From the NCBI RefSeq assembly GCF_036226365.1, contig NZ_CP108462.1:248001-312000 (forward strand): 64,000 nucleotides of DNA. The letters are read 5' to 3'. Below, one piece after another: positions 1-64,000 of the stretch; position 1 is the stretch's first letter, and each line of letters starts with the position of its first letter. The translations under genes were made by a program, and so were the position numbers. Below the pieces are notes generated by a model, which was given only the letters and a program-made list of their open reading frames with translations, made no database searches and was not told the origin of the DNA. Origin of the DNA: Streptomyces sp. NBC_01262. GTDB lineage: Bacteria > Actinomycetota > Actinomycetes > Streptomycetales > Streptomycetaceae.

Positions 1-2
1 AC

Positions 3-50
3 ACCCACGGTCTGCCACGTGAGCTGGTCACGAGCCTGCAGCAGGAGTAA
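3..50 (+). CDS. possible 3' end of an upstream gene (partial)
   Basis: One reading frame runs from the window edge to a TAA at 48-50 and encodes a plausible C-terminus (THGLPRELVTSLQQE). Only 15 codons are visible, so no family can be assigned, and the frame could be chance. It would be convergent with the phosphotransferase that ends at 84. Confidence 0.22.
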   Translation, partial: THGLPRELVTSLQQE

Positions 51-83
51 GTGCCACGGAGCCGACGCGCTGCGCGAGATGCC

Positions 84-866
84 TCAGCCGGCCAGCAGGG
101 CCTGCATCCACTGGTCTTCGCGTTGCTCGATGTATTCGGCGTCGCTTCGCCAGGCGTCGCCGTGGCCTTCTGCCCACAGCCTTGCCCAGGGCTGGACTCC
201 CCGGGCTGCCTGGTCGCGCAGGAAGTCGTGCATGGAACGCGTACGGCGCCCCAGCACCGGGATCAGCCGGCGGCGTTCGGGCTCGGTGAGACCGTAGGCG
301 TCGACGAAGACGCGCAGTCGGTCCGCCGCGTCCGGGCGCTGCCAGTGCGGATGCGCGGACAGCGGGATGAATCCGTGAATGGCGTACGCGACATCCCACA
401 GGCGGGAACCGGGACCTGCGGCGTCCCAGTCGATGAAGGCCCACCGCGCCTCGTCCGCGACCACGAGGTTCCAGGGGGCCAGATCGTTGTGGGTGATGAT
501 GTCACTGCCCTCGGCGGGGATCAGCTGCTGCCACTGCGCATCGGTCGGCGGCGTGAAGTCCTGCACGGCATCGTGGAAGTCCCGGATCAGCTTGGCGACG
601 CGGGCCAGTTGCCGAGCGGGCTCCATCAGCGAGAACCTGTCGGGCCAGACCACGTCTCCCGGCATGAAGGTCAGGACCTCACGCCCCTGATCGTCAATGC
701 CGAGTGGGCGAGGCGCCGCGGTGAATCCCACCTCGTGCAGGTGGGCAAGCAGGGCATGCACGGCGGGAGTCCACGGTCCGGAGGGACGGCGGACGGTATC
801 TCCGATGCGAACGACACCATCACTGACGTTGCCGCCGGACAGAGGCTGTTCATGATCGTGCTGCAT
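84..866 (-). CDS. aminoglycoside phosphotransferase-family protein (small-molecule kinase-like)
   Basis: This 260-aa protein has the APH/choline-kinase fold signature. ITHNDLAPWNLV is the catalytic loop (Brenner-type HxDxxxxN), and AFIDWDAAGPG carries the metal-binding Asp, about 15 residues later. The N-terminal lobe (about residues 8-75) matches the family opening 'LSGGNVSDGVVRIGDTVRRP'. Such enzymes transfer phosphate from ATP to a hydroxyl of an antibiotic or metabolite; the substrate cannot be read from sequence. The ATG at 864-866 gives normal length. It is divergent from the SnoaL-like gene at 990 across about 120 bp that must hold both promoters. Confidence 0.9.
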   Translation of the reverse strand: MQHDHEQPLSGGNVSDGVVRIGDTVRRPSGPWTPAVHALLAHLHEVGFTAAPRPLGIDDQGREVLTFMPGDVVWPDRFSLMEPARQLARVAKLIRDFHDAVQDFTPPTDAQWQQLIPAEGSDIITHNDLAPWNLVVADEARWAFIDWDAAGPGSRLWDVAYAIHGFIPLSAHPHWQRPDAADRLRVFVDAYGLTEPERRRLIPVLGRRTRSMHDFLRDQAARGVQPWARLWAEGHGDAWRSDAEYIEQREDQWMQALLAG

Positions 867-989
867 CGAACCAGTGTCTCGGATCAGCTCGCCGTGATCA
901 CCTCATTAAGGGGGGATGGCCTACCCTCGGCCACGGCACGGCCAACAGCTGATCAGTGGCCGCCTGTGCCTGTTACTGGGGGAGGTTTT

Positions 990-1433
990 GTGAGTCTGAG
1001 TCCGCGCGAGGTGTTTCTCCGGCTTGTTCACGGGGTCGCCGACGGGCACTTCGAGGAGTTGCCCGACCTGTACGGCGAGGTCACCGATGTCCGGCATCCG
1101 ATGGCGACGCCGGAGTCCGAGCCGTTGACGAGTCGGCATGCGCTCCAGGAGCACTTCACGGTGCCGCCGGAGGTTCGGGAGTCCTTGCCGAAGAGGCGGG
1201 TCATCGATGTCGTCGTTCACGAGACCGCCGATCCTGAGGTGATCGTCGGCGAGTTCGGCTATGAGTTCACGTTGCCGGACGGCTCCATGGCCAAGGTGCC
1301 CTGCGTGTTCGTCATGCGTGTCCGGGACGGTCGGATCATCGAGTCGCGCGACTACATCGACCCGATCCGTACGTACACGGCACGCGGGGACCTCGACCTC
1401 CTCATCGCGTCGCTGTGGAAGGGTCTTTCCTAG
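990..1433 (+). CDS. SnoaL-like / NTF2-fold protein
   Basis: The 147-aa product has the pattern of the SnoaL/NTF2-like superfamily: an N-terminal helix pair, 'VADGHFEELPDLYGEVTDVRHP', then paired beta strands ending 'VRDGRIIESRDYIDPI', which is typical of the last strand. The family includes isomerases, cyclases and non-catalytic binding proteins, so function is open. The GTG at 990 is chosen because GGAGG lies 6-9 bases upstream and homology-like sequence begins there. The open frame continues upstream to 51 only because it shadows the opposite-strand kinase. Confidence 0.82.
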   Translation: MSLSPREVFLRLVHGVADGHFEELPDLYGEVTDVRHPMATPESEPLTSRHALQEHFTVPPEVRESLPKRRVIDVVVHETADPEVIVGEFGYEFTLPDGSMAKVPCVFVMRVRDGRIIESRDYIDPIRTYTARGDLDLLIASLWKGLS

Positions 1434-1456
1434 GGCCCGGCCAGGGCGGGGTGCGG

Positions 1457-2899
1457 TCAGCTCTGGTGCGGGACGACCGTCCAGGTGTGGAGGGTGGGTG
1501 CCGCGGTGCCGGCGTCCTTGGAGCCGGCGGAGGTGTAGAGGGCGGTCACGACGAGGGCGCGGTCGGAGACCACGTCCAGGACGCCGAGGGTGGGTGCGTT
1601 GTGGTCCAGGCGCGCGGCCTTGTCCAGGGCGCAGCAGTCGTCCATCGTGGCCTCGCCGGCCTTGAGCTCGATCTTGGCGAACCGCTTGGCCGGCACGGTC
1701 CTGGGCTCGCGGCCGATGGCCTCTCCGTTGAGCAGGAGCGGGGCGAAGCGCTTCTCGACGACCACCGGGCACGGGCCGGGGTTGTAGATGGTCACCGCCG
1801 TGGCGTAGCGGCCCGGGAGGACGGTGGTGCAGTCGCCGTGCTTGTCCGCGGGCTTCTGGAGGCCGCAGAGCATGTCGACCACGTGGTGGTAGCGGCGGGC
1901 CGGCACGGTGATGCGTACGGTCTTGGAGGCGACCACGACGCCGTCGGCGACGGCGTCCAGGGTGCCCTCGAAGACCTGCGGGCCGTCGGTGGATTCCACG
2001 GTGCCGTCCCAGACCACGTCGAAGGGCAGGACGTGTTCGGCGTCGAGGGGCAGCGGGCCGTAGCCGGCGGCCGGGGAGACGCTGGTGAGGAAGCCGGCGA
2101 TCGATGAACTCGGTTGCAGGCTGAGGTTGTTGACCTTCAGCACGGCTTCCTTGACCAGGCGCGCCAGGGTCACGGCGATCTGCGCCGAGTCGATGCCCGC
2201 GGTGAAGGTCCCGCCGGTCGCGGCGGTGATGCGGGTGGCCTGGCCGGAGCTGCCGGAGAGGCCGCAGACGGAGTAGTCGAAGCTGCCCGCGGCCGGGTCG
2301 CCGTCCAGGCCGCCGGAGCCGGAGCTCGTGCTGACGGCGACGACGGCGATGCCCGCCGCGATGAGCGCGGCGGTGACGGTGTCCTCGGTGACGTCGGCCG
2401 GGCCGCCGGAGATCGCCTGGCAGACGGGGTCGTGGCCGGGTTCGTCGCCCACCCAGACCACGATCCGCCGGGCGTCGGGCCGCCAGCCGATCGCCGGGTC
2501 CTGCGCGATCTGCTGGAGCGCCCAGAGCTGGCCCTCGGGGGTGTCGCTGCCCTGGTCGGCGGCCCAGGCGCCGATCGCGGCGCGGACCGCGGTCAGGTCG
2601 GTCGTCGGGGAGAGCTGGTGCTGGAAGGCGTAGGCGTTCTTGTCCAGTGGGAAGTCACGGTAGTTGCCGACCCCGAACGCCACGTCGTTGGGCGGGGACG
2701 GCAGCAGGATGGCGTCCAGCCCGGCCTGCACCGCGCTGATGACGTCGCTCATGCTGCCGGTGGTGTCGGACAGCAGGTACACGTCCGCCTTGGGCGGCTC
2801 GTCGGTGGGCGCAAGCGTGACGGTGACGCGCTCCGGCAGGTGCGCACACCTGGTCAGTACCAGGTCGTTGGCGGGCGGGTCGATCGAGGCGCGGATCAT
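1457..2899 (-). CDS. von Willebrand factor A (vWA) domain protein
   Basis: 480 aa without a signal peptide. A vWA domain spans about residues 38-265: strand 'ADVYLLSDTTGSM' carries the MIDAS loop (Asp45, then T-G-S) and a second acidic loop follows in 'VVWVGDEPGHD'. The rest (about 270-480) is beta-rich with Ig-like strands, and a CCAL motif lies near the end. vWA proteins bind partners through a metal-dependent site and are often scaffolds in multi-protein machines. The start is set by GGAGGAGAACCACC directly upstream; an upstream in-frame codon lacks a ribosome site. It is divergent from the ECF sigma/S8/CHAT operon (188 bp apart), so I infer it belongs to that system. The MIDAS DxTGS is a variant of the canonical DxSxS. 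Confidence 0.88.
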   Translation of the reverse strand: MIRASIDPPANDLVLTRCAHLPERVTVTLAPTDEPPKADVYLLSDTTGSMSDVISAVQAGLDAILLPSPPNDVAFGVGNYRDFPLDKNAYAFQHQLSPTTDLTAVRAAIGAWAADQGSDTPEGQLWALQQIAQDPAIGWRPDARRIVVWVGDEPGHDPVCQAISGGPADVTEDTVTAALIAAGIAVVAVSTSSGSGGLDGDPAAGSFDYSVCGLSGSSGQATRITAATGGTFTAGIDSAQIAVTLARLVKEAVLKVNNLSLQPSSSIAGFLTSVSPAAGYGPLPLDAEHVLPFDVVWDGTVESTDGPQVFEGTLDAVADGVVVASKTVRITVPARRYHHVVDMLCGLQKPADKHGDCTTVLPGRYATAVTIYNPGPCPVVVEKRFAPLLLNGEAIGREPRTVPAKRFAKIELKAGEATMDDCCALDKAARLDHNAPTLGVLDVVSDRALVVTALYTSAGSKDAGTAAPTLHTWTVVPHQS

Positions 2900-3087
2900 G
2901 GTGGTTCTCCTCCGTTGCGGGTTCTTCCGTGACGGGAGGAGGCGGTGCCGGGCGGTCAGATACACGGCCGGACCGATGTATCAGGGCCGGCGAGCCGGGC
3001 TCCTTATCGTTCGGACGCCGTACACTCGAAGCCGCGACTCGCCCCGTTTTGCCGCTTCTGCCCTCGGAGGACCTCAGAGGAGGAGCC

Positions 3088-3711
3088 GTGACGCCGAACA
3101 CCGCCGATGACGCCGGGTTGGCCGATGACACCGGGTTACCGGTCGCGATCTGGGACATCGCCGCCCGCGAGTTCGCCGCCTGGCGCGAGGGGGATCCGGG
3201 CGCGCTGGAACGGCTCGTCCGCCGGGTGACCCCGACGCTGTGGCAGACCGCCCGCTCCTGCGGCCTCGGCCGTGAGGCGGCGGAGGACACCGTTCAGGCG
3301 ACGTGGCTGGCGCTGGTCCGCCGGGCCGACTCGATCCGCGACCCGCAGGCCGTACTGCGCTGGATGGTCACCACCACGCACCGCGAGGCATGGAAGGCCG
3401 GCCGGCTCTCACAGCGTGAGGCGACCGTCGAGGAAGCCGTACTGGACGCCGTGTCGCCGCCCGTCGAGGGACCGGAGGGCGCGGTGCTCACGCAGGGGAC
3501 GGCCCGCGCGCTGTGGCGGCAGGTCGCCCGGCTGCCGCAGCGCTGCCAGCAGCTGCTGCGCGTGATCGCCTTCGACCACCGGCCCGATTACGCGGCCCTG
3601 GCCGACCGGTTGGGCATGCCGGTCGGCAGCATCGGCCCGACCCGCGGCCGGTGCCTGGACAAGCTGCGCACCCTGCTGGCCGCCGATCCGGAATGGGAGG
3701 TGGGTCCGTGA
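3088..3711 (+). CDS. ECF-type RNA polymerase sigma factor
   Basis: 207 aa. Sigma region 2 lies at about residues 25-100 ('DPGALERLVRRVTPTLWQTA' followed by 'EDTVQATWLALVRR', the -10 recognition helix), and region 4 at about 135-195 (LPQRCQQLLRVIAF, then the helix-turn-helix 'YAALADRLGMPVGSIGPTRG'). It would redirect RNA polymerase to a few promoters. There is no recognisable anti-sigma gene next door. The GTG start follows AGAGGAGGAGCC. The stop overlaps the start of the next gene by 4 bases (GTGA), which implies translational coupling. It leads the sigma-adapter-S8-CHAT operon. Confidence 0.93.
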   Translation: MTPNTADDAGLADDTGLPVAIWDIAAREFAAWREGDPGALERLVRRVTPTLWQTARSCGLGREAAEDTVQATWLALVRRADSIRDPQAVLRWMVTTTHREAWKAGRLSQREATVEEAVLDAVSPPVEGPEGAVLTQGTARALWRQVARLPQRCQQLLRVIAFDHRPDYAALADRLGMPVGSIGPTRGRCLDKLRTLLAADPEWEVGP

Positions 3712-4172
3712 CCGGGGACGAGGAACTGCTGCGGCGCCTGCGCGAGATGTGGGAGGCCACCGATCCCGTACCCGACGGCCTCGCCGACCGTGTGCTGTTC
3801 ACCCTGGACCTGGAGCACCTGGAGTTCGAACTGCTGCGGCTGCACGACGCCTTCGCGCCGCAGGCGGCCCGCGGACACGAGAGCGCCCGCACCATCACCT
3901 TCAGCAGCGACAGCCTGACGGTGATGGTGACGGTGTCCCCGGCCGGAGGGCGGGGGCCGGCGCACCGCCTGGACTGCTGGATCGCGCCGGCCGCCGCCCT
4001 GCGGGTGGAGCTGCGCACCAGCGGCGGCTCCCAGGAGACCACCGCCGACCGGGACGGACGGCTGTCCTTCCCCGAAGTTCCGGCCGGCCTGGTCCAGCTG
4101 GTGCTCCACCCGACCGAGGGCGCGGCGCTGGACCTCGTCGTACCCGTCATGACACCCGCGGTCCAGCTCTGA
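3708..4172 (+). CDS. small protein of unknown function coupled to the sigma factor (beta-rich C-terminus)
   Basis: 154 aa, not recognised as a named enzyme. The N-terminus is helical and acidic (EELLRRLREMWEATDPVPDG, then ADRVLFTLDLEHLEFELLRL). The C-terminal half looks like a small Ig- or carboxypeptidase-regulatory-like sandwich: 'ALRVELRTSGGSQETTADRD' then GRLSFPEVPAGLVQLVLHP. It overlaps the sigma stop by 4 bases, so stoichiometric production with the sigma factor is likely. The helical N-terminus in this position makes an anti-sigma or adapter role conceivable, but no zinc-binding anti-sigma motif and no membrane segment is present. The gene ends 73 bp before the S8 protease. Confidence 0.8.
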   Translation: MTGDEELLRRLREMWEATDPVPDGLADRVLFTLDLEHLEFELLRLHDAFAPQAARGHESARTITFSSDSLTVMVTVSPAGGRGPAHRLDCWIAPAAALRVELRTSGGSQETTADRDGRLSFPEVPAGLVQLVLHPTEGAALDLVVPVMTPAVQL

Positions 4173-4245
4173 CTACGCGCCACCAAGGCACCGCTTCGCA
4201 CCACGCACACGCTTCGCGATACACCGCACCGCTGGGGGAACCGCC

Positions 4246-5925
4246 ATGACCGATCAGAATCCCTTACCCGTAACGGACGACACGGATGACGACGCCGAGG
4301 CCCGGCGCCGGCCGTCCGCCACCGATCCGCCGCTGCCCTCGCCATGGGTGCTCGCCCGTTACGGCGCCCGCATCCTGGACCCGACCACCGCCGTCGCCCT
4401 GCCCGGCCAGGAACTGCGCCCGACCGTCTACATCGCGAACCGCCTGCTGGTCCGCTGGGAGACCTGGCGGCGCCCGGAGACCCGGCGGCTGCTCATCGAG
4501 GCCGCCAGGAGGTCCGGACTGGTGATCAGGCCCGAAGAGGAAGGGGAGTTCTGGGATGGCCCTCCCCGTTCGATCGCCGGAATCGCCCTCACACTGGTCC
4601 CGGAGGACGGCGGCCCCGCCTCCGTGGACGCCTGGCCGGTGCTCCAGACGGCACGCGCCGGCGCAGCGTCCTCGGGTACACCGCTGACAGGGGTGGAACT
4701 CGACCACCTGCTGTGCGCCTTCGACGTCCCGGCGGGCGCTCCGGGTAGCGACAATCCCTTCCACGAGGGCAATCCCTTCCATGAGGGGAACCCGGTGGGG
4801 GGCTCTCCCACGGCCGCGTACGGCGCTCCGGGCTGGGGCGGCCGTCAGCCCCTGCGCTGGCTCGGCCAGGGACCCAGGCGCGGCAGACTCGCCTTCCGAG
4901 CACCGGTGGTCGCCGTGCTCGACACCGGACTCGCCGAGCACCCCTGGTTCAAGCAGGGCGTGATCCGGGACCCGAAGCTGACGGCGGCCGACGGCCGGTC
5001 CTACGACGTCGGGCTGCCCCCGCCGCCCGGCCGGGAGGACTTCGGCGACCCCGGCGACGGCCTCGACGGCGTCGCCCCCTGGATCGCCGGGCACGGCACC
5101 TTCATCGCCGGACTCGTACATCAGGAGTGCCCCGACGCCGAGCTGCTGATCGTACGAGCGGTCAACGCCGACGGGTTCGTGACCTCGCGGGACCAGCTCC
5201 TGGTCCTCGGCAGGCTGCACGAACTGGCCCGCCGTCATCTGGAGGGAGAGCCGGGCGGGCAGGCGGTGGACGTCGTCTCGCTGTCCTCCGGCTACTACCA
5301 CGAGACCCCGAAGGACGCCGAGTTCGACTCACAGATCCGCCAGGCCCTGGAGGCGCTGGGCGACCTCGGGATCACGGTGGCGGTCTCCGTCGGCAACGAC
5401 GCCACCAGCAGGCCGATGTACCCGGCGGCCTTCAACCCCGATTTCGGTCCCGCCGCGCTGGGCACGGACAAGGGGCCCCGGCACGGCCGGGCACCGGTCA
5501 TCGGCGTCGGGGCGCTCAATCCGGACGGCAGCGTCGCGCTGTTCACCAACGGCGGTCCCCTCGTCCAGCACTGGGAGCCCGGCGCCTGCCTGGTGAGCAG
5601 CATCGCCCCGTTCAACTGCGGAGCCCAGCCCCCGTACGCCGCCAAGGACCGCGCCGACCGGCGCGGAACTTCCCGGCGTGCCCTGGACCCGGACGACTTC
5701 CGTTGCGGGTACGCCGCCTGGAGCGGCACGTCGTTCGCGGCGCCGGTGCTCGCCGGCCGGCTCGCGCTACGGATGATCAAGGACGCTAACTCCAAGGAGC
5801 ACGGACCGGGCCTGGCCGACGCCAAACCGGGCAACCCGGCCGACGCCGGACCGGGGCCCGCGGTCGACCGGGCCTGGGCGGCCATCGAGGCGTGCACGCC
5901 CTTCACCAGGCCGCCCGCTCCATGA
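4246..5925 (+). CDS. S8 family (subtilisin-like) serine peptidase, intracellular
   Basis: 559 aa. The catalytic triad is visible: Asp226 in VVAVLDTGLAEH, His283 in GHGTFIAG, Ser496 in SGTSFAAPVLAG, with the oxyanion Asn384 in VAVSVGND. There is no signal peptide and no membrane segment, so it should act in the cytoplasm. The N-terminal 160 residues are a separate domain that starts after an acidic head (DDTDDDAEARRR). A linker with the repeat NPFHEGNPFHEGNP (about residues 170-183) joins it to the protease and could be a maturation or interaction segment. The last four bases overlap the CHAT gene (ATGA). I infer that it and CHAT form a two-protease module. Confidence 0.95.
   Translation: MTDQNPLPVTDDTDDDAEARRRPSATDPPLPSPWVLARYGARILDPTTAVALPGQELRPTVYIANRLLVRWETWRRPETRRLLIEAARRSGLVIRPEEEGEFWDGPPRSIAGIALTLVPEDGGPASVDAWPVLQTARAGAASSGTPLTGVELDHLLCAFDVPAGAPGSDNPFHEGNPFHEGNPVGGSPTAAYGAPGWGGRQPLRWLGQGPRRGRLAFRAPVVAVLDTGLAEHPWFKQGVIRDPKLTAADGRSYDVGLPPPPGREDFGDPGDGLDGVAPWIAGHGTFIAGLVHQECPDAELLIVRAVNADGFVTSRDQLLVLGRLHELARRHLEGEPGGQAVDVVSLSSGYYHETPKDAEFDSQIRQALEALGDLGITVAVSVGNDATSRPMYPAAFNPDFGPAALGTDKGPRHGRAPVIGVGALNPDGSVALFTNGGPLVQHWEPGACLVSSIAPFNCGAQPPYAAKDRADRRGTSRRALDPDDFRCGYAAWSGTSFAAPVLAGRLALRMIKDANSKEHGPGLADAKPGNPADAGPGPAVDRAWAAIEACTPFTRPPAP
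4753..4788 (+). repeat. 18-bp tandem duplication inside the S8 peptidase gene
   Basis: Two 18-bp copies (4753-4770 and 4771-4788) differ at two positions and encode NPFHEG twice, followed by another NP. They lie in the linker between the N-terminal domain and the catalytic domain, so copy-number change would alter linker length without breaking the frame. Confidence 0.8.
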
Positions 5926-8492
5926 CCGCCGCGAAGCCCGATCCGGATGCTGCTGCCGATGCCGGCACCGGCCCCGGCTCCGTCGCCGGGCTGCACCGCC
6001 GGGCCATGGAGGCCAGCGCCCGGACCCGGCACGCCACCGCCCGGCGGCTGCTGCTCACCGCGCTGCGCCGGAACCCCGGACCGGCGCAGCGGGCGCACCT
6101 GCTGCTCAGCCTGGCGTACCAGGAGTCGGAGCTGAGGGGGCTCGCCGAGGGACTCGCGCTGCTGGACGAGGCCGACGCGATTCCCGGCGTACCGCACCGC
6201 ATCGGCGGCCTGATCGCCAGCCAGCGCGCGCTGCTGCACCTGCGGGCCGGCCGGAACACGGACGCGATCACCTGGTTCGGCGTCGCGCTGCACCTGCTCG
6301 ACGACACCGTCCCGCAGGACGTCTGCCGCGCCCTGCTCAACCGGGGCCTGCTGCACCTGCGCCTGCGCGAACTCCCGCACGCACGCGCCGACTTCGGCCG
6401 CTGTGCGGCCCTCGCCTCCCGCCACGGACTGGACGTCCTGGCGGCCAAGGCCGGACACAACCTCGGCTATCTCGCGCTGTTGGCCGGCGACCTGCCCCGG
6501 GCGCTGCGCGAGATGGACGCCGTCGCGCCCGCCCTGAGCGCCTACTCGGCCCCGATGGCCGCGGTCTGCCTGCTGGACCACGCACAGGCCCTGCTCGCCG
6601 CCGGGCTGTTCCGGGAGGGCGACGAGGACCTGTCGCGCGCCGCTGTGATGTTCCGCCGGGCCGGCATCGGCCAGGAACACGCCGAGACCGAACTCGCACG
6701 GGCCCGGATCGCCCTGATGGAGGACCGCTGGGCCGACGCCCGACGACTGGCCGGCCAGGCCGGGCGGCGATTCGCCGCGCGCGGCGCGCGAACCTGGGCC
6801 CTGCTCGCCGAACAGGCCGCCGTCGAGGCGGCGGTCGGCGGCCGTCGCCGGCTGTCCACGGTGGCCCACGACGCGAGCAGGCTGTCGGCGGAACTGGCCA
6901 CGGCCGGTCTCGCGGACGAGTCGCGCGGCGCCGCCCTCACGGCGGCCGCGGCCCACCTCGCCCGCGGGGACCACGACGCCGCCCGCGCCGCCGCCGGCCC
7001 GGCCATGGCCCTGCGCCGCGACGACCCCCTCACCACCCGGCTCCAGTGCCGCTCGGTACGCGCGAGCCTGGCCGACGCCGAAGGGCGATCCGGCCGGGCC
7101 GACGCCGAACTGCGCGCCGCGCTGCGCGACCTGCACCGCTACCAGGCCTCGTTCGGGAGCATGGACCTCCAGACCGCCGTCAGCGCCCACGGCCGGCAGC
7201 TCGCGGCGCAGGGCCTGTCCCGGGCGCTCGCCGACGGCGGACCGGTGGCGGTCTTCGGCTGGGCGGAACGGGCCCGCGCCCTCTCCTCCCGGCTGCGACC
7301 GGTCGTACCGCCGGTCGATCCCGAGGCGGCCGCGCTGCTGGAGGAACTCCGGCACCTGCACGTCCAGCTCCGCGAACGGCGCCTGTCCGGCGCCCGACCC
7401 GGCCCCGGGCTCCAGGGCCGGTACGCGGCTGTGCAGCGCCTCGTGCGGGGCCGCTCCTGGTACGTGCCGGGGCCGGGGCAGACCGAGTCACCGGTCTCTC
7501 TCGCCCGGCTCCGGGAGCGCCTGGCCGCTCAGGAGGTGACCTTCGTCGGCCACCTCATCTCCCAAGGGCGTCTGCACGCGCTCGTCGTGGGATCGCACCG
7601 GCCGGTCGTGCGCGCCCTCGGACCCGCCGCCCCGGTGCTCGAACTCGGCCGGCGGCTGCGCGCCGACCTCGATGCCCTCGCCTCGCACCACCTGCCCAAA
7701 CCCCTGTGGGACGCGGTGCTCGCGTCCCGGCGTTCGGCACTGCGCGACCTGGACCGGCTGCTCTGGCACCCGGTCCGCGACCTGCTCGGCGGCGGCCCGC
7801 TCCTCCTGGCGCCCTCCGCCGCGCTGGCCGCGCTGCCCTGGACCCTGCTCCCGACGCTCCACCGCCGACCGGCCACCGTCATCGGCTCCGCCACCGCCTG
7901 GCTCGACGCGAACAGCCGTGCGGCAGCCCGAACCACCGCTCCCGTGGTGGCCCTGGCCGCCGGGCCTCGCGTGCCACGGGCCGAGGAGGAGATCAGGCTG
8001 ATCGCCGCCCAGTGGCACGGTTCCGGTGCGATGCCGGCGGCGACCACCACCGCGACCACAACGGCCGTCCGTGACGCAGCGGTGGAGTCGGACATCCTGC
8101 ACATCGCCGCGCACGGCTCCCACGAGCCGCAGAACCCGCTCTTCTCCCACCTCGACCTCGCCGACGGCCCGCTCTTCGGCCACGAGCTCAACCAGTTGTC
8201 GCGGCTCCCGTCCCACATCGTGCTGTCCGCCTGCGAGCTGGGGTTGTCCGGCGCGCGCCCCGGCGACGAGACCGTGGGCATGGCCGCCGCACTCCTGCAC
8301 GCCGGCGCCGGAAGCGTCGTCGCGGGGGTGGCCCGGGTGTCCGACAGCGCCGCATGCCTGGCCGGCCCCGCGCACCACGCCGGCCTGCGCCGTGGCCTGT
8401 CGCCCGCCGAGGCCCTGGCCGGCGCGCTGGCCGCCTGCACCGACGCCCACGAGGAGGCTCCGCCGTTCGTCTGCTTCGGCGCGGGCTGGTGA
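5922..8492 (+). CDS. TPR-repeat CHAT-domain protein (caspase-like protease)
   Basis: 856 aa. Residues about 20-480 are helical repeats rich in Ala/Leu/Arg with TPR spacing (for example ALLNRGLLHLRLRELPHARA, AGHNLGYLALLAGDLPRALR). The C-terminal CHAT domain (about 560-856) has the clan CD dyad: His731 in ILHIAAHGSH and Cys771 in VLSACELGLSG. CHAT proteases with TPR sensors include the effectors of type III-E CRISPR and gasdermin-linked defence; this one has neither neighbour. The ATG at 5922 overlaps the S8 stop, which implies coupling. No export signal. I infer that the TPR region senses a partner or trigger and that CHAT cleaves a protein, possibly the S8 protease, the small sigma partner or the vWA protein. 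Confidence 0.93.
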   Translation: MTAAKPDPDAAADAGTGPGSVAGLHRRAMEASARTRHATARRLLLTALRRNPGPAQRAHLLLSLAYQESELRGLAEGLALLDEADAIPGVPHRIGGLIASQRALLHLRAGRNTDAITWFGVALHLLDDTVPQDVCRALLNRGLLHLRLRELPHARADFGRCAALASRHGLDVLAAKAGHNLGYLALLAGDLPRALREMDAVAPALSAYSAPMAAVCLLDHAQALLAAGLFREGDEDLSRAAVMFRRAGIGQEHAETELARARIALMEDRWADARRLAGQAGRRFAARGARTWALLAEQAAVEAAVGGRRRLSTVAHDASRLSAELATAGLADESRGAALTAAAAHLARGDHDAARAAAGPAMALRRDDPLTTRLQCRSVRASLADAEGRSGRADAELRAALRDLHRYQASFGSMDLQTAVSAHGRQLAAQGLSRALADGGPVAVFGWAERARALSSRLRPVVPPVDPEAAALLEELRHLHVQLRERRLSGARPGPGLQGRYAAVQRLVRGRSWYVPGPGQTESPVSLARLRERLAAQEVTFVGHLISQGRLHALVVGSHRPVVRALGPAAPVLELGRRLRADLDALASHHLPKPLWDAVLASRRSALRDLDRLLWHPVRDLLGGGPLLLAPSAALAALPWTLLPTLHRRPATVIGSATAWLDANSRAAARTTAPVVALAAGPRVPRAEEEIRLIAAQWHGSGAMPAATTTATTTAVRDAAVESDILHIAAHGSHEPQNPLFSHLDLADGPLFGHELNQLSRLPSHIVLSACELGLSGARPGDETVGMAAALLHAGAGSVVAGVARVSDSAACLAGPAHHAGLRRGLSPAEALAGALAACTDAHEEAPPFVCFGAGW

Positions 8493-8611
8493 ACGCCCGG
8501 CCCCGGGAGCGCCCGCCAACCGGATGGGGCTTGCGGGCCGGTCCGGCATGGCGTCGGGCCAACGGCGTGACGCGCTCGGATGCTGATCGTCCGCGAACCA
8601 GGAGAGAGACC

Positions 8612-9193
8612 GTGGCCGATCCCAGTCCTGAAGGCGCCCGAGCGCCGGCATCCACCGGCCCGGGCCGTGGCATCTCCGGTCAGCCGGGTGTCATCGGCAT
8701 CGGACTCGCCGCGGTGCTGACGTTCGCGCTCGCGCAGGGTTCGTGGGAGTGGTTCTCCGCGTACATCGGATTGACGCTGCTCGCGGTGATCTTCTCCTTT
8801 TCCCGGCCGCCGATGTGGACGCCGGGCCTGCGGTCCGCGTACGTGTGGAATCTGGCGGCGTACTCGATGGTCGTGGGCTTGTGCGTGGCGATCGCACTGG
8901 CCCCCGCGCTGCAACGCTGGTCGTGGCTGTTCCCGATGCCGGGTGCCCGTGGCGGGTGTCCTGAGATGGGCGTGTACGAGGGCCTCCGGACGCAGGCGGC
9001 GCTGGCTGATCTGGCCGGCCGCGACAGCGCCGCCCTGGCGTACGCGCAGGACGTCCAGAGCCATGCCGCCGTCGCCGACTGCCTGGCAGCCACCACGACC
9101 CGGTGGCTGCCGGTGTACGGGGCCGGGGCGGCCGTGGTGGCGGGTCTGGCCGCGTGGTTGTTCGACCGCGCGCGGGTGCGCAAATCGTCGTAG
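8612..9193 (+). CDS. predicted membrane protein of unknown function
   Basis: 193 aa, unrecognised. It has about four hydrophobic segments: GVIGIGLAAVLTFALAQ, FSAYIGLTLLAVIFSFS, AAYSMVVGLCVAIALAPAL, and near the C-terminus VYGAGAAVVAGLAAWLF before a basic tail. A loop of about 50 residues with two Cys (in RGGCPEMG and VADCLAAT) lies between the third and fourth segments and could form a disulfide outside the cell. The GTG start follows GGAGAGAGACC. It begins 119 bp after the CHAT gene on the same strand, so it may be part of the operon or merely adjacent. Confidence 0.72.
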   Translation: MADPSPEGARAPASTGPGRGISGQPGVIGIGLAAVLTFALAQGSWEWFSAYIGLTLLAVIFSFSRPPMWTPGLRSAYVWNLAAYSMVVGLCVAIALAPALQRWSWLFPMPGARGGCPEMGVYEGLRTQAALADLAGRDSAALAYAQDVQSHAAVADCLAATTTRWLPVYGAGAAVVAGLAAWLFDRARVRKSS

Positions 9194-9279
9194 CGCACCA
9201 TCTCGCGACCAGGCTCCTTGCAACCATCTCGTGCTGTTCCGTGTCTCCCAGAGAGGCGACCACGGAGAGGGCGGATGGC

Positions 9280-9972
9280 ATGAGGGACATACGGAGAACG
9301 GCGGGGGCGGTGGCGGCCGTCGGGCTGCTGGCTCCCGTCGTGGTGGTGATCGGTGGCGGCAGTGCGTCGGCCGCCTCCTGTACGACGAAGACCGGGCCCT
9401 ACCAGAAGAAGGTCGAGAAGTTCCTGGGACGGCCGGTGGACGGACGGCAGTCGGCAGCCGACTGCAAGGCCATCAGGGCGTTCCAGACCAAACACTCGAT
9501 CTACCCGAACATCGGTTACGCGGGATCCGTCACCTGGGGCGTCATGGATCTCATGAACAAGCAGAAGGCCGTCGGCAACAAGCCGAACAAGGCCGGCAAG
9601 TGCCCGACCAACAAGGGCCGCATAGCCTGCGTGAACCTCACCCTCCAGATCAGCTGGATCCAGGACGGATCCCGGCTGAAGTACGGCCCGGTCCCGGTCC
9701 GTACCGGGCGGAACGGCTACGAGACCCGTACCGGGGCGAAGAAGATCTACTGGCGGGACAAGAACCACGTGTCGTCCGTCTACAACGTGGCAATGCCGTA
9801 CAGCCAGTTCTTCGACGGAGGCGAGGCCTTCCACCAGGTCGACATCAGCGTCTGGGCGCCGCCCGGATCGCATGGGTGCGTCAACATGCGCAAGAGCGAC
9901 GCCAAGGCGTACTGGAGCCTCCTGAAGAACGGCGACGACGTCTACGTCTACGGCCGCAAGCCGGGGACCTGA
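9280..9972 (+). CDS. L,D-transpeptidase (YkuD) with peptidoglycan-binding-like N-terminus, secreted
   Basis: 230 aa. A Sec signal peptide is clear: basic MRDIRRTAG, a hydrophobic core, then GGGSASAAS. Residues about 35-95 resemble a peptidoglycan-binding module (FQTKHSIYPNIGYAGSVTWG). The YkuD domain ends with the signature GSHGCVNM; catalytic Cys200 attacks the meso-DAP centre of a donor stem peptide to form 3-3 cross-links in the wall. The ATG at 9280 is preceded by GGAGAGGG; the open frame further upstream overlaps the previous gene. It is convergent with the dehydrogenase at 9987 (14-bp gap). Confidence 0.92.
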   Translation: MRDIRRTAGAVAAVGLLAPVVVVIGGGSASAASCTTKTGPYQKKVEKFLGRPVDGRQSAADCKAIRAFQTKHSIYPNIGYAGSVTWGVMDLMNKQKAVGNKPNKAGKCPTNKGRIACVNLTLQISWIQDGSRLKYGPVPVRTGRNGYETRTGAKKIYWRDKNHVSSVYNVAMPYSQFFDGGEAFHQVDISVWAPPGSHGCVNMRKSDAKAYWSLLKNGDDVYVYGRKPGT

Positions 9973-9986
9973 CCCACGGGCGCTCC

Positions 9987-11012
9987 TCAGGCGGGGGTCA
10001 GCACCATGCGGAAGCGGGCGGAGCCGGAGAGCATCTTCCGGTAAGCCTCGTCGGTCTCACTCAGCGGCATCGTCTCGACGATGGGACGGATACCGTGCAG
10101 GGCGCTGAACGCCATGGTGTCCTGCACGTCCTGCGCGGTACCGGCCGGGTGTCCCCGAAGGGTCCGGCCGCGCAGGATGAGCTGAAGCGGGTTGATGCCG
10201 AGGGGGTCGGGGGTAACTCCGATGACCACGAGTTCACCGCGGTGCGTCAGGCCGTCGACGGTTGCCGCGATGGCCTCGGAGCTGCCGGCGGTGGCCAGTA
10301 CGACCTTCGCGCCTCCCAGCGACTGCAGGGCCTCCGCGACCGAGGCCGTCCTCGTGCTGTCGACGTAGTGATGTGCCCCCAGGGCCTTGGCGGTGTCGGC
10401 CTTCTCGGGCCCACGGGCGATGGCCACGGTTTCGAAGCCCATGGCCACCGCGTACTGCACTCCCAGGTGGCCGAGCCCGCCGATGCCCAGGACCGCCACC
10501 AGGTCTCCGGGACGGGCGGGGCTGCGCCGCAGCCCGTTGTAGGTCGTGACTCCCGCGCAGGCCATGGGGCCCGCGTCGGCCGCCGAAAGGGTGTCGGGGA
10601 TGCGCGCCAGGGCATCGATCGGCGCGATCATGTTCTCGGCGTAGCCGCCGTCGTACGCCGGGCCGGGAATCTTGAGGTTGTCGCAGACCATGTAATCGCC
10701 CTGCCTGCAGGGGACGCAGTGTCCGCAGCTGCCTCCGAACCACCCCACTGTCACGCGGTCCCCCACGTTCCAGTTGTTGCCCTGGGCTCCTTCACCGAGT
10801 TCTTCGATACGCCCGGCGACCTCATGCCCCGGAACCAGCGGGAACCGCATTCCGGGCAGACCGCCGCTGACGAACACATCGTCGCTGTGGCAGATCCCGC
10901 ATGCCTCGACGGCCAGCCGCACATGTCTGGGACCTGGGCGAGGCACCTCGCGCTCGGCGACCTCGAAGCGCCCGTTCGGGGTGGTGACCTGCGCGGCTCG
11001 ATAGGTGGTCAT
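9987..11012 (-). CDS. zinc-dependent alcohol dehydrogenase (MDR superfamily)
   Basis: 341 aa, the usual length. The catalytic zinc site is Cys in EACGICHSD and the GHEVAGRI His-Glu. The structural zinc lobe has CGHCVPCRQGDYMVC. The Rossmann motif is VLGIGGLGHLGVQYA. It should oxidise alcohols or reduce aldehydes with NAD(P); the substrate is unknown. The ATG lies after GGGAGGAG. It is divergent from the SDR gene at 11148 (135 bp), so the two oxidoreductases may be co-regulated. Confidence 0.94.
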   Translation of the reverse strand: MTTYRAAQVTTPNGRFEVAEREVPRPGPRHVRLAVEACGICHSDDVFVSGGLPGMRFPLVPGHEVAGRIEELGEGAQGNNWNVGDRVTVGWFGGSCGHCVPCRQGDYMVCDNLKIPGPAYDGGYAENMIAPIDALARIPDTLSAADAGPMACAGVTTYNGLRRSPARPGDLVAVLGIGGLGHLGVQYAVAMGFETVAIARGPEKADTAKALGAHHYVDSTRTASVAEALQSLGGAKVVLATAGSSEAIAATVDGLTHRGELVVIGVTPDPLGINPLQLILRGRTLRGHPAGTAQDVQDTMAFSALHGIRPIVETMPLSETDEAYRKMLSGSARFRMVLTPA

Positions 11013-11147
11013 ACCTGGATCGACTCCTCCCTCGGTCGGCACGAGAGCACATCCATCCCACCACTGCCTGGTTGCCCCCGCAACAAATATCCCGGTGGTG
11101 GCGGCCGTCCGTGCGAGGTACGTTCGCAATGATCATCGGAGGCGCTG

Positions 11148-11906
11148 ATGAGCGGAATTGAGCTGGACCAAAACGAGAACCAGGACCTGGTCGGCCAGAC
11201 CGTCGTCGTGATCGGCGCGAGCTCGGGAATCGGACTCGAAACCGCACGTCAAGTCCGCGCCGCAGGCGGCCAGGTGGTCATGGTGGCACGAGATCCTCAG
11301 CGGCTGGAGCGAGCGGCTGCGAAGGTCGGGCCGCGGAGCACGGCGGCCCTCGACGCCACTGACACGAACCGGCTCCAGCAGTTCTTCTCCGACCTGCCCC
11401 ACGTGGTCGACCACGTCATATCGACAGCCGGCGGCCCGTTGTACGCGCCCCTGGCCGACATGGACCTGGCGGAGACCAGCCGGCACTTCGGCGAGCGCCT
11501 CGCCATGACGCTCGGGATAGCCAAGTACAGCCGGGGCAGAGTCCGGGATGCGGGAACGCTGTTGTTCATCGGTGGCACGGGCGGTCGCCGCCCCGGCGTC
11601 GGCAGGGCCGTAACCTCGGCGCTCACCGTGGCACTTCCCGCCCTCACGGCGAACCTGGCCCTCGAACTGGCCCCGATCCGGGTGAACCTCATCGCCGCAG
11701 GATTCGTCGACACGCCGTTGTCGGCCTCACTCCTGGGCGATCAGATCGACGCACGGCGTGAAGAGCTCCGCTCCTCGCTCCCCATCCGACGGGTCGTCGG
11801 CCCGGAGGACGTCGCCGCTCTGGCCCTGCACATCATGCGCAATGAAGCGTTGACGGGCGCGACGTACGACATTGACGGCGGTCAGCAGCTGCTGTCCTCA
11901 TCGTGA
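11148..11906 (+). CDS. SDR family oxidoreductase
   Basis: 252 aa classical short-chain dehydrogenase/reductase. The cofactor motif is VIGASSGIGLE (TGxxxGIG type), with a basic patch (ARDPQRLERAA) that suits NADP. STAGGPLY stands in for NNAG. The normal YxxxK is not obvious: the region after LLFIGGTGGRRPG reads GRAVTSALTVALPALTANLA, where the usual Tyr and Lys are absent. That places it with SDRs that lack the canonical catalytic pair and may be impaired or divergent. The C-terminus ATYDIDGGQQL is the family end. It is convergent with the phosphatase at 11935. Confidence 0.9.
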   Translation: MSGIELDQNENQDLVGQTVVVIGASSGIGLETARQVRAAGGQVVMVARDPQRLERAAAKVGPRSTAALDATDTNRLQQFFSDLPHVVDHVISTAGGPLYAPLADMDLAETSRHFGERLAMTLGIAKYSRGRVRDAGTLLFIGGTGGRRPGVGRAVTSALTVALPALTANLALELAPIRVNLIAAGFVDTPLSASLLGDQIDARREELRSSLPIRRVVGPEDVAALALHIMRNEALTGATYDIDGGQQLLSSS

Positions 11907-11934
11907 GCAGAACCACCGCTGTACCGGACGGACC

Positions 11935-14385
11935 CTACGGAGTGAGGGTCTGCTCGGCCCAGATGGTCTTGCCGGTGAGGTGCTGGCGGCTGCCCCAGCG
12001 CTCGGTGAGCTGGGCGACGAGGAGGAGGCCGCGGCCGCCTTCGTCGAAGGTGCGGGCGCGGCGCAGGTGGGGGGAGGTGCTGCTGGCGTCGGACACCTCG
12101 ACGATGAGGGTGGCGTCGTGGATGAGGCGGAGCCGGATGGGCGGGGCGGCGTGCCGGATGGCGTTGGTGACCAGTTCGCTGACCACGAGTTCGGTGGTGA
12201 AGACCAGGTCGTCGAGTCCCCACGCGGCGAGCCGCTCGGCGGCCTGACGGCGGGTGACGGAGACCGAGGCGGGGTCGGGGTCGACGTCCCAGGTGCTGAC
12301 CCGGGAGGCGTCGAGGTGCCGGGTCCTGGCCAGCAGGAGAGCGATGTCGTCGGGCGCGCTGCGGCCGGGGAGGAGGCTGTCCAGGACGGTGCTGCAGATC
12401 TCGTCCAGGGAACCGGTCGCGCCGTGCAGGACTGCGGCGAGGGATGCGCTGCCCACGTCGATGTCGCGGGTCCGGTCCTCGACCAGGCCGTCGGTGTAGA
12501 GGGCCAGCAGGCTTCCGGCGGGCAGTTCGCGTTCGACGGCTTCGAAGGGCAGCCCGCCGACTCCCAGCGGCGGCCCGACGGGGAGTTCGACGAACTCCAC
12601 GGTGCCGTCGGGCAGCCTCAGGACGGGCGGCGGGTGCCCGGCGGCGGCCAGGGTGCAGCGGCGGGAGACCGGGTCGTACACCGCGTACAGGCAGGTCGCG
12701 CCGACGTCTCCGGCCGGGCGTCCGACGTCGGACTCCTGGGACAGCCGGACGACGAGGTCGTCCAGGTGGGTGAGCAGTTCGTCCGGGGACAGGTCGACGT
12801 CGGCGAGGGTGCGCACCGCCGTGCGCAGCCGTCCCATGGTCGCGGAGGCCTGGATGCCGTGGCCCACGACATCGCCGACGACCAGGCCTACGCGGGCGCC
12901 GGACAGCGGGATGACGTCGAACCAGTCGCCGCCGATCCCGGCGTGCGGGGCGGCGGGGAGGTAGCGGGAGGCCACCTCGACGGCGGCGGCGCTGGGGAGC
13001 GACTGCGGGAGCAGGCTGCGTTGCAGGGACAGGGCGGTCGCGCGCTCGCGGGTGAAGCGGCGTGCGTTGTCGATGCAGACGGCGGCGCGGGCGGTGATCT
13101 CCTCGGCCAGCAGTACGTCGTCCTGGACGAAGGGTTCCGGGCGCCGCAGGCGGTAGAAGACGGCGACGCCGAGGGTGGTGCCGCGGGCCTGGATGGGCAC
13201 CGCCATGACGGAGTGCAGGCCGTGGTCCCGGACGCGGTCGGCGCGCGCGGTGCCGGCCTGCGGCCAGCCTTGCGCGGCGGGGCCGACGACCGCTTGGATG
13301 ACGGGCCGGCCGGTGGCCAGGGTGCGCGCGTGGGGCGAGTCGGGCGGGTAGACCTCCGTCCCGCCCGGTTCCACGGTGGCCTCGGGGCAGCCCTCGGTGA
13401 CCGAGCGGTGAGCCGCCCGGGTGAGGACGACCTCCCCGGCGTCCGTGGCCGGCGACGGGGGCGGCGGCTCGCCGTCCCCGGTCTCGGCGGCGGTGTTCTC
13501 GTACAGGTCCACGGTGACGAAGTCCGCCAGGTGCGGGACGCACACCTCGGCCAGTTCCTCGGCCGTACGGGTGATGTCCAAGGTGGTGCCGATCCGCGTG
13601 CTCGCGTCGTTGACCAGCAGCAGCCGTCGGCGTCCCAGGTAGCGCTCGGTGATGTCGTGGGCCGTGAGGCACACGCCGTGGACGGTGCCGTGGTCGTCGG
13701 TGAGCGGGGTCAGATTCGCCGACCAGGCGTGCTCCCGGGCCTCTCCCCCGGTGCGCATGAAGCTCTCCACGTCGAGCCGCTCGCCGGTGGCCAGCACGTG
13801 CAGCATCTGCCGCTCCAGCTCGGCGCTCTGCGGCTTGCCCCCGATCTCCGGGATCCGCAGGCCACGGATCTCGTCCTCGGGCAGCCCGATGACGCCGGCC
13901 ATCGCGTCGTTCACCGTGAGCAGCCGCAGGGCGGTGTCGTAGATCGCGACCGCGCACGGGGAGCGTGTGAAGGCCCACCTGGCGACGTCCTCCGGCCGGA
14001 TCTCGGGATCCGGCTGCGGCAGGGCACTGACCAGCAGCCACCGGCCTTCCGTCGCGCCGCCGGGGCCGCCGCCGGGGCCGCCGTCGGCGTCGGCACGGTG
14101 GGCGAGCAACCGTACGGGGACGGCCCGGCCGTCCCGGTGCCGCAGGAGGACGGTGCCGTTCCAGCGGACGGCTTCCGCCGACGGCGGTTCGGTGTCCTGC
14201 ACGCCGGCCAGCAGCTCGGCGGCGGGACGGCCCACCACCTCGGCGGCCGGGTAGCCGAGCAGCCGCGCCGCGCCCTCGTTCCAGTCCGCCACGGCCCCGT
14301 GCGCGTCCAGTGTGACCCGGGCGGTGGCGGCCTCCTCGAACGGGAAGTCCGGGCGGCCCGCCTGCTCACCGTCCTTGTGCGTCAT
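11935..14385 (-). CDS. PAS-PAS-GAF-SpoIIE phosphatase with C-terminal RsbW-like ATPase domain
   Basis: 816 aa multidomain signal protein. PAS 1 is at about 20-125 (VADWNEGAARLLGYPAAEVVG), PAS 2 at about 145-255 (LLTVNDAMAGVIGLPEDEIR), GAF at about 270-450 (TARAAVCIDNARRF at its end), SpoIIE PP2C at about 475-680 (GGDWFDVIPL, VVGDVVGHGI, LALYTDGLVE, DDIALLLA carry the metal Asp residues), and HATPase_c at about 690-810 (VVSELVTNAIRHA, GRGLLLVAQL). It should dephosphorylate anti-sigma antagonists and may itself sequester a sigma factor. The start is the ATG of MTHKDGEQAG. Confidence 0.93.
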   Translation of the reverse strand: MTHKDGEQAGRPDFPFEEAATARVTLDAHGAVADWNEGAARLLGYPAAEVVGRPAAELLAGVQDTEPPSAEAVRWNGTVLLRHRDGRAVPVRLLAHRADADGGPGGGPGGATEGRWLLVSALPQPDPEIRPEDVARWAFTRSPCAVAIYDTALRLLTVNDAMAGVIGLPEDEIRGLRIPEIGGKPQSAELERQMLHVLATGERLDVESFMRTGGEAREHAWSANLTPLTDDHGTVHGVCLTAHDITERYLGRRRLLLVNDASTRIGTTLDITRTAEELAEVCVPHLADFVTVDLYENTAAETGDGEPPPPSPATDAGEVVLTRAAHRSVTEGCPEATVEPGGTEVYPPDSPHARTLATGRPVIQAVVGPAAQGWPQAGTARADRVRDHGLHSVMAVPIQARGTTLGVAVFYRLRRPEPFVQDDVLLAEEITARAAVCIDNARRFTRERATALSLQRSLLPQSLPSAAAVEVASRYLPAAPHAGIGGDWFDVIPLSGARVGLVVGDVVGHGIQASATMGRLRTAVRTLADVDLSPDELLTHLDDLVVRLSQESDVGRPAGDVGATCLYAVYDPVSRRCTLAAAGHPPPVLRLPDGTVEFVELPVGPPLGVGGLPFEAVERELPAGSLLALYTDGLVEDRTRDIDVGSASLAAVLHGATGSLDEICSTVLDSLLPGRSAPDDIALLLARTRHLDASRVSTWDVDPDPASVSVTRRQAAERLAAWGLDDLVFTTELVVSELVTNAIRHAAPPIRLRLIHDATLIVEVSDASSTSPHLRRARTFDEGGRGLLLVAQLTERWGSRQHLTGKTIWAEQTLTP

Positions 14386-14471
14386 GGGTTGCCGCCCTCG
14401 TCCTGGTGTGCCGGCCGTGAGCCTGACCGAACCTCGCCGTCGGCGCTTCACAAGCCCTTCGGAGACAGCTT

Positions 14472-14504
14472 TGTCCGGAATTTTACCTTTCACAATTCCG
14501 GACA
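14472..14504. promoter_or_regulatory. 11-bp inverted repeat upstream of the SpoIIE phosphatase gene
   Basis: TGTCCGGAATT at 14472-14482 is perfectly repeated in inverse orientation at 14494-14504, 11 bp apart. It lies between the end of the TetR gene (14520) and the start of the phosphatase (14385), both on the minus strand. It may be an operator for the phosphatase or a terminator for tetR; there is no T-tract. A second GC palindrome, GCCCGCGCGGGC, follows at 14507-14518. Confidence 0.6.
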
Positions 14505-14519
14505 GCGCCCGCGCGGGCC

Positions 14520-15134
14520 TCAGGCGAGGATGCCGGCGAGGACGATGTCGATCACCCGGTCGAGGCGGTCGGGCAGGTCGAAGGGCGGGGGGTCCTCGGC
14601 GGTCCAGCGCAGGATGCCGGAGAAGTAGCCGGCCGCCAGCAGTGAGCCCGCCTGTACGGCGTCCACGCCGGGCTTGATCTCGCCGCGGCGCAGGCCGTGC
14701 TCGATGATCCTGGCCAGCTCCAGTTCGAGCGACGGATCCTGCAACAGCTGCCCGAACCGGGCGGAGGCCGCCATCAGGACGGCGGTCTCCGCGCGCGAGG
14801 TCATGTTCAGCTCGCCCATTTCGCGCAGGTAGCGCCGCAGGCGTGTCCCGACGGGCAGGTTCTCGGCGCTCTCCTGGCCGAGGATCGCGGCAACGCGGGC
14901 GCGGCGCCGGGCCCCCCATTCCTCCAGGAAGCCGACCTTCTGCGAGAAGTGGTTGAAGACGGTGGCGCGGGCCATGTCGGCCCGCTCGGCGATCTGCTCC
15001 ATGGTGGTCGCCTCGTAGCCCTGGGCGACGAAGAGCCCGATCGCGGCCTCGTACAGCTGATCCCTGACCTGCTGCCGCTTGCGTTCGCGGCGGCCGGGGG
15101 CCGGGGCCGCCGTCTGCGCTTCGGGGCTCGTCAT
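14520..15134 (-). CDS. TetR/AcrR family transcriptional repressor
   Basis: 204 aa. The N-terminal helix-turn-helix reads ATTMEQIAERADMARATVFN then HFSQKVGFL, and the C-terminal ligand-binding domain is all-helical. It is divergent from the MBL-MFS-FAH operon and very probably represses it, and itself, through the perfect 28-bp palindrome at 15200-15227. The ATG at 15132-15134 gives the standard N-terminal arm length (about 20 residues before helix 1). An inducer removed by the MFS pump or hydrolysed by the enzymes is likely. Confidence 0.93.
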   Translation of the reverse strand: MTSPEAQTAAPAPGRRERKRQQVRDQLYEAAIGLFVAQGYEATTMEQIAERADMARATVFNHFSQKVGFLEEWGARRRARVAAILGQESAENLPVGTRLRRYLREMGELNMTSRAETAVLMAASARFGQLLQDPSLELELARIIEHGLRRGEIKPGVDAVQAGSLLAAGYFSGILRWTAEDPPPFDLPDRLDRVIDIVLAGILA

Positions 15135-15199
15135 GATCCCAGTACAGCACGGCGCCGCATGACTCTTGACCTCTTTCCGCATCCGGATTAGATTCCGAA

Positions 15200-15241
15200 C
15201 CATTGATGGACTCCAGTCCATCAATGGATTGCAGTCCGATA
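15200..15241. promoter_or_regulatory. perfect 28-bp palindromic operator plus adjacent half-similar site
   Basis: CCATTGATGGACT at 15200-15212 and its exact inverse AGTCCATCAATGG at 15215-15227 flank a central CC. Directly after, 15225-15241 repeats the core imperfectly (TGGATTGCAGTCC against TGGACTCCAGTCC). The site sits between the tetR start (15134) and the MBL start (15269), where it can cover both promoters. Long perfect dyads of this size are typical TetR operators. Confidence 0.85.
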
Positions 15242-15268
15242 GAATCGGGACTGCGGACAGGAGGCAGC

Positions 15269-16195
15269 GTGGCTTCCGTTACGCCACTGGGCGGTGGCTG
15301 TCATGTCTGGCGTCCCGCCGAAGCCGGCTGGGGCATGAGCAATGCCGGCCTGGTCACGGGCCGTGGCGAGTCGCTGCTCGTCGACACGCTCTTCGATCTC
15401 CGGCTCACCCGGCGCATGCTCGACGCGCTGGCGCCGCTGACCGCCTCCGCGCCGGTCACCGCCGTGGTCAACACCCACGGCAACGGCGACCACTGGTTCG
15501 GGAACCAGCTGCTCGCGCACACCGAGATCATCGCCTCACGCGGGTCGCTCGCCGACATGCGCCAGGTCGGCCCGCGCGAGATGGGCCTGCTGATGGCCCC
15601 GGACACCCCCTCCGGACGCTTCGCCCGCACGATCTTCGGCGGCTTCGACTTCGACGGCATCGAGCCGGCGTATCCGAACCGGACCTTCGACGGCGAGACG
15701 GTCCTCGACATCGGCGGCACCGAGGTCCGCCTCATCGACGTCGGCCCCGCGCACACCGCCGGCGACACCCTCGTGCACGTCCCGCACGCCAGGACCGTCT
15801 ACACCGGCGACATCGTCTTCGCCGGCTCGGCCCCGGTGGTCTGGCAGGGCCCGATCGCCAACTGGACCGCCGCCTGCGACCTGCTGCTCGGCCTGGACGC
15901 CGACACCGTCGTGCCCGGCCACGGACCGGTCACCACCAAGGCCGCCGTACGCGAGATCCGGGACTACCTGGAGTACGTCCACGAACAGGCCGCCGCCCGG
16001 TTCGCCGCCGGGATGCCCGCCCAGGACGCGGCGCTCGACATCCGCCTCGGCCGGTTCGCGTCACTCGGCGAGAGCGAACGCCTCGCCGTGAACGTCCACA
16101 CCGTCTACCGCGAGCTCGATCCCGCCCTGCCCGCGCTCGACGGCCCCGAACTCTTCGGCCGCATGGCCTCGCTCGTCTGCCCGCACCCCGGATGA
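15269..16195 (+). CDS. metallo-beta-lactamase fold hydrolase
   Basis: 308 aa. The MBL signature is present as VVNTHGNGDHWFGN, an HxNxDH variant of HxHxDH in which Asn replaces the second His, known from some MBL subfamilies. Further metal ligands are His in GPAHTAGDTLVHVP, Asp in VYTGDIVFAG and His in VPGHGPVTTK. A thioester, lactone or similar ester hydrolase is likely; the substrate is unknown. The GTG at 15269 follows GGAGGCAGC. It heads the operon with MFS (9-bp gap) and FAH genes, under the divergent TetR. Confidence 0.9.
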   Translation: MASVTPLGGGCHVWRPAEAGWGMSNAGLVTGRGESLLVDTLFDLRLTRRMLDALAPLTASAPVTAVVNTHGNGDHWFGNQLLAHTEIIASRGSLADMRQVGPREMGLLMAPDTPSGRFARTIFGGFDFDGIEPAYPNRTFDGETVLDIGGTEVRLIDVGPAHTAGDTLVHVPHARTVYTGDIVFAGSAPVVWQGPIANWTAACDLLLGLDADTVVPGHGPVTTKAAVREIRDYLEYVHEQAAARFAAGMPAQDAALDIRLGRFASLGESERLAVNVHTVYRELDPALPALDGPELFGRMASLVCPHPG

Positions 16196-16204
16196 GGAGG
16201 AGAC

Positions 16205-17812
16205 ATGGTCTCCAGCTCCACCCACAGCAGTCCCCCGGCACCCGCCGAGGCATCCTCCGAAGCGCCCTCCCCGGCCCGTCACACCGGGACGATCATCGCG
16301 GGCTGCCTCGCCGTCTGCCTGGCGCAGATCGGACTCGTCCTGCCCGCCGCCATCAACGGCGTCATCCAGCGCACCCTGCAGACCTCCGGCGCCGAACTGA
16401 CCTGGATCAGCGACGCGTTCATGGTCCCCGCCGCCGTCCTGGCGCTCACCTTCGGCGTCCTGGGCGACCGCTACGGCCGCAAGAAGCTGCTGGTCTACGG
16501 CGCGCTGGTGGCCGGCGCCGGATACGCGCTGTCGGCCACCGCGAGCTCCGCAGGCCAGCTGATCGCCGGGCAGGCCGTCTCCGGCATCGGTGCGGCCGCG
16601 CTCTTCCCCGCCTCGCTGGCGGTGATCACCGCCAACACGCCCACACCGGCCGCCCGGGCACGCGGTCTGGCCTCCTGGACCACGGCCCTTTCGCTCGGCG
16701 CGTTCATCGCCCCCGGGCTGTCCGGCGCCGCCGTCGAATACGCCTCCTTCCGCTGGGCGTTCGCGATCGTCGGCGTCCTCGCCCTCCTCACGGCGGCGGC
16801 CTCCGGCCGGCTGGCGGCGGAGTCCCGGGCGCCCGGGGCCCGGTCGCTGGACTGGCCGGGGCAGATCGCCATCGCGGTCGCCCTGCTGGCGCTGCTGTAC
16901 GGCATCATCCAGGGCCCGTCCGACGGCTGGGGATCGGCGCCGGTGGTCGGGGCCTTCGTCGCCTCCGCCGCTTTCCTGGCGGCGTTCATACGCAGGGAGC
17001 ACCGCACCGAGCGGCCGATGCTGCGCCTGGACCTGTTCCGCATCCCCGCGTTCACCGCCTCCTCCGTCGCCACCGTCGTCGGTATGTTCGGCTTCCTCGG
17101 CGGGGCTTACGACCTGAGCATCAGGGTCGGGGCGATCCAGCACCAGAGCCCGCTGCGGGCGGCGGTGCCCTTCCTGGTCATCCAGGGCGTCACGCCCTTC
17201 ATCTGGCCCCTGCTGGTGCGGCTGCTGCACCGGATCGGGCCGGGACCGATGCTGGTGACCGGCTTCATCTCGCTCGCCACCGCCCAGCTCTGGCTGCGGT
17301 CCCTCCCGGTGAGCGACACCAGCCTGGTGCCGCTGCTGGGTCCACTCGTACTCAACGGGCTCGGCTTCGGCCTGGTGGTCTCGGCGCTCACGGCCGCCGC
17401 CGTCAACCTCGTACCGCCCTCCTCGACCGGCATGGCGGCGGCCACCACCAGCCTGGTCCGTGACCTGGGCCAGACCCTAGGCCCGGCGATCGTCGGCGCC
17501 GTCGCCCTCAGCACGGCCGCCACCCGCTTCGCCGGGAACCTCGGCGACGCCGGGCTCACCGGGGCCGAACACCACGTCGTGGGAGCCGTCCTGGAAGAGG
17601 GCGGACCGCTGGCCGTACTCTCCGCACAGCTCGGGCCGGCAAGCGCCAAGGTCGCCCCCATCGCCCAGAAGGCGCTCGCCGACGGATACAACACCGGGTT
17701 GCTCATCACGGCCATCGCCTGTCTGGCGGCGGCGGTCATCTCCGCGGTGTTCCTCGGCCTTCGCAGCACCACACCGGACCTCGCCCGCCTGCCCGCCTCC
17801 GAAGGGATCTGA
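16205..17812 (+). CDS. MFS transporter, DHA2 (14-TM) drug-efflux type
   Basis: 535 aa with the DHA2 layout. The signature after TM2 is LGDRYGRKKLLVYGA (motif A); TM4-TM5 contains ISGIGAAALFPASLAVIT and the motif C-like region LSLGAFIAPGLSGAAVEYAS. A proton-driven export role is expected. The start ATG follows GAGGAGGAGAC, 9 bp after the MBL gene. It is followed 3 bp later by the FAH gene. Co-transcription with two hydrolase-type enzymes suggests detoxification or catabolism of the same compound. Confidence 0.92.
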   Translation: MVSSSTHSSPPAPAEASSEAPSPARHTGTIIAGCLAVCLAQIGLVLPAAINGVIQRTLQTSGAELTWISDAFMVPAAVLALTFGVLGDRYGRKKLLVYGALVAGAGYALSATASSAGQLIAGQAVSGIGAAALFPASLAVITANTPTPAARARGLASWTTALSLGAFIAPGLSGAAVEYASFRWAFAIVGVLALLTAAASGRLAAESRAPGARSLDWPGQIAIAVALLALLYGIIQGPSDGWGSAPVVGAFVASAAFLAAFIRREHRTERPMLRLDLFRIPAFTASSVATVVGMFGFLGGAYDLSIRVGAIQHQSPLRAAVPFLVIQGVTPFIWPLLVRLLHRIGPGPMLVTGFISLATAQLWLRSLPVSDTSLVPLLGPLVLNGLGFGLVVSALTAAAVNLVPPSSTGMAAATTSLVRDLGQTLGPAIVGAVALSTAATRFAGNLGDAGLTGAEHHVVGAVLEEGGPLAVLSAQLGPASAKVAPIAQKALADGYNTGLLITAIACLAAAVISAVFLGLRSTTPDLARLPASEGI

Positions 17813-17815
17813 CCG

Positions 17816-18769
17816 TTGAAGTTCGCCACCTTCGTCCATGCCGGACAGCGCCGCTCAGGAGTGGTGGCCGGCGAGTGCGTCCATCCGTTCCAGGGCGACG
17901 CCGACCTGCTCCACCTCCTCCAGGAGGGCGAGGACATACTGCGCACGGCCGGTGCCCGGGCCATCACGGACTCACAGCCGCTCGCCCTTGCCTCCGTACG
18001 GCTGCTGGCGCCGCTGCGACCGCCCACCATCCGGGACTTCATGACCTTCGAGGAGCATCTCGCCGGTGTCGCCCAGGGCTTCGGCGATGTCGTCCCCGAG
18101 GAGTGGTACACCCAGCCGGCCTTCTATTTCACCAATCCGTACGCCGTGACCGGCCCCCAGGACGACATACCCGTACCACCGGGCTGCCAGCGCTTCGACT
18201 TCGAACTGGAGGTCGCCGCCGTCATCGGCCGCGAAGGCCGCGACCTGACCCCTGAACAGGCCCGCCACCACATCATCGGCTACACGATCCTCAACGACTG
18301 GACCGCCCGCGACCTGCAAGGTTACGAGATGCGCGTCAAACTCGGCCCGGCCAAGGGCAAGGACACCGCGACCACCCTGGGCCCCTGGCTGGTCACCGCC
18401 GACGAGTTGGAGAGCCACCGCGACACCGAGGGCTTCCTCGACCTCAAGCTCCGGGTCCAGGTCAACGGCGAAACCGTCGGCGAGGACAGCCTGCGCAACA
18501 TGGCGTGGACCTTCGAGGAGATGACCGCCTACGCCTCCCGGGGCACCCTCGTCCGCCCCGGCGACGTGCTCGGCTCCGGAACCTGTGGCAACGGCGGCTG
18601 CCTCGCCGAACTGTGGGGGCGCCGGGGCCGGCTCGATCCGCCCCCGCTGGTGCCGGGCGACACCGTCACCATGACGGTCGAGGGCATCGGCACCATCAGC
18701 AACATCGTGACCGAGGGCGTGCCCTCGCTGCCCGTGCCGCCCGCCCGCCGCCGCCAAGGGGCGACATGA
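17816..18769 (+). CDS. fumarylacetoacetate hydrolase (FAH) family protein
   Basis: 317 aa. The FAH core is visible: metal-binding Glu-x-Glu in FDFELEVAAVIGREGRDL, Asp in LNDWTARDLQ, and Lys in KLGPAKGKDTATTLGPWL. GSGTCGNGGCLAELWG is a typical C-terminal loop. The family cleaves or hydrates beta-diketo or 2-oxo-acid substrates from aromatic catabolism. The start is a TTG (17816) with GAAGGGA upstream, since KFATFVHAGQRRSG is the normal family opening; no ATG fits. Third gene of the operon, convergent with the next MFS gene (7-bp gap). Confidence 0.92.
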   Translation: MKFATFVHAGQRRSGVVAGECVHPFQGDADLLHLLQEGEDILRTAGARAITDSQPLALASVRLLAPLRPPTIRDFMTFEEHLAGVAQGFGDVVPEEWYTQPAFYFTNPYAVTGPQDDIPVPPGCQRFDFELEVAAVIGREGRDLTPEQARHHIIGYTILNDWTARDLQGYEMRVKLGPAKGKDTATTLGPWLVTADELESHRDTEGFLDLKLRVQVNGETVGEDSLRNMAWTFEEMTAYASRGTLVRPGDVLGSGTCGNGGCLAELWGRRGRLDPPPLVPGDTVTMTVEGIGTISNIVTEGVPSLPVPPARRRQGAT

Positions 18770-18776
18770 CGGAGCG

Positions 18777-20324
18777 TCAGCCGACCGCCTCCGCCGGCTC
18801 TCCGGCCGGCGGCTTCTGCAGATCGAGGCTGCTGCGCAGGCTGACCGGCTTCAGCAGCACGGCGGCGACGAGGGCGAGCACGGCCGCGGCGGCCGACAGC
18901 AGGAAGACCTGCGCCGTCGCGTCGCCGTACGCCACGCGAATGATCTCCCGCACGGCGGGGGACTCTGCGTTGCCGGACACCCCGGCGGAGGCCATCCCCT
19001 GCGCGACCTGGTCGTGGACGTGACGGGCCAGGACAGCGCCGAGGACCGAGACGCCGATCGTGCCGCCGAGGGAACGGAAGAAGGACACCGTGGAACTGGC
19101 CGCGCCGATGTCCTTCAGCGGCACGGTGTTCTGCACGGCGAGCACGAAGTTCTGCAGCGTCATGCCCACGCCCATCCCGACGCACAGCATCGCCGCGCTC
19201 AGGAAGACCATGGGCGTCCTGTAATCGATGACGCCCAGGCCGGCGGATCCGAGCGTGAGGAAGCCGGCGCCGGCGACGACGAACGGCTTGATCTTCCCGG
19301 TCCGGCTGATCAGCCGCCCTGCGACCGTGGAGGCGATCAGGATGCCGGCCATCATGGGAATCGTCATGAGGCCGGCCTCCGTCGGGTTGTGGCCGCGGCT
19401 GATCTGGAAGTACTGGCTCAGGAACACCGCACTGCCGAACATGGCCGTACCGACGGCGAGGCTGCCGACAATTGCCAGGGCGGTGGTGCGCTGCTTCACG
19501 ATGGCCAGCGGTACGACGGGCTCGGCGGCGTGCGCCTCCACCCACAGGGCTGCGGCGAGCAGGGCCAGCCCGCCGGTCACCATGGCAGCGGTCTGCCACG
19601 AGGACCAGGCGAAGGAGCTGTCGACGAACGACACCCAGATGAGCAGCACACTGACGCCTGCGGCGATCAGAGTGGCTCCCAGGTAGTCGATCCTCACGTT
19701 CTCGCGGCGGATGACGGGAAGGTTCAGCGTCCGCTGGAGCAGGAAGAGCGCGACGGCGGCGATCGGCAGGCCGATGAAGAAGCACCACCGCCACCCCAGC
19801 CATGAGGTGTCGACGATGACGCCGCCGAGCAGCGGCCCGCCGATGGTCGACGTGGCCGTGACGCTGCTCAGGTAGCCGCTGTACCGGCCGCGTTCCCTCG
19901 GCGGGATCATGGCCGCGATGGAGATCTGGACCAGGGCCTGCACACCTCCGACGCCGACGCCCTGCAGGGCCCGCGCGGCGATGAGCTGCCCGCCGGTCCG
20001 GCTCACTCCGGAGGCCAGGGCGCCCAGCACGAAGACGGCTATGGAGGCCTGTACGAGGGTCTTCTTGCTGAAGAGATCGGCGAGCTTGCCCCAGATCGGG
20101 GTCGTCGCCGTGGTGGTGAGGAGGGAGGCGGTGACGACCCACGTGTACTGGGTCTGCGACCCGTGCACGGCCCCGATGATCTTCGGCAGCGCACTGGAGA
20201 CCACCGTGCTGCTGAGGGTCGACACGAACATCGCGAGGAGCAGGCCGCTGAGCGCCTTCAGCACCTTCCGGCGGGAGGTGGGCGTCGTGTCCGTGGACGT
20301 GGACTCGTTCACTGCGGCGCTCAT
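18777..20324 (-). CDS. MFS transporter, DHA2/EmrB type
   Basis: 515 aa, 14-TM type. Marker segments are LSTLSSTVVSSALPKIIGAV in TM1, 'IWGKLADLFSKKTL' as motif A, and the motif C-like stretch STIGGPLLGGVIVDTSWLGW. A drug or metabolite exporter is expected. The ATG of MSAAVNESTS is chosen; an upstream ATG would run over the operator region. It is divergent from the TetR at 20405, whose probable operators lie in the 80-bp gap. Confidence 0.93.
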   Translation of the reverse strand: MSAAVNESTSTDTTPTSRRKVLKALSGLLLAMFVSTLSSTVVSSALPKIIGAVHGSQTQYTWVVTASLLTTTATTPIWGKLADLFSKKTLVQASIAVFVLGALASGVSRTGGQLIAARALQGVGVGGVQALVQISIAAMIPPRERGRYSGYLSSVTATSTIGGPLLGGVIVDTSWLGWRWCFFIGLPIAAVALFLLQRTLNLPVIRRENVRIDYLGATLIAAGVSVLLIWVSFVDSSFAWSSWQTAAMVTGGLALLAAALWVEAHAAEPVVPLAIVKQRTTALAIVGSLAVGTAMFGSAVFLSQYFQISRGHNPTEAGLMTIPMMAGILIASTVAGRLISRTGKIKPFVVAGAGFLTLGSAGLGVIDYRTPMVFLSAAMLCVGMGVGMTLQNFVLAVQNTVPLKDIGAASSTVSFFRSLGGTIGVSVLGAVLARHVHDQVAQGMASAGVSGNAESPAVREIIRVAYGDATAQVFLLSAAAAVLALVAAVLLKPVSLRSSLDLQKPPAGEPAEAVG

Positions 20325-20354
20325 CAGACGGGCTCCAAGCCACCGGTTCGCCAC

Positions 20355-20400
20355 ACACGGCGTATAGCGAAATCGCTTCACCATACACCGCGTATAGTGA
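20355..20400. promoter_or_regulatory. paired operator-like direct repeats between MFS and TetR genes
   Basis: ACACGGCGTATAGCGA (20355-20370) and ACACCGCGTATAGTGA (20385-20400) match at 14 of 16 positions, with exactly 30 bp (about three helical turns) between equivalent bases. A short dyad AGCGA-AA-TCGCT lies at 20366-20377. The region spans the divergent promoters of the pump and the repressor, so these are likely TetR binding sites. Confidence 0.65.
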
Positions 20401-20404
20401 GCTC

Positions 20405-21091
20405 ATGGCGGCGGTCGCGGGAGACACTAAGCGGATGCAGCCCACGCCCACGCCGACCCCCACACCCCGCAGGAACCTGCGCGAAGAGCAGAAGAACCTC
20501 ACGCACCGCCGACTGCTCGAAGCGGCCGTCACGGTGTTCGCCGAGAAGTCCTTTCTCGACGCGCGGATGGAGGACATCGCACAGACCGCCGGGGTGACTC
20601 GGGCCACGGTCTACGCCCACTTCCCCGGCAAGGCCGAGATCGTCGACGCACTCGTGGAGCGCGTGTACGGCGTGATGGAAGAGGCGTACGCCGACCTGAC
20701 CGCGCTCGATCGATGGACCCGGGCCGGCATCCGGACGTGGCTCGACGGCGCCGAGGCCCGCTGGCGGGAGATGGCGCCCATCCGCCTGGCCGCCAACGCG
20801 GCATCTCCGGCGGCGCTGCGCAGCCTCGGCGACGGCCGCGTGCAGTACGTCGAGGCGCACGAGCGCTATGTCGGCATGCTCGTAGGGCACTCCGAACGCT
20901 GGCGGGGCGTACCTCCTGCGGAGGCCCGCCAACGGGCGCTGATGGCCGTTCTCCAGACCGAGTCGTTCTTCTCCGCGTGGATCGCCGTCGGCTGGCCGCT
21001 GGAGACCCCCGACCCCCTACGCCTCCTCGCCGACTCCCTCTGCCACCTCCTCGCCCCCGCCCTGGAGAACGACGACGCCACCGCCGTCTGA
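20405..21091 (+). CDS. TetR family transcriptional regulator
   Basis: 228 aa. The helix-turn-helix is MEDIAQTAGVTRATVYAHF, followed by PGKAEIVDALVERVYG. The N-terminus before helix 1 is extended and carries a PTPTPTP run. It is divergent from an MFS exporter and probably represses it. The 3' end overlaps the convergent GNAT gene by 75 bp. Confidence 0.92.
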   Translation: MAAVAGDTKRMQPTPTPTPTPRRNLREEQKNLTHRRLLEAAVTVFAEKSFLDARMEDIAQTAGVTRATVYAHFPGKAEIVDALVERVYGVMEEAYADLTALDRWTRAGIRTWLDGAEARWREMAPIRLAANAASPAALRSLGDGRVQYVEAHERYVGMLVGHSERWRGVPPAEARQRALMAVLQTESFFSAWIAVGWPLETPDPLRLLADSLCHLLAPALENDDATAV

Positions 21092-21595
21092 CCGCTCACG
21101 CGAAGCAGAGAAATCCTCAAGGCTGCGAAGAAACGTCAGGCCGGGGCGGCCGGAGAGCCTCGTCTCGCCGGTGACGGTGAACCCCGTACGGGCCAGCACC
21201 GCTCGCGACGCCGCGTTGTCGAGGCGGGCGGCGGCCCGCAGAGCGGTCAGCCCGTACCGGCCGGCGGCAAGGCCGCACACCTCCCGCACGGCGGCGGTGG
21301 CCAGCCCCCGACCCGTGGCCCGCTCTGCCATCCGATACCCGAGATCGGCACAACCATCCGCCACGTTCACCAGGTTGACCCGCCCCAGCACCTCGCCCGC
21401 GGCGCCGATCAGCACGTGGAAATAGCAGTCCCCCGCCTCCTGCTCGGCCAGCAGAGCGCGGTGCCGCTCGTCGAACCGGGCGAAGTAGTCCTCGCCCCGG
21501 TCCGGGACGGACGCCGCGAAGTAGGCCCGGTTGTCCCGCTCGAAGACGAGGAGCGCGGGGGCATGGTCCGAACGGAGCAGCTGCAGCTCAGGCAT
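21017..21595 (-). CDS. GNAT family N-acetyltransferase
   Basis: 192 aa. It resembles RimJ/RimL-type acetyltransferases: ELQLLRSDHAPALLVFERDN at the start, strand 'VLGRVNLVNVADGCADLGYR', and the acetyl-CoA loop ATGRGLATAAVREVCGLA (R/Q-x-x-G-x-G/A type). TALRAAARLDNAASRAVLAR then TGFTVTGE is the family C-terminus. It should acetylate a protein N-terminus or a small amine. The C-terminal 25 residues are low complexity and overlap the opposite-strand tetR, so the true stop region may be a recent extension. Confidence 0.9.
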   Translation of the reverse strand: MPELQLLRSDHAPALLVFERDNRAYFAASVPDRGEDYFARFDERHRALLAEQEAGDCYFHVLIGAAGEVLGRVNLVNVADGCADLGYRMAERATGRGLATAAVREVCGLAAGRYGLTALRAAARLDNAASRAVLARTGFTVTGETRLSGRPGLTFLRSLEDFSASRERSDGGGVVVLQGGGEEVAEGVGEEA

Positions 21596-21785
21596 GGGGA
21601 GGACCGTATGCACCCCGGCCGCCCGCCCGCCACCGAAAATCACCGTTGAAGGCAGGCCCACCTGGCCAAAACCATTCGCCCCGGGAGCCCCCGATGGTGC
21701 ACATTCCCGGTGTGGGCGGGGCCGCGCGGTGGGACGCCTCGCCACGGGTCCAGTCCTCCGTCCCGCCTGGTAGCAGGGGTGCTCC

Positions 21786-22511
21786 ATGTCCGATCAACAC
21801 GAGTCCGTGGTCCGGGCCGGCGAGACGGTCCTGCTGTCCGGGATCGTCGGCTCGACGGCGTACGGGCTGGCCCGGCCCGGGTCCGACATCGACCGCCTCG
21901 GGCTGTTCGCGGCGCCGACCCGCGCCTTCCACGGCCTGCACCGGCCCGCGGAGTCCCGCGTCTCCAAGGCACCGGACTGCACGATGCACGAGGCCGCGAA
22001 GTGGCTGCGCCTCGCGCTCGGCGGCAATCCGACCGCCATGGAACTCCTCTGGCTGCCCGACGAGCTCTACGAGACCCGCACGCCGCTGGGCGACGAACTC
22101 ATCGCCATCCGCTCCCGCCTGCTGAGCGCCCACCGGGTCCGCGACGCCTACCTCGGCTACGCGACCAGCCAGTTCCGCCGCCTGACCGACCGGGGCGACG
22201 GATCCTTCTCCGCCGACACCCGCAAGCGCACCGCCAAGCACGCCCGTCACCTGCGCCGTCTGTGCGCCCAGGGCTACGAGCTCTACGCCACCGGCAACCT
22301 CCCCATCCGCGTCGAAGACCCCGACTCCTACCACCGGTTCGGCGAAGAGGTCGCCAAGGACCCGACCGCCGGCTCGTCACTGCTCGCCCACTACGAGCAC
22401 GCCTTCGACACCACGAAGAGCGCGCTGCCCGACGCACCCGACGAGGCAGCCGCCGAAGCATGGTTGCACCGCGTCAGGGACGCCCACCTCACCGGGGTCG
22501 CGGGACGGTGA
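21786..22511 (+). CDS. predicted nucleotidyltransferase (Pol-beta superfamily, RlaP/YcgL-like)
   Basis: 241 aa. The minimal nucleotidyltransferase motif GSTAYGLARPGSDID (residues 22-36) supplies the GS and the two metal-binding Asp (34, 36). The later LGGNPTAMELLWLPDELYET is typical of COG3541 proteins, some of which accompany RNA ligases in RNA repair. No ligase is nearby. It would transfer a nucleoside monophosphate to an unknown target. The 3' end overlaps the convergent sedolisin gene by 23 bp. Confidence 0.86.
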   Translation: MSDQHESVVRAGETVLLSGIVGSTAYGLARPGSDIDRLGLFAAPTRAFHGLHRPAESRVSKAPDCTMHEAAKWLRLALGGNPTAMELLWLPDELYETRTPLGDELIAIRSRLLSAHRVRDAYLGYATSQFRRLTDRGDGSFSADTRKRTAKHARHLRRLCAQGYELYATGNLPIRVEDPDSYHRFGEEVAKDPTAGSSLLAHYEHAFDTTKSALPDAPDEAAAEAWLHRVRDAHLTGVAGR

Positions 22512-25500
22512 CCTTGAGGCTCACCGTGACCGAGGCTCCGGCGTAGGGCGTGTCAGTGCTGTAGGTGAGGCGCGCGCCGTAGGTGCCCGGCGCGGGGACC
22601 GCGGAGGCGTCGGCGCGGACGGTGACGGTGGTGGAGCGGCCGGGGGCGAGGTCGAAGGAGGTCCTGTCCGCCGACAGCCAGCCGACGTCGTCGCCGTCGC
22701 ACTGGTCATGTCCCGGCAGGACCTCGGCGGCGGTGCTCGCCTTCCAGGAGGTCATGCCGCCGATCCGGTACATCCCGCAACTGCCGCCGGCCCGCAGGAC
22801 GGCGCTGCTCGTGTTGGGCAGGTCCGACCAGGTGTTGGACACCGGGTCGTACTCGACGACGGAGTTGACGGCGTCCAGGTCGACGATGCCGCCCACGGCC
22901 TGGAGCTTTCCGTCGTTCCCGCTGGCGGTGGCGCCCCAGCGCCCGGCGGGCATGTCGGCGGCGCGGGTCCAAGTGTCGGCGGACGGGCTGTACCGGTACG
23001 TCTTCGCTTCCTGCCCCGCCACGGCGGAGATGCCTCCGGCGCACACGAGTTCACCCGTGATGCCGGCGCACGCGGCGCGCTCCATGCTGACCGGGTAGTC
23101 GGCGCGGCGGGTCCAGGTGTCGGTGGCCGGGGTGTAGCGGTAGACCGTGCTGACGGTCGCTACGCAGCCGGTGCCGACGCAGCCTCCGATGACGTAGAGG
23201 CTGCCGTCGAGGACGGTCACGTCGGGCATGCCGACGGCCTGGGGCAGGTCGGCGAGGCGGGTCCAGGCGTCGGTGGCGGGGTGGTAGGCGTAGAGGGAGG
23301 CGCGGGCGCCGTCGGGAGCCCAGCCGCCGGCCACGTAGAGGGTGCCGTCGATGAATGCCCCACCGGGTGACTCCAGGGCTTCGGGGAGGTCGGCGATGGG
23401 TGTCCAGGCGTCGGTGACCGGGTCGTGGACGTAGCCTCGGCTGAGGTACTCCCCGCCGAAGAGGTCGGAGACTCCGGCGACCGAGTAGACCTTGCCCTGG
23501 TAGGTGCCCACCACGTTGTCCATGACGGGCTCCGGGTAGTCGGCGATGCCGGTCCACGCCCCGGCGGGCGAGGAGGCCGGCGTCGTGCCGGAGGCGCCGT
23601 CGGGTGAGGTGTATCCGGTGCTCTGTTCGCCGAGGTCGACGTGGAGCGGGGCCCGTCCCCTGTTGGTGAAGGTGACCTTCCTGCTGCCCGATCCGCCGAG
23701 GGCCTCGCTGACGGTGAGGCGGTCCGGACTCACGCCGAGGCGGCCTGCTTGGAGAGTGCGGTCGTACCGGTTGACCTTGTCGGCCCGTGTGGTGACAGTG
23801 CCGGTGGAGGAGACGTAGCGGGGGGCGGTCGTCCGATAGGTGTGCCGTCCGGCGGGTGCGCTGAACAGCCAGTAGTAGCCGTCGGCGAGCGCCGGGTCGT
23901 CCGGGGTGGCGACCGTGGTCGCGGTCGCGTGGGGGTCGGTCGTGTCGACGACGGTGGCGGGGGTGACGGTTCGACCGGTGTTGCCGTCGACAACCTTTCC
24001 GGCGACCATGCCTCCGCCGACGACGGCGCACGAGCCCACGGTGACGGTGTCGAGCTGCCAGATCGTCAGGCCGCTGCCGGAGTAGTGGAAGCGCACCTTG
24101 ACGTGCTTCTGCCCCGCCGCCGGGTCCAGCGGAACCTCGACGTGTCCCAGGTACTCGGCCGAGTCGCGGTGCCACACCGTGGTCCAGGTCGCACCCGAGT
24201 CGAGGCTGAGGTCGACGTCGGCCACGGAGTCCTTGCTGGCGGCGTAGAGGGCGTCGAAGCCCAGTACGGGGGCGGTCTGACCGGACAGGCTGAAGACGGG
24301 CGAGACGAGTTCGGTGTCCTCGTGGGCGCCACCCCGGCCGTAGGGGTCGGCGGCGGCCCAGTTCCCGCTGCTGCCCAGGAGGTTGGGGATCACGTCGGCG
24401 AAGTCCCAGCCGGCGCCGTCCGTACCGTGGTTGACGACCGTCCAGCCGCGCTGCGGGGTCGCGCCGGTCCAGCCCTCGAAGCCCGTGCCGGCCGGGTAGG
24501 CGTGACCGGGGGCGACACAGGCCACCGGGTCGATGCCCGGGGTCACGGTGCGGCGCACATCGGCGGTGCCGACCGGCACGCTCAGGTCCGTACTCCGGTA
24601 TCCGGGGTAGACCGGTGCCACGTGGAATTCGTAGGTGGCCTTCTCCGGGAGTTCGACGCTGTATCTGCCGGTGTAGGGGTCGGTGTGGAGGGCGCCGTAC
24701 GGATAGCCCTCGATGGTGATCCTGGCGTACAGGGGCCAGCCGTGCCCGCTGCCGTCGGTCACCGTGCCGGAGACGGTGTGGGTGGGCAGTTTCACCAGGG
24801 ACAGGTCCGCGGTTTTGGTCTCGTTCTCGGCGACCGTGACCGCCGGGCGGCTGTTCTCGCGGTAGCCGAAGTCGGTGGCGGACACGAGGTAGGTGCCCAC
24901 GGCGACGGGCAGGCTGTACGCGCCGTCGGCGTCGGTGGTGACGTGGTACTCGCGCCCGCCCTCTCCCGCCTCGGAGACGGTCAGGGCGGCCCCGGCCAGT
25001 GCGCTGCCCGAGCCGCTGTCGGTGATGTGGCCGGACAGGGTGCCGTGGGCGCCGAAGGCCAGCGCGGACACACCGGCCGGTGTGCCGAGGCCCGTCGGTC
25101 CGTCCCATCCGGCGCCGGCGGTGCACACGACCGTGCCGCAGGTGTCGTTGGAGCCCTCGGTGACATCGTTGAGCCCGGTGGCGTTGATGTAGGGGTAGGT
25201 CACCGGGTAGGTGCCCTCCACGGGGGTGCCCGCGAGGGCGTACATCGCGGTGATCAGCGGCGCGGACAGGCTGGTGCCGCCCACCTGCACCCAGCCGTCC
25301 TGGCCCATGGTGTCGTACACGGCCAGGCCGGTCGCCGGGTCGGCGACCGCGGAGACGTCCGCGGTGGCCCGGGTGTCGCAGCCGGTGGCCAGACCCCTCT
25401 GGTACGCGGACTGGGCCTCGTAGAGCGAACAGCCGGATCCCCCGGCGGACCAGGCGGTCTCCGTCCATCCCCGGGCGGTGCCCTCGGCACGGGTCAGCCG

Positions 25501-26304
25501 GGTGCCGCCGGCGGCCACGACATCGGGGTTGGTCGACGGCCAGTTCTGCACATGGCCGGTGTCGCCGGTGGACGCGACCACGGCCACCCCGGGATGGTCG
25601 TAGTGGTGGTCGTACGCGGTCTGGGACGCCGACTCGCCCGGCAGGCCGTAGGAGTTGGACACGTACTTGGCGCCCAGGCGGACAGCGGTGTCGACCGCCG
25701 TGCCCAGGTCGTCCAGGCTCGCCGAATCGCCTTCCACCAGAAGGATGTCGCACGCCGGGCAGGCGGACGAGACCGCGTCGAGGTCGAGCGCGGTCTCCAG
25801 GGCCCAGCCCGCGTCGTCCGCCGGGTAGTCCGTGCCGCCGTTCTGGTCGACCTTGCGGAAGCAGCCGTTGGCGGTGGTGCAGGCGGGCAGGCCGTAGTGC
25901 TCCCGGTACGCGGCCAGGTCGGCCTCGGCGTGGGAGTCGCCGTTGGCGTCGACGATGGCCACGGTCCGGCCCTCGCCTCCGGCGGGAAGACCGTAGGCGG
26001 CCTGGATGTCGGCGGGGCCCAGCGCGCTCGACGGGGGCGTCGTGGCATGCGGTTGGACGCGGTGGTCGGAGTCGGTATGGATGTCGGCGAAGCACTGGGC
26101 GACGCCGTCCTTCTGGCTCGGGGTGTTGCAGTCGGCCGGGACGTAGTTCTTGGGCACGTTGTCCTGCGGCACCGAGTTGAGCAGGTCCGAGGCGGTGGCG
26201 GAGGCGGCGGAGGCGGGCTGTGTCGCCGTGAGGGCGGCGGCGAGACAGCCGGCTATCAGCATGGAGAGGGGCGCGCGTACGCGCACACGTCTGAAGAGCA
26301 GCAA
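22489..26304 (-). CDS. secreted S53 (sedolisin) peptidase with carboxypeptidase-regulatory-like and kelch repeats
   Basis: 1271 aa. A signal peptide (RRVRVRAPLSMLIAGCLAAA, ending PASAAS) is followed by the S53 domain at about 75-420. Catalytic Glu170 and Asp174 lie in WALETALDLD, the oxyanion Asp in ASTGDTG, and Ser345 in GGTSLSAP. Two regulatory-like beta domains follow (SGHITDSGSGSALAGAALTV, then HTVSGTVTDGSGHGW), then a jelly-roll or MAM-like segment, five to six kelch repeats (about 930-1190, for example LYVAGGWAPDG, LYVIGGCVG) and a terminal Ig-like domain. The long propeptide of most sedolisins is missing. The TTG at 26302-26304 has the best ribosome site (AAAAGGG); a GTG at 26323-26325 is an alternative. 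Confidence 0.92.
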   Translation of the reverse strand: MLLFRRVRVRAPLSMLIAGCLAAALTATQPASAASATASDLLNSVPQDNVPKNYVPADCNTPSQKDGVAQCFADIHTDSDHRVQPHATTPPSSALGPADIQAAYGLPAGGEGRTVAIVDANGDSHAEADLAAYREHYGLPACTTANGCFRKVDQNGGTDYPADDAGWALETALDLDAVSSACPACDILLVEGDSASLDDLGTAVDTAVRLGAKYVSNSYGLPGESASQTAYDHHYDHPGVAVVASTGDTGHVQNWPSTNPDVVAAGGTRLTRAEGTARGWTETAWSAGGSGCSLYEAQSAYQRGLATGCDTRATADVSAVADPATGLAVYDTMGQDGWVQVGGTSLSAPLITAMYALAGTPVEGTYPVTYPYINATGLNDVTEGSNDTCGTVVCTAGAGWDGPTGLGTPAGVSALAFGAHGTLSGHITDSGSGSALAGAALTVSEAGEGGREYHVTTDADGAYSLPVAVGTYLVSATDFGYRENSRPAVTVAENETKTADLSLVKLPTHTVSGTVTDGSGHGWPLYARITIEGYPYGALHTDPYTGRYSVELPEKATYEFHVAPVYPGYRSTDLSVPVGTADVRRTVTPGIDPVACVAPGHAYPAGTGFEGWTGATPQRGWTVVNHGTDGAGWDFADVIPNLLGSSGNWAAADPYGRGGAHEDTELVSPVFSLSGQTAPVLGFDALYAASKDSVADVDLSLDSGATWTTVWHRDSAEYLGHVEVPLDPAAGQKHVKVRFHYSGSGLTIWQLDTVTVGSCAVVGGGMVAGKVVDGNTGRTVTPATVVDTTDPHATATTVATPDDPALADGYYWLFSAPAGRHTYRTTAPRYVSSTGTVTTRADKVNRYDRTLQAGRLGVSPDRLTVSEALGGSGSRKVTFTNRGRAPLHVDLGEQSTGYTSPDGASGTTPASSPAGAWTGIADYPEPVMDNVVGTYQGKVYSVAGVSDLFGGEYLSRGYVHDPVTDAWTPIADLPEALESPGGAFIDGTLYVAGGWAPDGARASLYAYHPATDAWTRLADLPQAVGMPDVTVLDGSLYVIGGCVGTGCVATVSTVYRYTPATDTWTRRADYPVSMERAACAGITGELVCAGGISAVAGQEAKTYRYSPSADTWTRAADMPAGRWGATASGNDGKLQAVGGIVDLDAVNSVVEYDPVSNTWSDLPNTSSAVLRAGGSCGMYRIGGMTSWKASTAAEVLPGHDQCDGDDVGWLSADRTSFDLAPGRSTTVTVRADASAVPAPGTYGARLTYSTDTPYAGASVTVSLKVTVPRPR

Positions 26305-26404
26305 GGGGGCACCCTTTTCCGTCACGTCAAAGACCCGGATGTTCCGGCCCTGCGCGCACTGAGTATCGACGGCCGCCGTGGGGTGTCGCGATTGGGCGGA
26401 TGAC

Positions 26405-29383
26405 CTAAAGATCCGCCGGGGTGATCCCGGCCCGTGTCACGTTGACCGCCAGAGCGGTCCGCGAGGTCACCCCGTATTTGCGCATGGCGGAGTTGAGCTG
26501 CGCCGCGATGGTCTTCGGGGAACGCGAAAGGGCCTGTGCGATGGCGGGGTTGGTCAGGCCGGTGAGCATCAGCCGGACCACTTCGAGCTCGCGCGGCGAG
26601 AGTTGGTCGCCGTAGCCGCGCCGTCCTCCGCGCCATATCTGCCTCACGGGCGCCCCGGCCGCGCGTAGCACGGTTCGCACCCGTTCCGCGTCGGCCCCGG
26701 CTCCGAGCGCGGTGAATCCGGCCTCCACACGGGTGAGTTCGGCCAGTCCGCCCTGCGGTTGCGGCCCGGCCCGTTCCGGTGCGGCCCGCAGACAGCCGAC
26801 TTGGCGCTCGGCCGCGAGCAACGCCTCGTACGGCCGGGGCAGACGTTCCCAGATCGCCGCCGCCCGGCCGAACGCGTCGGCCGCCTCGGCGAAGCGCCCC
26901 TCCCCCTCGGCCAGGGTGCCGCGGCATGACTCCAGGGCCGCGTCCGCCGCGGGCAGACTCCGGCCCGCCAGCCCTTCGGCCAGGTCCGCGACGAACTTCC
27001 GTGCCTCGCGCGGCCGGTCGTCCGCGATCAGCGCCCGGGTTCGCACCGGCGCGAACTCGGTGGCCCACAGCCAGATGTCCTTACGGGCCACGACCTCGGC
27101 CGGTCCGTCCGTCAGCTCGACTGCCTCGGCGGCCGAACCCTCGGCGAGCCTGATGCGCGCCAGCGCGGCAGCGGGCTCCAGCGGCACGTCGACGATGCCG
27201 CGTCGCAGGCCCGCGTCGAGCACCTGGCGCAGGCGCTCCTCCACTGTCCCGCCCGGCGCGGTGCCGGTGCCTGTGCCTGTGCCGCCGACCGCACCGTCCA
27301 GCAGTGCCGTGATCAGTACGGCATCCAGCTGCAGCAAGGGCTCCGCGTCCAACTCGGCCAGGGCGGCGGCGCGTTCGGCCAGTCCGTCCCAGGCGCCGGT
27401 GAACCAGTCCAGGTGGGCCAGCGTCACCAGGATCATGTCGTGCAGCCGCTGGTACCGGTATTCGCGGGCCCGGGCCAGCGCCGTGGTCAGCAGGCGCCGG
27501 GCCTCACCGTAGCGGCCCCAGCGCATGGCCCCGTTGCCGATGTTGAGGCCGCTGCGGGCCAGTTGCATCATTCCCTCCGGTGTCGTGGCGGTGCCGGGCA
27601 GCTGCGCCGCGACCTCCCAGCCGGCCTCGTCCCCCATGTCCAGAAGGGCGGTTGCCCGGTCCACCACGAGGGCCAGCCGCTGGTCCGGTGTCATCTGCAG
27701 GCGTGCGGCGTCGGCCGCCCGGCCCAGCCAGCGGCGATGCTCGGCGGCGGGCATCAGGGACCCCGCCGGGCTGCCCAGTGTGTTCATCGCCCAGGCGATC
27801 TGGAACGGCTCACCGGCCAGATCCGGCAGGGCCCGCTCCAGCTCCGCCGCACCGGCGGCGTATTCACCGACATGCAGCAGTATCCGCCCCAACTGCGTGC
27901 GGACGGCCGCCCGATCCTGCGGGGCCAGGCTCTCCGACTCCAGCACCTCGCGCAGCGCGCGGGTCAGGTCACCGCGGCCGACGTGGCCGGTGAAGGCGAG
28001 GACCGGCATCTTCTGTGCCCACCGGGCCACCGAGGCGGCAGGCGGACCGGCCTCCGTGATGAGCTCGTGCAGCAGTCCGACGGCGGTGCGGTGATCGCCG
28101 GAGGCCAGGGCGAGATCCGCGGTCCGCTCGGCGTACCGGCGCCACTGCCCGGTGTCGCCCGCCTCGCGGTAGTGATGGGCGAGGCGGGCCACCGGCTGGG
28201 GTGTCAGCGCCCGTAGCGACCGGCCCGCCGCGCGGTGCAGGGTCCGGCGGTCGGGCGGCGGCGTCAGGTCGTAGACGGCGCGTGCCGCGAGCGCGTGCCG
28301 GAAGCCGATCCGGCCCGCCCGGTCCTCACCGAGCAGTCCGCTGCGTACGGCGGCGTCCACCGCGTCGGCGACCACCCCGTCCGGCAGTCCGCTGACCGTC
28401 GCGAGCGCCGGCACTCCGGCCGGCTCGGCCAGCACAGCGGATGCCCGCAGCACTCGCTGTTCCACGGGGGTGAGCCGCGCGGCGCGTTCGGCGACGGCGT
28501 CCCGGATCGTCGGCGGGACAACGATGTCGGTGAGCGTCCTGCGCACCCACTCGCCGTCCCGCCGCACCAGGTCGGCCCGGTCCCGTAACAGCCGGAGGCA
28601 CTCCTCGACGGCAAGGGGCACCCCGTCGGTCCGCTGCTGGAGGAACGAGGCGAAAGCCTCGGAGACGTGCTCCCCGTGCAGCATCGAGGACATCAGCTCG
28701 GCGGTCTGGGACACCCCCAGCGGGCCGAGGGTCAGGCGTACGGCCCCCGTGCCGTCCGGGGAGCGGGCGGGCAGCCGCAGCAGCGCCGATCCCGGTGCCA
28801 GGTCCTCGGCGCGGTAGGTCAGAACCAGGCTCACCCGCCGGGAGGGGCGGGACGCGAGGAACAGCAGGAAGTCCAGCGTCGCCCCGTCGGCCCAGTGGAC
28901 GTCCTCCAGGACCAGGACGCCGACGCGCATCGCCTCCAGGAGTTCGGCCAGCGCGCGGAAGAGCCGGTGCCGGGCGGCGCCCGCGTCCGACAGGGTCTCG
29001 GGAGCGGGCGGCAGATCCCGCGCCCACTCGGGGAACAACGGGCGCAGCACACCGGCGAGCGGGGTCAGCGTCAGTCCGGCCACGCCCGGGCGGGCCTCGC
29101 GTGCGGCGTCGACGATCGGGCCGAGGGTGAGTGCCTGCCGAAACGGCGGGCAGATGGCGACCAGCGGATCCCGGGCGACGATCTCCGGCTGGTTCAGCGC
29201 CTCCTGGACAAGCCGGCTCTTGCCGATCCCCGCCTCGCCCTCGATGAGGACCAGGGCCGACGGCCGGGTCAACACCTCGGTCAGCCGCCGCAGTTCATCC
29301 GTCCTGCCCACCATACGTGGGGCGCTGAGACCGGGTGACCCGGGTAACGCACCCGGTCCGCAGTCCTGCGCCGACCGCTCCAT
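26405..29383 (-). CDS. LuxR-family transcriptional regulator with AAA ATPase domain (LAL type)
   Basis: 992 aa. The Walker A is EGEAGIGKSRLV (residues 49-56 core) and the Walker B VLVLEDVHWAD. A long helical TPR-like middle follows, and the C-terminal HTH reads LSPRELEVVRLMLTGLTNPA then IAQALSRSPKTIAAQLNSAM. Such large ATP-binding regulators often activate nearby metabolic or secreted-enzyme genes. It lies 100 bp upstream of the sedolisin gene on the same strand, so control of that protease is a reasonable guess. The HTH is less canonical than in GerE-type proteins (SPKTIAAQL for the usual SxxTVxxHL). Confidence 0.93.
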   Translation of the reverse strand: MERSAQDCGPGALPGSPGLSAPRMVGRTDELRRLTEVLTRPSALVLIEGEAGIGKSRLVQEALNQPEIVARDPLVAICPPFRQALTLGPIVDAAREARPGVAGLTLTPLAGVLRPLFPEWARDLPPAPETLSDAGAARHRLFRALAELLEAMRVGVLVLEDVHWADGATLDFLLFLASRPSRRVSLVLTYRAEDLAPGSALLRLPARSPDGTGAVRLTLGPLGVSQTAELMSSMLHGEHVSEAFASFLQQRTDGVPLAVEECLRLLRDRADLVRRDGEWVRRTLTDIVVPPTIRDAVAERAARLTPVEQRVLRASAVLAEPAGVPALATVSGLPDGVVADAVDAAVRSGLLGEDRAGRIGFRHALAARAVYDLTPPPDRRTLHRAAGRSLRALTPQPVARLAHHYREAGDTGQWRRYAERTADLALASGDHRTAVGLLHELITEAGPPAASVARWAQKMPVLAFTGHVGRGDLTRALREVLESESLAPQDRAAVRTQLGRILLHVGEYAAGAAELERALPDLAGEPFQIAWAMNTLGSPAGSLMPAAEHRRWLGRAADAARLQMTPDQRLALVVDRATALLDMGDEAGWEVAAQLPGTATTPEGMMQLARSGLNIGNGAMRWGRYGEARRLLTTALARAREYRYQRLHDMILVTLAHLDWFTGAWDGLAERAAALAELDAEPLLQLDAVLITALLDGAVGGTGTGTGTAPGGTVEERLRQVLDAGLRRGIVDVPLEPAAALARIRLAEGSAAEAVELTDGPAEVVARKDIWLWATEFAPVRTRALIADDRPREARKFVADLAEGLAGRSLPAADAALESCRGTLAEGEGRFAEAADAFGRAAAIWERLPRPYEALLAAERQVGCLRAAPERAGPQPQGGLAELTRVEAGFTALGAGADAERVRTVLRAAGAPVRQIWRGGRRGYGDQLSPRELEVVRLMLTGLTNPAIAQALSRSPKTIAAQLNSAMRKYGVTSRTALAVNVTRAGITPADL

Positions 29384-29507
29384 CCGCCCGCCTCCCCACT
29401 CCCCACCCCGCCTCGGGGCCCCGCACCGTGTCGACGTGCGATCACCCGGCACATTCTGTGCCCGCGACCCCGCCCGGTGCCAGCCCGGTGGTGGTCCGCG
29501 GCGGCGC

Positions 29508-30341
29508 TCAGTCCTGCTGGCGTCGGAACGCCTCCCGCGCCAGCAGGTCGTCGGGCGGGAGGACCGCCCCGTCCCACTCCCGCTCCTGCGCCAGGGCCCG
29601 TGCCACCGGGCTGACCAGGCGCTGCGCGTAGGACGAGTCGGCATGGGCGGCCAGCACGCGGACCCGGCCGTCGCCGGAGCCGCGGGGGGCCAGTGGGACG
29701 ACGACCACCGGCAGGCCCCGCTCATCGGTGACGAAGAGTTCGAAGTCGTCGCGGCGGAAGTGGTCGATGTCCACTATCGGTTTGGGGTAGTGGTGGTACC
29801 CGGCCGCCGTCGGCAGCACCCCGGAGTGCGGGCCGCGCGGCAACGGCACCGAGGCGTTGAAGATGGAGTCCGTCCACTCGGCGACCTGGCCGGCCGTCCG
29901 GATCGGCGTGCCCAGCAGGCGCTCGCCGTCGTCGTACCCGAGGGCGGCGTAACCGGGCAGCGTATCCGGGAAGGCGCCGACCACCCGCGCCGCACACCGG
30001 CGGATACGGTCCACCTTCTCCGGGGCCGCGCAGAACTGCGCCGACCACTCGATGCCGAGCGGCAGCAGCACACACAGCCACCCGTCGGGGTCCTTGACCC
30101 AGACCCCTCCGCCGTGATGGTCCTCGTACCCGGCCGGGCTGGGACCGGGGGCGGGGGCGGGGGTGGGGGTGGGGGCGAACGGCCACTCGCCATCGGTCGT
30201 GGCCACGAGCGTACGCATCAGTTTCCGGCTCGCCCTGTACTGCGCGGACTCCGTACGCGGCGGGTGGTCGGCCACGCTGATCGTCCAGGGGAAGTCCTGG
30301 TGCTCCGTGTGATCCCGTGGCACCGGGTCCATGGGGGGCAT
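29508..30341 (-). CDS. protein of unknown function encoded with a caspase
   Basis: 277 aa, not assigned to a known family with certainty. The N-terminus is FPWTISVADHPPRTESAQYR then ASRKLMR, and a Pro-rich stretch (TPTPAPAPGPSPAG, about residues 58-71) is followed by a compact C-terminal region with 'VVVPLAPRGSGDGRVRVLAA'. No signal peptide or transmembrane segment. It starts 15 bp after the caspase stop, so the pair is an operon. As a partner of a cytoplasmic caspase it could be substrate, inhibitor or effector; none of these is shown by sequence. ATG at 30341, with a second ATG three codons later. Confidence 0.75.
   Translation of the reverse strand: MPPMDPVPRDHTEHQDFPWTISVADHPPRTESAQYRASRKLMRTLVATTDGEWPFAPTPTPAPAPGPSPAGYEDHHGGGVWVKDPDGWLCVLLPLGIEWSAQFCAAPEKVDRIRRCAARVVGAFPDTLPGYAALGYDDGERLLGTPIRTAGQVAEWTDSIFNASVPLPRGPHSGVLPTAAGYHHYPKPIVDIDHFRRDDFELFVTDERGLPVVVVPLAPRGSGDGRVRVLAAHADSSYAQRLVSPVARALAQEREWDGAVLPPDDLLAREAFRRQQD
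30147..30175 (+). repeat. G-run tract with G-quadruplex potential inside the caspase-partner gene
   Basis: Five runs of five G separated by single C or T bases lie on the + strand, the template strand of the minus-strand gene. They encode the Pro-rich TPTPAPAPG linker in the protein. In DNA they could form a G-quadruplex; in the mRNA the run is C-rich. Confidence 0.7.
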
Positions 30342-30356
30342 GGCTGGCTCCAGTGG

Positions 30357-31223
30357 CTAGACGGTGAACGGACGTTGCTTGAGGAACCCGCCGTCCAGCT
30401 GCCCCGTACGGAACAGGTCCGGATTCTGGTTCATCGGCATCCGCTTCACGATCTGCCGGTGGAACGCCCGGTAACCGCCGTGGATCCCGTTCTGCTGCCA
30501 CTCGTCCCAGGTCTGCAGCAGCTTCCCGGTGAACAGGCCGTTGCGCCGCCCGTCCGCTGCCGTCTGGTCGTCCTGGCAGGCGGACAGCAGCAGGACCGAC
30601 GCCGGGATCTGCCCCGCGTCCTTGGCCTGGGTCTCCTTCTGGATCCCCTCGTAGAGCGCGGCGTCCCGGCTGTTCACCTCCACCTGCGTGCTCAGCGGCA
30701 TCACCCTGATCCGCTCCCCCACCTTCTCCGGGTCATCGGTGCCGAACTGCTCGCGCAGCGCGCGCGGGCTCAGCAGCTCGGGCACCGCGCGGACCACCGA
30801 TTCGCTGTGACAGCTGTCGGACACCACCAGGACACGCACCCCCGCGGCGAACGTGCCCAGCAGGGCGAACAGTTCGTCATCGACGAACTGCCGGTCCCAC
30901 AGCACCCACGTCTCGTCCAGCCGGTCCGGCTCGTCGTCCGGTCCGTTGAGGTCGTCCACCTGACCTCCATGCCCGGAGTAGCTCAGGAGCAGGATGTCGC
31001 CCTTCTTCAGCCTCCCCGCCGCGTCCCTCAGGACGGAGGTGACCTTCTCAACGGTCGCCTCCCGCGTAAGGATCGGCTCCGTCACCGTGAAGTTCGCCTT
31101 CCCTGCGAGCTGAGCCATGTCGCGGGCGTCGCTCTCACAAGCGAGCAGCGTCCCGTCCCAGCCGTTGTACCGCTCGGGATCGACTGCGTTGAGCCCAATG
31201 TGGATGGACAGACCTGTGGCCAT
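30357..31223 (-). CDS. caspase family protease (peptidase C14, orthocaspase/metacaspase type)
   Basis: 288 aa, essentially only the p20-like domain. The clan CD dyad is visible: His85 in LLLSYSGHGGQVDD and Cys138 in VLVVSDSCHSES. The start MATGLSIHIGLNAVDP and ACESDARDMAQLA match the type I metacaspase fold. Bacterial versions are usually Ca2+-dependent, cleaving after Arg/Lys, and are tied to stress, development or defence. No signal peptide. RBS GAGGAGACCTCGCC precedes the ATG. It is the first gene of a two-gene operon with the unknown protein at 29508-30341. Confidence 0.93.
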   Translation of the reverse strand: MATGLSIHIGLNAVDPERYNGWDGTLLACESDARDMAQLAGKANFTVTEPILTREATVEKVTSVLRDAAGRLKKGDILLLSYSGHGGQVDDLNGPDDEPDRLDETWVLWDRQFVDDELFALLGTFAAGVRVLVVSDSCHSESVVRAVPELLSPRALREQFGTDDPEKVGERIRVMPLSTQVEVNSRDAALYEGIQKETQAKDAGQIPASVLLLSACQDDQTAADGRRNGLFTGKLLQTWDEWQQNGIHGGYRAFHRQIVKRMPMNQNPDLFRTGQLDGGFLKQRPFTV

Positions 31224-31327
31224 GGCGAGGTCTCCTCTCGGCTTCCACTCCTATTCGTGAAGCTACGGCCAAAGGTTGTCCGCGACCTGCCGGACTAGGC
31301 CGAACGGGTGATTCGAGCAGAGCTCGT

Positions 31328-33472
31328 TCAGAACCCCGTGAGAGCGGGTTCGGGGTCGGACTTGCCTGCCTGGGGGTGGGGGTCGTCGTCGTGGTGGTGC
31401 CTGAAGAGTTTGCCGGGCCACCACATCCATCGGCCCAGGTCGAGGGTCAGCGCGGTGACGAGCACCGAACGGACGATGACGGTGTCCAGCAGTACGCCGA
31501 ACGCCACCGCGAAGCCGAGTTCGGCCGCGAACACCAGCGGCAGGGAGGCCATCGCGGCGAAGGTACCGGCCAGCACCAGGCCGGCTGAGGTGATCACGGC
31601 CCCGGTGGCGGACAGGCCTGTCAGCGCGCCGCGCCGGGTGCCGTGGAGCAGTGCCTCTTCGCGCACGCGGGTGACCAGGAAGATGTTGTAGTCGACGCCG
31701 AGGGCGACCAGGAACACGAAGGTCAGGAGCGGGAAGGAGGCTTCCGCCCCGGCGAAGTGGAACACGTGGTCGAACATCAGACCGCTCGCGCCGAGGGCCG
31801 CGCCGAAGGAGAGCACCACGGTCGCCATGAGGAGCAGTGGTGCGACGATCGCCCGCAGGAGCAGCGCGAGGACGAGGAAGACCACGATCAGCACGATGGG
31901 GATGATCACCCTGGAGTCGCGGGCGGCCGCTTCCTGAGTGTCGAGAATGATCGCCGTGTTGCCGCCGACCTGGGCATCCGCACCCTCGATCCGGTGGACC
32001 GCGGTCCGGGCCTGTTCGACGGTGTGCACCGCCGCCGTGCTGCTGGGATCGTCCTTGAGCTCCCCGAGCATGATGGCCTCGCCGTGCTTGAGCATCGGTG
32101 TGGAGACCTCAGCGACTCCGGGGACACCGGACAGTGCGGTCTTCACCTGCTCCGCCGAGGCGGCCCTTGCCACGACGTAGACGGGGTCGCCCGAACCGGC
32201 CGGGAAGTGCCGGGACCGGATCTCCTCGCCGACGACCATCTGCGGCTTGTGGGTGAACTGGTCCCTGTTGGAGAGCCCGTCGGCCTTGAGTCCGAACACC
32301 CCGAGCGCCATGACTGCGAGCACGAGCGCGGTGCCGATCCACACGATCCGCGGCCGGCCGGAGACGGCGGCGCCGACCCGGGTCCAGATGCCGTCCTCCG
32401 CCGCGGCGGCCCGTTCGTGCGGTTCGTACGGTTCGTACGGTTCGTACGACGGCGGTAGGGGCCAGAAGATCCAGCGGCCGCAGATGACCAGCAGGGCCGG
32501 CATGAGGGTGACCATGGCAAGCAGCCCGACGAGGATGCCGACGGCGCAGGCCGGTCCGAGCCCTTGGGTGGAGTTGAGGGTGGCCAGCATGAGCAGCATC
32601 AGGCTGACCGCGACGGTCGCGGCGCTGGCGATGATCGCGGGGCTGGAGCGGTGCAGGGCCTCCGCCATCGCCTCGTGGCGGTCCTCGTGCCGCCGCAGCT
32701 CCTCTCGGTAGCGGGAGGTGAGCAGTAGCGCGTAGTCGGTGGCGGCGCCGAACACGAGCACGGTCAGGATGAAGCCGGTCTGCTTGTTGACGGTGAGTCC
32801 GGCGTTCTTCGCCAGCAGGTAGATCACCGCTTCCGAGGTGGCCAGGGCGCCGCCCACGGTCAGCAGCGGCAGTAGTGGCAGCAACGGGCTGCGGTAGGTG
32901 AGCAGCAGGATGACGACCACCACCGACGCGGTGATCGTTGTCAGGGCGCCTCCAGCGCTGAAGGCCTTGATCGAGTCGGATGCGTAACCGGCCGGTCCGG
33001 TGATGTGGAAGCCGAGACCGCCCGCGTCCTGTTCGCCGACCTCGGTCATCGCGTCGACGACCTTGCCGATCCCTTCCCAGCCCGTCTTGTCCTTGTGGAC
33101 CTGGACCACGGTCTGGATGGCCTTCCCGTCCTGGGCCTTCGTTGGGCCCTGTGGCTGCCCCACGACGTTTTCGATGCCCGCAAAGGCTTCGGCGTCGGCT
33201 CGGGCCTTGGCCATGTCGGCAGGGGTGATGCCCTCCGGCCGGTCGTAGATCACGATCGCGGGCAGGGTATCGGCCAGTTGGAACTTCTCGGCCCGGTCGA
33301 CGATGCTGGTCGACTCCGCGTTGCCGGGCAGCCAGGCCGAATTGTCGTTCTGCTCGACGTCGCCGAGCCTGCCGGCCAGCATGAGGGCCGGAACCAGCAG
33401 GGCCGCCCAGAGTGCGAGGACGACCCATTTCGCCACCCTGCCGCTGGGCAAGGACAGCATTTTCCGCACCAT
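31328..33472 (-). CDS. MMPL/RND family transporter
   Basis: 714 aa. Two repeats each have one TM helix, a large external loop and five TM helices: the first starts VAKWVVLALWAALLVPALML and includes LLTYRSPLLPLLPLLTVGGA, the second includes LVFLVALGVDYNIFLVTRVR, a typical MMPL element. An in-frame repeat YEPYEPYEPHE (32414-32449) sits in the cytoplasmic loop before repeat 2. MMPL proteins in actinomycetes export lipids or natural products. It follows the ECF41 sigma gene by 16 bp with RBS GAGGAA, so it is probably a target of that sigma factor. Confidence 0.93.
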   Translation of the reverse strand: MVRKMLSLPSGRVAKWVVLALWAALLVPALMLAGRLGDVEQNDNSAWLPGNAESTSIVDRAEKFQLADTLPAIVIYDRPEGITPADMAKARADAEAFAGIENVVGQPQGPTKAQDGKAIQTVVQVHKDKTGWEGIGKVVDAMTEVGEQDAGGLGFHITGPAGYASDSIKAFSAGGALTTITASVVVVILLLTYRSPLLPLLPLLTVGGALATSEAVIYLLAKNAGLTVNKQTGFILTVLVFGAATDYALLLTSRYREELRRHEDRHEAMAEALHRSSPAIIASAATVAVSLMLLMLATLNSTQGLGPACAVGILVGLLAMVTLMPALLVICGRWIFWPLPPSYEPYEPYEPHERAAAAEDGIWTRVGAAVSGRPRIVWIGTALVLAVMALGVFGLKADGLSNRDQFTHKPQMVVGEEIRSRHFPAGSGDPVYVVARAASAEQVKTALSGVPGVAEVSTPMLKHGEAIMLGELKDDPSSTAAVHTVEQARTAVHRIEGADAQVGGNTAIILDTQEAAARDSRVIIPIVLIVVFLVLALLLRAIVAPLLLMATVVLSFGAALGASGLMFDHVFHFAGAEASFPLLTFVFLVALGVDYNIFLVTRVREEALLHGTRRGALTGLSATGAVITSAGLVLAGTFAAMASLPLVFAAELGFAVAFGVLLDTVIVRSVLVTALTLDLGRWMWWPGKLFRHHHDDDPHPQAGKSDPEPALTGF

Positions 33473-33488
33473 GTGGATTCCTCGGTCC

Positions 33489-34445
33489 TCAGTTGACGTG
33501 GGCGAGCTTGTCGGGATTGGCGACGGTGTAGATCCCGCACACCTGGTTGCCGTCCTCGGTGAGGTCGAGGACGAGGACTGCGTACGGGGTGTCGTCTGCG
33601 AACAGCAGCGCTGACGGGTCGCCGTTGACGCTGCGGTAGGCGATGCGGAGGCCCTTGCCGGAGCGCGGGGCGAGGGCGGCGAACAGGCGCGCGACCTTGT
33701 CCCGGCCGTGGAGCGGCCGCAGGCCCCCCGCTGCCTGTGCCTTGCCTCCGCCATCACTCCACAGGGTCACGTCCGGCGCCAGGATCTCCAGGAGGGCGTC
33801 CAGGTCACCGCCGAGCGCGGCGGCCAGGAATCGTTCGGTCACCCGCTGGCGGACGTGCGGGGCAGGCTGCTCGTAGCGAGGGCGTCGGGCGTGGACGTGC
33901 TCGCGGGCGCGATGGGCGAGCTGGCGAATGGCGGAGGGACTGCGGCCGAGGATTTCCGCGATCTCGGTGTGGGCGTAGCCGAACACCTCGTGCAGGACGA
34001 ACACCCCGCGTTCCAGTGGGGTGAGGGTTTCCAGGACCACCAGCAGCGCCATCGACACCGACTCGGCGCGCAGTGCCGCGTCAGCGGCATCGTCGGGTAC
34101 GGGAGGGTCGGCGAGGGGGCCGACGAGCGGTTCAGGCAGCCACGGCCCGATGTAGGTCTCACGGCGGCGGCTGACAGTGGCCCGATGGGCGAGGGCCCGG
34201 TTCACCGCGATCCGCACCAGGTAGGCGCGCGCATTGCCGATCCGCTCCGCGCCCGGCGCCTGGTTTCTGGCCGCCCACGACAGCCATGTCTCCTGCAACA
34301 CGTCCTCGGTGTCGGCGACGCCGCCGAGCATGTTGTAGACGATCGAGAACAGCAGCTCACGGTGGTCGTTGAACACCTGTGTCCGTGTCGTGGTGTTCGT
34401 GGCGTTCGTGGTGTTCGCCACCGGATCTGGCAAGGTGTCGGACAT
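33489..34445 (-). CDS. ECF41-type sigma factor with C-terminal SnoaL-like extension (SigJ-like)
   Basis: 318 aa. Region 2 is DHRELLFSIVYNMLGGVADT then EDVLQETWLSWAAR, and region 4 LTPLERGVFVLHEVFGYAHT then EIAEILGRSPSAIRQLAHRA. A C-terminal NTF2/SnoaL-like domain (about 190-318) follows and ends with NPDKLAHVN, the NPDKL motif diagnostic of the ECF41 group, in which this domain acts as an intramolecular regulator in place of a separate anti-sigma. ECF41 genes usually sit beside a COG2128 or oxidoreductase gene; here the partner is an MMPL transporter. RBS GGGAGG. The N-terminal NTTNATNTTT run is a low-complexity repeat. Confidence 0.92.
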   Translation of the reverse strand: MSDTLPDPVANTTNATNTTTRTQVFNDHRELLFSIVYNMLGGVADTEDVLQETWLSWAARNQAPGAERIGNARAYLVRIAVNRALAHRATVSRRRETYIGPWLPEPLVGPLADPPVPDDAADAALRAESVSMALLVVLETLTPLERGVFVLHEVFGYAHTEIAEILGRSPSAIRQLAHRAREHVHARRPRYEQPAPHVRQRVTERFLAAALGGDLDALLEILAPDVTLWSDGGGKAQAAGGLRPLHGRDKVARLFAALAPRSGKGLRIAYRSVNGDPSALLFADDTPYAVLVLDLTEDGNQVCGIYTVANPDKLAHVN

Positions 34446-34480
34446 CGTGGGGCCTCCCGTCGCGGATGCGTTCCGAACTG

Positions 34481-34509
34481 AGAGCGACCCGGGCGCCCGG
34501 AGTGTGACA
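34481..34509 (-). promoter_or_regulatory. candidate ECF41-dependent autoregulatory promoter
   Basis: Read on the minus strand, TGTCACA (34509-34503) is followed by a 16-nt spacer and then CGCTCT (34486-34481), about 36 bp upstream of the sigma start. From memory, ECF41 promoters have a TGTCACA -35 element and a CGTC-like -10 at about this spacing. The -35 match is exact; the -10 is close but not perfect. It fits autoregulation of the sigma/MMPL operon. Confidence 0.55.
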
Positions 34510-34727
34510 TCCACCTCCCGACATGTGATCCACATCTCGTCAACGGCCCGCGATGTCATGGCGGCAGGTCGTGATCGTCGCGACAGAAAGGGGCAAGCGT
34601 CGAGCGCCTTGTGCAAGGACGCAACGTGTAGCGGCCTATGGACCCAGGCGGTGGCTACGGAGCCGGCGAGAGCCCCAGAGCAAGCATCGTGCAGGGGGGC
34701 TTGCGGCGACGCCGGTCGGAGGCGAGG

Positions 34728-35954
34728 TCACCAGGCCACGGGCAGTTCGTAGACTCCGTAGACGTTTCCGTCGTGTTTGAACGGGAGCCGCTCCAGGTCG
34801 GTCGTCAACCGCAGGGTGGGGATGCGGCGGTAGAGGGTGCTGTAGACGACCTGCAGTTCCAGGCGGGCAAGCGGCTGCCCGAGGCACTGGTGTACGCCGA
34901 AGCCGAAGGCGACGTGGTGGCGGGCGTCGCGTCGGATGTCGAGGAGGTCGGGGTCGGGGAAGACGTCGGGGTCACGGTTGCCGATGTCGTTGGGCATGAT
35001 GATCCCGTCGCCGGCGCGGATGAGCTCTCCGGAGATCTCGATGTCGTCGAGGGCGAGCCGGCGGCGCCCGCTGTGCGTGATGTTGAGGTAGCGCAGCAGT
35101 TCGTCCACCGCCGAGGCGACCAGTTCGGGGTCGTCCGTGTCGCGCAGCAGGGCGAGTTCGCCGGGGTTTTCGAGCAGGGCGAGGGTGCCGAGGGCGATCA
35201 TGTTCGCGGTGGTCTCGTGTCCGGCGATCAGCAGGAGCACTCCCATCTGGGCTGCCTCGTCGCGGGACAGCTCCCCCGCCTTGACGCGCGCGACCAGCCC
35301 GGACAGCAGGTCGTCGGCGGGGCTGGCCATTTTCTCGGCCATCAGGTCGCCGAGATAGCCGGCCAGGTTGGCGCGGGCGGCGGCCCGCTGTTCGGGGGGT
35401 ACGTCGCGCTTGATGAGGACCTTGCTGTTGGTCTGGAAGAAGTCGTGCTCGGTGTAGGGCACTCCGAGCAGTTCGCAGATCACCAGCGAGGGCACCGGTA
35501 AGGCGAACGCCTCGACCAGGTCGACGGGGGTGGGACCGGCCAGCATGACGTCGATCAGGTCGTCCACGATCTTCTGCACGGCGGGCCGCATGGCCTCCAC
35601 CCGCTTGATGGCGAACGGGGCCGTCACCATCCGCCGGAGGCGGGCGTGCTCGGGGTCGTCCATCTGGATGAAGCTGATACCGCTCGTGCCCTGGACCGGG
35701 GCATGGAGCGGAAAGCCCGGCTGGGCGCTGTCTGCGCTGACCCTGGGGTCGCTGAGCAGTGCGCGCTGATCGGCGTAGCGGGTCACCAGCCACGGTGTGC
35801 TGCCGTCCCAGAGACGGACCTTCACGAGCGGGCCCTGCTGCTGCTCGGCCCGCAGGGCCGGAGGTGGGTCGAACGGGCAGCCCGTCGCCCTGGTCATCGG
35901 AAAGGCCGGAATGCCGGCCGGGTACTCATCCGCCGGATTCAATGTGCTGGTCAT
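34728..35954 (-). CDS. cytochrome P450
   Basis: 408 aa. The I-helix oxygen-activation motif is LIAGHETTANMIAL, and the heme loop is FGFGVHQCLGQPLARLEL with Cys357 as thiolate ligand. PEHARLRRM and RLALDDIEI are typical of bacterial class I P450s of the CYP105/107 kind. It needs a ferredoxin and reductase, neither of which is adjacent. A monooxygenase on a small hydrophobic substrate is expected. The start at 35954 follows GAGGAAGCA; 47 bp separate it from the TetR remnant upstream. Confidence 0.95.
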   Translation of the reverse strand: MTSTLNPADEYPAGIPAFPMTRATGCPFDPPPALRAEQQQGPLVKVRLWDGSTPWLVTRYADQRALLSDPRVSADSAQPGFPLHAPVQGTSGISFIQMDDPEHARLRRMVTAPFAIKRVEAMRPAVQKIVDDLIDVMLAGPTPVDLVEAFALPVPSLVICELLGVPYTEHDFFQTNSKVLIKRDVPPEQRAAARANLAGYLGDLMAEKMASPADDLLSGLVARVKAGELSRDEAAQMGVLLLIAGHETTANMIALGTLALLENPGELALLRDTDDPELVASAVDELLRYLNITHSGRRRLALDDIEISGELIRAGDGIIMPNDIGNRDPDVFPDPDLLDIRRDARHHVAFGFGVHQCLGQPLARLELQVVYSTLYRRIPTLRLTTDLERLPFKHDGNVYGVYELPVAW

Positions 35955-36001
35955 TGCTTCCTCGCTTCCTCTGGACGGGCAGGAGATGCGCCGCGGAGCT
36001 G

Positions 36002-36403
36002 TCAGGAGCGGCGGGCGACAGGGGCCGGCCACAGGGCGACGATCGCGTCGATCAGGCCGGTTGCGGCGTCGCGCCAGTTGGACCGGGGTGTGGGGGTGCT
36101 CTCGGCGAGTGCGCGTTCACGCTCGGCGCACATGTGCACGATCAACTGGCGTGCCATGGCGTTGCGTTCGGCGTGAACCTCGACTGGCAGGTCGGCAAGG
36201 CAGCGGTGCAGCCTGTCGAGGATCTGCTGCAGGGCCGGGGAGGCCAGGGACTCGTCGACCATGATCCGGCGCATCGCGCGAACCAGGTCCGCCTTGGTGC
36301 CGAAGTGGTAGCCGACCGCGGTGTTGTTGCCCTGCCCCGCGGCCTCGCTGACCTGGCGGTTGGCGACCGCGTACACGCCGCGCTCGGTTCGTAAGGCCCG
36401 CAT
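36002..36403 (-). pseudogene. N-terminally truncated TetR regulator
   Basis: The 133 codons from ATG 36403 begin MRALRTERGVYAVANRQ and continue with SEAAGQGNNTAVGYHFGTKA, the recognition part of a TetR HTH. Helix 1 and the leader that normally precede ERGVYAVANRQ (about 20-25 residues) are absent. The C-terminal effector domain runs to the normal length (ending WPAPVARRS). No good ribosome site precedes the ATG, and the stop of the hydrolase lies 11 bp upstream. The junction near 36404 looks like a deletion boundary, so I call it a pseudogene; a shortened functional protein cannot be excluded. Confidence 0.65.
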
Positions 36404-36414
36404 TCGACGGCCCG

Positions 36415-37950
36415 TCAGTCGCCGACGGTGGAGCCGGCGGCTGCGGCGACGAGGGCGGCAGCGTCGGCAGGCCGGATGTGTCCGGCCGCCGTGGCGCGTG
36501 CGGTGGCCTTGGTCCACCGGGAGACGAACTGCGGGTGGGTGGGATACAGGGCCGCCAGTTGCGCGGCGCTGAAGGGCACGGTGGTGCCGAACAGGAAGCA
36601 GAACTGCGAGCCGGACTGGCCGAGGCCCGACAGGGTCGCCACCGGAGCGTCGACCGAGGGGGTGCGGATGCCGCCCTTGACGTTGCCGTCGGCGTCGAGC
36701 ACGAACGACGGGACCGGGTCCGAGGTGACTTCGAGCCGGGGCGCGGGCGCCGGTGCCGCTCCCGTGATCGCCCAGCGGTTCAGCGCGTGGACGGCGGCTT
36801 CCAGGACGTAGTGCGCCTGGCCGGTGTTGATCGGCGTGGAGCAGGTGACGACGGGGTGGGAGGGATCGGGGGTGGTGGGCGGGTTGAGCATGGTGGCGAA
36901 GGCCTGGATGTCCCCCTGCCCGTCGCCGGTGTCCGTGGGGCCGACCGGGGTGATGTAGGTGTCGGCGTGGGCGGTTCCGGCGACCTCCCAGAGGCGGATG
37001 TGCGCGGTGTCGGGCTGACGGGCCGCCAGGTAGCCGAGGGCCAGCACATCGGTCTCGGTCTCGAAGGTGAGCACCGGTATCCGCAGGTCCGTGCGGGTGA
37101 GGACGACCGACGGGGTGGGCACATCGGCCTGGGGAGCCTGGGACAGCGGCGCCGCGAAGCCGGCCCGGCTTTCGAGGAGGATGCCGTCGTACACGTTCAC
37201 GAGGGGCTGGACGGCGTCGACGTATGTGGTGAGCCGGAACGCCGACTGGGATTCGCCGACGCCCAGGACGGTGCGCGGTCGCAGTCCGCCGAGGACGGTG
37301 GGGGCGGAGTCGCGTACGGCCTGCCCGGCCTGGGAGAAGATGTCGTACGAGTAGCTGTCACCGGGGTGTGACAGGTCGGCGTACCGGACCGGGTCCATGG
37401 CCTTGGCCGTGTTCACTCCGACCGCCTGGGCGGAGACGCCGATCCAGGCATAGCCTTCGCGGATCAGCTCGTTGTGGGTGTTGATCCAGGATGTCGCCAC
37501 ATCCAGGCCGCCCGACACGTTGAGCCATTCGACCACCACGGTCCCGTTGAAGCGCCGGGGATCCTTCGGCCTGTCGACGACGATGCGCGTGGTGTACGCC
37601 GCGGTGCTCGCCGGCGCCACCGTCCATGTGCCGTCGGAGGTCAGGGGGCTGACGGGCTGGTAGCCGGCGGCCGTTCCGGACAGGAAGTACTCGGACTGCT
37701 CGTAGCCGACCTGGCTCAGGTCGAAGGCCGTGCCGTAGAGCTGGATCGCGCCGGTGCCGCCCGTGACCGGACCTGTGACCGTCGCGCCGGCCGCGGATAA
37801 GTGCGAGCGCGGCGGGGCGTCGGCGGTGGAGGCGGCAGCGGTAGCGGCCTGCGACACGTCCGCGGTGGCGGTGCTGAGCAGGAGTGCGAACGCTGCCGCT
37901 GACGACACTTTGGCGAGGCAGCGGGCTGTTCTGACGAATTTCGTGATCAC
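36415..37950 (-). CDS. secreted alpha/beta hydrolase domain protein
   Basis: 511 aa. A signal peptide is clear (KFVRTARCLAKVSSAAAFAL then LLSTATADVSQAATAA). The body belongs to the large actinobacterial alpha/beta-hydrolase-like family with 'FNGTVVVEWLNVSGGLDVAT' and the nucleophile elbow VGESQSAFR; the His/Asp partners are probably in VAGTAHADTYI and ETETDVLALG. Substrate unknown (ester or amide). The GTG at 37948-37950 is preferred because GAAAGG lies 8 nt upstream and gives the signal peptide. A 15-bp dyad at 38022-38036 lies in its promoter region. Confidence 0.85.
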   Translation of the reverse strand: MITKFVRTARCLAKVSSAAAFALLLSTATADVSQAATAAASTADAPPRSHLSAAGATVTGPVTGGTGAIQLYGTAFDLSQVGYEQSEYFLSGTAAGYQPVSPLTSDGTWTVAPASTAAYTTRIVVDRPKDPRRFNGTVVVEWLNVSGGLDVATSWINTHNELIREGYAWIGVSAQAVGVNTAKAMDPVRYADLSHPGDSYSYDIFSQAGQAVRDSAPTVLGGLRPRTVLGVGESQSAFRLTTYVDAVQPLVNVYDGILLESRAGFAAPLSQAPQADVPTPSVVLTRTDLRIPVLTFETETDVLALGYLAARQPDTAHIRLWEVAGTAHADTYITPVGPTDTGDGQGDIQAFATMLNPPTTPDPSHPVVTCSTPINTGQAHYVLEAAVHALNRWAITGAAPAPAPRLEVTSDPVPSFVLDADGNVKGGIRTPSVDAPVATLSGLGQSGSQFCFLFGTTVPFSAAQLAALYPTHPQFVSRWTKATARATAAGHIRPADAAALVAAAAGSTVGD

Positions 37951-38021
37951 GTAGAGCACCTTTCGCGCAGAGGCAACCCCCGTTGGCCGTGGCACTCTAG
38001 AGTGACGTTTTCATTACTGTC

Positions 38022-38036
38022 AATGACATTGTCATT
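38022..38036. promoter_or_regulatory. perfect AATGACA-T-TGTCATT dyad upstream of the secreted hydrolase
   Basis: A 7-bp inverted repeat with a single central T lies 71 bp upstream of the hydrolase start, in an AT-rich stretch unlike its surroundings. This is a size and shape typical of a TetR operator. The truncated TetR downstream of the hydrolase is the nearest candidate regulator, which would leave the site unoccupied if that gene is dead. Confidence 0.65.
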
Positions 38037-38062
38037 TGGTGAGTATGAAGTTCTCATTCGAA

Positions 38063-38092
38063 CCGTCGGTGCGCGGCGACGCGCACCGACGG
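38063..38092. terminator. intrinsic terminator hairpin of the glutamate dehydrogenase gene
   Basis: A perfect 13-bp stem, CCGTCGGTGCGCG paired with CGCGCACCGACGG, closes a GCGA loop 11 bp after the gdhA stop (minus strand). No long T-tract follows, as usual in Streptomyces. Confidence 0.8.
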
Positions 38093-38103
38093 CCTCACTC
38101 CAC

Positions 38104-39456
<1,353 letters not shown>

Positions 39457-39706
39457 CTACTCTCGTCGTGGATCCCGGACGTGCCCGCGCGCGGAGACGT
39501 CCGGCCGTTGCCGTGTCAACGAGCACGGGCGGCAGGCATCACCGTGCCAGGCAAATTCGTGCCGGTGCCCAATGCGCCCAGGTCACCTGCGTGAGCGGCG
39601 TCGCTTTGGTATACGACGCCCAGCTGCCACAAATCGTTGGCACAGCCAATGAATCCACGTATGGTTGGCGACACCGATGCCGGACACGCCAACGGAATAG
39701 GATGTC

Positions 39707-40126
39707 ATGTCCACAATTACCCTTCTCGCCGACCGTATCGAGATCGCCGACCTGTTCACCCGCTTCGCGCGCCTACTCGACGAGAAGCGGTGGGAGGACG
39801 CGGACACCGTCTTCACCGACGATGTCGCGGTGCACTCGCCGCGCAGTGGCGAGATCCGCGGCATCGACAAGGTCGTCGGCTTCATGCGAGAGGCCGAGGT
39901 CGAGGGGGAGGGGGAGCACACCCAGCACATGACCACCGACCTGCTGGTGGACGTCGACGGCGACCGGGCGACCGCCTCGGCGAACTCGCTCGTGTACTTC
40001 TACCGCGACGGCCAGGCACCCCACCTGACAAGCGGCCTGCGACTGGCCTGCACCGCAGTGCGGACGCCGGCGGGCTGGCGACTTCGCGAGTCGTGGACCA
40101 TGCTCGCCTGGACGCACGAGAAGTGA
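39707..40126 (+). CDS. SnoaL-like / nuclear transport factor 2 family protein
   Basis: 139 aa. The opening LADRIEIADLFTRFARLLDE then KRWEDADTVFTDDVAVHSP is the classic SnoaL_4-type start, and the end (RTPAGWRLRESWTMLAWTHE) the final strand. Family members include dehydratases, hydroxylating-dioxygenase subunits and polyketide cyclases. It is alone on this strand, convergent with the LLM oxidoreductase (53-bp gap), so no operon partner hints at a substrate. Confidence 0.87.
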   Translation: MSTITLLADRIEIADLFTRFARLLDEKRWEDADTVFTDDVAVHSPRSGEIRGIDKVVGFMREAEVEGEGEHTQHMTTDLLVDVDGDRATASANSLVYFYRDGQAPHLTSGLRLACTAVRTPAGWRLRESWTMLAWTHEK

Positions 40127-40179
40127 TGACCGATCCGACCGCCGTCGCCCCTACGTACCGATGAATTCGCCCCGCATGC

Positions 40180-41034
40180 TCACACAGTGACCAGTTCGTC
40201 CGCGACCCACCGCGCGACGTCGGCGGGGTACGGCGCCGACAGACCGAGGACGATGTGCTGGAAGCCGGCGCCGACCGCCTTGCCGATCGCGTCCCGGGTG
40301 CGATCGGGCTGGTCGTAGGAGACCGGCAGATGGATCGAGCGGGTGATCGTGGCAGGGTCGCGTCCGATCTCGGCGCAGTAGCGGTCCAGCAGCGCGCTGC
40401 GGCGTATGACGTCGTCGATGTCGCCACCGGGGATGTTCCACAGGTCGGCGTGCTCGGCGACCACGCGCAGCGTCGCGGACGAGCGTCCGCCGATCAGGAT
40501 CGGCGGGTAGGGGTGCTGGACCGGCTTGGGGTTGCAGAACGCCCCGGTGAGCCGGACATAGGTGCCGTCGAAGTCGAAGGGCCCGGTCTCGGTCCACAGC
40601 CGCCGGATGACGGTGCACGCCTCAGCGAGGCTCCCCACCGAGTGGGCGAAGTCGTGGAAGGGCAGGCCGTGCGCCTCGTACTCGCGCCGGGCCAGGGGGT
40701 GGTCGGGGCGTGAGCCCGCGCCTATGCCGAAGTCGAGCCGCCCACCGGAGACGATGTCGACGGTCGCGGCGATCTTGGCGAGCATCGCGGGCGGCCGGAA
40801 GCGGTTGCTGGTCACGAGCAGGCCGACGCGCAGCCGTCGGGTGTGGGCGGCGAGGGCGGAGAGCAGCGTCCAGCCTTCGTGGGCCGGTCCGTCCTGGTTG
40901 CCGCCGATCGGCATGAGGTGGTCGAACAGCCACGCGTGCTCGATCTCGGGTATGGCGTCCGCTTCCTGCCACACCCGCAGGATGTCGTGGTAGCCGACCT
41001 GCATGGGGGCGGTCATGATTCCGAAGCTTGGCAT
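40180..41034 (-). CDS. LLM class F420- or flavin-dependent oxidoreductase
   Basis: 284 aa luciferase-like TIM barrel. Typical strings are WLFDHLMPIGGNQDGPAHEG, RLRVGLLVTSNRFRPPAMLA, IVSGGRLDFGIGAGSRPDHP and QHPYPPILIGGRSSATLRV. The family uses F420 or FMN; the GAGS stretch and general pattern fit actinobacterial F420 members. It is in the same orientation as the hydrolase at 41114, but a terminator-like hairpin separates them. Confidence 0.9.
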   Translation of the reverse strand: MPSFGIMTAPMQVGYHDILRVWQEADAIPEIEHAWLFDHLMPIGGNQDGPAHEGWTLLSALAAHTRRLRVGLLVTSNRFRPPAMLAKIAATVDIVSGGRLDFGIGAGSRPDHPLARREYEAHGLPFHDFAHSVGSLAEACTVIRRLWTETGPFDFDGTYVRLTGAFCNPKPVQHPYPPILIGGRSSATLRVVAEHADLWNIPGGDIDDVIRRSALLDRYCAEIGRDPATITRSIHLPVSYDQPDRTRDAIGKAVGAGFQHIVLGLSAPYPADVARWVADELVTV

Positions 41035-41049
41035 GGGATGGTCATGGGT

Positions 41050-41089
41050 CCTTTCTGGGGCCGGAGGCCGGCTGCCGGCCCCGGAAAGG
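41050..41089. terminator. terminator-like hairpin after the hydrolase gene
   Basis: Arms of 15 bases (41050-41064 and 41075-41089) pair with one wobble (CCTTTCTGGGGCCGG with CCGGCCCCGGAAAGG) around a 10-base loop. It lies directly downstream of the 41114 stop and upstream of the LLM gene, both on the minus strand. Confidence 0.7.
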
Positions 41090-41113
41090 GCGGGCAGCGC
41101 GCTTCCCCGAGCG

Positions 41114-42043
41114 TCACTTGGATTCGATACGGCCCAGCGGATCGGTGCTCGCCGCCAGTTCGGCGCTCGCCGCGGACCAGCTTGCGTCCGCGGGATAGAG
41201 CGCACTACGGAGGAAGGCCCACGTGAGCCGCTGTATCAGGGCGACCCGTTCGGGGCTCTCGTCCGTCGTCTCCGTGGAGGTGTATCCGGAGATCCCGCCC
41301 AGCGAGTGCTCCGCCCCGAACAGGGAGAGCAGGCTCTTGGTCCCCGGGCTGAGGTAGTACGGATCCGTGAACCACTCCGGGCCCCGGACGCTCAGGGCGG
41401 ACTGGTCCTTGTCCCCCGCGACCACCAGGGCCGGCGTGGTCATCCGCTCGAAGTCCGGGTTCATGAAGGCGAAGTGCTCGGCGGCGAACGGCGTCAGGTC
41501 GGCGCCGCCCGTGCCCGGCACGGCAAGCAGCACACCGGCCTTGATCCGCGGGTCGGACAGGTCCGAGCCCGGGACGCCCTCGGCGTCGAGGACCCGTGCG
41601 CCCAGCAGCATGCTCGCGCTCTGGGCGCCCCAGGAGTGCCCCGCGACGGCGATGCGGCTCCGGTCGAGGCGGCCCGCGAGTCCGGGAATGGCGGCCTCGA
41701 CGAGGTCCAGCCGGTCGACGACGCGCGTCAGATCCTCGCCCCGGAGGCGCCAGATCTCCGGGTAACGGGGATCGTCGGGCGTGACGTTCAGCGTCCGCGA
41801 GTCGAGGTGGGTCGGCTGAACGACAACGAACCCCCGGGCGGCCCAGAAGTCGACCAGCGGCGCGTAGCCGTCCAGCGACTCGCCGAAGCCGTGCGAGAAG
41901 ACGACGACGGGCAGTTCGCCGCCGATCACCGGGGCCGACACCCGCACCCGCAGGTCCTCGCCGCGGCCCGGGGCCGGCAAGGTCACCGGGCGTACGGAGA
42001 TGACAGGAGTGGGCGTGCTGACGATTTCATCGGGGTGGCGCAT
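41114..42043 (-). CDS. alpha/beta hydrolase (PAF-acetylhydrolase/dienelactone-hydrolase-like)
   Basis: 309 aa. The oxyanion region is VVVFSHGFGESLDGYAPLVD, the nucleophile elbow IAVAGHSWGAQSASML, and the acid/His partners VVAGDKDQSALS and LFGAEHSLGGIS. No signal peptide is seen, so the enzyme is cytoplasmic. It probably opens an ester or lactone. RBS AAGGAG precedes the ATG at 42043. It is divergent from the TetR at 42207, and a 17-bp operator-like dyad lies between. Confidence 0.9.
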   Translation of the reverse strand: MRHPDEIVSTPTPVISVRPVTLPAPGRGEDLRVRVSAPVIGGELPVVVFSHGFGESLDGYAPLVDFWAARGFVVVQPTHLDSRTLNVTPDDPRYPEIWRLRGEDLTRVVDRLDLVEAAIPGLAGRLDRSRIAVAGHSWGAQSASMLLGARVLDAEGVPGSDLSDPRIKAGVLLAVPGTGGADLTPFAAEHFAFMNPDFERMTTPALVVAGDKDQSALSVRGPEWFTDPYYLSPGTKSLLSLFGAEHSLGGISGYTSTETTDESPERVALIQRLTWAFLRSALYPADASWSAASAELAASTDPLGRIESK

Positions 42044-42157
42044 CGGTTTCTCCTTGAGACGTAACGTGAGCGGCGAGACATGGCATGGCCTGGCCTGGTG
42101 CCGGGACTGCTGGTCTGGCACCATGAACAAGCGGATCCGTGTTCCGCTACCAACGAT

Positions 42158-42174
42158 ACGGAACAGAGTTCCGT
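42158..42174. promoter_or_regulatory. TetR operator-like dyad ACGGAAC-AGA-GTTCCGT
   Basis: A perfect 7-bp inverted repeat with a 3-bp centre lies between the divergent hydrolase (42043) and TetR (42207) genes. A partial extra arm, GTTCCG, occurs at 42141-42146. The motif shape is that of many Streptomyces TetR operators. Confidence 0.8.
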
Positions 42175-42206
42175 TTATCAAGACGAGTGACGGAGGAACC
42201 GGCGCA

Positions 42207-42803
42207 GTGCCCGACATCGGCAGCGGATCAGAACCGTCAGCACCCCGGAAGCGGGCCGACGCCCGGCGCAACGAGGAGACACTCCTGGAAGCGGCAGCCG
42301 CGGCTTTCATCGCCTCCGGCGTCGATGCGCCCGTGCGCGATATCGCGACCAAGGCCGGCGTCGGCGTCGGCACGATCTACCGCCACTTCCCGACGCGGGC
42401 CGATCTCATCGTCGCCGTCTACCGGCACCAGGTCGAGGCATGCGTCGAGGCGGGCCCGGTCCTGCTGGCGAACAGCGACTCACCGCACACCGCCCTGGAG
42501 CGGTGGATCGATCTCTTCGTCGACTTCCTCGTCACCAAGCACGGCCTCGCCGAGGCGCTCCAGTCCGATGACGCCACCTTCGCGACCCTGCACGCCTACT
42601 TCATCGACCGCCTCGTGCCCGTCTGCGCCGAACTGCTCGACGCCGCCGCCGGGGCAGGCGAGATCCGCCCCGACATCGGGGCCCTGGAACTGATGCGCGG
42701 CGTCGGCAACCTCTGCATCGGCGCGAACAAGGACCCCCGCTACGACGCCCGCCGCATGGTCGGACTCCTCCTCGCCGGCCTGCGCCTCCACCAGGGCGTC
42801 TGA
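42207..42803 (+). CDS. TetR family transcriptional regulator
   Basis: 198 aa. The HTH is VRDIATKAGVGVGTIYRHFP followed by TRADLIVAVYRHQVEACVEA; the C-terminal domain resembles the SbtR-like group (ERWIDLFVDFLVTKHGLAEA). It probably represses the divergent hydrolase through the dyad at 42158-42174. The GTG at 42207 is preceded by GGAGG at suitable distance; the upstream frame overlaps the hydrolase promoter. Confidence 0.92.
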   Translation: MPDIGSGSEPSAPRKRADARRNEETLLEAAAAAFIASGVDAPVRDIATKAGVGVGTIYRHFPTRADLIVAVYRHQVEACVEAGPVLLANSDSPHTALERWIDLFVDFLVTKHGLAEALQSDDATFATLHAYFIDRLVPVCAELLDAAAGAGEIRPDIGALELMRGVGNLCIGANKDPRYDARRMVGLLLAGLRLHQGV

Positions 42804-42985
42804 GCCCGCAAGCCCGTGGCCCGCGCCCGTCGAACGAGGTGCTGGCCGCATTGGCTCGCGCCCTGTGCACGACGTGGACGTCGCCCGCTGAGCCACGCCA
42901 ACCGCACTTCAGCGTCCCCTGATGTGGACCGACGCCCGTCAGAATCACCCGCGCGCAAGGCTGATCGAACTGGGACACTGGATCA

Positions 42986-43783
42986 GTGATCCGCACTGAC
43001 CCAGCGATTCGCTTCCGCTTCGAACTGACTCCGTTGAAGAAGGTCGGGCCGTGGGGTACCGCGCGTCCTGTATTGCACTGGTTCGCGCTGACAGACGGCT
43101 GGTACTGCATCGACCTCGACGGCCATGAAGTACTGCGCTACTCGGAGCGCACCGTCCAGGAACTACGGCGCGACAGCGACGGCACACAACCACACCCGTA
43201 TGTGGACTACTACGTCGTCCGCTTGTGGGAGGACATGATCGCGCTCGTGTCGGACGCGATGGAACCGGTGCCACCGGACTTGGTGGATCTTGCCGCCGAC
43301 ACCTCGCCGGACTGGGCCTGGCTGGATACGCCAGAAGCCGAGGCCGCGATAACCTGGCACAGCGCGGGCTACCTGTACACCGGCTATCTGAGAGTCGCCC
43401 CGCACGTCCGCTTCTGGCGCACCGTCATCGGTGAGGACGACACCGTTACCGTCACGTGGGAGCAACAGACGGACCCGGAGGGCGTGATCGAGTTCGCCGG
43501 TCCGCAGTCGGGTCGGGTGACCATGGCGACGAACGAGTTCCTCACGGCGGTGATCGAGCTCGACCGGGCGCTGTTCGCCGCGATGGACCAGCGCATCAGT
43601 GAGCTGGAAGCGTCGGATCCAGTACCCGATGTCGAGTTGGACGTAGAGCAGTTGCGCCGTGAGCACCGGGACCGGGCGACCTGGCTGCAGCGTGCATGGG
43701 ACCGCGACCCGGGTACGGACTGGGACGCCGTACGGGTCGGCGCGCGCATGCTCCTTACCCCTAGGACGGCGGCGGAGGACTGA
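42986..43783 (+). CDS. DUF5984-like conserved protein
   Basis: 265 aa. The start IRFRFELTPLKKVGPWG and HWFALTDGWYCIDLDG match the actinobacterial family I know as DUF5984. Function unknown; it has no transmembrane segments or catalytic motif I recognise. It is Trp/Asp/Glu-rich, acidic and probably cytoplasmic. The GTG start is at 42986. It ends at a strong bidirectional hairpin (43790-43820). Confidence 0.82.
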   Translation: MIRTDPAIRFRFELTPLKKVGPWGTARPVLHWFALTDGWYCIDLDGHEVLRYSERTVQELRRDSDGTQPHPYVDYYVVRLWEDMIALVSDAMEPVPPDLVDLAADTSPDWAWLDTPEAEAAITWHSAGYLYTGYLRVAPHVRFWRTVIGEDDTVTVTWEQQTDPEGVIEFAGPQSGRVTMATNEFLTAVIELDRALFAAMDQRISELEASDPVPDVELDVEQLRREHRDRATWLQRAWDRDPGTDWDAVRVGARMLLTPRTAAED

Positions 43784-43789
43784 GAGGGG

Positions 43790-43820
43790 TCGGTAGCCGG
43801 GCAGGCTGTCCGGCTACCGA
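43790..43820. terminator. bidirectional terminator hairpin between convergent genes
   Basis: TCGGTAGCCGG (43790-43800) pairs perfectly with CCGGCTACCGA (43810-43820) across a 9-base loop. It lies between the convergent ends of the genes at 42986-43783 and 43814-44284 and overlaps the latter's stop. Confidence 0.82.
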
Positions 43821-44284
43821 TGCAGCCGACGGCTGGCGGCAGCGCGGATGCGGCGTGTCCTTCCCACAGCCGCGAGCACGGCAAGGACGGCGGGTGAGGT
43901 CGCGGTCTCGGCGGCTTTGTGCTGGAACCAGTCGGATGCGGTAGTGACCTCCTTAGCGGCCAACGGTTCAGCCATGGTGATCGATCTCAGCAGGTTCCAT
44001 TCGTGCAGGCAGCGGGCAAGGAAGTCCAGATCGCCGATCGCCATGGTCATGGCGCGCGACCAGTCGCCGAATCGCCCGCCGGAAAGCGGAAGCAGTTGCG
44101 CCGCCCGGTTATCCAAATGGCGGACCAGCGCGGATTGCGCCATCATCGTGTCCGGGTCCCGCAGGACGGTGACCACCAGGTCGGCTTCGTCCTCGTCGCG
44201 CACGACCGCCAGGTCTTGTAGATAGCGAGCGAATCGCCCGTGCTCGTCCGGGGCGCACGGCCCGTCGGCGTCGTGGTCGGTCAC
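43814..44284 (-). CDS. conserved hypothetical protein
   Basis: 156 aa, helical, no recognised domain. Features are an acidic start (DHDADGPCAPDEHGRF), a middle block AQLLPLSGGRFGDWSRAMTM, and a basic tail RTRRIRAAASRRLHR that could bind nucleic acid or membrane lipid. The start is a GTG at 44282-44284. The gene has its own promoter region of about 120 bp before the broken phosphotransferase gene. Confidence 0.65.
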   Translation of the reverse strand: MTDHDADGPCAPDEHGRFARYLQDLAVVRDEDEADLVVTVLRDPDTMMAQSALVRHLDNRAAQLLPLSGGRFGDWSRAMTMAIGDLDFLARCLHEWNLLRSITMAEPLAAKEVTTASDWFQHKAAETATSPAVLAVLAAVGRTRRIRAAASRRLHR

Positions 44285-44405
44285 GCGGCACTCCTTCGGG
44301 GCGCTCTACGAGATGGCCGCCAGCGGGCCTTGGCGTACTCGGCGGTCGGTTGCGACTCGAAGCGTCCCATGGCGTCGGGGAGGGGCAGTCGCGCGCATTC
44401 CCCCC

Positions 44406-44826
44406 TCAGTGGCCGAAGGCGGGATACCCCGGCAGCGGGGGCGCGTCCAAGCCTGCGGCGACCTCGCGCAGCAGCAGCCGCATGGTCTCCGCGAGCGCCG
44501 GGAGCTCCTTCATCGTGCTGGCCATTTCCCAGCGGTGCCGCAGCACTTGGCGCCTCGTAGGGACGGGTCGTCGGGTCCGGTGGAGCGGCGCGTCCTGCGC
44601 GGAGCGCGGGAGCATGCGCACCGTCGCGTCCACCGTCCAGGCCGCTATGGCCTGACGCATGCCGGCCTGCCATACCGCGTCATCGGCCAGCGCCGGGTAG
44701 ACGGTGACGACCTGCGCGCGGTAGGTCTGCTCGGTCTGTGCGGCCAGGCGCGCCGGCAGGGTGAAGACGCACCAGCAGCTGGAGAACGGCATACGGCAGT
44801 AGGCGGGCCGTCAGGAACACCGACTG
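44406..44826 (-). pseudogene. C-terminal remnant of a disrupted phosphotransferase-like gene
   Basis: From 44804 to 44406 the frame reads AYCRMPFSSCWCVF, then LPARLAAQTEQTYRAQVVTV, and ends PLPGYPAFGH, a C-terminal domain like that of actinobacterial APH-type proteins. Upstream of 44805 the same protein appears to continue in another frame (SVFLTA), so one extra base in the G run 44805-44807 breaks the frame. There is no start codon with a ribosome site. The part joins the TnpB element at about 44827. The N-terminal remnant is at 46131-46473. Confidence 0.65.
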
Positions 44827-44960
44827 TTGACGTCCTCTCCCCCTGAAGGGGCGAGATTCTCTCCCTGGCGTTCGTCGTTGACGGCTCGCCTTGAGTGGGG
44901 TTCCTGTTTCAACGGGCGATGCCCTCCGCTTGCGCGGAGGGTCTTGCTCACCCTCCGCAG
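44827..44960 (-). ncRNA. putative omega RNA (TnpB guide RNA scaffold)
   Basis: The 3' end of tnpB and its downstream flank contain stacked hairpins: a perfect 8-bp stem with GCAA loop (44922-44941) just after the stop, and the CCCC-TTCA-GGGG stem near 44835-44855. In TnpB systems this region is transcribed as a scaffold, and the guide is the roughly 16 bases just outside the right end, here about 44826 down to 44811, which is remnant host gene. Confidence 0.5.
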
Positions 44961-46099
44961 GCGTTTTGGGTCTCCGCCTGTCCGGCGGCGACCTTGTTCG
45001 CTTCGGTCCTGATGTTGCGGGCCGCGTTTACGTCGCGGTCGTGGACGGTCCCGCAGTTGACGCAGGTCCACTCGCGGACCGCGAGGGGCTTCGGCCCGTC
45101 CTTGAAGCCGCACGCGGAGCAGAGCTGCGAGGAGGGGAAGAACCGGTCCACCTTCGCGAAGGTCCGCCCGTAGCGGGCGGCCTTGTACTCCAGCATGCTG
45201 ACGAATGCGGACCATCCGGCGTCGTGCACGGACTTGGCCAGGCGGGTGCGGGCGAGTCCCTTCACGCACAGGTCCTCCACGCTGATCGCTTGGTTCTCGC
45301 GGATCAGCCGGGTGGAGAGCTGGTGGTGGAACTCGTGCCGCGCGTCGGTGACCTTGGCGTGGGCGCGGGCGACCTTGAGCCGGGCCTTGGCCCGGTTCGC
45401 AGAGCCCTTCCGCTTGCGGGACAGTGCCTGCTGTGTGCGCTTGAGCTTCTTCTCGGCCCGGCGCAGGAACCGGGGTGAGCTGATCTTCCGGCCGTTGGAG
45501 CAGACCGCGAAGTGCGTCAGCCCGAGGTCGATACCAACCTCGCCCGCAGTGTCTGGAAGCGCCGCTTCCGGGCCGGTCTCGATGACGAAGGACGCGAAGT
45601 ACCGGCCCGCACTGTCCTTGACCACCGTCACTGTGGACGGGGTCGAGGGGAGGGCCCGCGACCACTTCACCGCGATGTCGCCGATCTTCGGCAGCGACAG
45701 CTTCCCGCCCGCCGTGATCTTCCACCGGGCATTCGCGGTGAACCGCACCGACTGCCGGGTATCCCGCTTCGACTTGAAACGGGGCACGCCCATGCCAGGG
45801 CGCTTGCCCTTCAGGCCGTCGAAGAAGTTCTTGTACGCGGTGTCCAGGTCCCGCAGGGACTGCTGCAACACCACAGATGAGACCTCGCCGAGCCAAGCCC
45901 TCTCCGGGGTCCGCTTGGCCTCGGTGATGAGCAGCTTCGACAAGTCCCCGCTCTTCGGGAACGCAAGCCCCTCGGAACGGGCAGTCTCCCGAGCACGGAG
46001 GGCGTCGTTGTAGACCACCCGCACACACCCGAACGCCCTGCCCAGCGACACACGCTGACCAGTCGTCGGGTACAGGCGGAATCTGTACCGAAGCTGCAC
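44948..46099 (-). CDS. tnpB: TnpB RNA-guided nuclease (IS200/IS605 family accessory protein)
   Basis: 383 aa, full length. The N-terminal OrfB_IS605 HTH (RYRFRLYPTTGQRVSLGRAF) is followed by the RuvC catalytic residues Asp191 in GEVGIDLGLTHFAV, Glu275 in AISVEDLCVKGLART and Asp354 in TVHDRDVNAARNI. A zinc ribbon (Cys327, Cys330, Cys346, Cys349) lies within the RuvC part. All key residues are intact, so an active RNA-guided DNA endonuclease is plausible. The start is a GTG at 46097-46099; a transposase gene (tnpA) is absent, so movement would need one in trans. Confidence 0.93.
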   Translation of the reverse strand: MQLRYRFRLYPTTGQRVSLGRAFGCVRVVYNDALRARETARSEGLAFPKSGDLSKLLITEAKRTPERAWLGEVSSVVLQQSLRDLDTAYKNFFDGLKGKRPGMGVPRFKSKRDTRQSVRFTANARWKITAGGKLSLPKIGDIAVKWSRALPSTPSTVTVVKDSAGRYFASFVIETGPEAALPDTAGEVGIDLGLTHFAVCSNGRKISSPRFLRRAEKKLKRTQQALSRKRKGSANRAKARLKVARAHAKVTDARHEFHHQLSTRLIRENQAISVEDLCVKGLARTRLAKSVHDAGWSAFVSMLEYKAARYGRTFAKVDRFFPSSQLCSACGFKDGPKPLAVREWTCVNCGTVHDRDVNAARNIRTEANKVAAGQAETQNACGG

Positions 46100-46130
46100 A
46101 CCGTGATCGTACCTACAATTGATTTATGGC

Positions 46131-46473
46131 TGTCCCCGGGCGCCATCCAGGGCTCGTCGCCCCAAGACGGCATGCCCTTGTCGTAGCGGGCCCACAGCCG
46201 CGCGAGGTCGGCGCGCCGGTGGACCGATTCGGCGGCCAGGCGGCCGAGTCCGTGGACCCAGGCGAGCAATCCGCCCTCGGCGGCCTGGGGATCGTCCCCG
46301 AGCAGAACGTCCGCCAGGGTCGGTACGGCGCCGAGATCCGTCATCACGAGCAAGGGAACCTCGGCGTCCACACCGAGCACTTCGGGACCGGCAAGGCCGA
46401 GAGAGAGCCCGGCGGCCTCGGCGGTGAAGGCCCGCAAGGACTCCGGCCCGCCGATGAAGGCTTTGACGATCAC
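46131..46473 (-). pseudogene. N-terminal remnant of the phosphotransferase-like gene
   Basis: The frame from GTG 46473 reads IVKAFIGGPESLRAFTAEAA, then LVMTDLGAVPTLADVLLGDD, and ends GMPSWGDEPWMAPGDS before it runs into the TnpB element. It resembles the N-lobe of an aminoglycoside-phosphotransferase-type protein. The catalytic loop (HGDxxxxN and the following D) that should lie between this and the C-terminal remnant is not found in the window, so a central deletion probably accompanied the insertion. Confidence 0.65.
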
Positions 46474-46533
46474 GCATGATCGAATCTATCCCGGCATCCT
46501 GCCACCAGGACCGAGAAGCCAGAATGCCGGTGG

Positions 46534-48006
46534 TCATACAGCGGGTGGCGGCATCGAGTCGCTGCGCGGAACGCTGCCGATGCGCCGACGCGGGACGGCC
46601 ATGAGAGCGGCGGAAGCAGCGGTGGCGACGAGCAGAGCCGCCGCTACCCAGAATGTGTGCTGGACGGCGCTGCGCGCGTCGGTGTGCGCACCCGATCGGG
46701 CACCGGTGAGGTAGACGCTGCCGAGGACGGCGACGCCCAGCGTGCCGCCGAGTTGCTGGACGGCGTTGAGCAGCCCGGCGGCGGAGCCGGTCTCCTGTGG
46801 GCTCACCGGGCGCAGGGCGGCGGTGAAGAACGGGGTGGTGAACAGGCCGGTGCCGAGGCCGGCGATGGCGAGCGCTGCGGGCAGGAGGCGGGGAGAGGCC
46901 GTCGGGTCGCTCGCGTGGTAGGCCGCTATCGCCGCCAGGACTCCGGCCAGCAGCAGGGAGATTCCGGCGTACATCACCCGGGATCCGTATCGCGGGACCA
47001 TGTACGCGCCGGCGATCCAGGAGGAGAGCCCGAGCCCCACCGACCAGGGCAGCAGGGTGAGTCCGGCGGTGAGGGTGTCGGCGCCGAGCCCGAGTTGCGT
47101 GTGCAGGACGACGGTGAGCATCAACCCGTTCATGACGGCGAAGAACAGCGTGGAGGTGACCAGTGCGGCAGGGAACATCCGGCTTGCGAACAGGCTGGGT
47201 TCCACCAGCGGCCGGCGTCCGGTCCGGGCGGCGCGGCGCTGGTGCGCTCCGAAGCCGAGCAGGACGACCAGGCCGAGCGCCATCGCGGCCCAACTCCAGG
47301 GCGGCCGGTGTCCGGGGTCCGCCTGGATCAGCGGGTAGACGACCAGACCGGTCCCCAGCATGGCCAGGGCGGTGCCGGCCAGGTCCAGGCCGGGACGCCG
47401 CGGCGCACGGTCCTCGGCCAGCGTCGGTGCGACGGCCAGGACGGCGGCGGCCAGCGGGAGGTTGACCAGGAACACCGCACGCCACGAGGACCCGAACAGA
47501 TCGGCATGGGTCAGTACTCCGCCGAGGACAGGTCCGCAGATCGCGGCCAGGCCCATCACGGGGCCGATGCTGCCCAGGGCCTTGGCTGTCTCGTCTCCGT
47601 CGAACATCGCCCGGATCAGGCCGAACGTCTGCGGGATGACCACTGCGGCCGCAGCGCCTTGCAGCACCCGAAAGCCGATCAGCATCCCGGCGGAGGGTGC
47701 CAGCGCGCAGGCCAGGGACGCGAGCATGAAGCCGGTGACGCCGATACGGAAGACCCGCTTGCGCCCGGCGATGTCACCGAGACGGCCACCGGTGATCAGC
47801 AGCAGCGCGAAGGCGAGGGTGTAGGCGGCGCTGAACCACTGGATGTCCGACACCGGCCCACCCAGGTCCGCATGGATCGCCGGACCGGCGACCTGCACGA
47901 TGGTCGAATCCAGCAGGTTCATCGCCTCGGCGACCAGCAGGGCCGTCAACCCCACCCACCGCCACCGGTAGACCGCCGGGGCGGACCGCAACGTGCTCTG
48001 CGACAT
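46534..48006 (-). CDS. MFS transporter, DHA2 type
   Basis: 490 aa. The opening WRWVGLTALLVAEAMNLLDS then TIVQVAGPAIHADLGG is the DHA2 TM1; GGRLGDIAGRKRVFRIGVTG is motif A; 'GPVMGLAAICGPVLGGVLTH' is the motif C-like segment. An exporter of a toxic compound is likely. The ATG of MSQSTLRS follows GGGAG; an alternative ATG lies four codons upstream. It is divergent from the Lrp/AsnC-type regulator (151 bp). Confidence 0.92.
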   Translation of the reverse strand: MSQSTLRSAPAVYRWRWVGLTALLVAEAMNLLDSTIVQVAGPAIHADLGGPVSDIQWFSAAYTLAFALLLITGGRLGDIAGRKRVFRIGVTGFMLASLACALAPSAGMLIGFRVLQGAAAAVVIPQTFGLIRAMFDGDETAKALGSIGPVMGLAAICGPVLGGVLTHADLFGSSWRAVFLVNLPLAAAVLAVAPTLAEDRAPRRPGLDLAGTALAMLGTGLVVYPLIQADPGHRPPWSWAAMALGLVVLLGFGAHQRRAARTGRRPLVEPSLFASRMFPAALVTSTLFFAVMNGLMLTVVLHTQLGLGADTLTAGLTLLPWSVGLGLSSWIAGAYMVPRYGSRVMYAGISLLLAGVLAAIAAYHASDPTASPRLLPAALAIAGLGTGLFTTPFFTAALRPVSPQETGSAAGLLNAVQQLGGTLGVAVLGSVYLTGARSGAHTDARSAVQHTFWVAAALLVATAASAALMAVPRRRIGSVPRSDSMPPPAV

Positions 48007-48157
48007 CGGAACTCCCATCCGGCTCGACTGCGAACGCCGGTCCGCCGTCCTTTCGGGGACGCGTCGACCCGGCCGAGCACAAGGGTGGGATCCCGGACCC
48101 ACGAACTTCCATCCACCTGGCAGGGATTGCGGGAATCTCTCATCAGAAACGCCTACG

Positions 48158-49150
48158 ATGCTGAATATGCTCGCACTGGACGATGTCGACCGTTCTCTGA
48201 TCCACGCGCTTCATGTCGACGCGCGCGCCCCGTTCACGAAGATCGCCGCCGTGCTCGGCACCTCGACCCAGACCGTCGTACGGCGCTACGGAAGGTTGCG
48301 CGCCGAGGCGGGGCTCCGAGTGATCGCGCTGCCCGATCCGCACAGCGCGCGCCGCCAGCAGTGGATCGTCCGGCTCACCGCCACCGCCGGCACCGCGCAG
48401 GACGTCGCCCGGGCGCTGGCCCGGCGCGAGGACACCTCCTGGGTCAGGCTCACCTCCGGCGGTACCGAGATCGTCGCGATCATCACCACCACGCCGGGCG
48501 GTGCGGACTCCCACGCGCTGCTTCTGCGCGACATCCCCCGCACCTCCGCCATCACCGCGGTCTCGGCGCACTACCTCCTGCACACCTACCTGGGCGGCCC
48601 CACAGCCTGGCGCGGCCGCGTCAACGCACTCACCGAGGCTCAACAGCACCAGCTCCGGCCGCCCGCGCCCGACGGCCCCGACGGCCCCGACGGCCACCCG
48701 ATGCCCCTCGCCGACCCCGACCACCGCTTGCTCGCCGCCCTGCTGCACGACGGCCGCACGAGCTACACCGAACTCGCCGCGATCACCGGGTGGACGGCGT
48801 CCACCGTCACCCGTCGCCTCGACCAACTCCGCCGCAGCGGCGCGCTGTTCTTCGACGTCGACATCGACGCCAACCTGTTCGGGATCACCACCTCGGCGCT
48901 GCTGTGGATGTCCGTCGCGCCGGCCCATCTCGACCATGTGGCCACCACGTTGGCCGGCCATCAGGAACTCGCGGTCGTCGCGTCCACGACCGGCCCGACC
49001 AATCTGCTGGCGAACGTCCTGTGCCCGGACCCCGAAGCACTGCACCGCTACCTGACCACCCGGCTTGCCCTCGACGCGATCACCCGCATCGAAACCGCGC
49101 CCGTCCTGCGGACTCTCAAAGCAGCCGCCCCTGTCCGTGGCCCCGGTTAA
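48158..49150 (+). CDS. Lrp/AsnC family transcriptional regulator (double-length)
   Basis: 330 aa with two winged-HTH/RAM-like units: LDDVDRSLIHALHVDARAPF then TKIAAVLGTSTQTVVRRYGR at the N-terminus, and HRLLAALLHDGRTSYTELAA then ITGWTASTVTRRLDQLRRSG from about residue 190. This is the common tandem AsnC arrangement of actinomycetes. It probably controls the divergent MFS gene. ATG at 48158, with a second in-frame ATG at 48167. Confidence 0.88.
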   Translation: MLNMLALDDVDRSLIHALHVDARAPFTKIAAVLGTSTQTVVRRYGRLRAEAGLRVIALPDPHSARRQQWIVRLTATAGTAQDVARALARREDTSWVRLTSGGTEIVAIITTTPGGADSHALLLRDIPRTSAITAVSAHYLLHTYLGGPTAWRGRVNALTEAQQHQLRPPAPDGPDGPDGHPMPLADPDHRLLAALLHDGRTSYTELAAITGWTASTVTRRLDQLRRSGALFFDVDIDANLFGITTSALLWMSVAPAHLDHVATTLAGHQELAVVASTTGPTNLLANVLCPDPEALHRYLTTRLALDAITRIETAPVLRTLKAAAPVRGPG

Positions 49151-49161
49151 CATCCGGGAGC

Positions 49162-50865
49162 ATGAGCACAAGGACTTCACCTGATTCGCCGGAAACCCCG
49201 GATTCACCGGATTCACCGGATTCGCCGACGGGTTATCGCGTCATCACCGCGGAAGAGGCGGAGGAACGCTTCGGGGTCTCCGCCGATGTCAGCCATCCGT
49301 ACCAGGACTTCGCCGGCGAGCAGGAGATACGCCTCTACGAGGGCGGCCTGCGGGTCACCGGCGGCTGGGAGGCGGAGTCCGACGGCGACTGGGTGCCGTA
49401 CAACACCATCGTGGACGGTGATCTGACGGTCGGCGGCGACCTGGAGTGGTGGGATTCGGCGAGCGGCAACTTCCTGCTGGTCACCGGCGATCTACGGGCC
49501 CGCAACGTGCTGCTGTCCGGCTGCCCCGACGTCGTGGTCCGCGGTGACCTGACCGCGTCCGGCACCGTACAGGGCAGCTACGGCGACGACGGCGGGTACC
49601 TGACCGTCGGCGGCCGGACCCGCGCCGGGGCCGTCATCAGCACCCTGTACTTCAACATGCACTTCGCCGGGCAGCCCGAAGCCCTGTTCATCGCCGACCC
49701 CAGCCGCACCAGCCATCCCGTCGACTTCACCGACGAGGAACTGGACGACCTCGTACTGCCGGAGCTCCTCGACAAGGACGACACCGCGGACGAACGCGCC
49801 ATCAGCGACGCGCTGCGCGAGGGACAGCCGGTCCTGCGCCCCGGTATCCGGCCCAGCCACCTGGTGGCGCTGGACGAGCTCGACGCCCTGCTGCCGCGCG
49901 CCGAGGAGATCACCGAGCTCGATCTGTCCGACCGCAAGCTGCGCCGACTCCCCGAGCAGTTCTACGCCTTCCCCAACCTGCGCGTGCTCTCCCTGGCCGG
50001 CAACGACGCCATCGGCAGCCTCGGCGAACGCATCGGCGAGCTGACCGCCCTGGAGGAACTCAACCTCGCCAAGACCCGGCTGACCGCGCTGCCGGAGGCC
50101 ATCGGCCGGCTGCGCAACCTCCGCGTCCTGGACATCTCCGGCAACGACTTCACGGCGCTGCCCGAACAACTCGGCGACCTGCCCAGGCTCGAAGTGCTCC
50201 GCGCCGCACGGCTGACCTGCCCGGTCCCCGACGCCGTCGCCCGGCTGGGCGCGCTGCGCGAACTGGACCTGTCCAACCTCCAGCCGGGCGAGTTCAACTC
50301 CCTGGTCGCCTTCCCCATGCCCGTGACCCGGCTGCCCGCCCTGCGATCACTCAACCTCTCCCACATGTTCCTGGAGAGCATTCCCGACGAACTGCTCGGC
50401 CTGACCGCCCTGGAGGAACTGGACCTGCGCGGTTCCCTGTCCACCCTGCTCCCCCGCCTGCCCGACCTGGCGGCACTGCCCCGCCTGCGGATGCTGCGGC
50501 TGAGCGGCAGCACCCCCTGGTCCTTCCAGCCCGAGCCCAGCCGCGACCTGCTCGCCGGCATCTGGGCCATCAGCACCCTGGAGCACCTGGAAATCGACAG
50601 CTGGGGCGAGAAGACTGCCGGCGGCCAGGTCACCCGCACCGCCTTCACCGCGCTGCCCGACGATGCGTTCGCCCGCATGCCGGGGCTGCGGCGGCTGAGC
50701 CTGGCCTTCAACGACCTGACCACCCTGCCCGAATCCTTCTTCCGGCTCCGGCACCTCGAAGCGGTCGACCTGCGGTACACCGTCCTCGACGCACCGACCA
50801 CCGACCGCCTGCGAACCGTGTTCCCGCACGTCCGGCCGCATCTGCGCGACCCCGAATCCCAGTAG
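49162..50865 (+). CDS. leucine-rich-repeat protein with N-terminal beta-helix-like domain
   Basis: 567 aa, no signal peptide. After a disordered DSP repeat, residues about 40-165 form stacked short beta strands ('[20 protein letters not shown]', then [40 protein letters not shown]), a polymer-forming beta-helix pattern. About ten LRRs follow from about 225 to 550 ([20 protein letters not shown] is a clear unit). Cytoplasmic LRR proteins are uncommon in Streptomyces; a ligand or partner scaffold is likely. The start ATG follows GGGAG and lies 11 bp after the Lrp stop, so the two may be co-transcribed. Confidence 0.85.
49183..49227 (+). repeat. 9-bp tandem repeats at the start of the LRR gene
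   Basis: Five 9-bp units (GATTCRCCG type, one diverged) encode [15 protein letters not shown]. The array is in frame, so slippage would change length without a frameshift. Confidence 0.85.
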
Positions 50866-50989
50866 TTATGCGGGGTGCGTGAATACCCGGCGGCGGGGTG
50901 GGGTACGTACGGCTTCGGGTGCCACCGGGTGGGTGCCCGCAGCCGCACTAGTACTGCGGCTCGCCGTTGCTGACGAAGGACAGGCACGC

Positions 50990-51199
50990 ATGGCCAGTGG
51001 CACAGTGAAGTGGTTCAACTCCGAAAAGGGTTTCGGATTCATAGCCCAGGAGGGCGGCGGACCCGACGTGTTCGCCCACTACTCCAACATCCAGGGCAAC
51101 GGCTACCGCGAACTCACCGAAGGTGAGGCCGTCACCTTCGACGTCACCCAGGGGCAGAAGGGCCCGCAGGCGGAGAACATCATCCGCGGCGCCCACTGA
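50990..51199 (+). CDS. cold-shock protein (CspA family)
   Basis: 69 aa, slightly longer than the 66-67 aa norm. RNP1 is KGFGFIA and RNP2 is DVFAHY, within the five-strand OB fold that starts [16 protein letters not shown]. It binds single-stranded RNA/DNA and melts mRNA structure. ATG follows AAGGA. It terminates at the perfect 15-bp hairpin at 51215-51248, which is shared with the convergent M4 protease gene. Confidence 0.96.
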
Positions 51200-51214
51200 C
51201 GCCGACGAGCGCTA

Positions 51215-51248
51215 CGGGCCCGGTTCCGCGATGGCGGAACCGGGCCCG
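51215..51248. terminator. strong bidirectional terminator hairpin
   Basis: Perfect 15-bp arms (CGGGCCCGGTTCCGC and GCGGAACCGGGCCCG) close a GATG loop between the convergent cold-shock and M4 peptidase genes. Confidence 0.9.
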
Positions 51249-51262
51249 CGGGCTGTGGTGGG

Positions 51263-52906
51263 TCAGGCGACGCTGACGGCGGACCAGGCGGCGGCCACGG
51301 CCGCGTACTCGGTACCGGCGGCGCCGTAGAGGTCGGTGGCGGCCTTGAGGGTGGCGGTGCGGGCACCGGCGTAGGTGGTGGAGGAGGTCATGTAGACGGT
51401 CAGGGCGCGGTACCAGATCGCACCGAGCTTGTCCCGGCCGATGCCGGTGACCGTGGAGTTGTTGCAGGTGGGGCTGTTGTAGGTGACGCCGTTGATGGTT
51501 TTGCTGCCGCTGCCCTCGGCGAGGAGGTAGGCGAAGTGGTTGGCGACGCCGGAGGAGTAGTGGACGTCGAGGTTGCCGACGCCCGAACTCCAGCAGTCGG
51601 CGGAACTGCCGTCCTTGGAGGGCTGGTCCATGAAGCGCAGCGCGGCCGCGCCGAATCCGGACTTCACGATGCGCTCGCCGATGAGGTAGTCACCGGTGTC
51701 GGTGGTGTTGGCGGCGTACCACTCGACCAGGGTGCCCATGATGTCGGAGGTGGCCTCGTTGAGGCCGCCGGACTCCCCGGAGTAGGTGAGGGCGGCGGTG
51801 CGTGAGGTGACGCCGTGGGACATCTCATGGCCGGCGACGTCGAGGGAGACCAGGGGTCCGAAGGTGGTGCCGTCGCCGTCGCCGTAGGTCATGCAGAAGC
51901 AGCTGTCGTCCCAGAAGGCGTTGTTGTAACCGCTGCCGTAGTGGACGCGGTTGTACGAGCCCTTGCCGTCGCCGGCTATGCCGCTGCGGCCGTGGATGTT
52001 CTTGTAGTAGTCCCAGGTCTCGTCGGTGCCGTACTGGGCGTCGACGGCGGCCGTGGCGCGGTCGGCGGTGGTGCCGGTGCCCCAGTGGTTGTCGGCGTCG
52101 GTGAACAGCACGGCAGGGGCGCGGGATATGCAGATGCCGAAGATGCACAGGTCGGTCTTGTTCTGGGCGTCGCCGGTGTAGGTGCTGCCGCGGGTGGGGT
52201 CCTTCAGCTGGTAGGTGGTCCCGCTGACGGTCGTCTCCAGGGGCACCGTTCCGCCGTAGAGCGAGGCACCGTCGCCGGTCGCGGTCTCCAGGGCGTCCCA
52301 GGCGTCGATCCGGGCGCCGGTGCGGGCGTCACTGAGCACGACCCGGGCTGCGGGGTTGCCGAGTGTGTCCACACCGACAGCGGTGGTGCGCCAGGCCAGG
52401 CGGGGCGTGCCGTGCAGGGCGTCCACGACGAGCTGCGGTCTGGCCTTGGCCTGCCGGAAGGTGGTGCCGTGGTGGGCGGAGCGCAGGGCCGCGACGCCGT
52501 TGGTGGCGGCGGTGGTGGCGCGTACGGCGGGGGCGGTCGTGGGGACGGCGAGCCCGGAGCGGGTGGCGCGGTCCGCGCCGGTGTAGGCGCCTCCGGGGGC
52601 GAGGTGGATGACCAGGTCGCCGCCGAGCACGGGCAGGCCTCGGTAGGTGCGGTCGTAGCGCACGTGCTGGGATCCGTCGGCGTCGGTGATGACGTCCCGG
52701 ACGGTACGCCCCTGGGCGCCGGTGACGGCGAGTTGGTGCGCGTGGGCGGCGATGGCGGCGTCGGCGCGGGCGATGGCGGTGGCACGGGAGGGGAGATCGC
52801 GGCCGTCCGCCGTCGCCGCGGACGGCGTCAGCAAGGCGGTGGCGAGGGCGGTCGCGGCGACCGCCCCGGACAGGGCGGTCAGGGCTCGTCTCGTGCTGGG
52901 CTGCAT
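51263..52906 (-). CDS. secreted M4 family metallopeptidase (thermolysin-like)
   Basis: 547 aa. Signal peptide TRRALTALSGAVAATALATA then LLTPSAATADG. An FTP/PepSY-type propeptide occupies about 40-200 (DVITDADGSQHVRYDRTYRG then LPVLGGDLVIHL). The catalytic zinc motif is VAGHEMSHGV (His360-Glu-x-x-His364), with the third ligand in GGLNEATSDIMG. The catalytic His lies in 'VHYSSGVANHFAYL'. It degrades extracellular proteins; the propeptide must be cleaved. RBS GAGGAGCCCG. A 541-bp gap without a confident gene lies upstream. Confidence 0.95.
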   Translation of the reverse strand: MQPSTRRALTALSGAVAATALATALLTPSAATADGRDLPSRATAIARADAAIAAHAHQLAVTGAQGRTVRDVITDADGSQHVRYDRTYRGLPVLGGDLVIHLAPGGAYTGADRATRSGLAVPTTAPAVRATTAATNGVAALRSAHHGTTFRQAKARPQLVVDALHGTPRLAWRTTAVGVDTLGNPAARVVLSDARTGARIDAWDALETATGDGASLYGGTVPLETTVSGTTYQLKDPTRGSTYTGDAQNKTDLCIFGICISRAPAVLFTDADNHWGTGTTADRATAAVDAQYGTDETWDYYKNIHGRSGIAGDGKGSYNRVHYGSGYNNAFWDDSCFCMTYGDGDGTTFGPLVSLDVAGHEMSHGVTSRTAALTYSGESGGLNEATSDIMGTLVEWYAANTTDTGDYLIGERIVKSGFGAAALRFMDQPSKDGSSADCWSSGVGNLDVHYSSGVANHFAYLLAEGSGSKTINGVTYNSPTCNNSTVTGIGRDKLGAIWYRALTVYMTSSTTYAGARTATLKAATDLYGAAGTEYAAVAAAWSAVSVA

Positions 52907-53447
52907 CGGGCTCCTCGGATCACGGGGACGGAGGTGAGACGGTGCCAGATTTAAGTGCACATGACATTCCATTGTCCATAGCGCACTCACACGCTCTACC
53001 GCTGGACATGGCACCCGCCCCTGGCAAAGCCGACGCGCCGTCCGATGACGTACAAGGGGCGGCCGACGCGGACTCACGCATCGACCGCCCCCACACGGGG
53101 CTCTCCCCCACGGCGAACCCCGTGGTCCATGACGACGCCTCTGGCGTCAGGCAAGGGACCGCATAGTGAACATTTCTCCGACCGCCGCACCGACTATCGG
53201 ACAAGGAGGAGTCTTGTGCATTCGCTGTGCCCCCGTCACCTCGCTCCGCGACTTTCGGTCAGCGCTCGTTCACGCTGCGCACCGTCCTCTGTGCCCCGCT
53301 TTCGGTGAGCTCGGCGGTCCGATTGAAAGGACTCAGCGGCCTGTCACCGCCCAGCAGAACATCTGTGCCCACCGGTGCGCCGTCCCCACATCGGCCGGAA
53401 ACCGACGCCCCTTGGAATCCGGCCGCACACCGTGAGACCGTCCGCAG
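52907..53447. other. 541-bp intergenic region
   Basis: It lies between the M4 peptidase start (minus) and the YrdB-like gene (plus). The first 100 bp hold an AT-richer stretch (about 52945-52985) suited to the protease promoter. The rest has no convincing protein-coding gene except a short frame with an unusually good ribosome site at 53216-53308. Confidence 0.6.
53216..53308 (+). CDS. possible 30-codon leader or small peptide
   Basis: A GTG at 53216 is preceded by ACAAGGAGGAGTCTT, one of the strongest Shine-Dalgarno matches in the window. The frame encodes a basic 30-residue peptide (VHSLCPRHLAPRLSVSARSR, then CAPSSVPRFR). It lies 139 bp upstream of the YrdB-like gene. Such short frames can be attenuation leaders; a TTG at 53215 is out of frame. 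Whether it is translated is unknown. Confidence 0.35.
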   Translation: MHSLCPRHLAPRLSVSARSRCAPSSVPRFR

Positions 53448-53831
53448 GTGACCGATGCCACCGCCCTCGAACCAGCCGCCGAACGACCGGACGACCGCGC
53501 CGCGTCCGTACTGCGCTTCGCCACGGAGCTCGTCGCGTGGGTGGCCACCCCCTGGGCGCTGGCCGGCCAGTCGTGGCTGCTCGCCGCCGTGTCCGTGGCC
53601 GTCCTGATCGGGCTGCCGACGCTGTTCTCCACCCCCGGGGACAAGAGCAGTGCGATCATCGCGGTCCCGGGCTGGGCCACGGTCCTGCTGGTCCTGCTCC
53701 AGCTCGCCGCGGCGGTAACCGCGTCCTGGGTGGTCTGGCCGGTGTGGGCGGCCGTCTCCGTGAGCGTGCTCGCCGCCGCCACTCTCGTCACGGAACGCGC
53801 ACGCTGGCGCTGGCTGCTCTCGGCCGCATGA
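53448..53831 (+). CDS. DUF2568/YrdB-like membrane protein
   Basis: 127 aa with about four hydrophobic helices (RFATELVAWVATPWALA, LLAAVSVAVLIGLPTLF, GWATVLLVLLQLAAAVT, VWPVWAAVSVSVLAAATLV). The ELVAW and FSTPGDKS motifs are those of the YrdB/DUF2568 family; function unknown. GTG start. It is followed by a possible terminator and the IclR gene. Confidence 0.78.
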   Translation: MTDATALEPAAERPDDRAASVLRFATELVAWVATPWALAGQSWLLAAVSVAVLIGLPTLFSTPGDKSSAIIAVPGWATVLLVLLQLAAAVTASWVVWPVWAAVSVSVLAAATLVTERARWRWLLSAA

Positions 53832-53874
53832 CCGCCCGGTGCCGTACGGGTCCGGGCTCTCCTTGCCCGGGCGG
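53832..53874. terminator. weak terminator-like hairpin
   Basis: CCGCCCGG (53832-53839) can pair with CCGGGCGG (53867-53874) over a long 27-base loop between the DUF2568 stop and the IclR start. The arms are only 8 bp, so the call is tentative. Confidence 0.35.
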
Positions 53875-53897
53875 GTGACCTGCCGCAAGCTGGGGGC

Positions 53898-54659
53898 ATG
53901 GGCGCTCAAGGCGGCGGCCCGACGCTGATCACCTCGGTGCAGCGGGCGTTCCGCCTGATGGAGGCAGTGGGTGTGCATGCCGGTGGCGCGCCGGCGAAGC
54001 AGTTGGCGCGCGAGACCGGGATGCCGCTCGCGACGACCTACCACCTGCTGCGGACCCTGGTGCACGACGGCTACGTGCGGAAGCTGGAGGACGGCGGGTA
54101 CATCCTCGGCGACAGGCTGGACGCGCTGCACGCCGGAGGCCGGGGGCAGGCGCTGGTGACGCGGGTGCGTCCGGTGCTGGCCGCGCTGCGGGACGGGCTG
54201 TCGGCGGCGGCGTATCTGACGTTCTACGAGGACGGTGAGATCCGCATCGCCGAGATCGTCGACAGCCCCCGGGCGCCGCGGGTGGACCTGTGGGTGGGTT
54301 TCGAGGACGCGGGGCACGCCACGGCGCTGGGCAAGAGCGTCCTGCGGACGCTGGACGAGGAGTCCCGCAACGACTACCTGTCGCGGCACCCGCTCGCCGA
54401 CCTCACGCCACGGACCATCACCCATGCCGACGAGCTGCTCCGCCGCCTGGACGCCTCGCCCACGGCGCCGGTCGTCACGGATCTGGAGGAGTACGCGCTG
54501 GGCACGGTGTGCGCGGCCGTGCCGGTCTCCGACGGCGTCACGATCGGCTCGCTCGGCGTGTCCTTCCGGGCAGGGCGGGGCTCGCCGCTCCAGCAGGCCG
54601 GGCCGTCGCTGATCACGACCGCGGAGCGCGTGACCCGGGCCCTTTCGCTCACTATCTGA
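53898..54659 (+). CDS. IclR family transcriptional regulator
   Basis: 253 aa. N-terminal winged HTH ITSVQRAFRLMEAVGVHAGG then APAKQLARETGMPLATTYHL; C-terminal effector domain (about 80-250), with EDAGHATALGKSVLRTL as the family core and TDLEEYALGTVCAAVPV as ligand-pocket strands. It regulates catabolic or developmental operons. The target is not adjacent: the next gene is a phosphatase in the same direction. Confidence 0.92.
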   Translation: MGAQGGGPTLITSVQRAFRLMEAVGVHAGGAPAKQLARETGMPLATTYHLLRTLVHDGYVRKLEDGGYILGDRLDALHAGGRGQALVTRVRPVLAALRDGLSAAAYLTFYEDGEIRIAEIVDSPRAPRVDLWVGFEDAGHATALGKSVLRTLDEESRNDYLSRHPLADLTPRTITHADELLRRLDASPTAPVVTDLEEYALGTVCAAVPVSDGVTIGSLGVSFRAGRGSPLQQAGPSLITTAERVTRALSLTI

Positions 54660-54771
54660 AAAAGCGGCCCTTGTGACGCCTGGTCCGCGCCTGTTCCCTG
54701 GATACGAGAGCCCGGGCGGCTCCCACCCCACGAAGCCGCCGCCGCGACCAGGGAAGTACACAGACTCACCC

Positions 54772-55917
54772 ATGAGCCAGATCCGGAACCCCCAGCGCCA
54801 CTACAGCCGGCCGCAGCAGTTCCAGGACCCCGGGACCGGTGGCCGCGCGGCCATCGCGCTGCCCACGCACCTCGTCGAGGGGCTTCCGGCGCTCGTCGTC
54901 TCCGCCGTCGCCCTGCTGGGCCTGGTCAGCGGAGCGACGCTTTACTGGCTGCCGCTGCTCGCCGTCGGGCCCGCTCTGGCCTCGGTCACCAGCGGGCCCT
55001 GGGGCGTCCTGCGCGTCGGGCTGCTCGCGGTGGTGCTCAGCGCCGCGCTGGGGGCCGGGAGCGGCGCGGCGGGCCTGCACAAGCAGGTGGTGGTGCTGAC
55101 CGCGCTGATCGCGGTCACCCTGGCGAGCAGCCTGGCCAGCGCGCTGCGCAGGCGCCGGGAACGGCTCCTGGAGGCCGTCCGCTCGGTCGCCGAGGCCGCC
55201 CAGCAGGCGCTGCTCGCACCGGTGCCAGCGACCGTGGGGAAGTTCCAGGTGGCCGTGCGCTACAGCGCGGCCGCCGCGGAGGCCAGGATCGGCGGGGACC
55301 TGTACGCGGTGGTGTCCACTCCGTACGGTGTGCGGCTGATCGTCGGCGACGTACGGGGCAAGGGCCTGCCCGCCGTAGGCACCGCCGCCCTCGTGCTGGG
55401 CATCTTCCGCGAGGCCGCCTACGACGAGCCCGACCTGCTCGACGTGGTCGGCAGGATCGAGCGGAGCCTGGCCCGCAACCTGGGCTCCGACGACTTCGTG
55501 ACCGCCGTCGTCGCCGGGTACCCGCGCCCCGGGCACCTGGAGGTGGTCAACTGCGGGCACGCGCCGCCCCTGCTGCTCCGCCCGGGCGGCGTCGAGCCCG
55601 TCGAGCCGGCCAGCCCGGCGCCGCCCCTGGGGCTGTTCCCCCTCACGGGCGAGACGCCGAGCTGCCAGGTGCTGCCCTTCGCGGAGGGGGACCAGCTGCT
55701 GCTGTACACCGACGGGGTCACCGAGGCCCGCAACCACGGCCGGGAGTTCTATCCGCTGAGCGAGCGGGTCGCCCGGCACCTGTCGGACGACCCCTCGCAG
55801 ACCCTCGACGCGCTGCACGCCGATCTGCTCTCGCACGTGGGCGGCCGGCTCCACGACGACGCGGCCCTGCTGCTGCTCCGCAAGCCCCCGGTCAGCGGCG
55901 CCTGCGGCGCAGGGTGA
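54772..55917 (+). CDS. membrane-bound SpoIIE/PP2C-family protein phosphatase
   Basis: 381 aa. About four TM segments (residues about 35-125: LPALVVSAVALLGLVSGATL, LRVGLLAVVLSAALGAG, VVVLTALIAVTLASSL) anchor a PP2C domain at about 150-375. Metal motifs are RIGGDLYAVV, LIVGDVRGKGLPAV, LLLYTDGVTEAR and HDDAALLLLR. It probably dephosphorylates anti-sigma antagonists to control a stress sigma factor. The ATG lacks a good ribosome site, so an upstream in-frame GTG (54673) is an alternative. 3' end overlaps the convergent LPMO gene by 26 bp. Confidence 0.88.
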   Translation: MSQIRNPQRHYSRPQQFQDPGTGGRAAIALPTHLVEGLPALVVSAVALLGLVSGATLYWLPLLAVGPALASVTSGPWGVLRVGLLAVVLSAALGAGSGAAGLHKQVVVLTALIAVTLASSLASALRRRRERLLEAVRSVAEAAQQALLAPVPATVGKFQVAVRYSAAAAEARIGGDLYAVVSTPYGVRLIVGDVRGKGLPAVGTAALVLGIFREAAYDEPDLLDVVGRIERSLARNLGSDDFVTAVVAGYPRPGHLEVVNCGHAPPLLLRPGGVEPVEPASPAPPLGLFPLTGETPSCQVLPFAEGDQLLLYTDGVTEARNHGREFYPLSERVARHLSDDPSQTLDALHADLLSHVGGRLHDDAALLLLRKPPVSGACGAG

Positions 55918-56821
55918 GGGCGGCGACGGCTCCGCCGCCCAGGACGGCGATACCGCCCGCGGCGGCCACCAGGCGGGTGCGGCTGTCAGTGCCGGAGGCG
56001 GCGACCGGCTGCGTCGCGGGCTCGGTGGCGGCGACGTTGGCGGCGGCCGGTGCCGAGGAGCTGCCCGCCGGGCTCGGTGTGGCGGATGCCGGGGCGGTCG
56101 TGGGTGTGGGCGACGCTGTGGCGGTGCGGGAGCGGGTGGGCGTGGGCGTGGCGGTCGCGGTGGGCTGCTGGGCGGCCTTGGGCGCGGACAGGACGACGTC
56201 GGAGCAGGAGTAGTACGTGTCCGAGCTGCTGGTGTTGCGCCAGACCGTGTAGAGCAGCTGGCGGCCGGTCCGGCCGGAGGGCAGACGGCCGGTGAGGTGG
56301 TACGCGCCGTTGGTGACCTGGGGGTCGGTGACCGTCAGGAAGGGCTGGGTGCTCATCTGCGACCAGGTCAGGGGCTTGGCCGGGTCGTAGGTGTCGTTCG
56401 TCAGGTACAGCTCGAAGTTCCCGGAGTGCGGGATCGTCGTGCGGTACGTGAGGGTGAATCGGGCCCCGGCGGTGAGCCGGGTGGCGGGCCAGTCGGCGCG
56501 GGCGACATCGAGGCCGCGGTATTCGTCCAGGCCGGCGCTGCACAGCTTGCCGTCGGGAATGCGCTGCCGGTCCCGGCCGTCGACGCCCGCGATGCGCAGG
56601 TTGTCCCAGTCGTCGAAGGTCTGCCCGCCGTGCTGGGCGATGGCGGCCCGGCAGGCCGCCGTGGAGGCGTACATGCCGCTCAGGGAGGAGCAGGCGGCCA
56701 CCCGGCTCACCGGGGCCACCGGGGCGCCGTGGGCGGCGGCCGGGGTCACCGCGGGGGCGGTGAACAGCGCCGCGGCCGCGGCGATGAGGAGCGCGCGCCG
56801 TGCGGTGCGCCGTCGTGCCAT
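55892..56821 (-). CDS. AA10 lytic polysaccharide monooxygenase, membrane-anchored
   Basis: 309 aa. The signal peptide ends AAA before His31 (HGAPVAPVSR), which becomes the N-terminal copper-brace histidine; His132 in TIPHSGNFELYLT is the second. It oxidises chitin or cellulose. A Ser/Thr/Pro/Ala-rich linker (TATPTPTRSRTATASPTPT) leads to a C-terminal TM (LVAAAGGIAVLGGGAVAALT) and RRRRR, so the enzyme stays on the cell surface. Where many AA10 have AFYxCxDV the sequence has TYYSCSDV, placing Tyr in the axial copper position usually held by Phe. Confidence 0.93.
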   Translation of the reverse strand: MARRRTARRALLIAAAAALFTAPAVTPAAAHGAPVAPVSRVAACSSLSGMYASTAACRAAIAQHGGQTFDDWDNLRIAGVDGRDRQRIPDGKLCSAGLDEYRGLDVARADWPATRLTAGARFTLTYRTTIPHSGNFELYLTNDTYDPAKPLTWSQMSTQPFLTVTDPQVTNGAYHLTGRLPSGRTGRQLLYTVWRNTSSSDTYYSCSDVVLSAPKAAQQPTATATPTPTRSRTATASPTPTTAPASATPSPAGSSSAPAAANVAATEPATQPVAASGTDSRTRLVAAAGGIAVLGGGAVAALTLRRRRR

Positions 56822-56996
56822 GCTGGTGCCTCCCCTGAGCTGCGGGGGCCGGTGCCGCCCGCCGACGCTAACTACGGACGCCGCCGCGCCCGCGTTCAGC
56901 GGGCCGGACCTCGCCGGCCATGGCGTAACGCGTGCCGATCGGCGCCAGGACTGGCACCCTCGTGGTAAGAGGGTGCGCCCGACCGAGGAGACAGCC

Positions 56997-57458
56997 ATGA
57001 GCGACAGCGCAATGGGCGACGACGTCTACCAGCCCGACGGCTCCGAGGTGCAGGACGATGCCGGCCTCCTGGATCCCGAGGACACCCTCGACCAGCACGG
57101 CGTGGGGCAGATCCTCGACGAGGGCTACTCGCCGCCCGAGCGCCCATGGGCGGTCAACAAGTCGGGGGTCACCGCCGAGGGCCAGCGGCGCGGCGAGAGC
57201 CTGGACCAGCGCCTGTCCGAGGAACTGCCCGACATCGCCTCCCCCGAGGGCGACGATCTGGGCGACTCCTGGGACACCGACGGCGAGCTGCTCGACGACG
57301 AGGTCGGCGACGCCCGGGCGGGCCGGCTGGTCGCGCCCGACGAGGGCGTCCACTACGGGACCGCGGGTCTGATCGCCAGTGATGTCGGCGTGGACGGCGC
57401 CGCCGCCTCGGCGGAGGAGGCCGCGGTGCACGTGGTCCCGGACTCCGGGCAGTTCTGA
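56997..57458 (+). CDS. DUF5709 protein
   Basis: 153 aa, strongly acidic. DEGYSPPERPWAV and LDQRLSEELPDI are the family marks; a second copy-like element ends RLVAPDEGVHYGTAGLIA. No membrane segment. Function unknown. GAGGAGACAGCC precedes the ATG at 56997. Confidence 0.85.
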   Translation: MSDSAMGDDVYQPDGSEVQDDAGLLDPEDTLDQHGVGQILDEGYSPPERPWAVNKSGVTAEGQRRGESLDQRLSEELPDIASPEGDDLGDSWDTDGELLDDEVGDARAGRLVAPDEGVHYGTAGLIASDVGVDGAAASAEEAAVHVVPDSGQF

Positions 57459-57471
57459 TCCGCCCCGGGGC

Positions 57472-57969
57472 GTGACCGCCGTGTCCGCCGCGCCCAAGCG
57501 CGCCGTGGCGCCGCCGCCGTCGCGCCAGGAGCAACTGCGCGCCCTGGCGGAGGTGCTGGACGAGATCGCCGCCGCCCAGCCGCTGTCCGACCAGGTGGTC
57601 GCCGCCTGCGGCGACCCGGGCCCCGGTCCGGTACCGGACTCGGTCGCCAGGCAGGGCGGACGCCAGACCGTCCTGTGCGCCCGCCTCGGGCGGCGGCTGC
57701 GCGAGCTGACGCTGTACGGCGACGTGGCCGAAGCCCGCGAGCGTGCCTCACGCCTGCTGGACTACCAGCACTGGATGGTCCAGCAGTCGCTGAACCTCGC
57801 CTTCACCGCCAATCCGGACGCCCGCACCGAGGCCGCCCGGCTGCATCTCAACGGGCTGGGCGCACCCGCCGACGAGCTCCGTGAACTGCGCGACCGCATC
57901 CGCGCGCAGGCCGCCGGCACCGGGCCCGGGAGCGCGAACGGGAGGCGAACGGGCACACCCGAGCCCTGA
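57472..57969 (+). CDS. hypothetical protein
   Basis: 165 aa, helical and Ala/Arg-rich; no recognised domain. 'ARERASRLLDYQHWMVQQSL' is the most distinct block. It begins 13 bp after the DUF5709 stop in the same direction, so the two may form an operon. The start is uncertain: GTG 57472 or GTG 57481, neither with a strong ribosome site. Confidence 0.55.
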   Translation: MTAVSAAPKRAVAPPPSRQEQLRALAEVLDEIAAAQPLSDQVVAACGDPGPGPVPDSVARQGGRQTVLCARLGRRLRELTLYGDVAEARERASRLLDYQHWMVQQSLNLAFTANPDARTEAARLHLNGLGAPADELRELRDRIRAQAAGTGPGSANGRRTGTPEP

Positions 57970-58149
57970 AGCGGGCACGGGCCGTACGCCCACGGCGGCG
58001 TCCCCACCCCGCCGGGCAGCGCGGATTCCAGCGCGGGGACGGGGGTAACGGGCGCATTCGGTCACGATCAATGTGGTGACGAGCCTGGTCACGGCCTCCT
58101 GTCGCTTGTACAACTCCTGCAGAAGCCCGAACGGACAGGAGGTGCGCCC

Positions 58150-58911
58150 ATGGACGCCGACGAACGCCGCCGGAGCATTCTGGAGCTTGCCCGGCGGACG
58201 GGGTCGGTCGATGTCGGCAAGCTCTCCGCCGATTTCGGGGTGGCCAAGGAGACCGTACGACGCGATCTGCGGGTCCTGGAGGAACACGGGCTGGTGCGGC
58301 GTACGCACGGTGGCGCGTACCCGGTGGAGAGCGCGGGCTTCGAGACGACGCTGGCGTTCCGGGAGACCATGCACGTGCCGGAGAAGTCCCGGATAGCCGC
58401 CGCCGCGGGCGAGCTGGCCGGTGACGCGGAGACCGTCTTCATCGACGAGGGCTTCACTCCCCAGCTGATCGCCCAGGCGCTGCCCCGCGACCGCCCGCTC
58501 ACCGTGGTCACCGCCTCGCTGGCCACGGCCGGGGTGCTGGCCACCCGGGAGCACACCACCGTGCTGCTGCTCGGCGGGCGGCTGCGCGGCGGCACGATGG
58601 CCACGGTCGGCCACTGGGCGACGCACATGCTGGCCGGGTTCGTCATCGACCTGGCCTTCGTCGGCGCCAACGGCATCTCGCGCGAATACGGGCTGACCAC
58701 CCCCGACCCGGCGGTCAGCGAGGTCAAGGCGCAGGTCCTGCGGGTGTCCCGGCGCCGGGTCTTCGCGGGGGTCCACACCAAGTTCGGGGCGGCCAGCTTC
58801 TGCCGCTTCGCCGGGGTGTCCGACTTCGAGACGATCATCACCGACACCGGACTGCCCCTGTCCGAGGCCCACCGCTACTCGCTGCTGGGTCCCCAGGTCA
58901 TCCGCGTGTGA
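58150..58911 (+). CDS. DeoR family transcriptional regulator
   Basis: 253 aa. The HTH is VDVGKLSADFGVAKETVRRD then LRVLEEHGLVRRTHGGAYPV. The C-terminal DeoRC sensor (about 75-235) has the sugar-phosphate isomerase-like fold, with 'VFIDEGFTPQ' and 'LAFVGANGISREYGLTTPDP'. It usually binds a phosphorylated sugar. RBS GGAGG. Its ribosome site can pair with an upstream CTCCTG. The gene ends inside the convergent MFS gene by 14 bp. Confidence 0.93.
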   Translation: MDADERRRSILELARRTGSVDVGKLSADFGVAKETVRRDLRVLEEHGLVRRTHGGAYPVESAGFETTLAFRETMHVPEKSRIAAAAGELAGDAETVFIDEGFTPQLIAQALPRDRPLTVVTASLATAGVLATREHTTVLLLGGRLRGGTMATVGHWATHMLAGFVIDLAFVGANGISREYGLTTPDPAVSEVKAQVLRVSRRRVFAGVHTKFGAASFCRFAGVSDFETIITDTGLPLSEAHRYSLLGPQVIRV

Positions 58912-60469
58912 CGTCCGCGTCTGCCTCTGGATCAGCATCCGCAGGTCCTGGTTGTGCCGTGACGTCGCTGTCCTGAAGGGGCGGGGCCGTGATCGCGCAG
59001 TGGTGGTGGCACGGCGGTTCGGGCTTGGGCTGCCCTTCGGGTTCGTCGAGCAGGACGTCGGAGCTGATGGTGGTCCAGGCCAGGACGGAACCGGCCGCCA
59101 GCAGCCCGGCGCAGATCAGCAGGGCGGCCCGGAAGCCGGAGCCGAAGGCCGACGGGCTCTCGTAGTCGTCGCCGGACAGCCCTACGAGCAGCGGCAGCGC
59201 GGCCACCGCGATGAGTCCGGCCGCCCGGGCGACGGCGTTGTTGACGCCCGAGGCGGCGCCGGCGTGGCGGGCGTCGGCGGAGGCCAGGACGGTGGCGGTG
59301 AGCGGGGCGACGGTGGTGGCCAGGCCGAGGCCGAAGACGAACACGCCGGGCAGTACGTCGGCGGCGTAGGAGGCTCCTGCGCCGATCCGGGTCATCAGCA
59401 GCAGTCCGACGGCGCAGACGGCGGGCCCGACCGTCATGGGGATACGGGGGCCGATGCGGGCGGACAGCCGGCCGGAGCGCTCGGACAGCACGAGCATGAT
59501 GATGGTGATGGGCAGCAGCGCGGAGCCGGCCTGCAGGGCGGAGAATCCCGCCTCGGTCTGCAGCTCCACCACCAGGAAGAAGAAGACCCCGCCGATCGCC
59601 GCGTAGACGGCGAAGGTGACCAGGTTGGCCGCGGTGAACTGCCGGGAGGCGAACAGTCCCGGCGGCAGCATGGGGTGGCGGCTGCGCCGCTCGACGGTCA
59701 CGAAGGCGGCCAGTGCGGCGACTCCGATGACGGCTGCCAGCGCCGTCACGGCTCCGCCGGCGGAGTCGTCCGGGGCGGCGATGAGGGCGTAGGTCACCGC
59801 GGCCAGGCCGGCGGCGCCCAGGACCGAGCCGGGCCAGTCGAAGCGGCCGGTGGCGGTGTCGTCACGGCTCTCCGGCACATGGGCGGCGGCGATCGCGACG
59901 ACGACCACGGCCAGGGGGATGTTGATGAAGAACACCCAGCGCCAGCTCACGGAGTCCACCAGCCAGCCGCCCAGCAGCGGTCCCAGCGCGCCCGCGATGC
60001 CGCCCAGGCCCGACCACACGCCGATGGCGCGCGCCCGGTCGCCGGGGGCGAAGGAGGCCTGGATCAGGGAGAGCGACCCGGGGGTGAGCAGGGCTCCGCC
60101 GACGCCCTGCAGGGCGCGGGCGGCGATCAGCGTGCCGATGTTCGGGGCCAGCCCGCACAGCAGGGACGCGGTGGCGAACCACACGGCGCCGGCCACGAAG
60201 ACCTTGCGGCGGCCGTAGCGGTCGCCCAGCGAGCCGCCCAGCAGGATCAGCGCGGCCAGGGACAGGGTGTAGGCGTTGACCGTCCACTGCAGCCCGGCCA
60301 GCGAGGCGCCCAGGTCCCGGCCGATCGTCGGGAGGGCGACATTGACGACGGTGCCGTCCAGGAAGGTCATCCCGGAGCCCAGCACCACTGCGGCCAGCAC
60401 CCAGCGCCCGGCGGGCTGCGCCAGGGTCAGGCCGCCGGCCGGGTTTCCCGCTTCAACGGCACCGGCCAT
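58898..60469 (-). CDS. MFS transporter, EmrB/QacA type
   Basis: 523 aa. TM1 'LGSGMTFLDGTVVNVALPTI' carries the MFLD motif, LGGSLGDRYGRRKVFVAGAV is motif A, 'IGVWSGLGGIAGALGPLLGG' is the DHA2 motif C. The C-terminal 45 residues are cytoplasmic, with a PPCHHHC-type His cluster (PEPPCHHHCAITAP) near 490. An exporter of antiseptics or natural products is likely. ATG at 60469 follows GGAGAC. Confidence 0.92.
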   Translation of the reverse strand: MAGAVEAGNPAGGLTLAQPAGRWVLAAVVLGSGMTFLDGTVVNVALPTIGRDLGASLAGLQWTVNAYTLSLAALILLGGSLGDRYGRRKVFVAGAVWFATASLLCGLAPNIGTLIAARALQGVGGALLTPGSLSLIQASFAPGDRARAIGVWSGLGGIAGALGPLLGGWLVDSVSWRWVFFINIPLAVVVVAIAAAHVPESRDDTATGRFDWPGSVLGAAGLAAVTYALIAAPDDSAGGAVTALAAVIGVAALAAFVTVERRSRHPMLPPGLFASRQFTAANLVTFAVYAAIGGVFFFLVVELQTEAGFSALQAGSALLPITIIMLVLSERSGRLSARIGPRIPMTVGPAVCAVGLLLMTRIGAGASYAADVLPGVFVFGLGLATTVAPLTATVLASADARHAGAASGVNNAVARAAGLIAVAALPLLVGLSGDDYESPSAFGSGFRAALLICAGLLAAGSVLAWTTISSDVLLDEPEGQPKPEPPCHHHCAITAPPLQDSDVTAQPGPADADPEADADVTRG

Positions 60470-60534
60470 GTCGGGGCAGTCTCCGTTCGGCTTCCGTCAG
60501 TCGCGTCACGTCGGCCGCATCATGTGAGTCGCGA

Positions 60535-60562
60535 GCCGGACGCCCGGAACCGGGCGTCCGGC
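60535..60562. terminator. terminator hairpin of the small CarD-like operon
   Basis: A perfect dyad with 13-bp arms (60535-60547 and 60550-60562) around AA lies 28 bp after the stop at 60591 (minus strand) and upstream of the MFS gene. Confidence 0.85.
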
Positions 60563-60590
60563 CACACCTGATCGGCCCGGCCGCTCCCCC

Positions 60591-60773
60591 CTACGCCGGT
60601 TCCTCGTCCGCTTCGGCGAGTTCACCGAAGTCCGGAGCCTGGAAGGGGTTGGTGGCCGGGGGCCGCGACGTCTGCTTGGCGTGGCGGAGCGCCGGTTCGG
60701 GCGCCGAGAACAGCGAGGTCGTGTTCGCGTTCGCGGCCGCGGTCGTTTCGATGGGTTGTCCGTCCTGTGTCAA
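60591..60773 (-). CDS. small acidic protein coupled to the CarD-like gene
   Basis: 60 aa, unrecognised. It is disordered with TSRPPATNPFQAPDFGE and an acidic end ELAEADEEPA. The start overlaps the preceding stop by 4 bases, so the pair is translationally coupled. The next hairpin (60535-60562) ends the operon. Confidence 0.6.
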   Translation of the reverse strand: MTQDGQPIETTAAANANTTSLFSAPEPALRHAKQTSRPPATNPFQAPDFGELAEADEEPA

Positions 60774-60991
60774 AGCTTGGTCATCTTGCTGTAAGGACTG
60801 GTGATCCTCATCTGCCGCGAACCGAAGTTCACGAGCACCGCGATCTCGTCCTCGATACCGATGACCAGGCCGAGGCCGTGCTCATCGTGAGTGACCCGGT
60901 TACCTACCGCGAACTCCTTGGGAGTCGGCGTGGCCGGGGGCTTGAAGGGACTGGTGGGCAGGATGCGCCGGGTTGCGGCTGGCTTCGTCAT
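60770..60991 (-). CDS. small CarD/KOW-like protein
   Basis: 73 aa. PKEFAVGNRVTHDEHGLGLV followed by IGIEDEIAVLVNFGSRQMRI is the pattern of a CarD/Tudor-like beta barrel, as found in RNA-polymerase-interacting domains. It lacks the DNA-binding C-terminus of full CarD, so it is a lone barrel. The ATG at 60991 is chosen over a TTG one codon earlier. First gene of a two-gene operon. Confidence 0.75.
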   Translation of the reverse strand: MTKPAATRRILPTSPFKPPATPTPKEFAVGNRVTHDEHGLGLVIGIEDEIAVLVNFGSRQMRITSPYSKMTKL

Positions 60992-61074
60992 CAAGACCAG
61001 TATGCGCCCGCCGACCGCCGGTGCGGCACGGTGGGCCGCTCCCGCTCTGCCGTGACGCGGCGCACACTGGGGAT

Positions 61075-61566
61075 ATGAGCGGACGTATCACCATCACCTG
61101 GGCGGAGGTCGACCGCCGTCTTGAGCAGGCGCACAACTACTGGATCTGCACCGCCTCCCCGCTCGGCGGCCCGCACGCGATGCCGGTGTGGGGTGTGTGG
61201 GTGGACGGCCGGCTGTGGTTCAGCACCGGCGCCGGCACCGTGAAGGCCCGCGATCTCGCGGCGGATCCCCGGGTCGCGGTGCACCTGGAGAGCGCCGCGG
61301 AGCTGGTGGCGCTGCGCGGCACCGCCTCCGCGGTGCCGGACGGGGAACGGCCCGCGGCGGTGGATTCCGCGTACGCCGCCAAGTACGTGCTGCCCCGCAG
61401 CGGCGGGCCCGGCTCGATCGGAATGGGCGGCTCGCCGGTCTACGCCGTCATGCCGGTCACCGGGCACAGCTGGTTCGAGGGCGCCTTCCCGGAGACGATG
61501 ACGCGCTGGCGGTTCGACGGGCCGGGCCGGGAGCCGGTGCCGCAGGAGATCAGTTACCAGGGCTGA
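61075..61566 (+). CDS. pyridoxamine 5'-phosphate oxidase-like (split-barrel FMN/F420) protein
   Basis: 163 aa. WAEVDRRLEQAHNYWICTAS, 'PHAMPVWGVWVDGRLWFSTG' and 'KARDLAADPRVAVHLES' are typical of the PNPOx-like FMN/F420-binding split barrel. No catalytic specificity can be read. It precedes the next gene by 24 bp in the same direction. Confidence 0.88.
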   Translation: MSGRITITWAEVDRRLEQAHNYWICTASPLGGPHAMPVWGVWVDGRLWFSTGAGTVKARDLAADPRVAVHLESAAELVALRGTASAVPDGERPAAVDSAYAAKYVLPRSGGPGSIGMGGSPVYAVMPVTGHSWFEGAFPETMTRWRFDGPGREPVPQEISYQG

Positions 61567-61590
61567 ACGTCCCGCAAAGGAGCACAGCTG

Positions 61591-61977
61591 ATGAGCACCC
61601 CGCATTCACACACCCACGTCGACGTCCTGCTCTCGGCCTGCGAGCGCAAGGACGCCGACGCCGTGTTCGGCACGCTGGAGAACGTCTTTCCGGACACCGC
61701 GGCCGGGCGCGCCCCCACCACGGCACGCACCCCCGACGCCGCCGTGTACGGCCACCCCACCGTGTGGTCCCTGGACGTCGACGCCGCCACCCATGGCGCC
61801 GGGCCCGGCCCGGTACCGCTCGGCTCGCCCGTGACGGCCGACCTGTCGGGCGACCCTCACCACGTCCGGGAGGTCGAGCACGCCCTCAGCGCCTCCTTCC
61901 GCGTCCAGGAGCGCAGCAGCGTCTCCGGCGACCAGGAGCTCGACGTACGGCTGCGCCTCACCGGCCTGACCCTCTAG
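61591..61977 (+). CDS. conserved hypothetical protein
   Basis: 128 aa. The start STPHSHTHVDVLLSACERKD then ADAVFGTLENVFPDT suggests a small alpha/beta protein; the C-terminal RVQERSSVSGDQELDVRLRL is a likely strand pair. No known domain. RBS AAAGGAG. Convergent with the gene at 61988. Confidence 0.7.
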   Translation: MSTPHSHTHVDVLLSACERKDADAVFGTLENVFPDTAAGRAPTTARTPDAAVYGHPTVWSLDVDAATHGAGPGPVPLGSPVTADLSGDPHHVREVEHALSASFRVQERSSVSGDQELDVRLRLTGLTL

Positions 61978-61987
61978 GCCCGCCGGG

Positions 61988-62212
61988 TCAGTCCACGTCG
62001 AGGGTGTCGGTGTAGAGGACGAACTCCACGAGGCCGTCGGCGGTGGTGCTGACGCTGGGCGGGCGGGTGCGGGGGTAGCGGGAGGCGATGACGTCGGCGA
62101 CGCGGTGGGCGGTGGCGGCGTCGGTGGCGCAGATGCGGACGTGGGCCACGCCGGGCTCGTGCGGTGGCCCGGGGTGTGCGGGGTGTTGGGCGTGTGCGGG
62201 GTGTTCGGGCAT
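61988..62212 (-). CDS. small conserved hypothetical protein
   Basis: 74 aa. After a His/Pro-rich start, HVRICATDAATAHRVADVIA then SRYPRTRPPSVSTTADGLVE resembles a small ferredoxin-like fold. Function unknown; it lies just downstream of the DUF397 gene and may be part of that operon. Confidence 0.6.
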   Translation of the reverse strand: MPEHPAHAQHPAHPGPPHEPGVAHVRICATDAATAHRVADVIASRYPRTRPPSVSTTADGLVEFVLYTDTLDVD

Positions 62213-62239
62213 GTGGCTCCCCTGGTCGTGGGGTGGTGG

Positions 62240-62476
62240 TCAGGACAGCAGGAAGTCGGCCTGGCCGGCCTTGGCGCCCTGGATGAACGTGGTGATCTCG
62301 TGGCTGGTGTAGATCAGCGCGGGCCCGTCGGGGTCGGTGGACTGCCGCAGGGCGATACGGCCGTCGGCGAGCTTCATGGCCTCCACGCAGGAGCCTCCGT
62401 TGCCGCCGCTCCACGGCTTGTACCAGCCCTCGGTGCCGAGGTCTCCGGCACGCATGCCGTTGTATATGTCCTGCAT
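62240..62476 (-). CDS. DUF397 protein
   Basis: 78 aa. WYKPWSGGNGGSCVEAMKLA, 'ALRQSTDPDGPALIYT' and ITTFIQGAK are the DUF397 signature. These small proteins accompany XRE/DUF5753 regulators in Streptomyces and are thought to act with them in development or secondary metabolism. It follows the regulator by 6 bp. Confidence 0.94.
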   Translation of the reverse strand: MQDIYNGMRAGDLGTEGWYKPWSGGNGGSCVEAMKLADGRIALRQSTDPDGPALIYTSHEITTFIQGAKAGQADFLLS

Positions 62477-62482
62477 GTGCGG

Positions 62483-63346
62483 TCAGATCTCCTTGCGAAC
62501 GCCATCGAGGATGGCTGCTGTGCTGTGTACGGGCGCGGCCTGCGCGCACATCCGGTCGAGGGCTTCGAGGAAGGCCGTCACGTCGTCCCGTTCATCCAGG
62601 TAGGCGGCGCCGGCCAGGCTCTCGGTGAAGACGACGTCGGGCAGTTCCGCGGTCCGGAACCGGAAGATGTGGAACGGCCCGTACATGGCGGGGTGCGGGC
62701 CGGCGGTGAAGGGCATGACCTGCAGGTGGATCTGGGGCTGGGCGCAGGCCTGGATGAGGCGGTCCAGCTGGGCGCGCATGACGCCGGGGCCGCCGATGGG
62801 GCGGCGCAGCACGGTCTCGTCGATGACGGCCCACAGGACGGGGGCGTCGGGGCGGCCGAGCAGGGTCTGGCGCTCCAGGCGCAGGGCGACGCAGCGCTCG
62901 ATGTCGGCCTCGGGCAGGTGGGGGCGGCCGGCGCGCAGGACGGCGCGGGCGTAGTCCTCGGTCTGGAGCAGGCCCGGGACGTAGTGCGGCTCGTAGGCGC
63001 GGATGACGGCCGCCTCGCCCTCAAGGCTGACGAAGGCGCTGAACCAGCCGGGGAGCACATCGCGGTAGCGGTGCCACCAGCCGGGCCGATTGCCCTGGCG
63101 GGTCAGCGCGAGGAAGGCGCCGATCTCCTCGGGTGCGACCGCGTACAGACGCAGCAGCTTCTCGACGTACGGGATCTTGAGGCCGGTCTCGGCCTTCTCC
63201 ATGCGGCGGACGGTGGCGTGGGTGACGTCGAGGGCGCGGGCGGCTTCCTCGTAGGTCAGGCCGGCCTTCTCGCGCAGGTGCTGGAGCCGTCTGCCGAGGA
63301 TGACGCGCAGCACGGTCGGGGCTCCGCCCGACCGCGGCTCAGCCAC
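62483..63346 (-). CDS. XRE-family HTH regulator with DUF5753 C-terminal domain
   Basis: 287 aa. The HTH is LRVILGRRLQHLREKAGLTY then EEAARALDVTHATVRRMEKA; the DUF5753 domain (about 100-280) has VRAYEPHYVPGLLQTEDYAR-like 'IRAYEPHYVPGLLQTEDYAR' and 'LPDVVFTESLAGAAYLDERD'. It regulates sporulation or antibiotic genes with its DUF397 partner. GTG start with GGAG upstream. Divergent from the ATPase at 63524. Confidence 0.94.
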   Translation of the reverse strand: MAEPRSGGAPTVLRVILGRRLQHLREKAGLTYEEAARALDVTHATVRRMEKAETGLKIPYVEKLLRLYAVAPEEIGAFLALTRQGNRPGWWHRYRDVLPGWFSAFVSLEGEAAVIRAYEPHYVPGLLQTEDYARAVLRAGRPHLPEADIERCVALRLERQTLLGRPDAPVLWAVIDETVLRRPIGGPGVMRAQLDRLIQACAQPQIHLQVMPFTAGPHPAMYGPFHIFRFRTAELPDVVFTESLAGAAYLDERDDVTAFLEALDRMCAQAAPVHSTAAILDGVRKEI

Positions 63347-63523
63347 GGCGCTCCTCTCGCATGCGAGCAGTCTGCCACGCACCGTGTGCAGCGGACAGCC
63401 TGTACAGAGAAATGTGTAATTTGCAGAATGCCTCTTGCCTACCGTCGCTTGCGTGGCCATAGTGGCCTGTGTGACGCGGCTGTACCGAACCTGCCGAACC
63501 TCCGACGATGTCTGGAACGTCCC

Positions 63524-63991
63524 ATGATGCTGCCGACAGTGCGAGAGCGACCGCTTCCGCTCGCCGACAGCCGCAGGGACGTCCTCCGGCTTCCGGCGCA
63601 GGCCGCGTCCGTGGGCGCCGCCAGGCGGCGGGTGCGGACGACGCTGCACGGCTGGTCACTGGAGCGCGTGGGTGACGACGCCTGCCTGGTGGTCACCGAG
63701 CTGTTCACCAACGCCGTACTGCACAGCGGCAGCGATCACGTGACATGCGCGCTGTGGGCCGGCGAAGGGCTGCTGCACATCGAGGTCACCGACCAGGGGG
63801 ACCGGGCCGCCGGGCCGGCCGTGCGGCGCGCCGGGGACGGCGAGGAGAACGGGCGCGGGCTCGTCCTCGTCAGCCATCTGGCGCATCAGTGGGGCGTGGT
63901 GCATCCCGTCCCCGGAACGGGCCGGACCGTGTGGGCGGCGCTGGCCTGCGGCGGTGTACCCCTCCAGAAAGGCGCGCGGCGCGCGGGCTGA
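63524..63991 (+). CDS. RsbW-like ATP-binding protein (anti-sigma/serine kinase type)
   Basis: 155 aa. The N-box is DDACLVVTELFTNAVLHSGS, the G1 box LLHIEVTDQGDRAA, and the G2-like part ENGRGLVLVSHLAHQWGVVH. These single-domain GHKL ATPases may sequester or phosphorylate sigma-factor regulators. It is the third member of the XRE/DUF397/ATPase set. ATG 63524 or 63527. Confidence 0.9.
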   Translation: MMLPTVRERPLPLADSRRDVLRLPAQAASVGAARRRVRTTLHGWSLERVGDDACLVVTELFTNAVLHSGSDHVTCALWAGEGLLHIEVTDQGDRAAGPAVRRAGDGEENGRGLVLVSHLAHQWGVVHPVPGTGRTVWAALACGGVPLQKGARRAG

Positions 63992-64000
63992 TCTGTAATT

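Follow-up and report, generated by a model that had tools for sequence, protein, structure and literature searches.

An intact tnpB gene lies in a 64,000-nt stretch of Streptomyces sp. NBC_01262 (hereafter the window) and is, with a probability of roughly 0.85, the remainder of an IS605 element that inserted 3′ of a CTAC motif and later lost its left side to a deletion. On this account an immobile tnpB persists together with the right end, and its guide addresses intact alleles of the disrupted gene. A natural pairing of TnpB guide and target is clearly documented at the locus: insertion motif, guide and intact alleles are all legible. Its value lies in this fully readable guide–target pair and in replacing the term "domesticated" with "truncated". 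The features are listed in Table 1.

Table 1. Features of the truncated element and the disrupted host gene, in window positions.
Feature	Position	Strand	Basis
Host gene C-terminal remnant, frameshift ~20 nt past the right end	44406–44826	−	Comparison with orthologs
Predicted guide, first 20 nt of the host flank; same sequence, preceded by CTAC, in the intact ortholog L072	44807–44826	−	Comparison with orthologs
Right end with predicted omega-RNA scaffold, beginning shortly before the tnpB stop codon and ending ...GTCAA	44827–44962	−	Alignment, covariation
Terminal hairpin, CCCC-TTCA-GGGG core at 44840–44851, helices 4–5	44836–44856	−	Sequence, folding, covariation
Scaffold hairpin, 8-bp stem, GCAA cap, alignment helix 3	44922–44941	−	Sequence, folding, covariation
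tnpB, 383 aa, intact	44948–46099	−	Open frame, profiles, ISDra2 alignment, active-site residues
Upstream element remnant, homologous to the tnpA–tnpB intergenic region of complete relatives	46100–46131	−	Comparison with relatives
Deletion junction, exact point ambiguous	46126–46134		Comparison with L101 and intact orthologs
Host gene N-terminal remnant, 104-bp internal deletion near 46474	46135–46500	−	Comparison with orthologs

The tnpB gene is an uninterrupted frame of 383 codons with a GTG start. Profile searches identify OrfB_IS605 (E 4.7e-29), Cas12f1-like_TNB (E 9.6e-26) and HTH_OrfB_IS605 domains in its product. The protein scores 361 bits against the NCBIfam guided_TnpB model (cut-off 100) and 387 against the IS200_TnpB exception model, under the cut-off of 425. 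The top match among solved chains is 9yyg, labelled an AI-designed nuclease, and the second is 8bf8, ISDra2 TnpB; the alignment with the latter runs nearly end to end (E 1.6e-82). As the original prediction held, all RuvC residues (D191, E275, and D354 and D356 of the HDRD motif at 353–356) and all four zinc ribbon cysteines (C327, C330, C346, and C349) are present. Combining a RuvC active site, a zinc ribbon and a TnpB profile, the protein can be placed among the RNA-guided TnpB nucleases and is predicted to have nuclease activity. It shares 90% sequence identity with the TnpB of a complete element in Actinacidiphila soli (L101).

Comparison of right ends places the terminus of the element (...GTCAA) at 44827, and the sequence from 44826 downwards is that of the host gene. 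This is the boundary originally predicted, and the roughly 16 bases proposed as the guide (44826–44811) are indeed host sequence adjoining it. The search for copies sharing the right end, suggested along with that proposal, returned many relatives, most of them ending in the same GTCAA. Right ends were located in 87 of 105 loci; 78 could be trimmed, 75 are distinct, and 35 were aligned (the window copy and 34 relatives), near-identical copies and long-insert variants being left out by choice.

The aligned right ends share a five-helix structure, with 96.8% of its 730 cells paired. Compensatory double changes occupy 87 cells of the helices; shuffles give 19.6, and sliding the pairing partners gives no more than 20. 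RNAalifold recovers 19 pairs, 14 of which show double changes. The 136 nt of the window copy (44962–44827) fold better than shuffled sequences (z −2.2), 6 of 200 shuffles being equally good. Both the GNRA-capped 8-bp stem and the CCCC-TTCA-GGGG stem that had been noted after the stop codon covary in the relatives, and the window copy thus carries the conserved right-end stems of an omega-RNA scaffold. Its terminal stem contains one unpaired G (column 145 of alignment A1). No omega-RNA family in Rfam 15 matches the right end at E 1 or better. A match to an IRES family (E 0.03) lies on the opposite strand and below the gathering score, and was taken as chance.

Complete relatives carry a Y1 tnpA gene divergent from tnpB and a hairpin left end beyond tnpA. 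A set of 31 distinct left ends was obtained from 37 pattern rows by removing three spurious rows, two duplicates and one row failing a stricter pattern (L135, which has CTAC). CTAC abuts 27 of the 31, whereas a control window placed further out has it in one case of 31; of the four left ends lacking it, two have CTAT and one has CTAA. A clean empty-site control is provided by L002, a sister copy of the own genome, whose TnpB is 89% identical to the window TnpB at the protein level and which resides in an azlD-like gene. Its flanks join as CTAC followed directly by GCC. The joined flanks match somewhere in 40 of 61 genomes, with some matches partial and the own genome included. The site is uninterrupted in all 11 relatives inspected base by base, with CTAC in 10 and CTAT in one. 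If the insertion motif also serves as the target-adjacent motif (TAM), as in ISDra2, the TAM of the window TnpB would be CTAC. A literature search found no paper on a TnpB target-adjacent motif in Streptomyces or on CTAC as a TnpB TAM; we do not claim the first description of the motif.

The disrupted gene is an accessory gene. With a threshold of E 1e-20, it occurs in 30 of the 394 family genomes, among them the own genome, and the other same-genus genomes among the 394 gave no match. The closest intact orthologs belong to other genera and share ~80% DNA identity, the ancestral allele of this species not being among them. Pfam has no family for either remnant or for the intact ortholog, and NCBIfam has none for the ortholog; by motif resemblance, the product may be phosphotransferase-like.

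The guide match was located by script in 25 of 28 intact orthologs tried (all but L074, L076, and L097). CTAC lies directly 5′ of it in 14 of the 25, and CTTC replaces CTAC in nine. A later search for CTAC plus guide added L074 (genome G245), exact and with CTAC, and L076 (G241), with CTTC. CTAC followed by the first 16 guide nucleotides, with at most one mismatch, occurs in 14 of the 394 family genomes, at a single site each, and by coordinates all 14 sites fall inside an ortholog of the disrupted gene. The reversed-pattern control gave none across the 394 genomes among the matches listed. Exact matches occur in two genomes, G245 and G288, and offer targets for a direct interference test. The host sequence adjoining the right end is therefore the sequence found after the target motif in empty alleles. 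Because CTAC adjoins the guide match in orthologs and all 14 search matches lie within the ortholog, the guide is read as addressing the intact allele. The proposed targeting of intact copies is borne out as far as the position of CTAC directly 5′ of the guide is concerned; cleavage itself is a prediction.

The own genome contains no CTAC-plus-guide target with two or fewer mismatches. With three mismatches there are four sites, the locus among them, as many as the reversed control gives. The same-genus genomes searched have no such target. The system is therefore probably idle in its own genome, and retention and homing at present lack a site to act on. The suggestion that TnpB favours retention or homing fits published models, in which ISDra2 TnpB cuts the empty donor site and thereby retains the element (PMC8612924) or TnpB shows gene-drive behavior in plasmids (PMC11870625), but it lacks a target in the own and same-genus genomes searched. 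Without a target in the genome there is no present selection by cleavage. This and the unpaired G in the terminal stem speak for a dead remnant whose TnpB or RNA no longer functions. Frame, active site and scaffold stems are nevertheless intact, and we regard such a loss of function as possible but doubtful.

At the left side, host homology reaches ~46126–46134 and element homology begins at ~46134–46131, and the gap in the host gene and the gap in the element meet at one point. The stretch of L101 from the left end to tnpB measures 760 bp, of which ~32 bp are left in the window copy; ~728 bp containing the left end and tnpA are missing relative to this complete element. The host gene lacks ~183–194 bp, L072 having 183–191 bp and L071 194 bp between the junction and the guide. 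Searches of the window for a tnpA remnant gave chance-level matches only (best E 0.05). The window copy thus possesses neither a Y1 transposase gene nor a left end beside the target motif. Since the left junction is host gene without CTAC, and both element and host DNA are gone, the locus is best described as an insertion with a preserved right end and a deleted left side; the copy is expected to be immobile. The predicted extent of 44811–46099 was right in covering TnpB and the right end, but the remnant runs from 44827 to ~46131 and its left junction is a deletion rather than a transposon end.

IS1341-type elements carry tnpB only, and the window copy likewise keeps only this gene. It could in principle be a native element of this type with its own left end near 46131, next to an unrelated host deletion; 36 of 109 loci, the window copy included, show no tnpA or HTH match, although some of these stretches end early. 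This is highly improbable. The left junction lacks CTAC, the 32 bp preceding tnpB are homologous to the tnpA–tnpB intergenic region of complete relatives, and the host and element gaps coincide. IS1341 elements also have left and right ends (PMC9956272), whereas the left end of the window copy has been deleted. The same paper discusses whether tnpB-only elements are decayed IS605 copies. The deletion itself may have arisen at random or, with rather low probability, by an aberrant transposition event or the repair of a break made by TnpB. In favour of such a route, it begins within the element and leaves the right end and tnpB, but the junction has no repeat or motif beyond a few ambiguous bases, and the results do not separate the routes.

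The absence of tnpA had originally been taken as a hint of domestication. That argument finds no support, because the deletion that took 183–194 bp of the host gene also removed the left end and tnpA and explains the missing gene. A tnpA gene missing beside an intact tnpB can thus reflect plain deletion. Domestication of tnpB for a host function after tnpA loss would account for a frame that is open, with all active-site residues, beside a host gene with three lesions, and for 24 synonymous versus 12 non-synonymous changes private to the window copy. The private changes of L101 (~34:11) and L002 (32:16) fall in the same range, however, and tnpB dN/dS is 0.19 against L101 and 0.20 against L002. 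Purifying selection on the window tnpB equals that on other copies and is not datable to after the deletion. The host remnants have dN/dS values of 0.15–0.29 against intact orthologs, like those of intact pairs (0.18 and 0.30), so the breakage appears recent and the open tnpB frame says little. No other locus in an initial set shares the host flanks past the element ends, and one strain of the species is represented. Given the similar ratios and the recent breakage, no special constraint on the window tnpB can be claimed, and domestication is very unlikely.

The truncation account can be set out as follows. The accessory gene would first have received, 3′ of CTAC, a complete IS200/IS605 element whose Y1 tnpA and tnpB were divergent; the right end and the succession of CTAC and guide in intact orthologs support this step. 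Some 0.9 kb, comprising CTAC, the left end, tnpA and a portion of the host gene, would then have been deleted up to a point shortly before tnpB, leaving an immobile tnpB with the right end. The deletion is shown by comparison, and its position after the insertion in the order of events is inferred. By analogy with ISDra2, the tnpB transcript would extend beyond the right end into the remnant of the host gene, and TnpB would retain its 3′ part as an omega-RNA with a guide of 16–20 nt. The complex would cut an incoming intact allele at CTAC plus guide. The locus could even act as a stand-alone homing nuclease locus that is unable to leave or, its CTAC being deleted, to cut itself, and that converts or destroys every intact allele of the one accessory gene arriving by gene transfer, a prospect we consider unlikely.

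The window copy resembles the ISDra2 TnpB–reRNA system (PDB 8bf8, 8h1j) in its nearly full-length protein homology and in having a right-end scaffold whose 3′ guide comes from host sequence. It differs in the target motif, TTGAT in ISDra2 and CTAC by comparison here, and in lacking the left end and tnpA. Divergent tnpA/tnpB IS200/IS605 elements (IS605c organisation of PMC9956272), such as L101, share homology in tnpB, the intergenic region and the right end, but L101 has a CTAC-flanked left end and a Y1 tnpA, and the window copy has neither. Nothing at the locus departs from published TnpB models; it is an ordinary but clean example whose parts and logic were already known.

The own genome contains 17 tnpB match segments, and tnpA lies next to some of these copies, namely L004 and L003, whose tnpB contains a TAG. 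At two of 109 loci, L002 and L031, a divergent HTH_17 gene of ~65 codons occupies the place of the Y1 tnpA of relatives, and both loci keep a CTAC-flanked left end, tnpB and the right end. The region concerned is 1160–1500 of the reverse complement of L002 (C1 ~2436131–2436471 of the own genome) and 1220–1503 of L031; the ~65-aa protein of L002 matches HTH_17 in Pfam with an E value of 8e-8.
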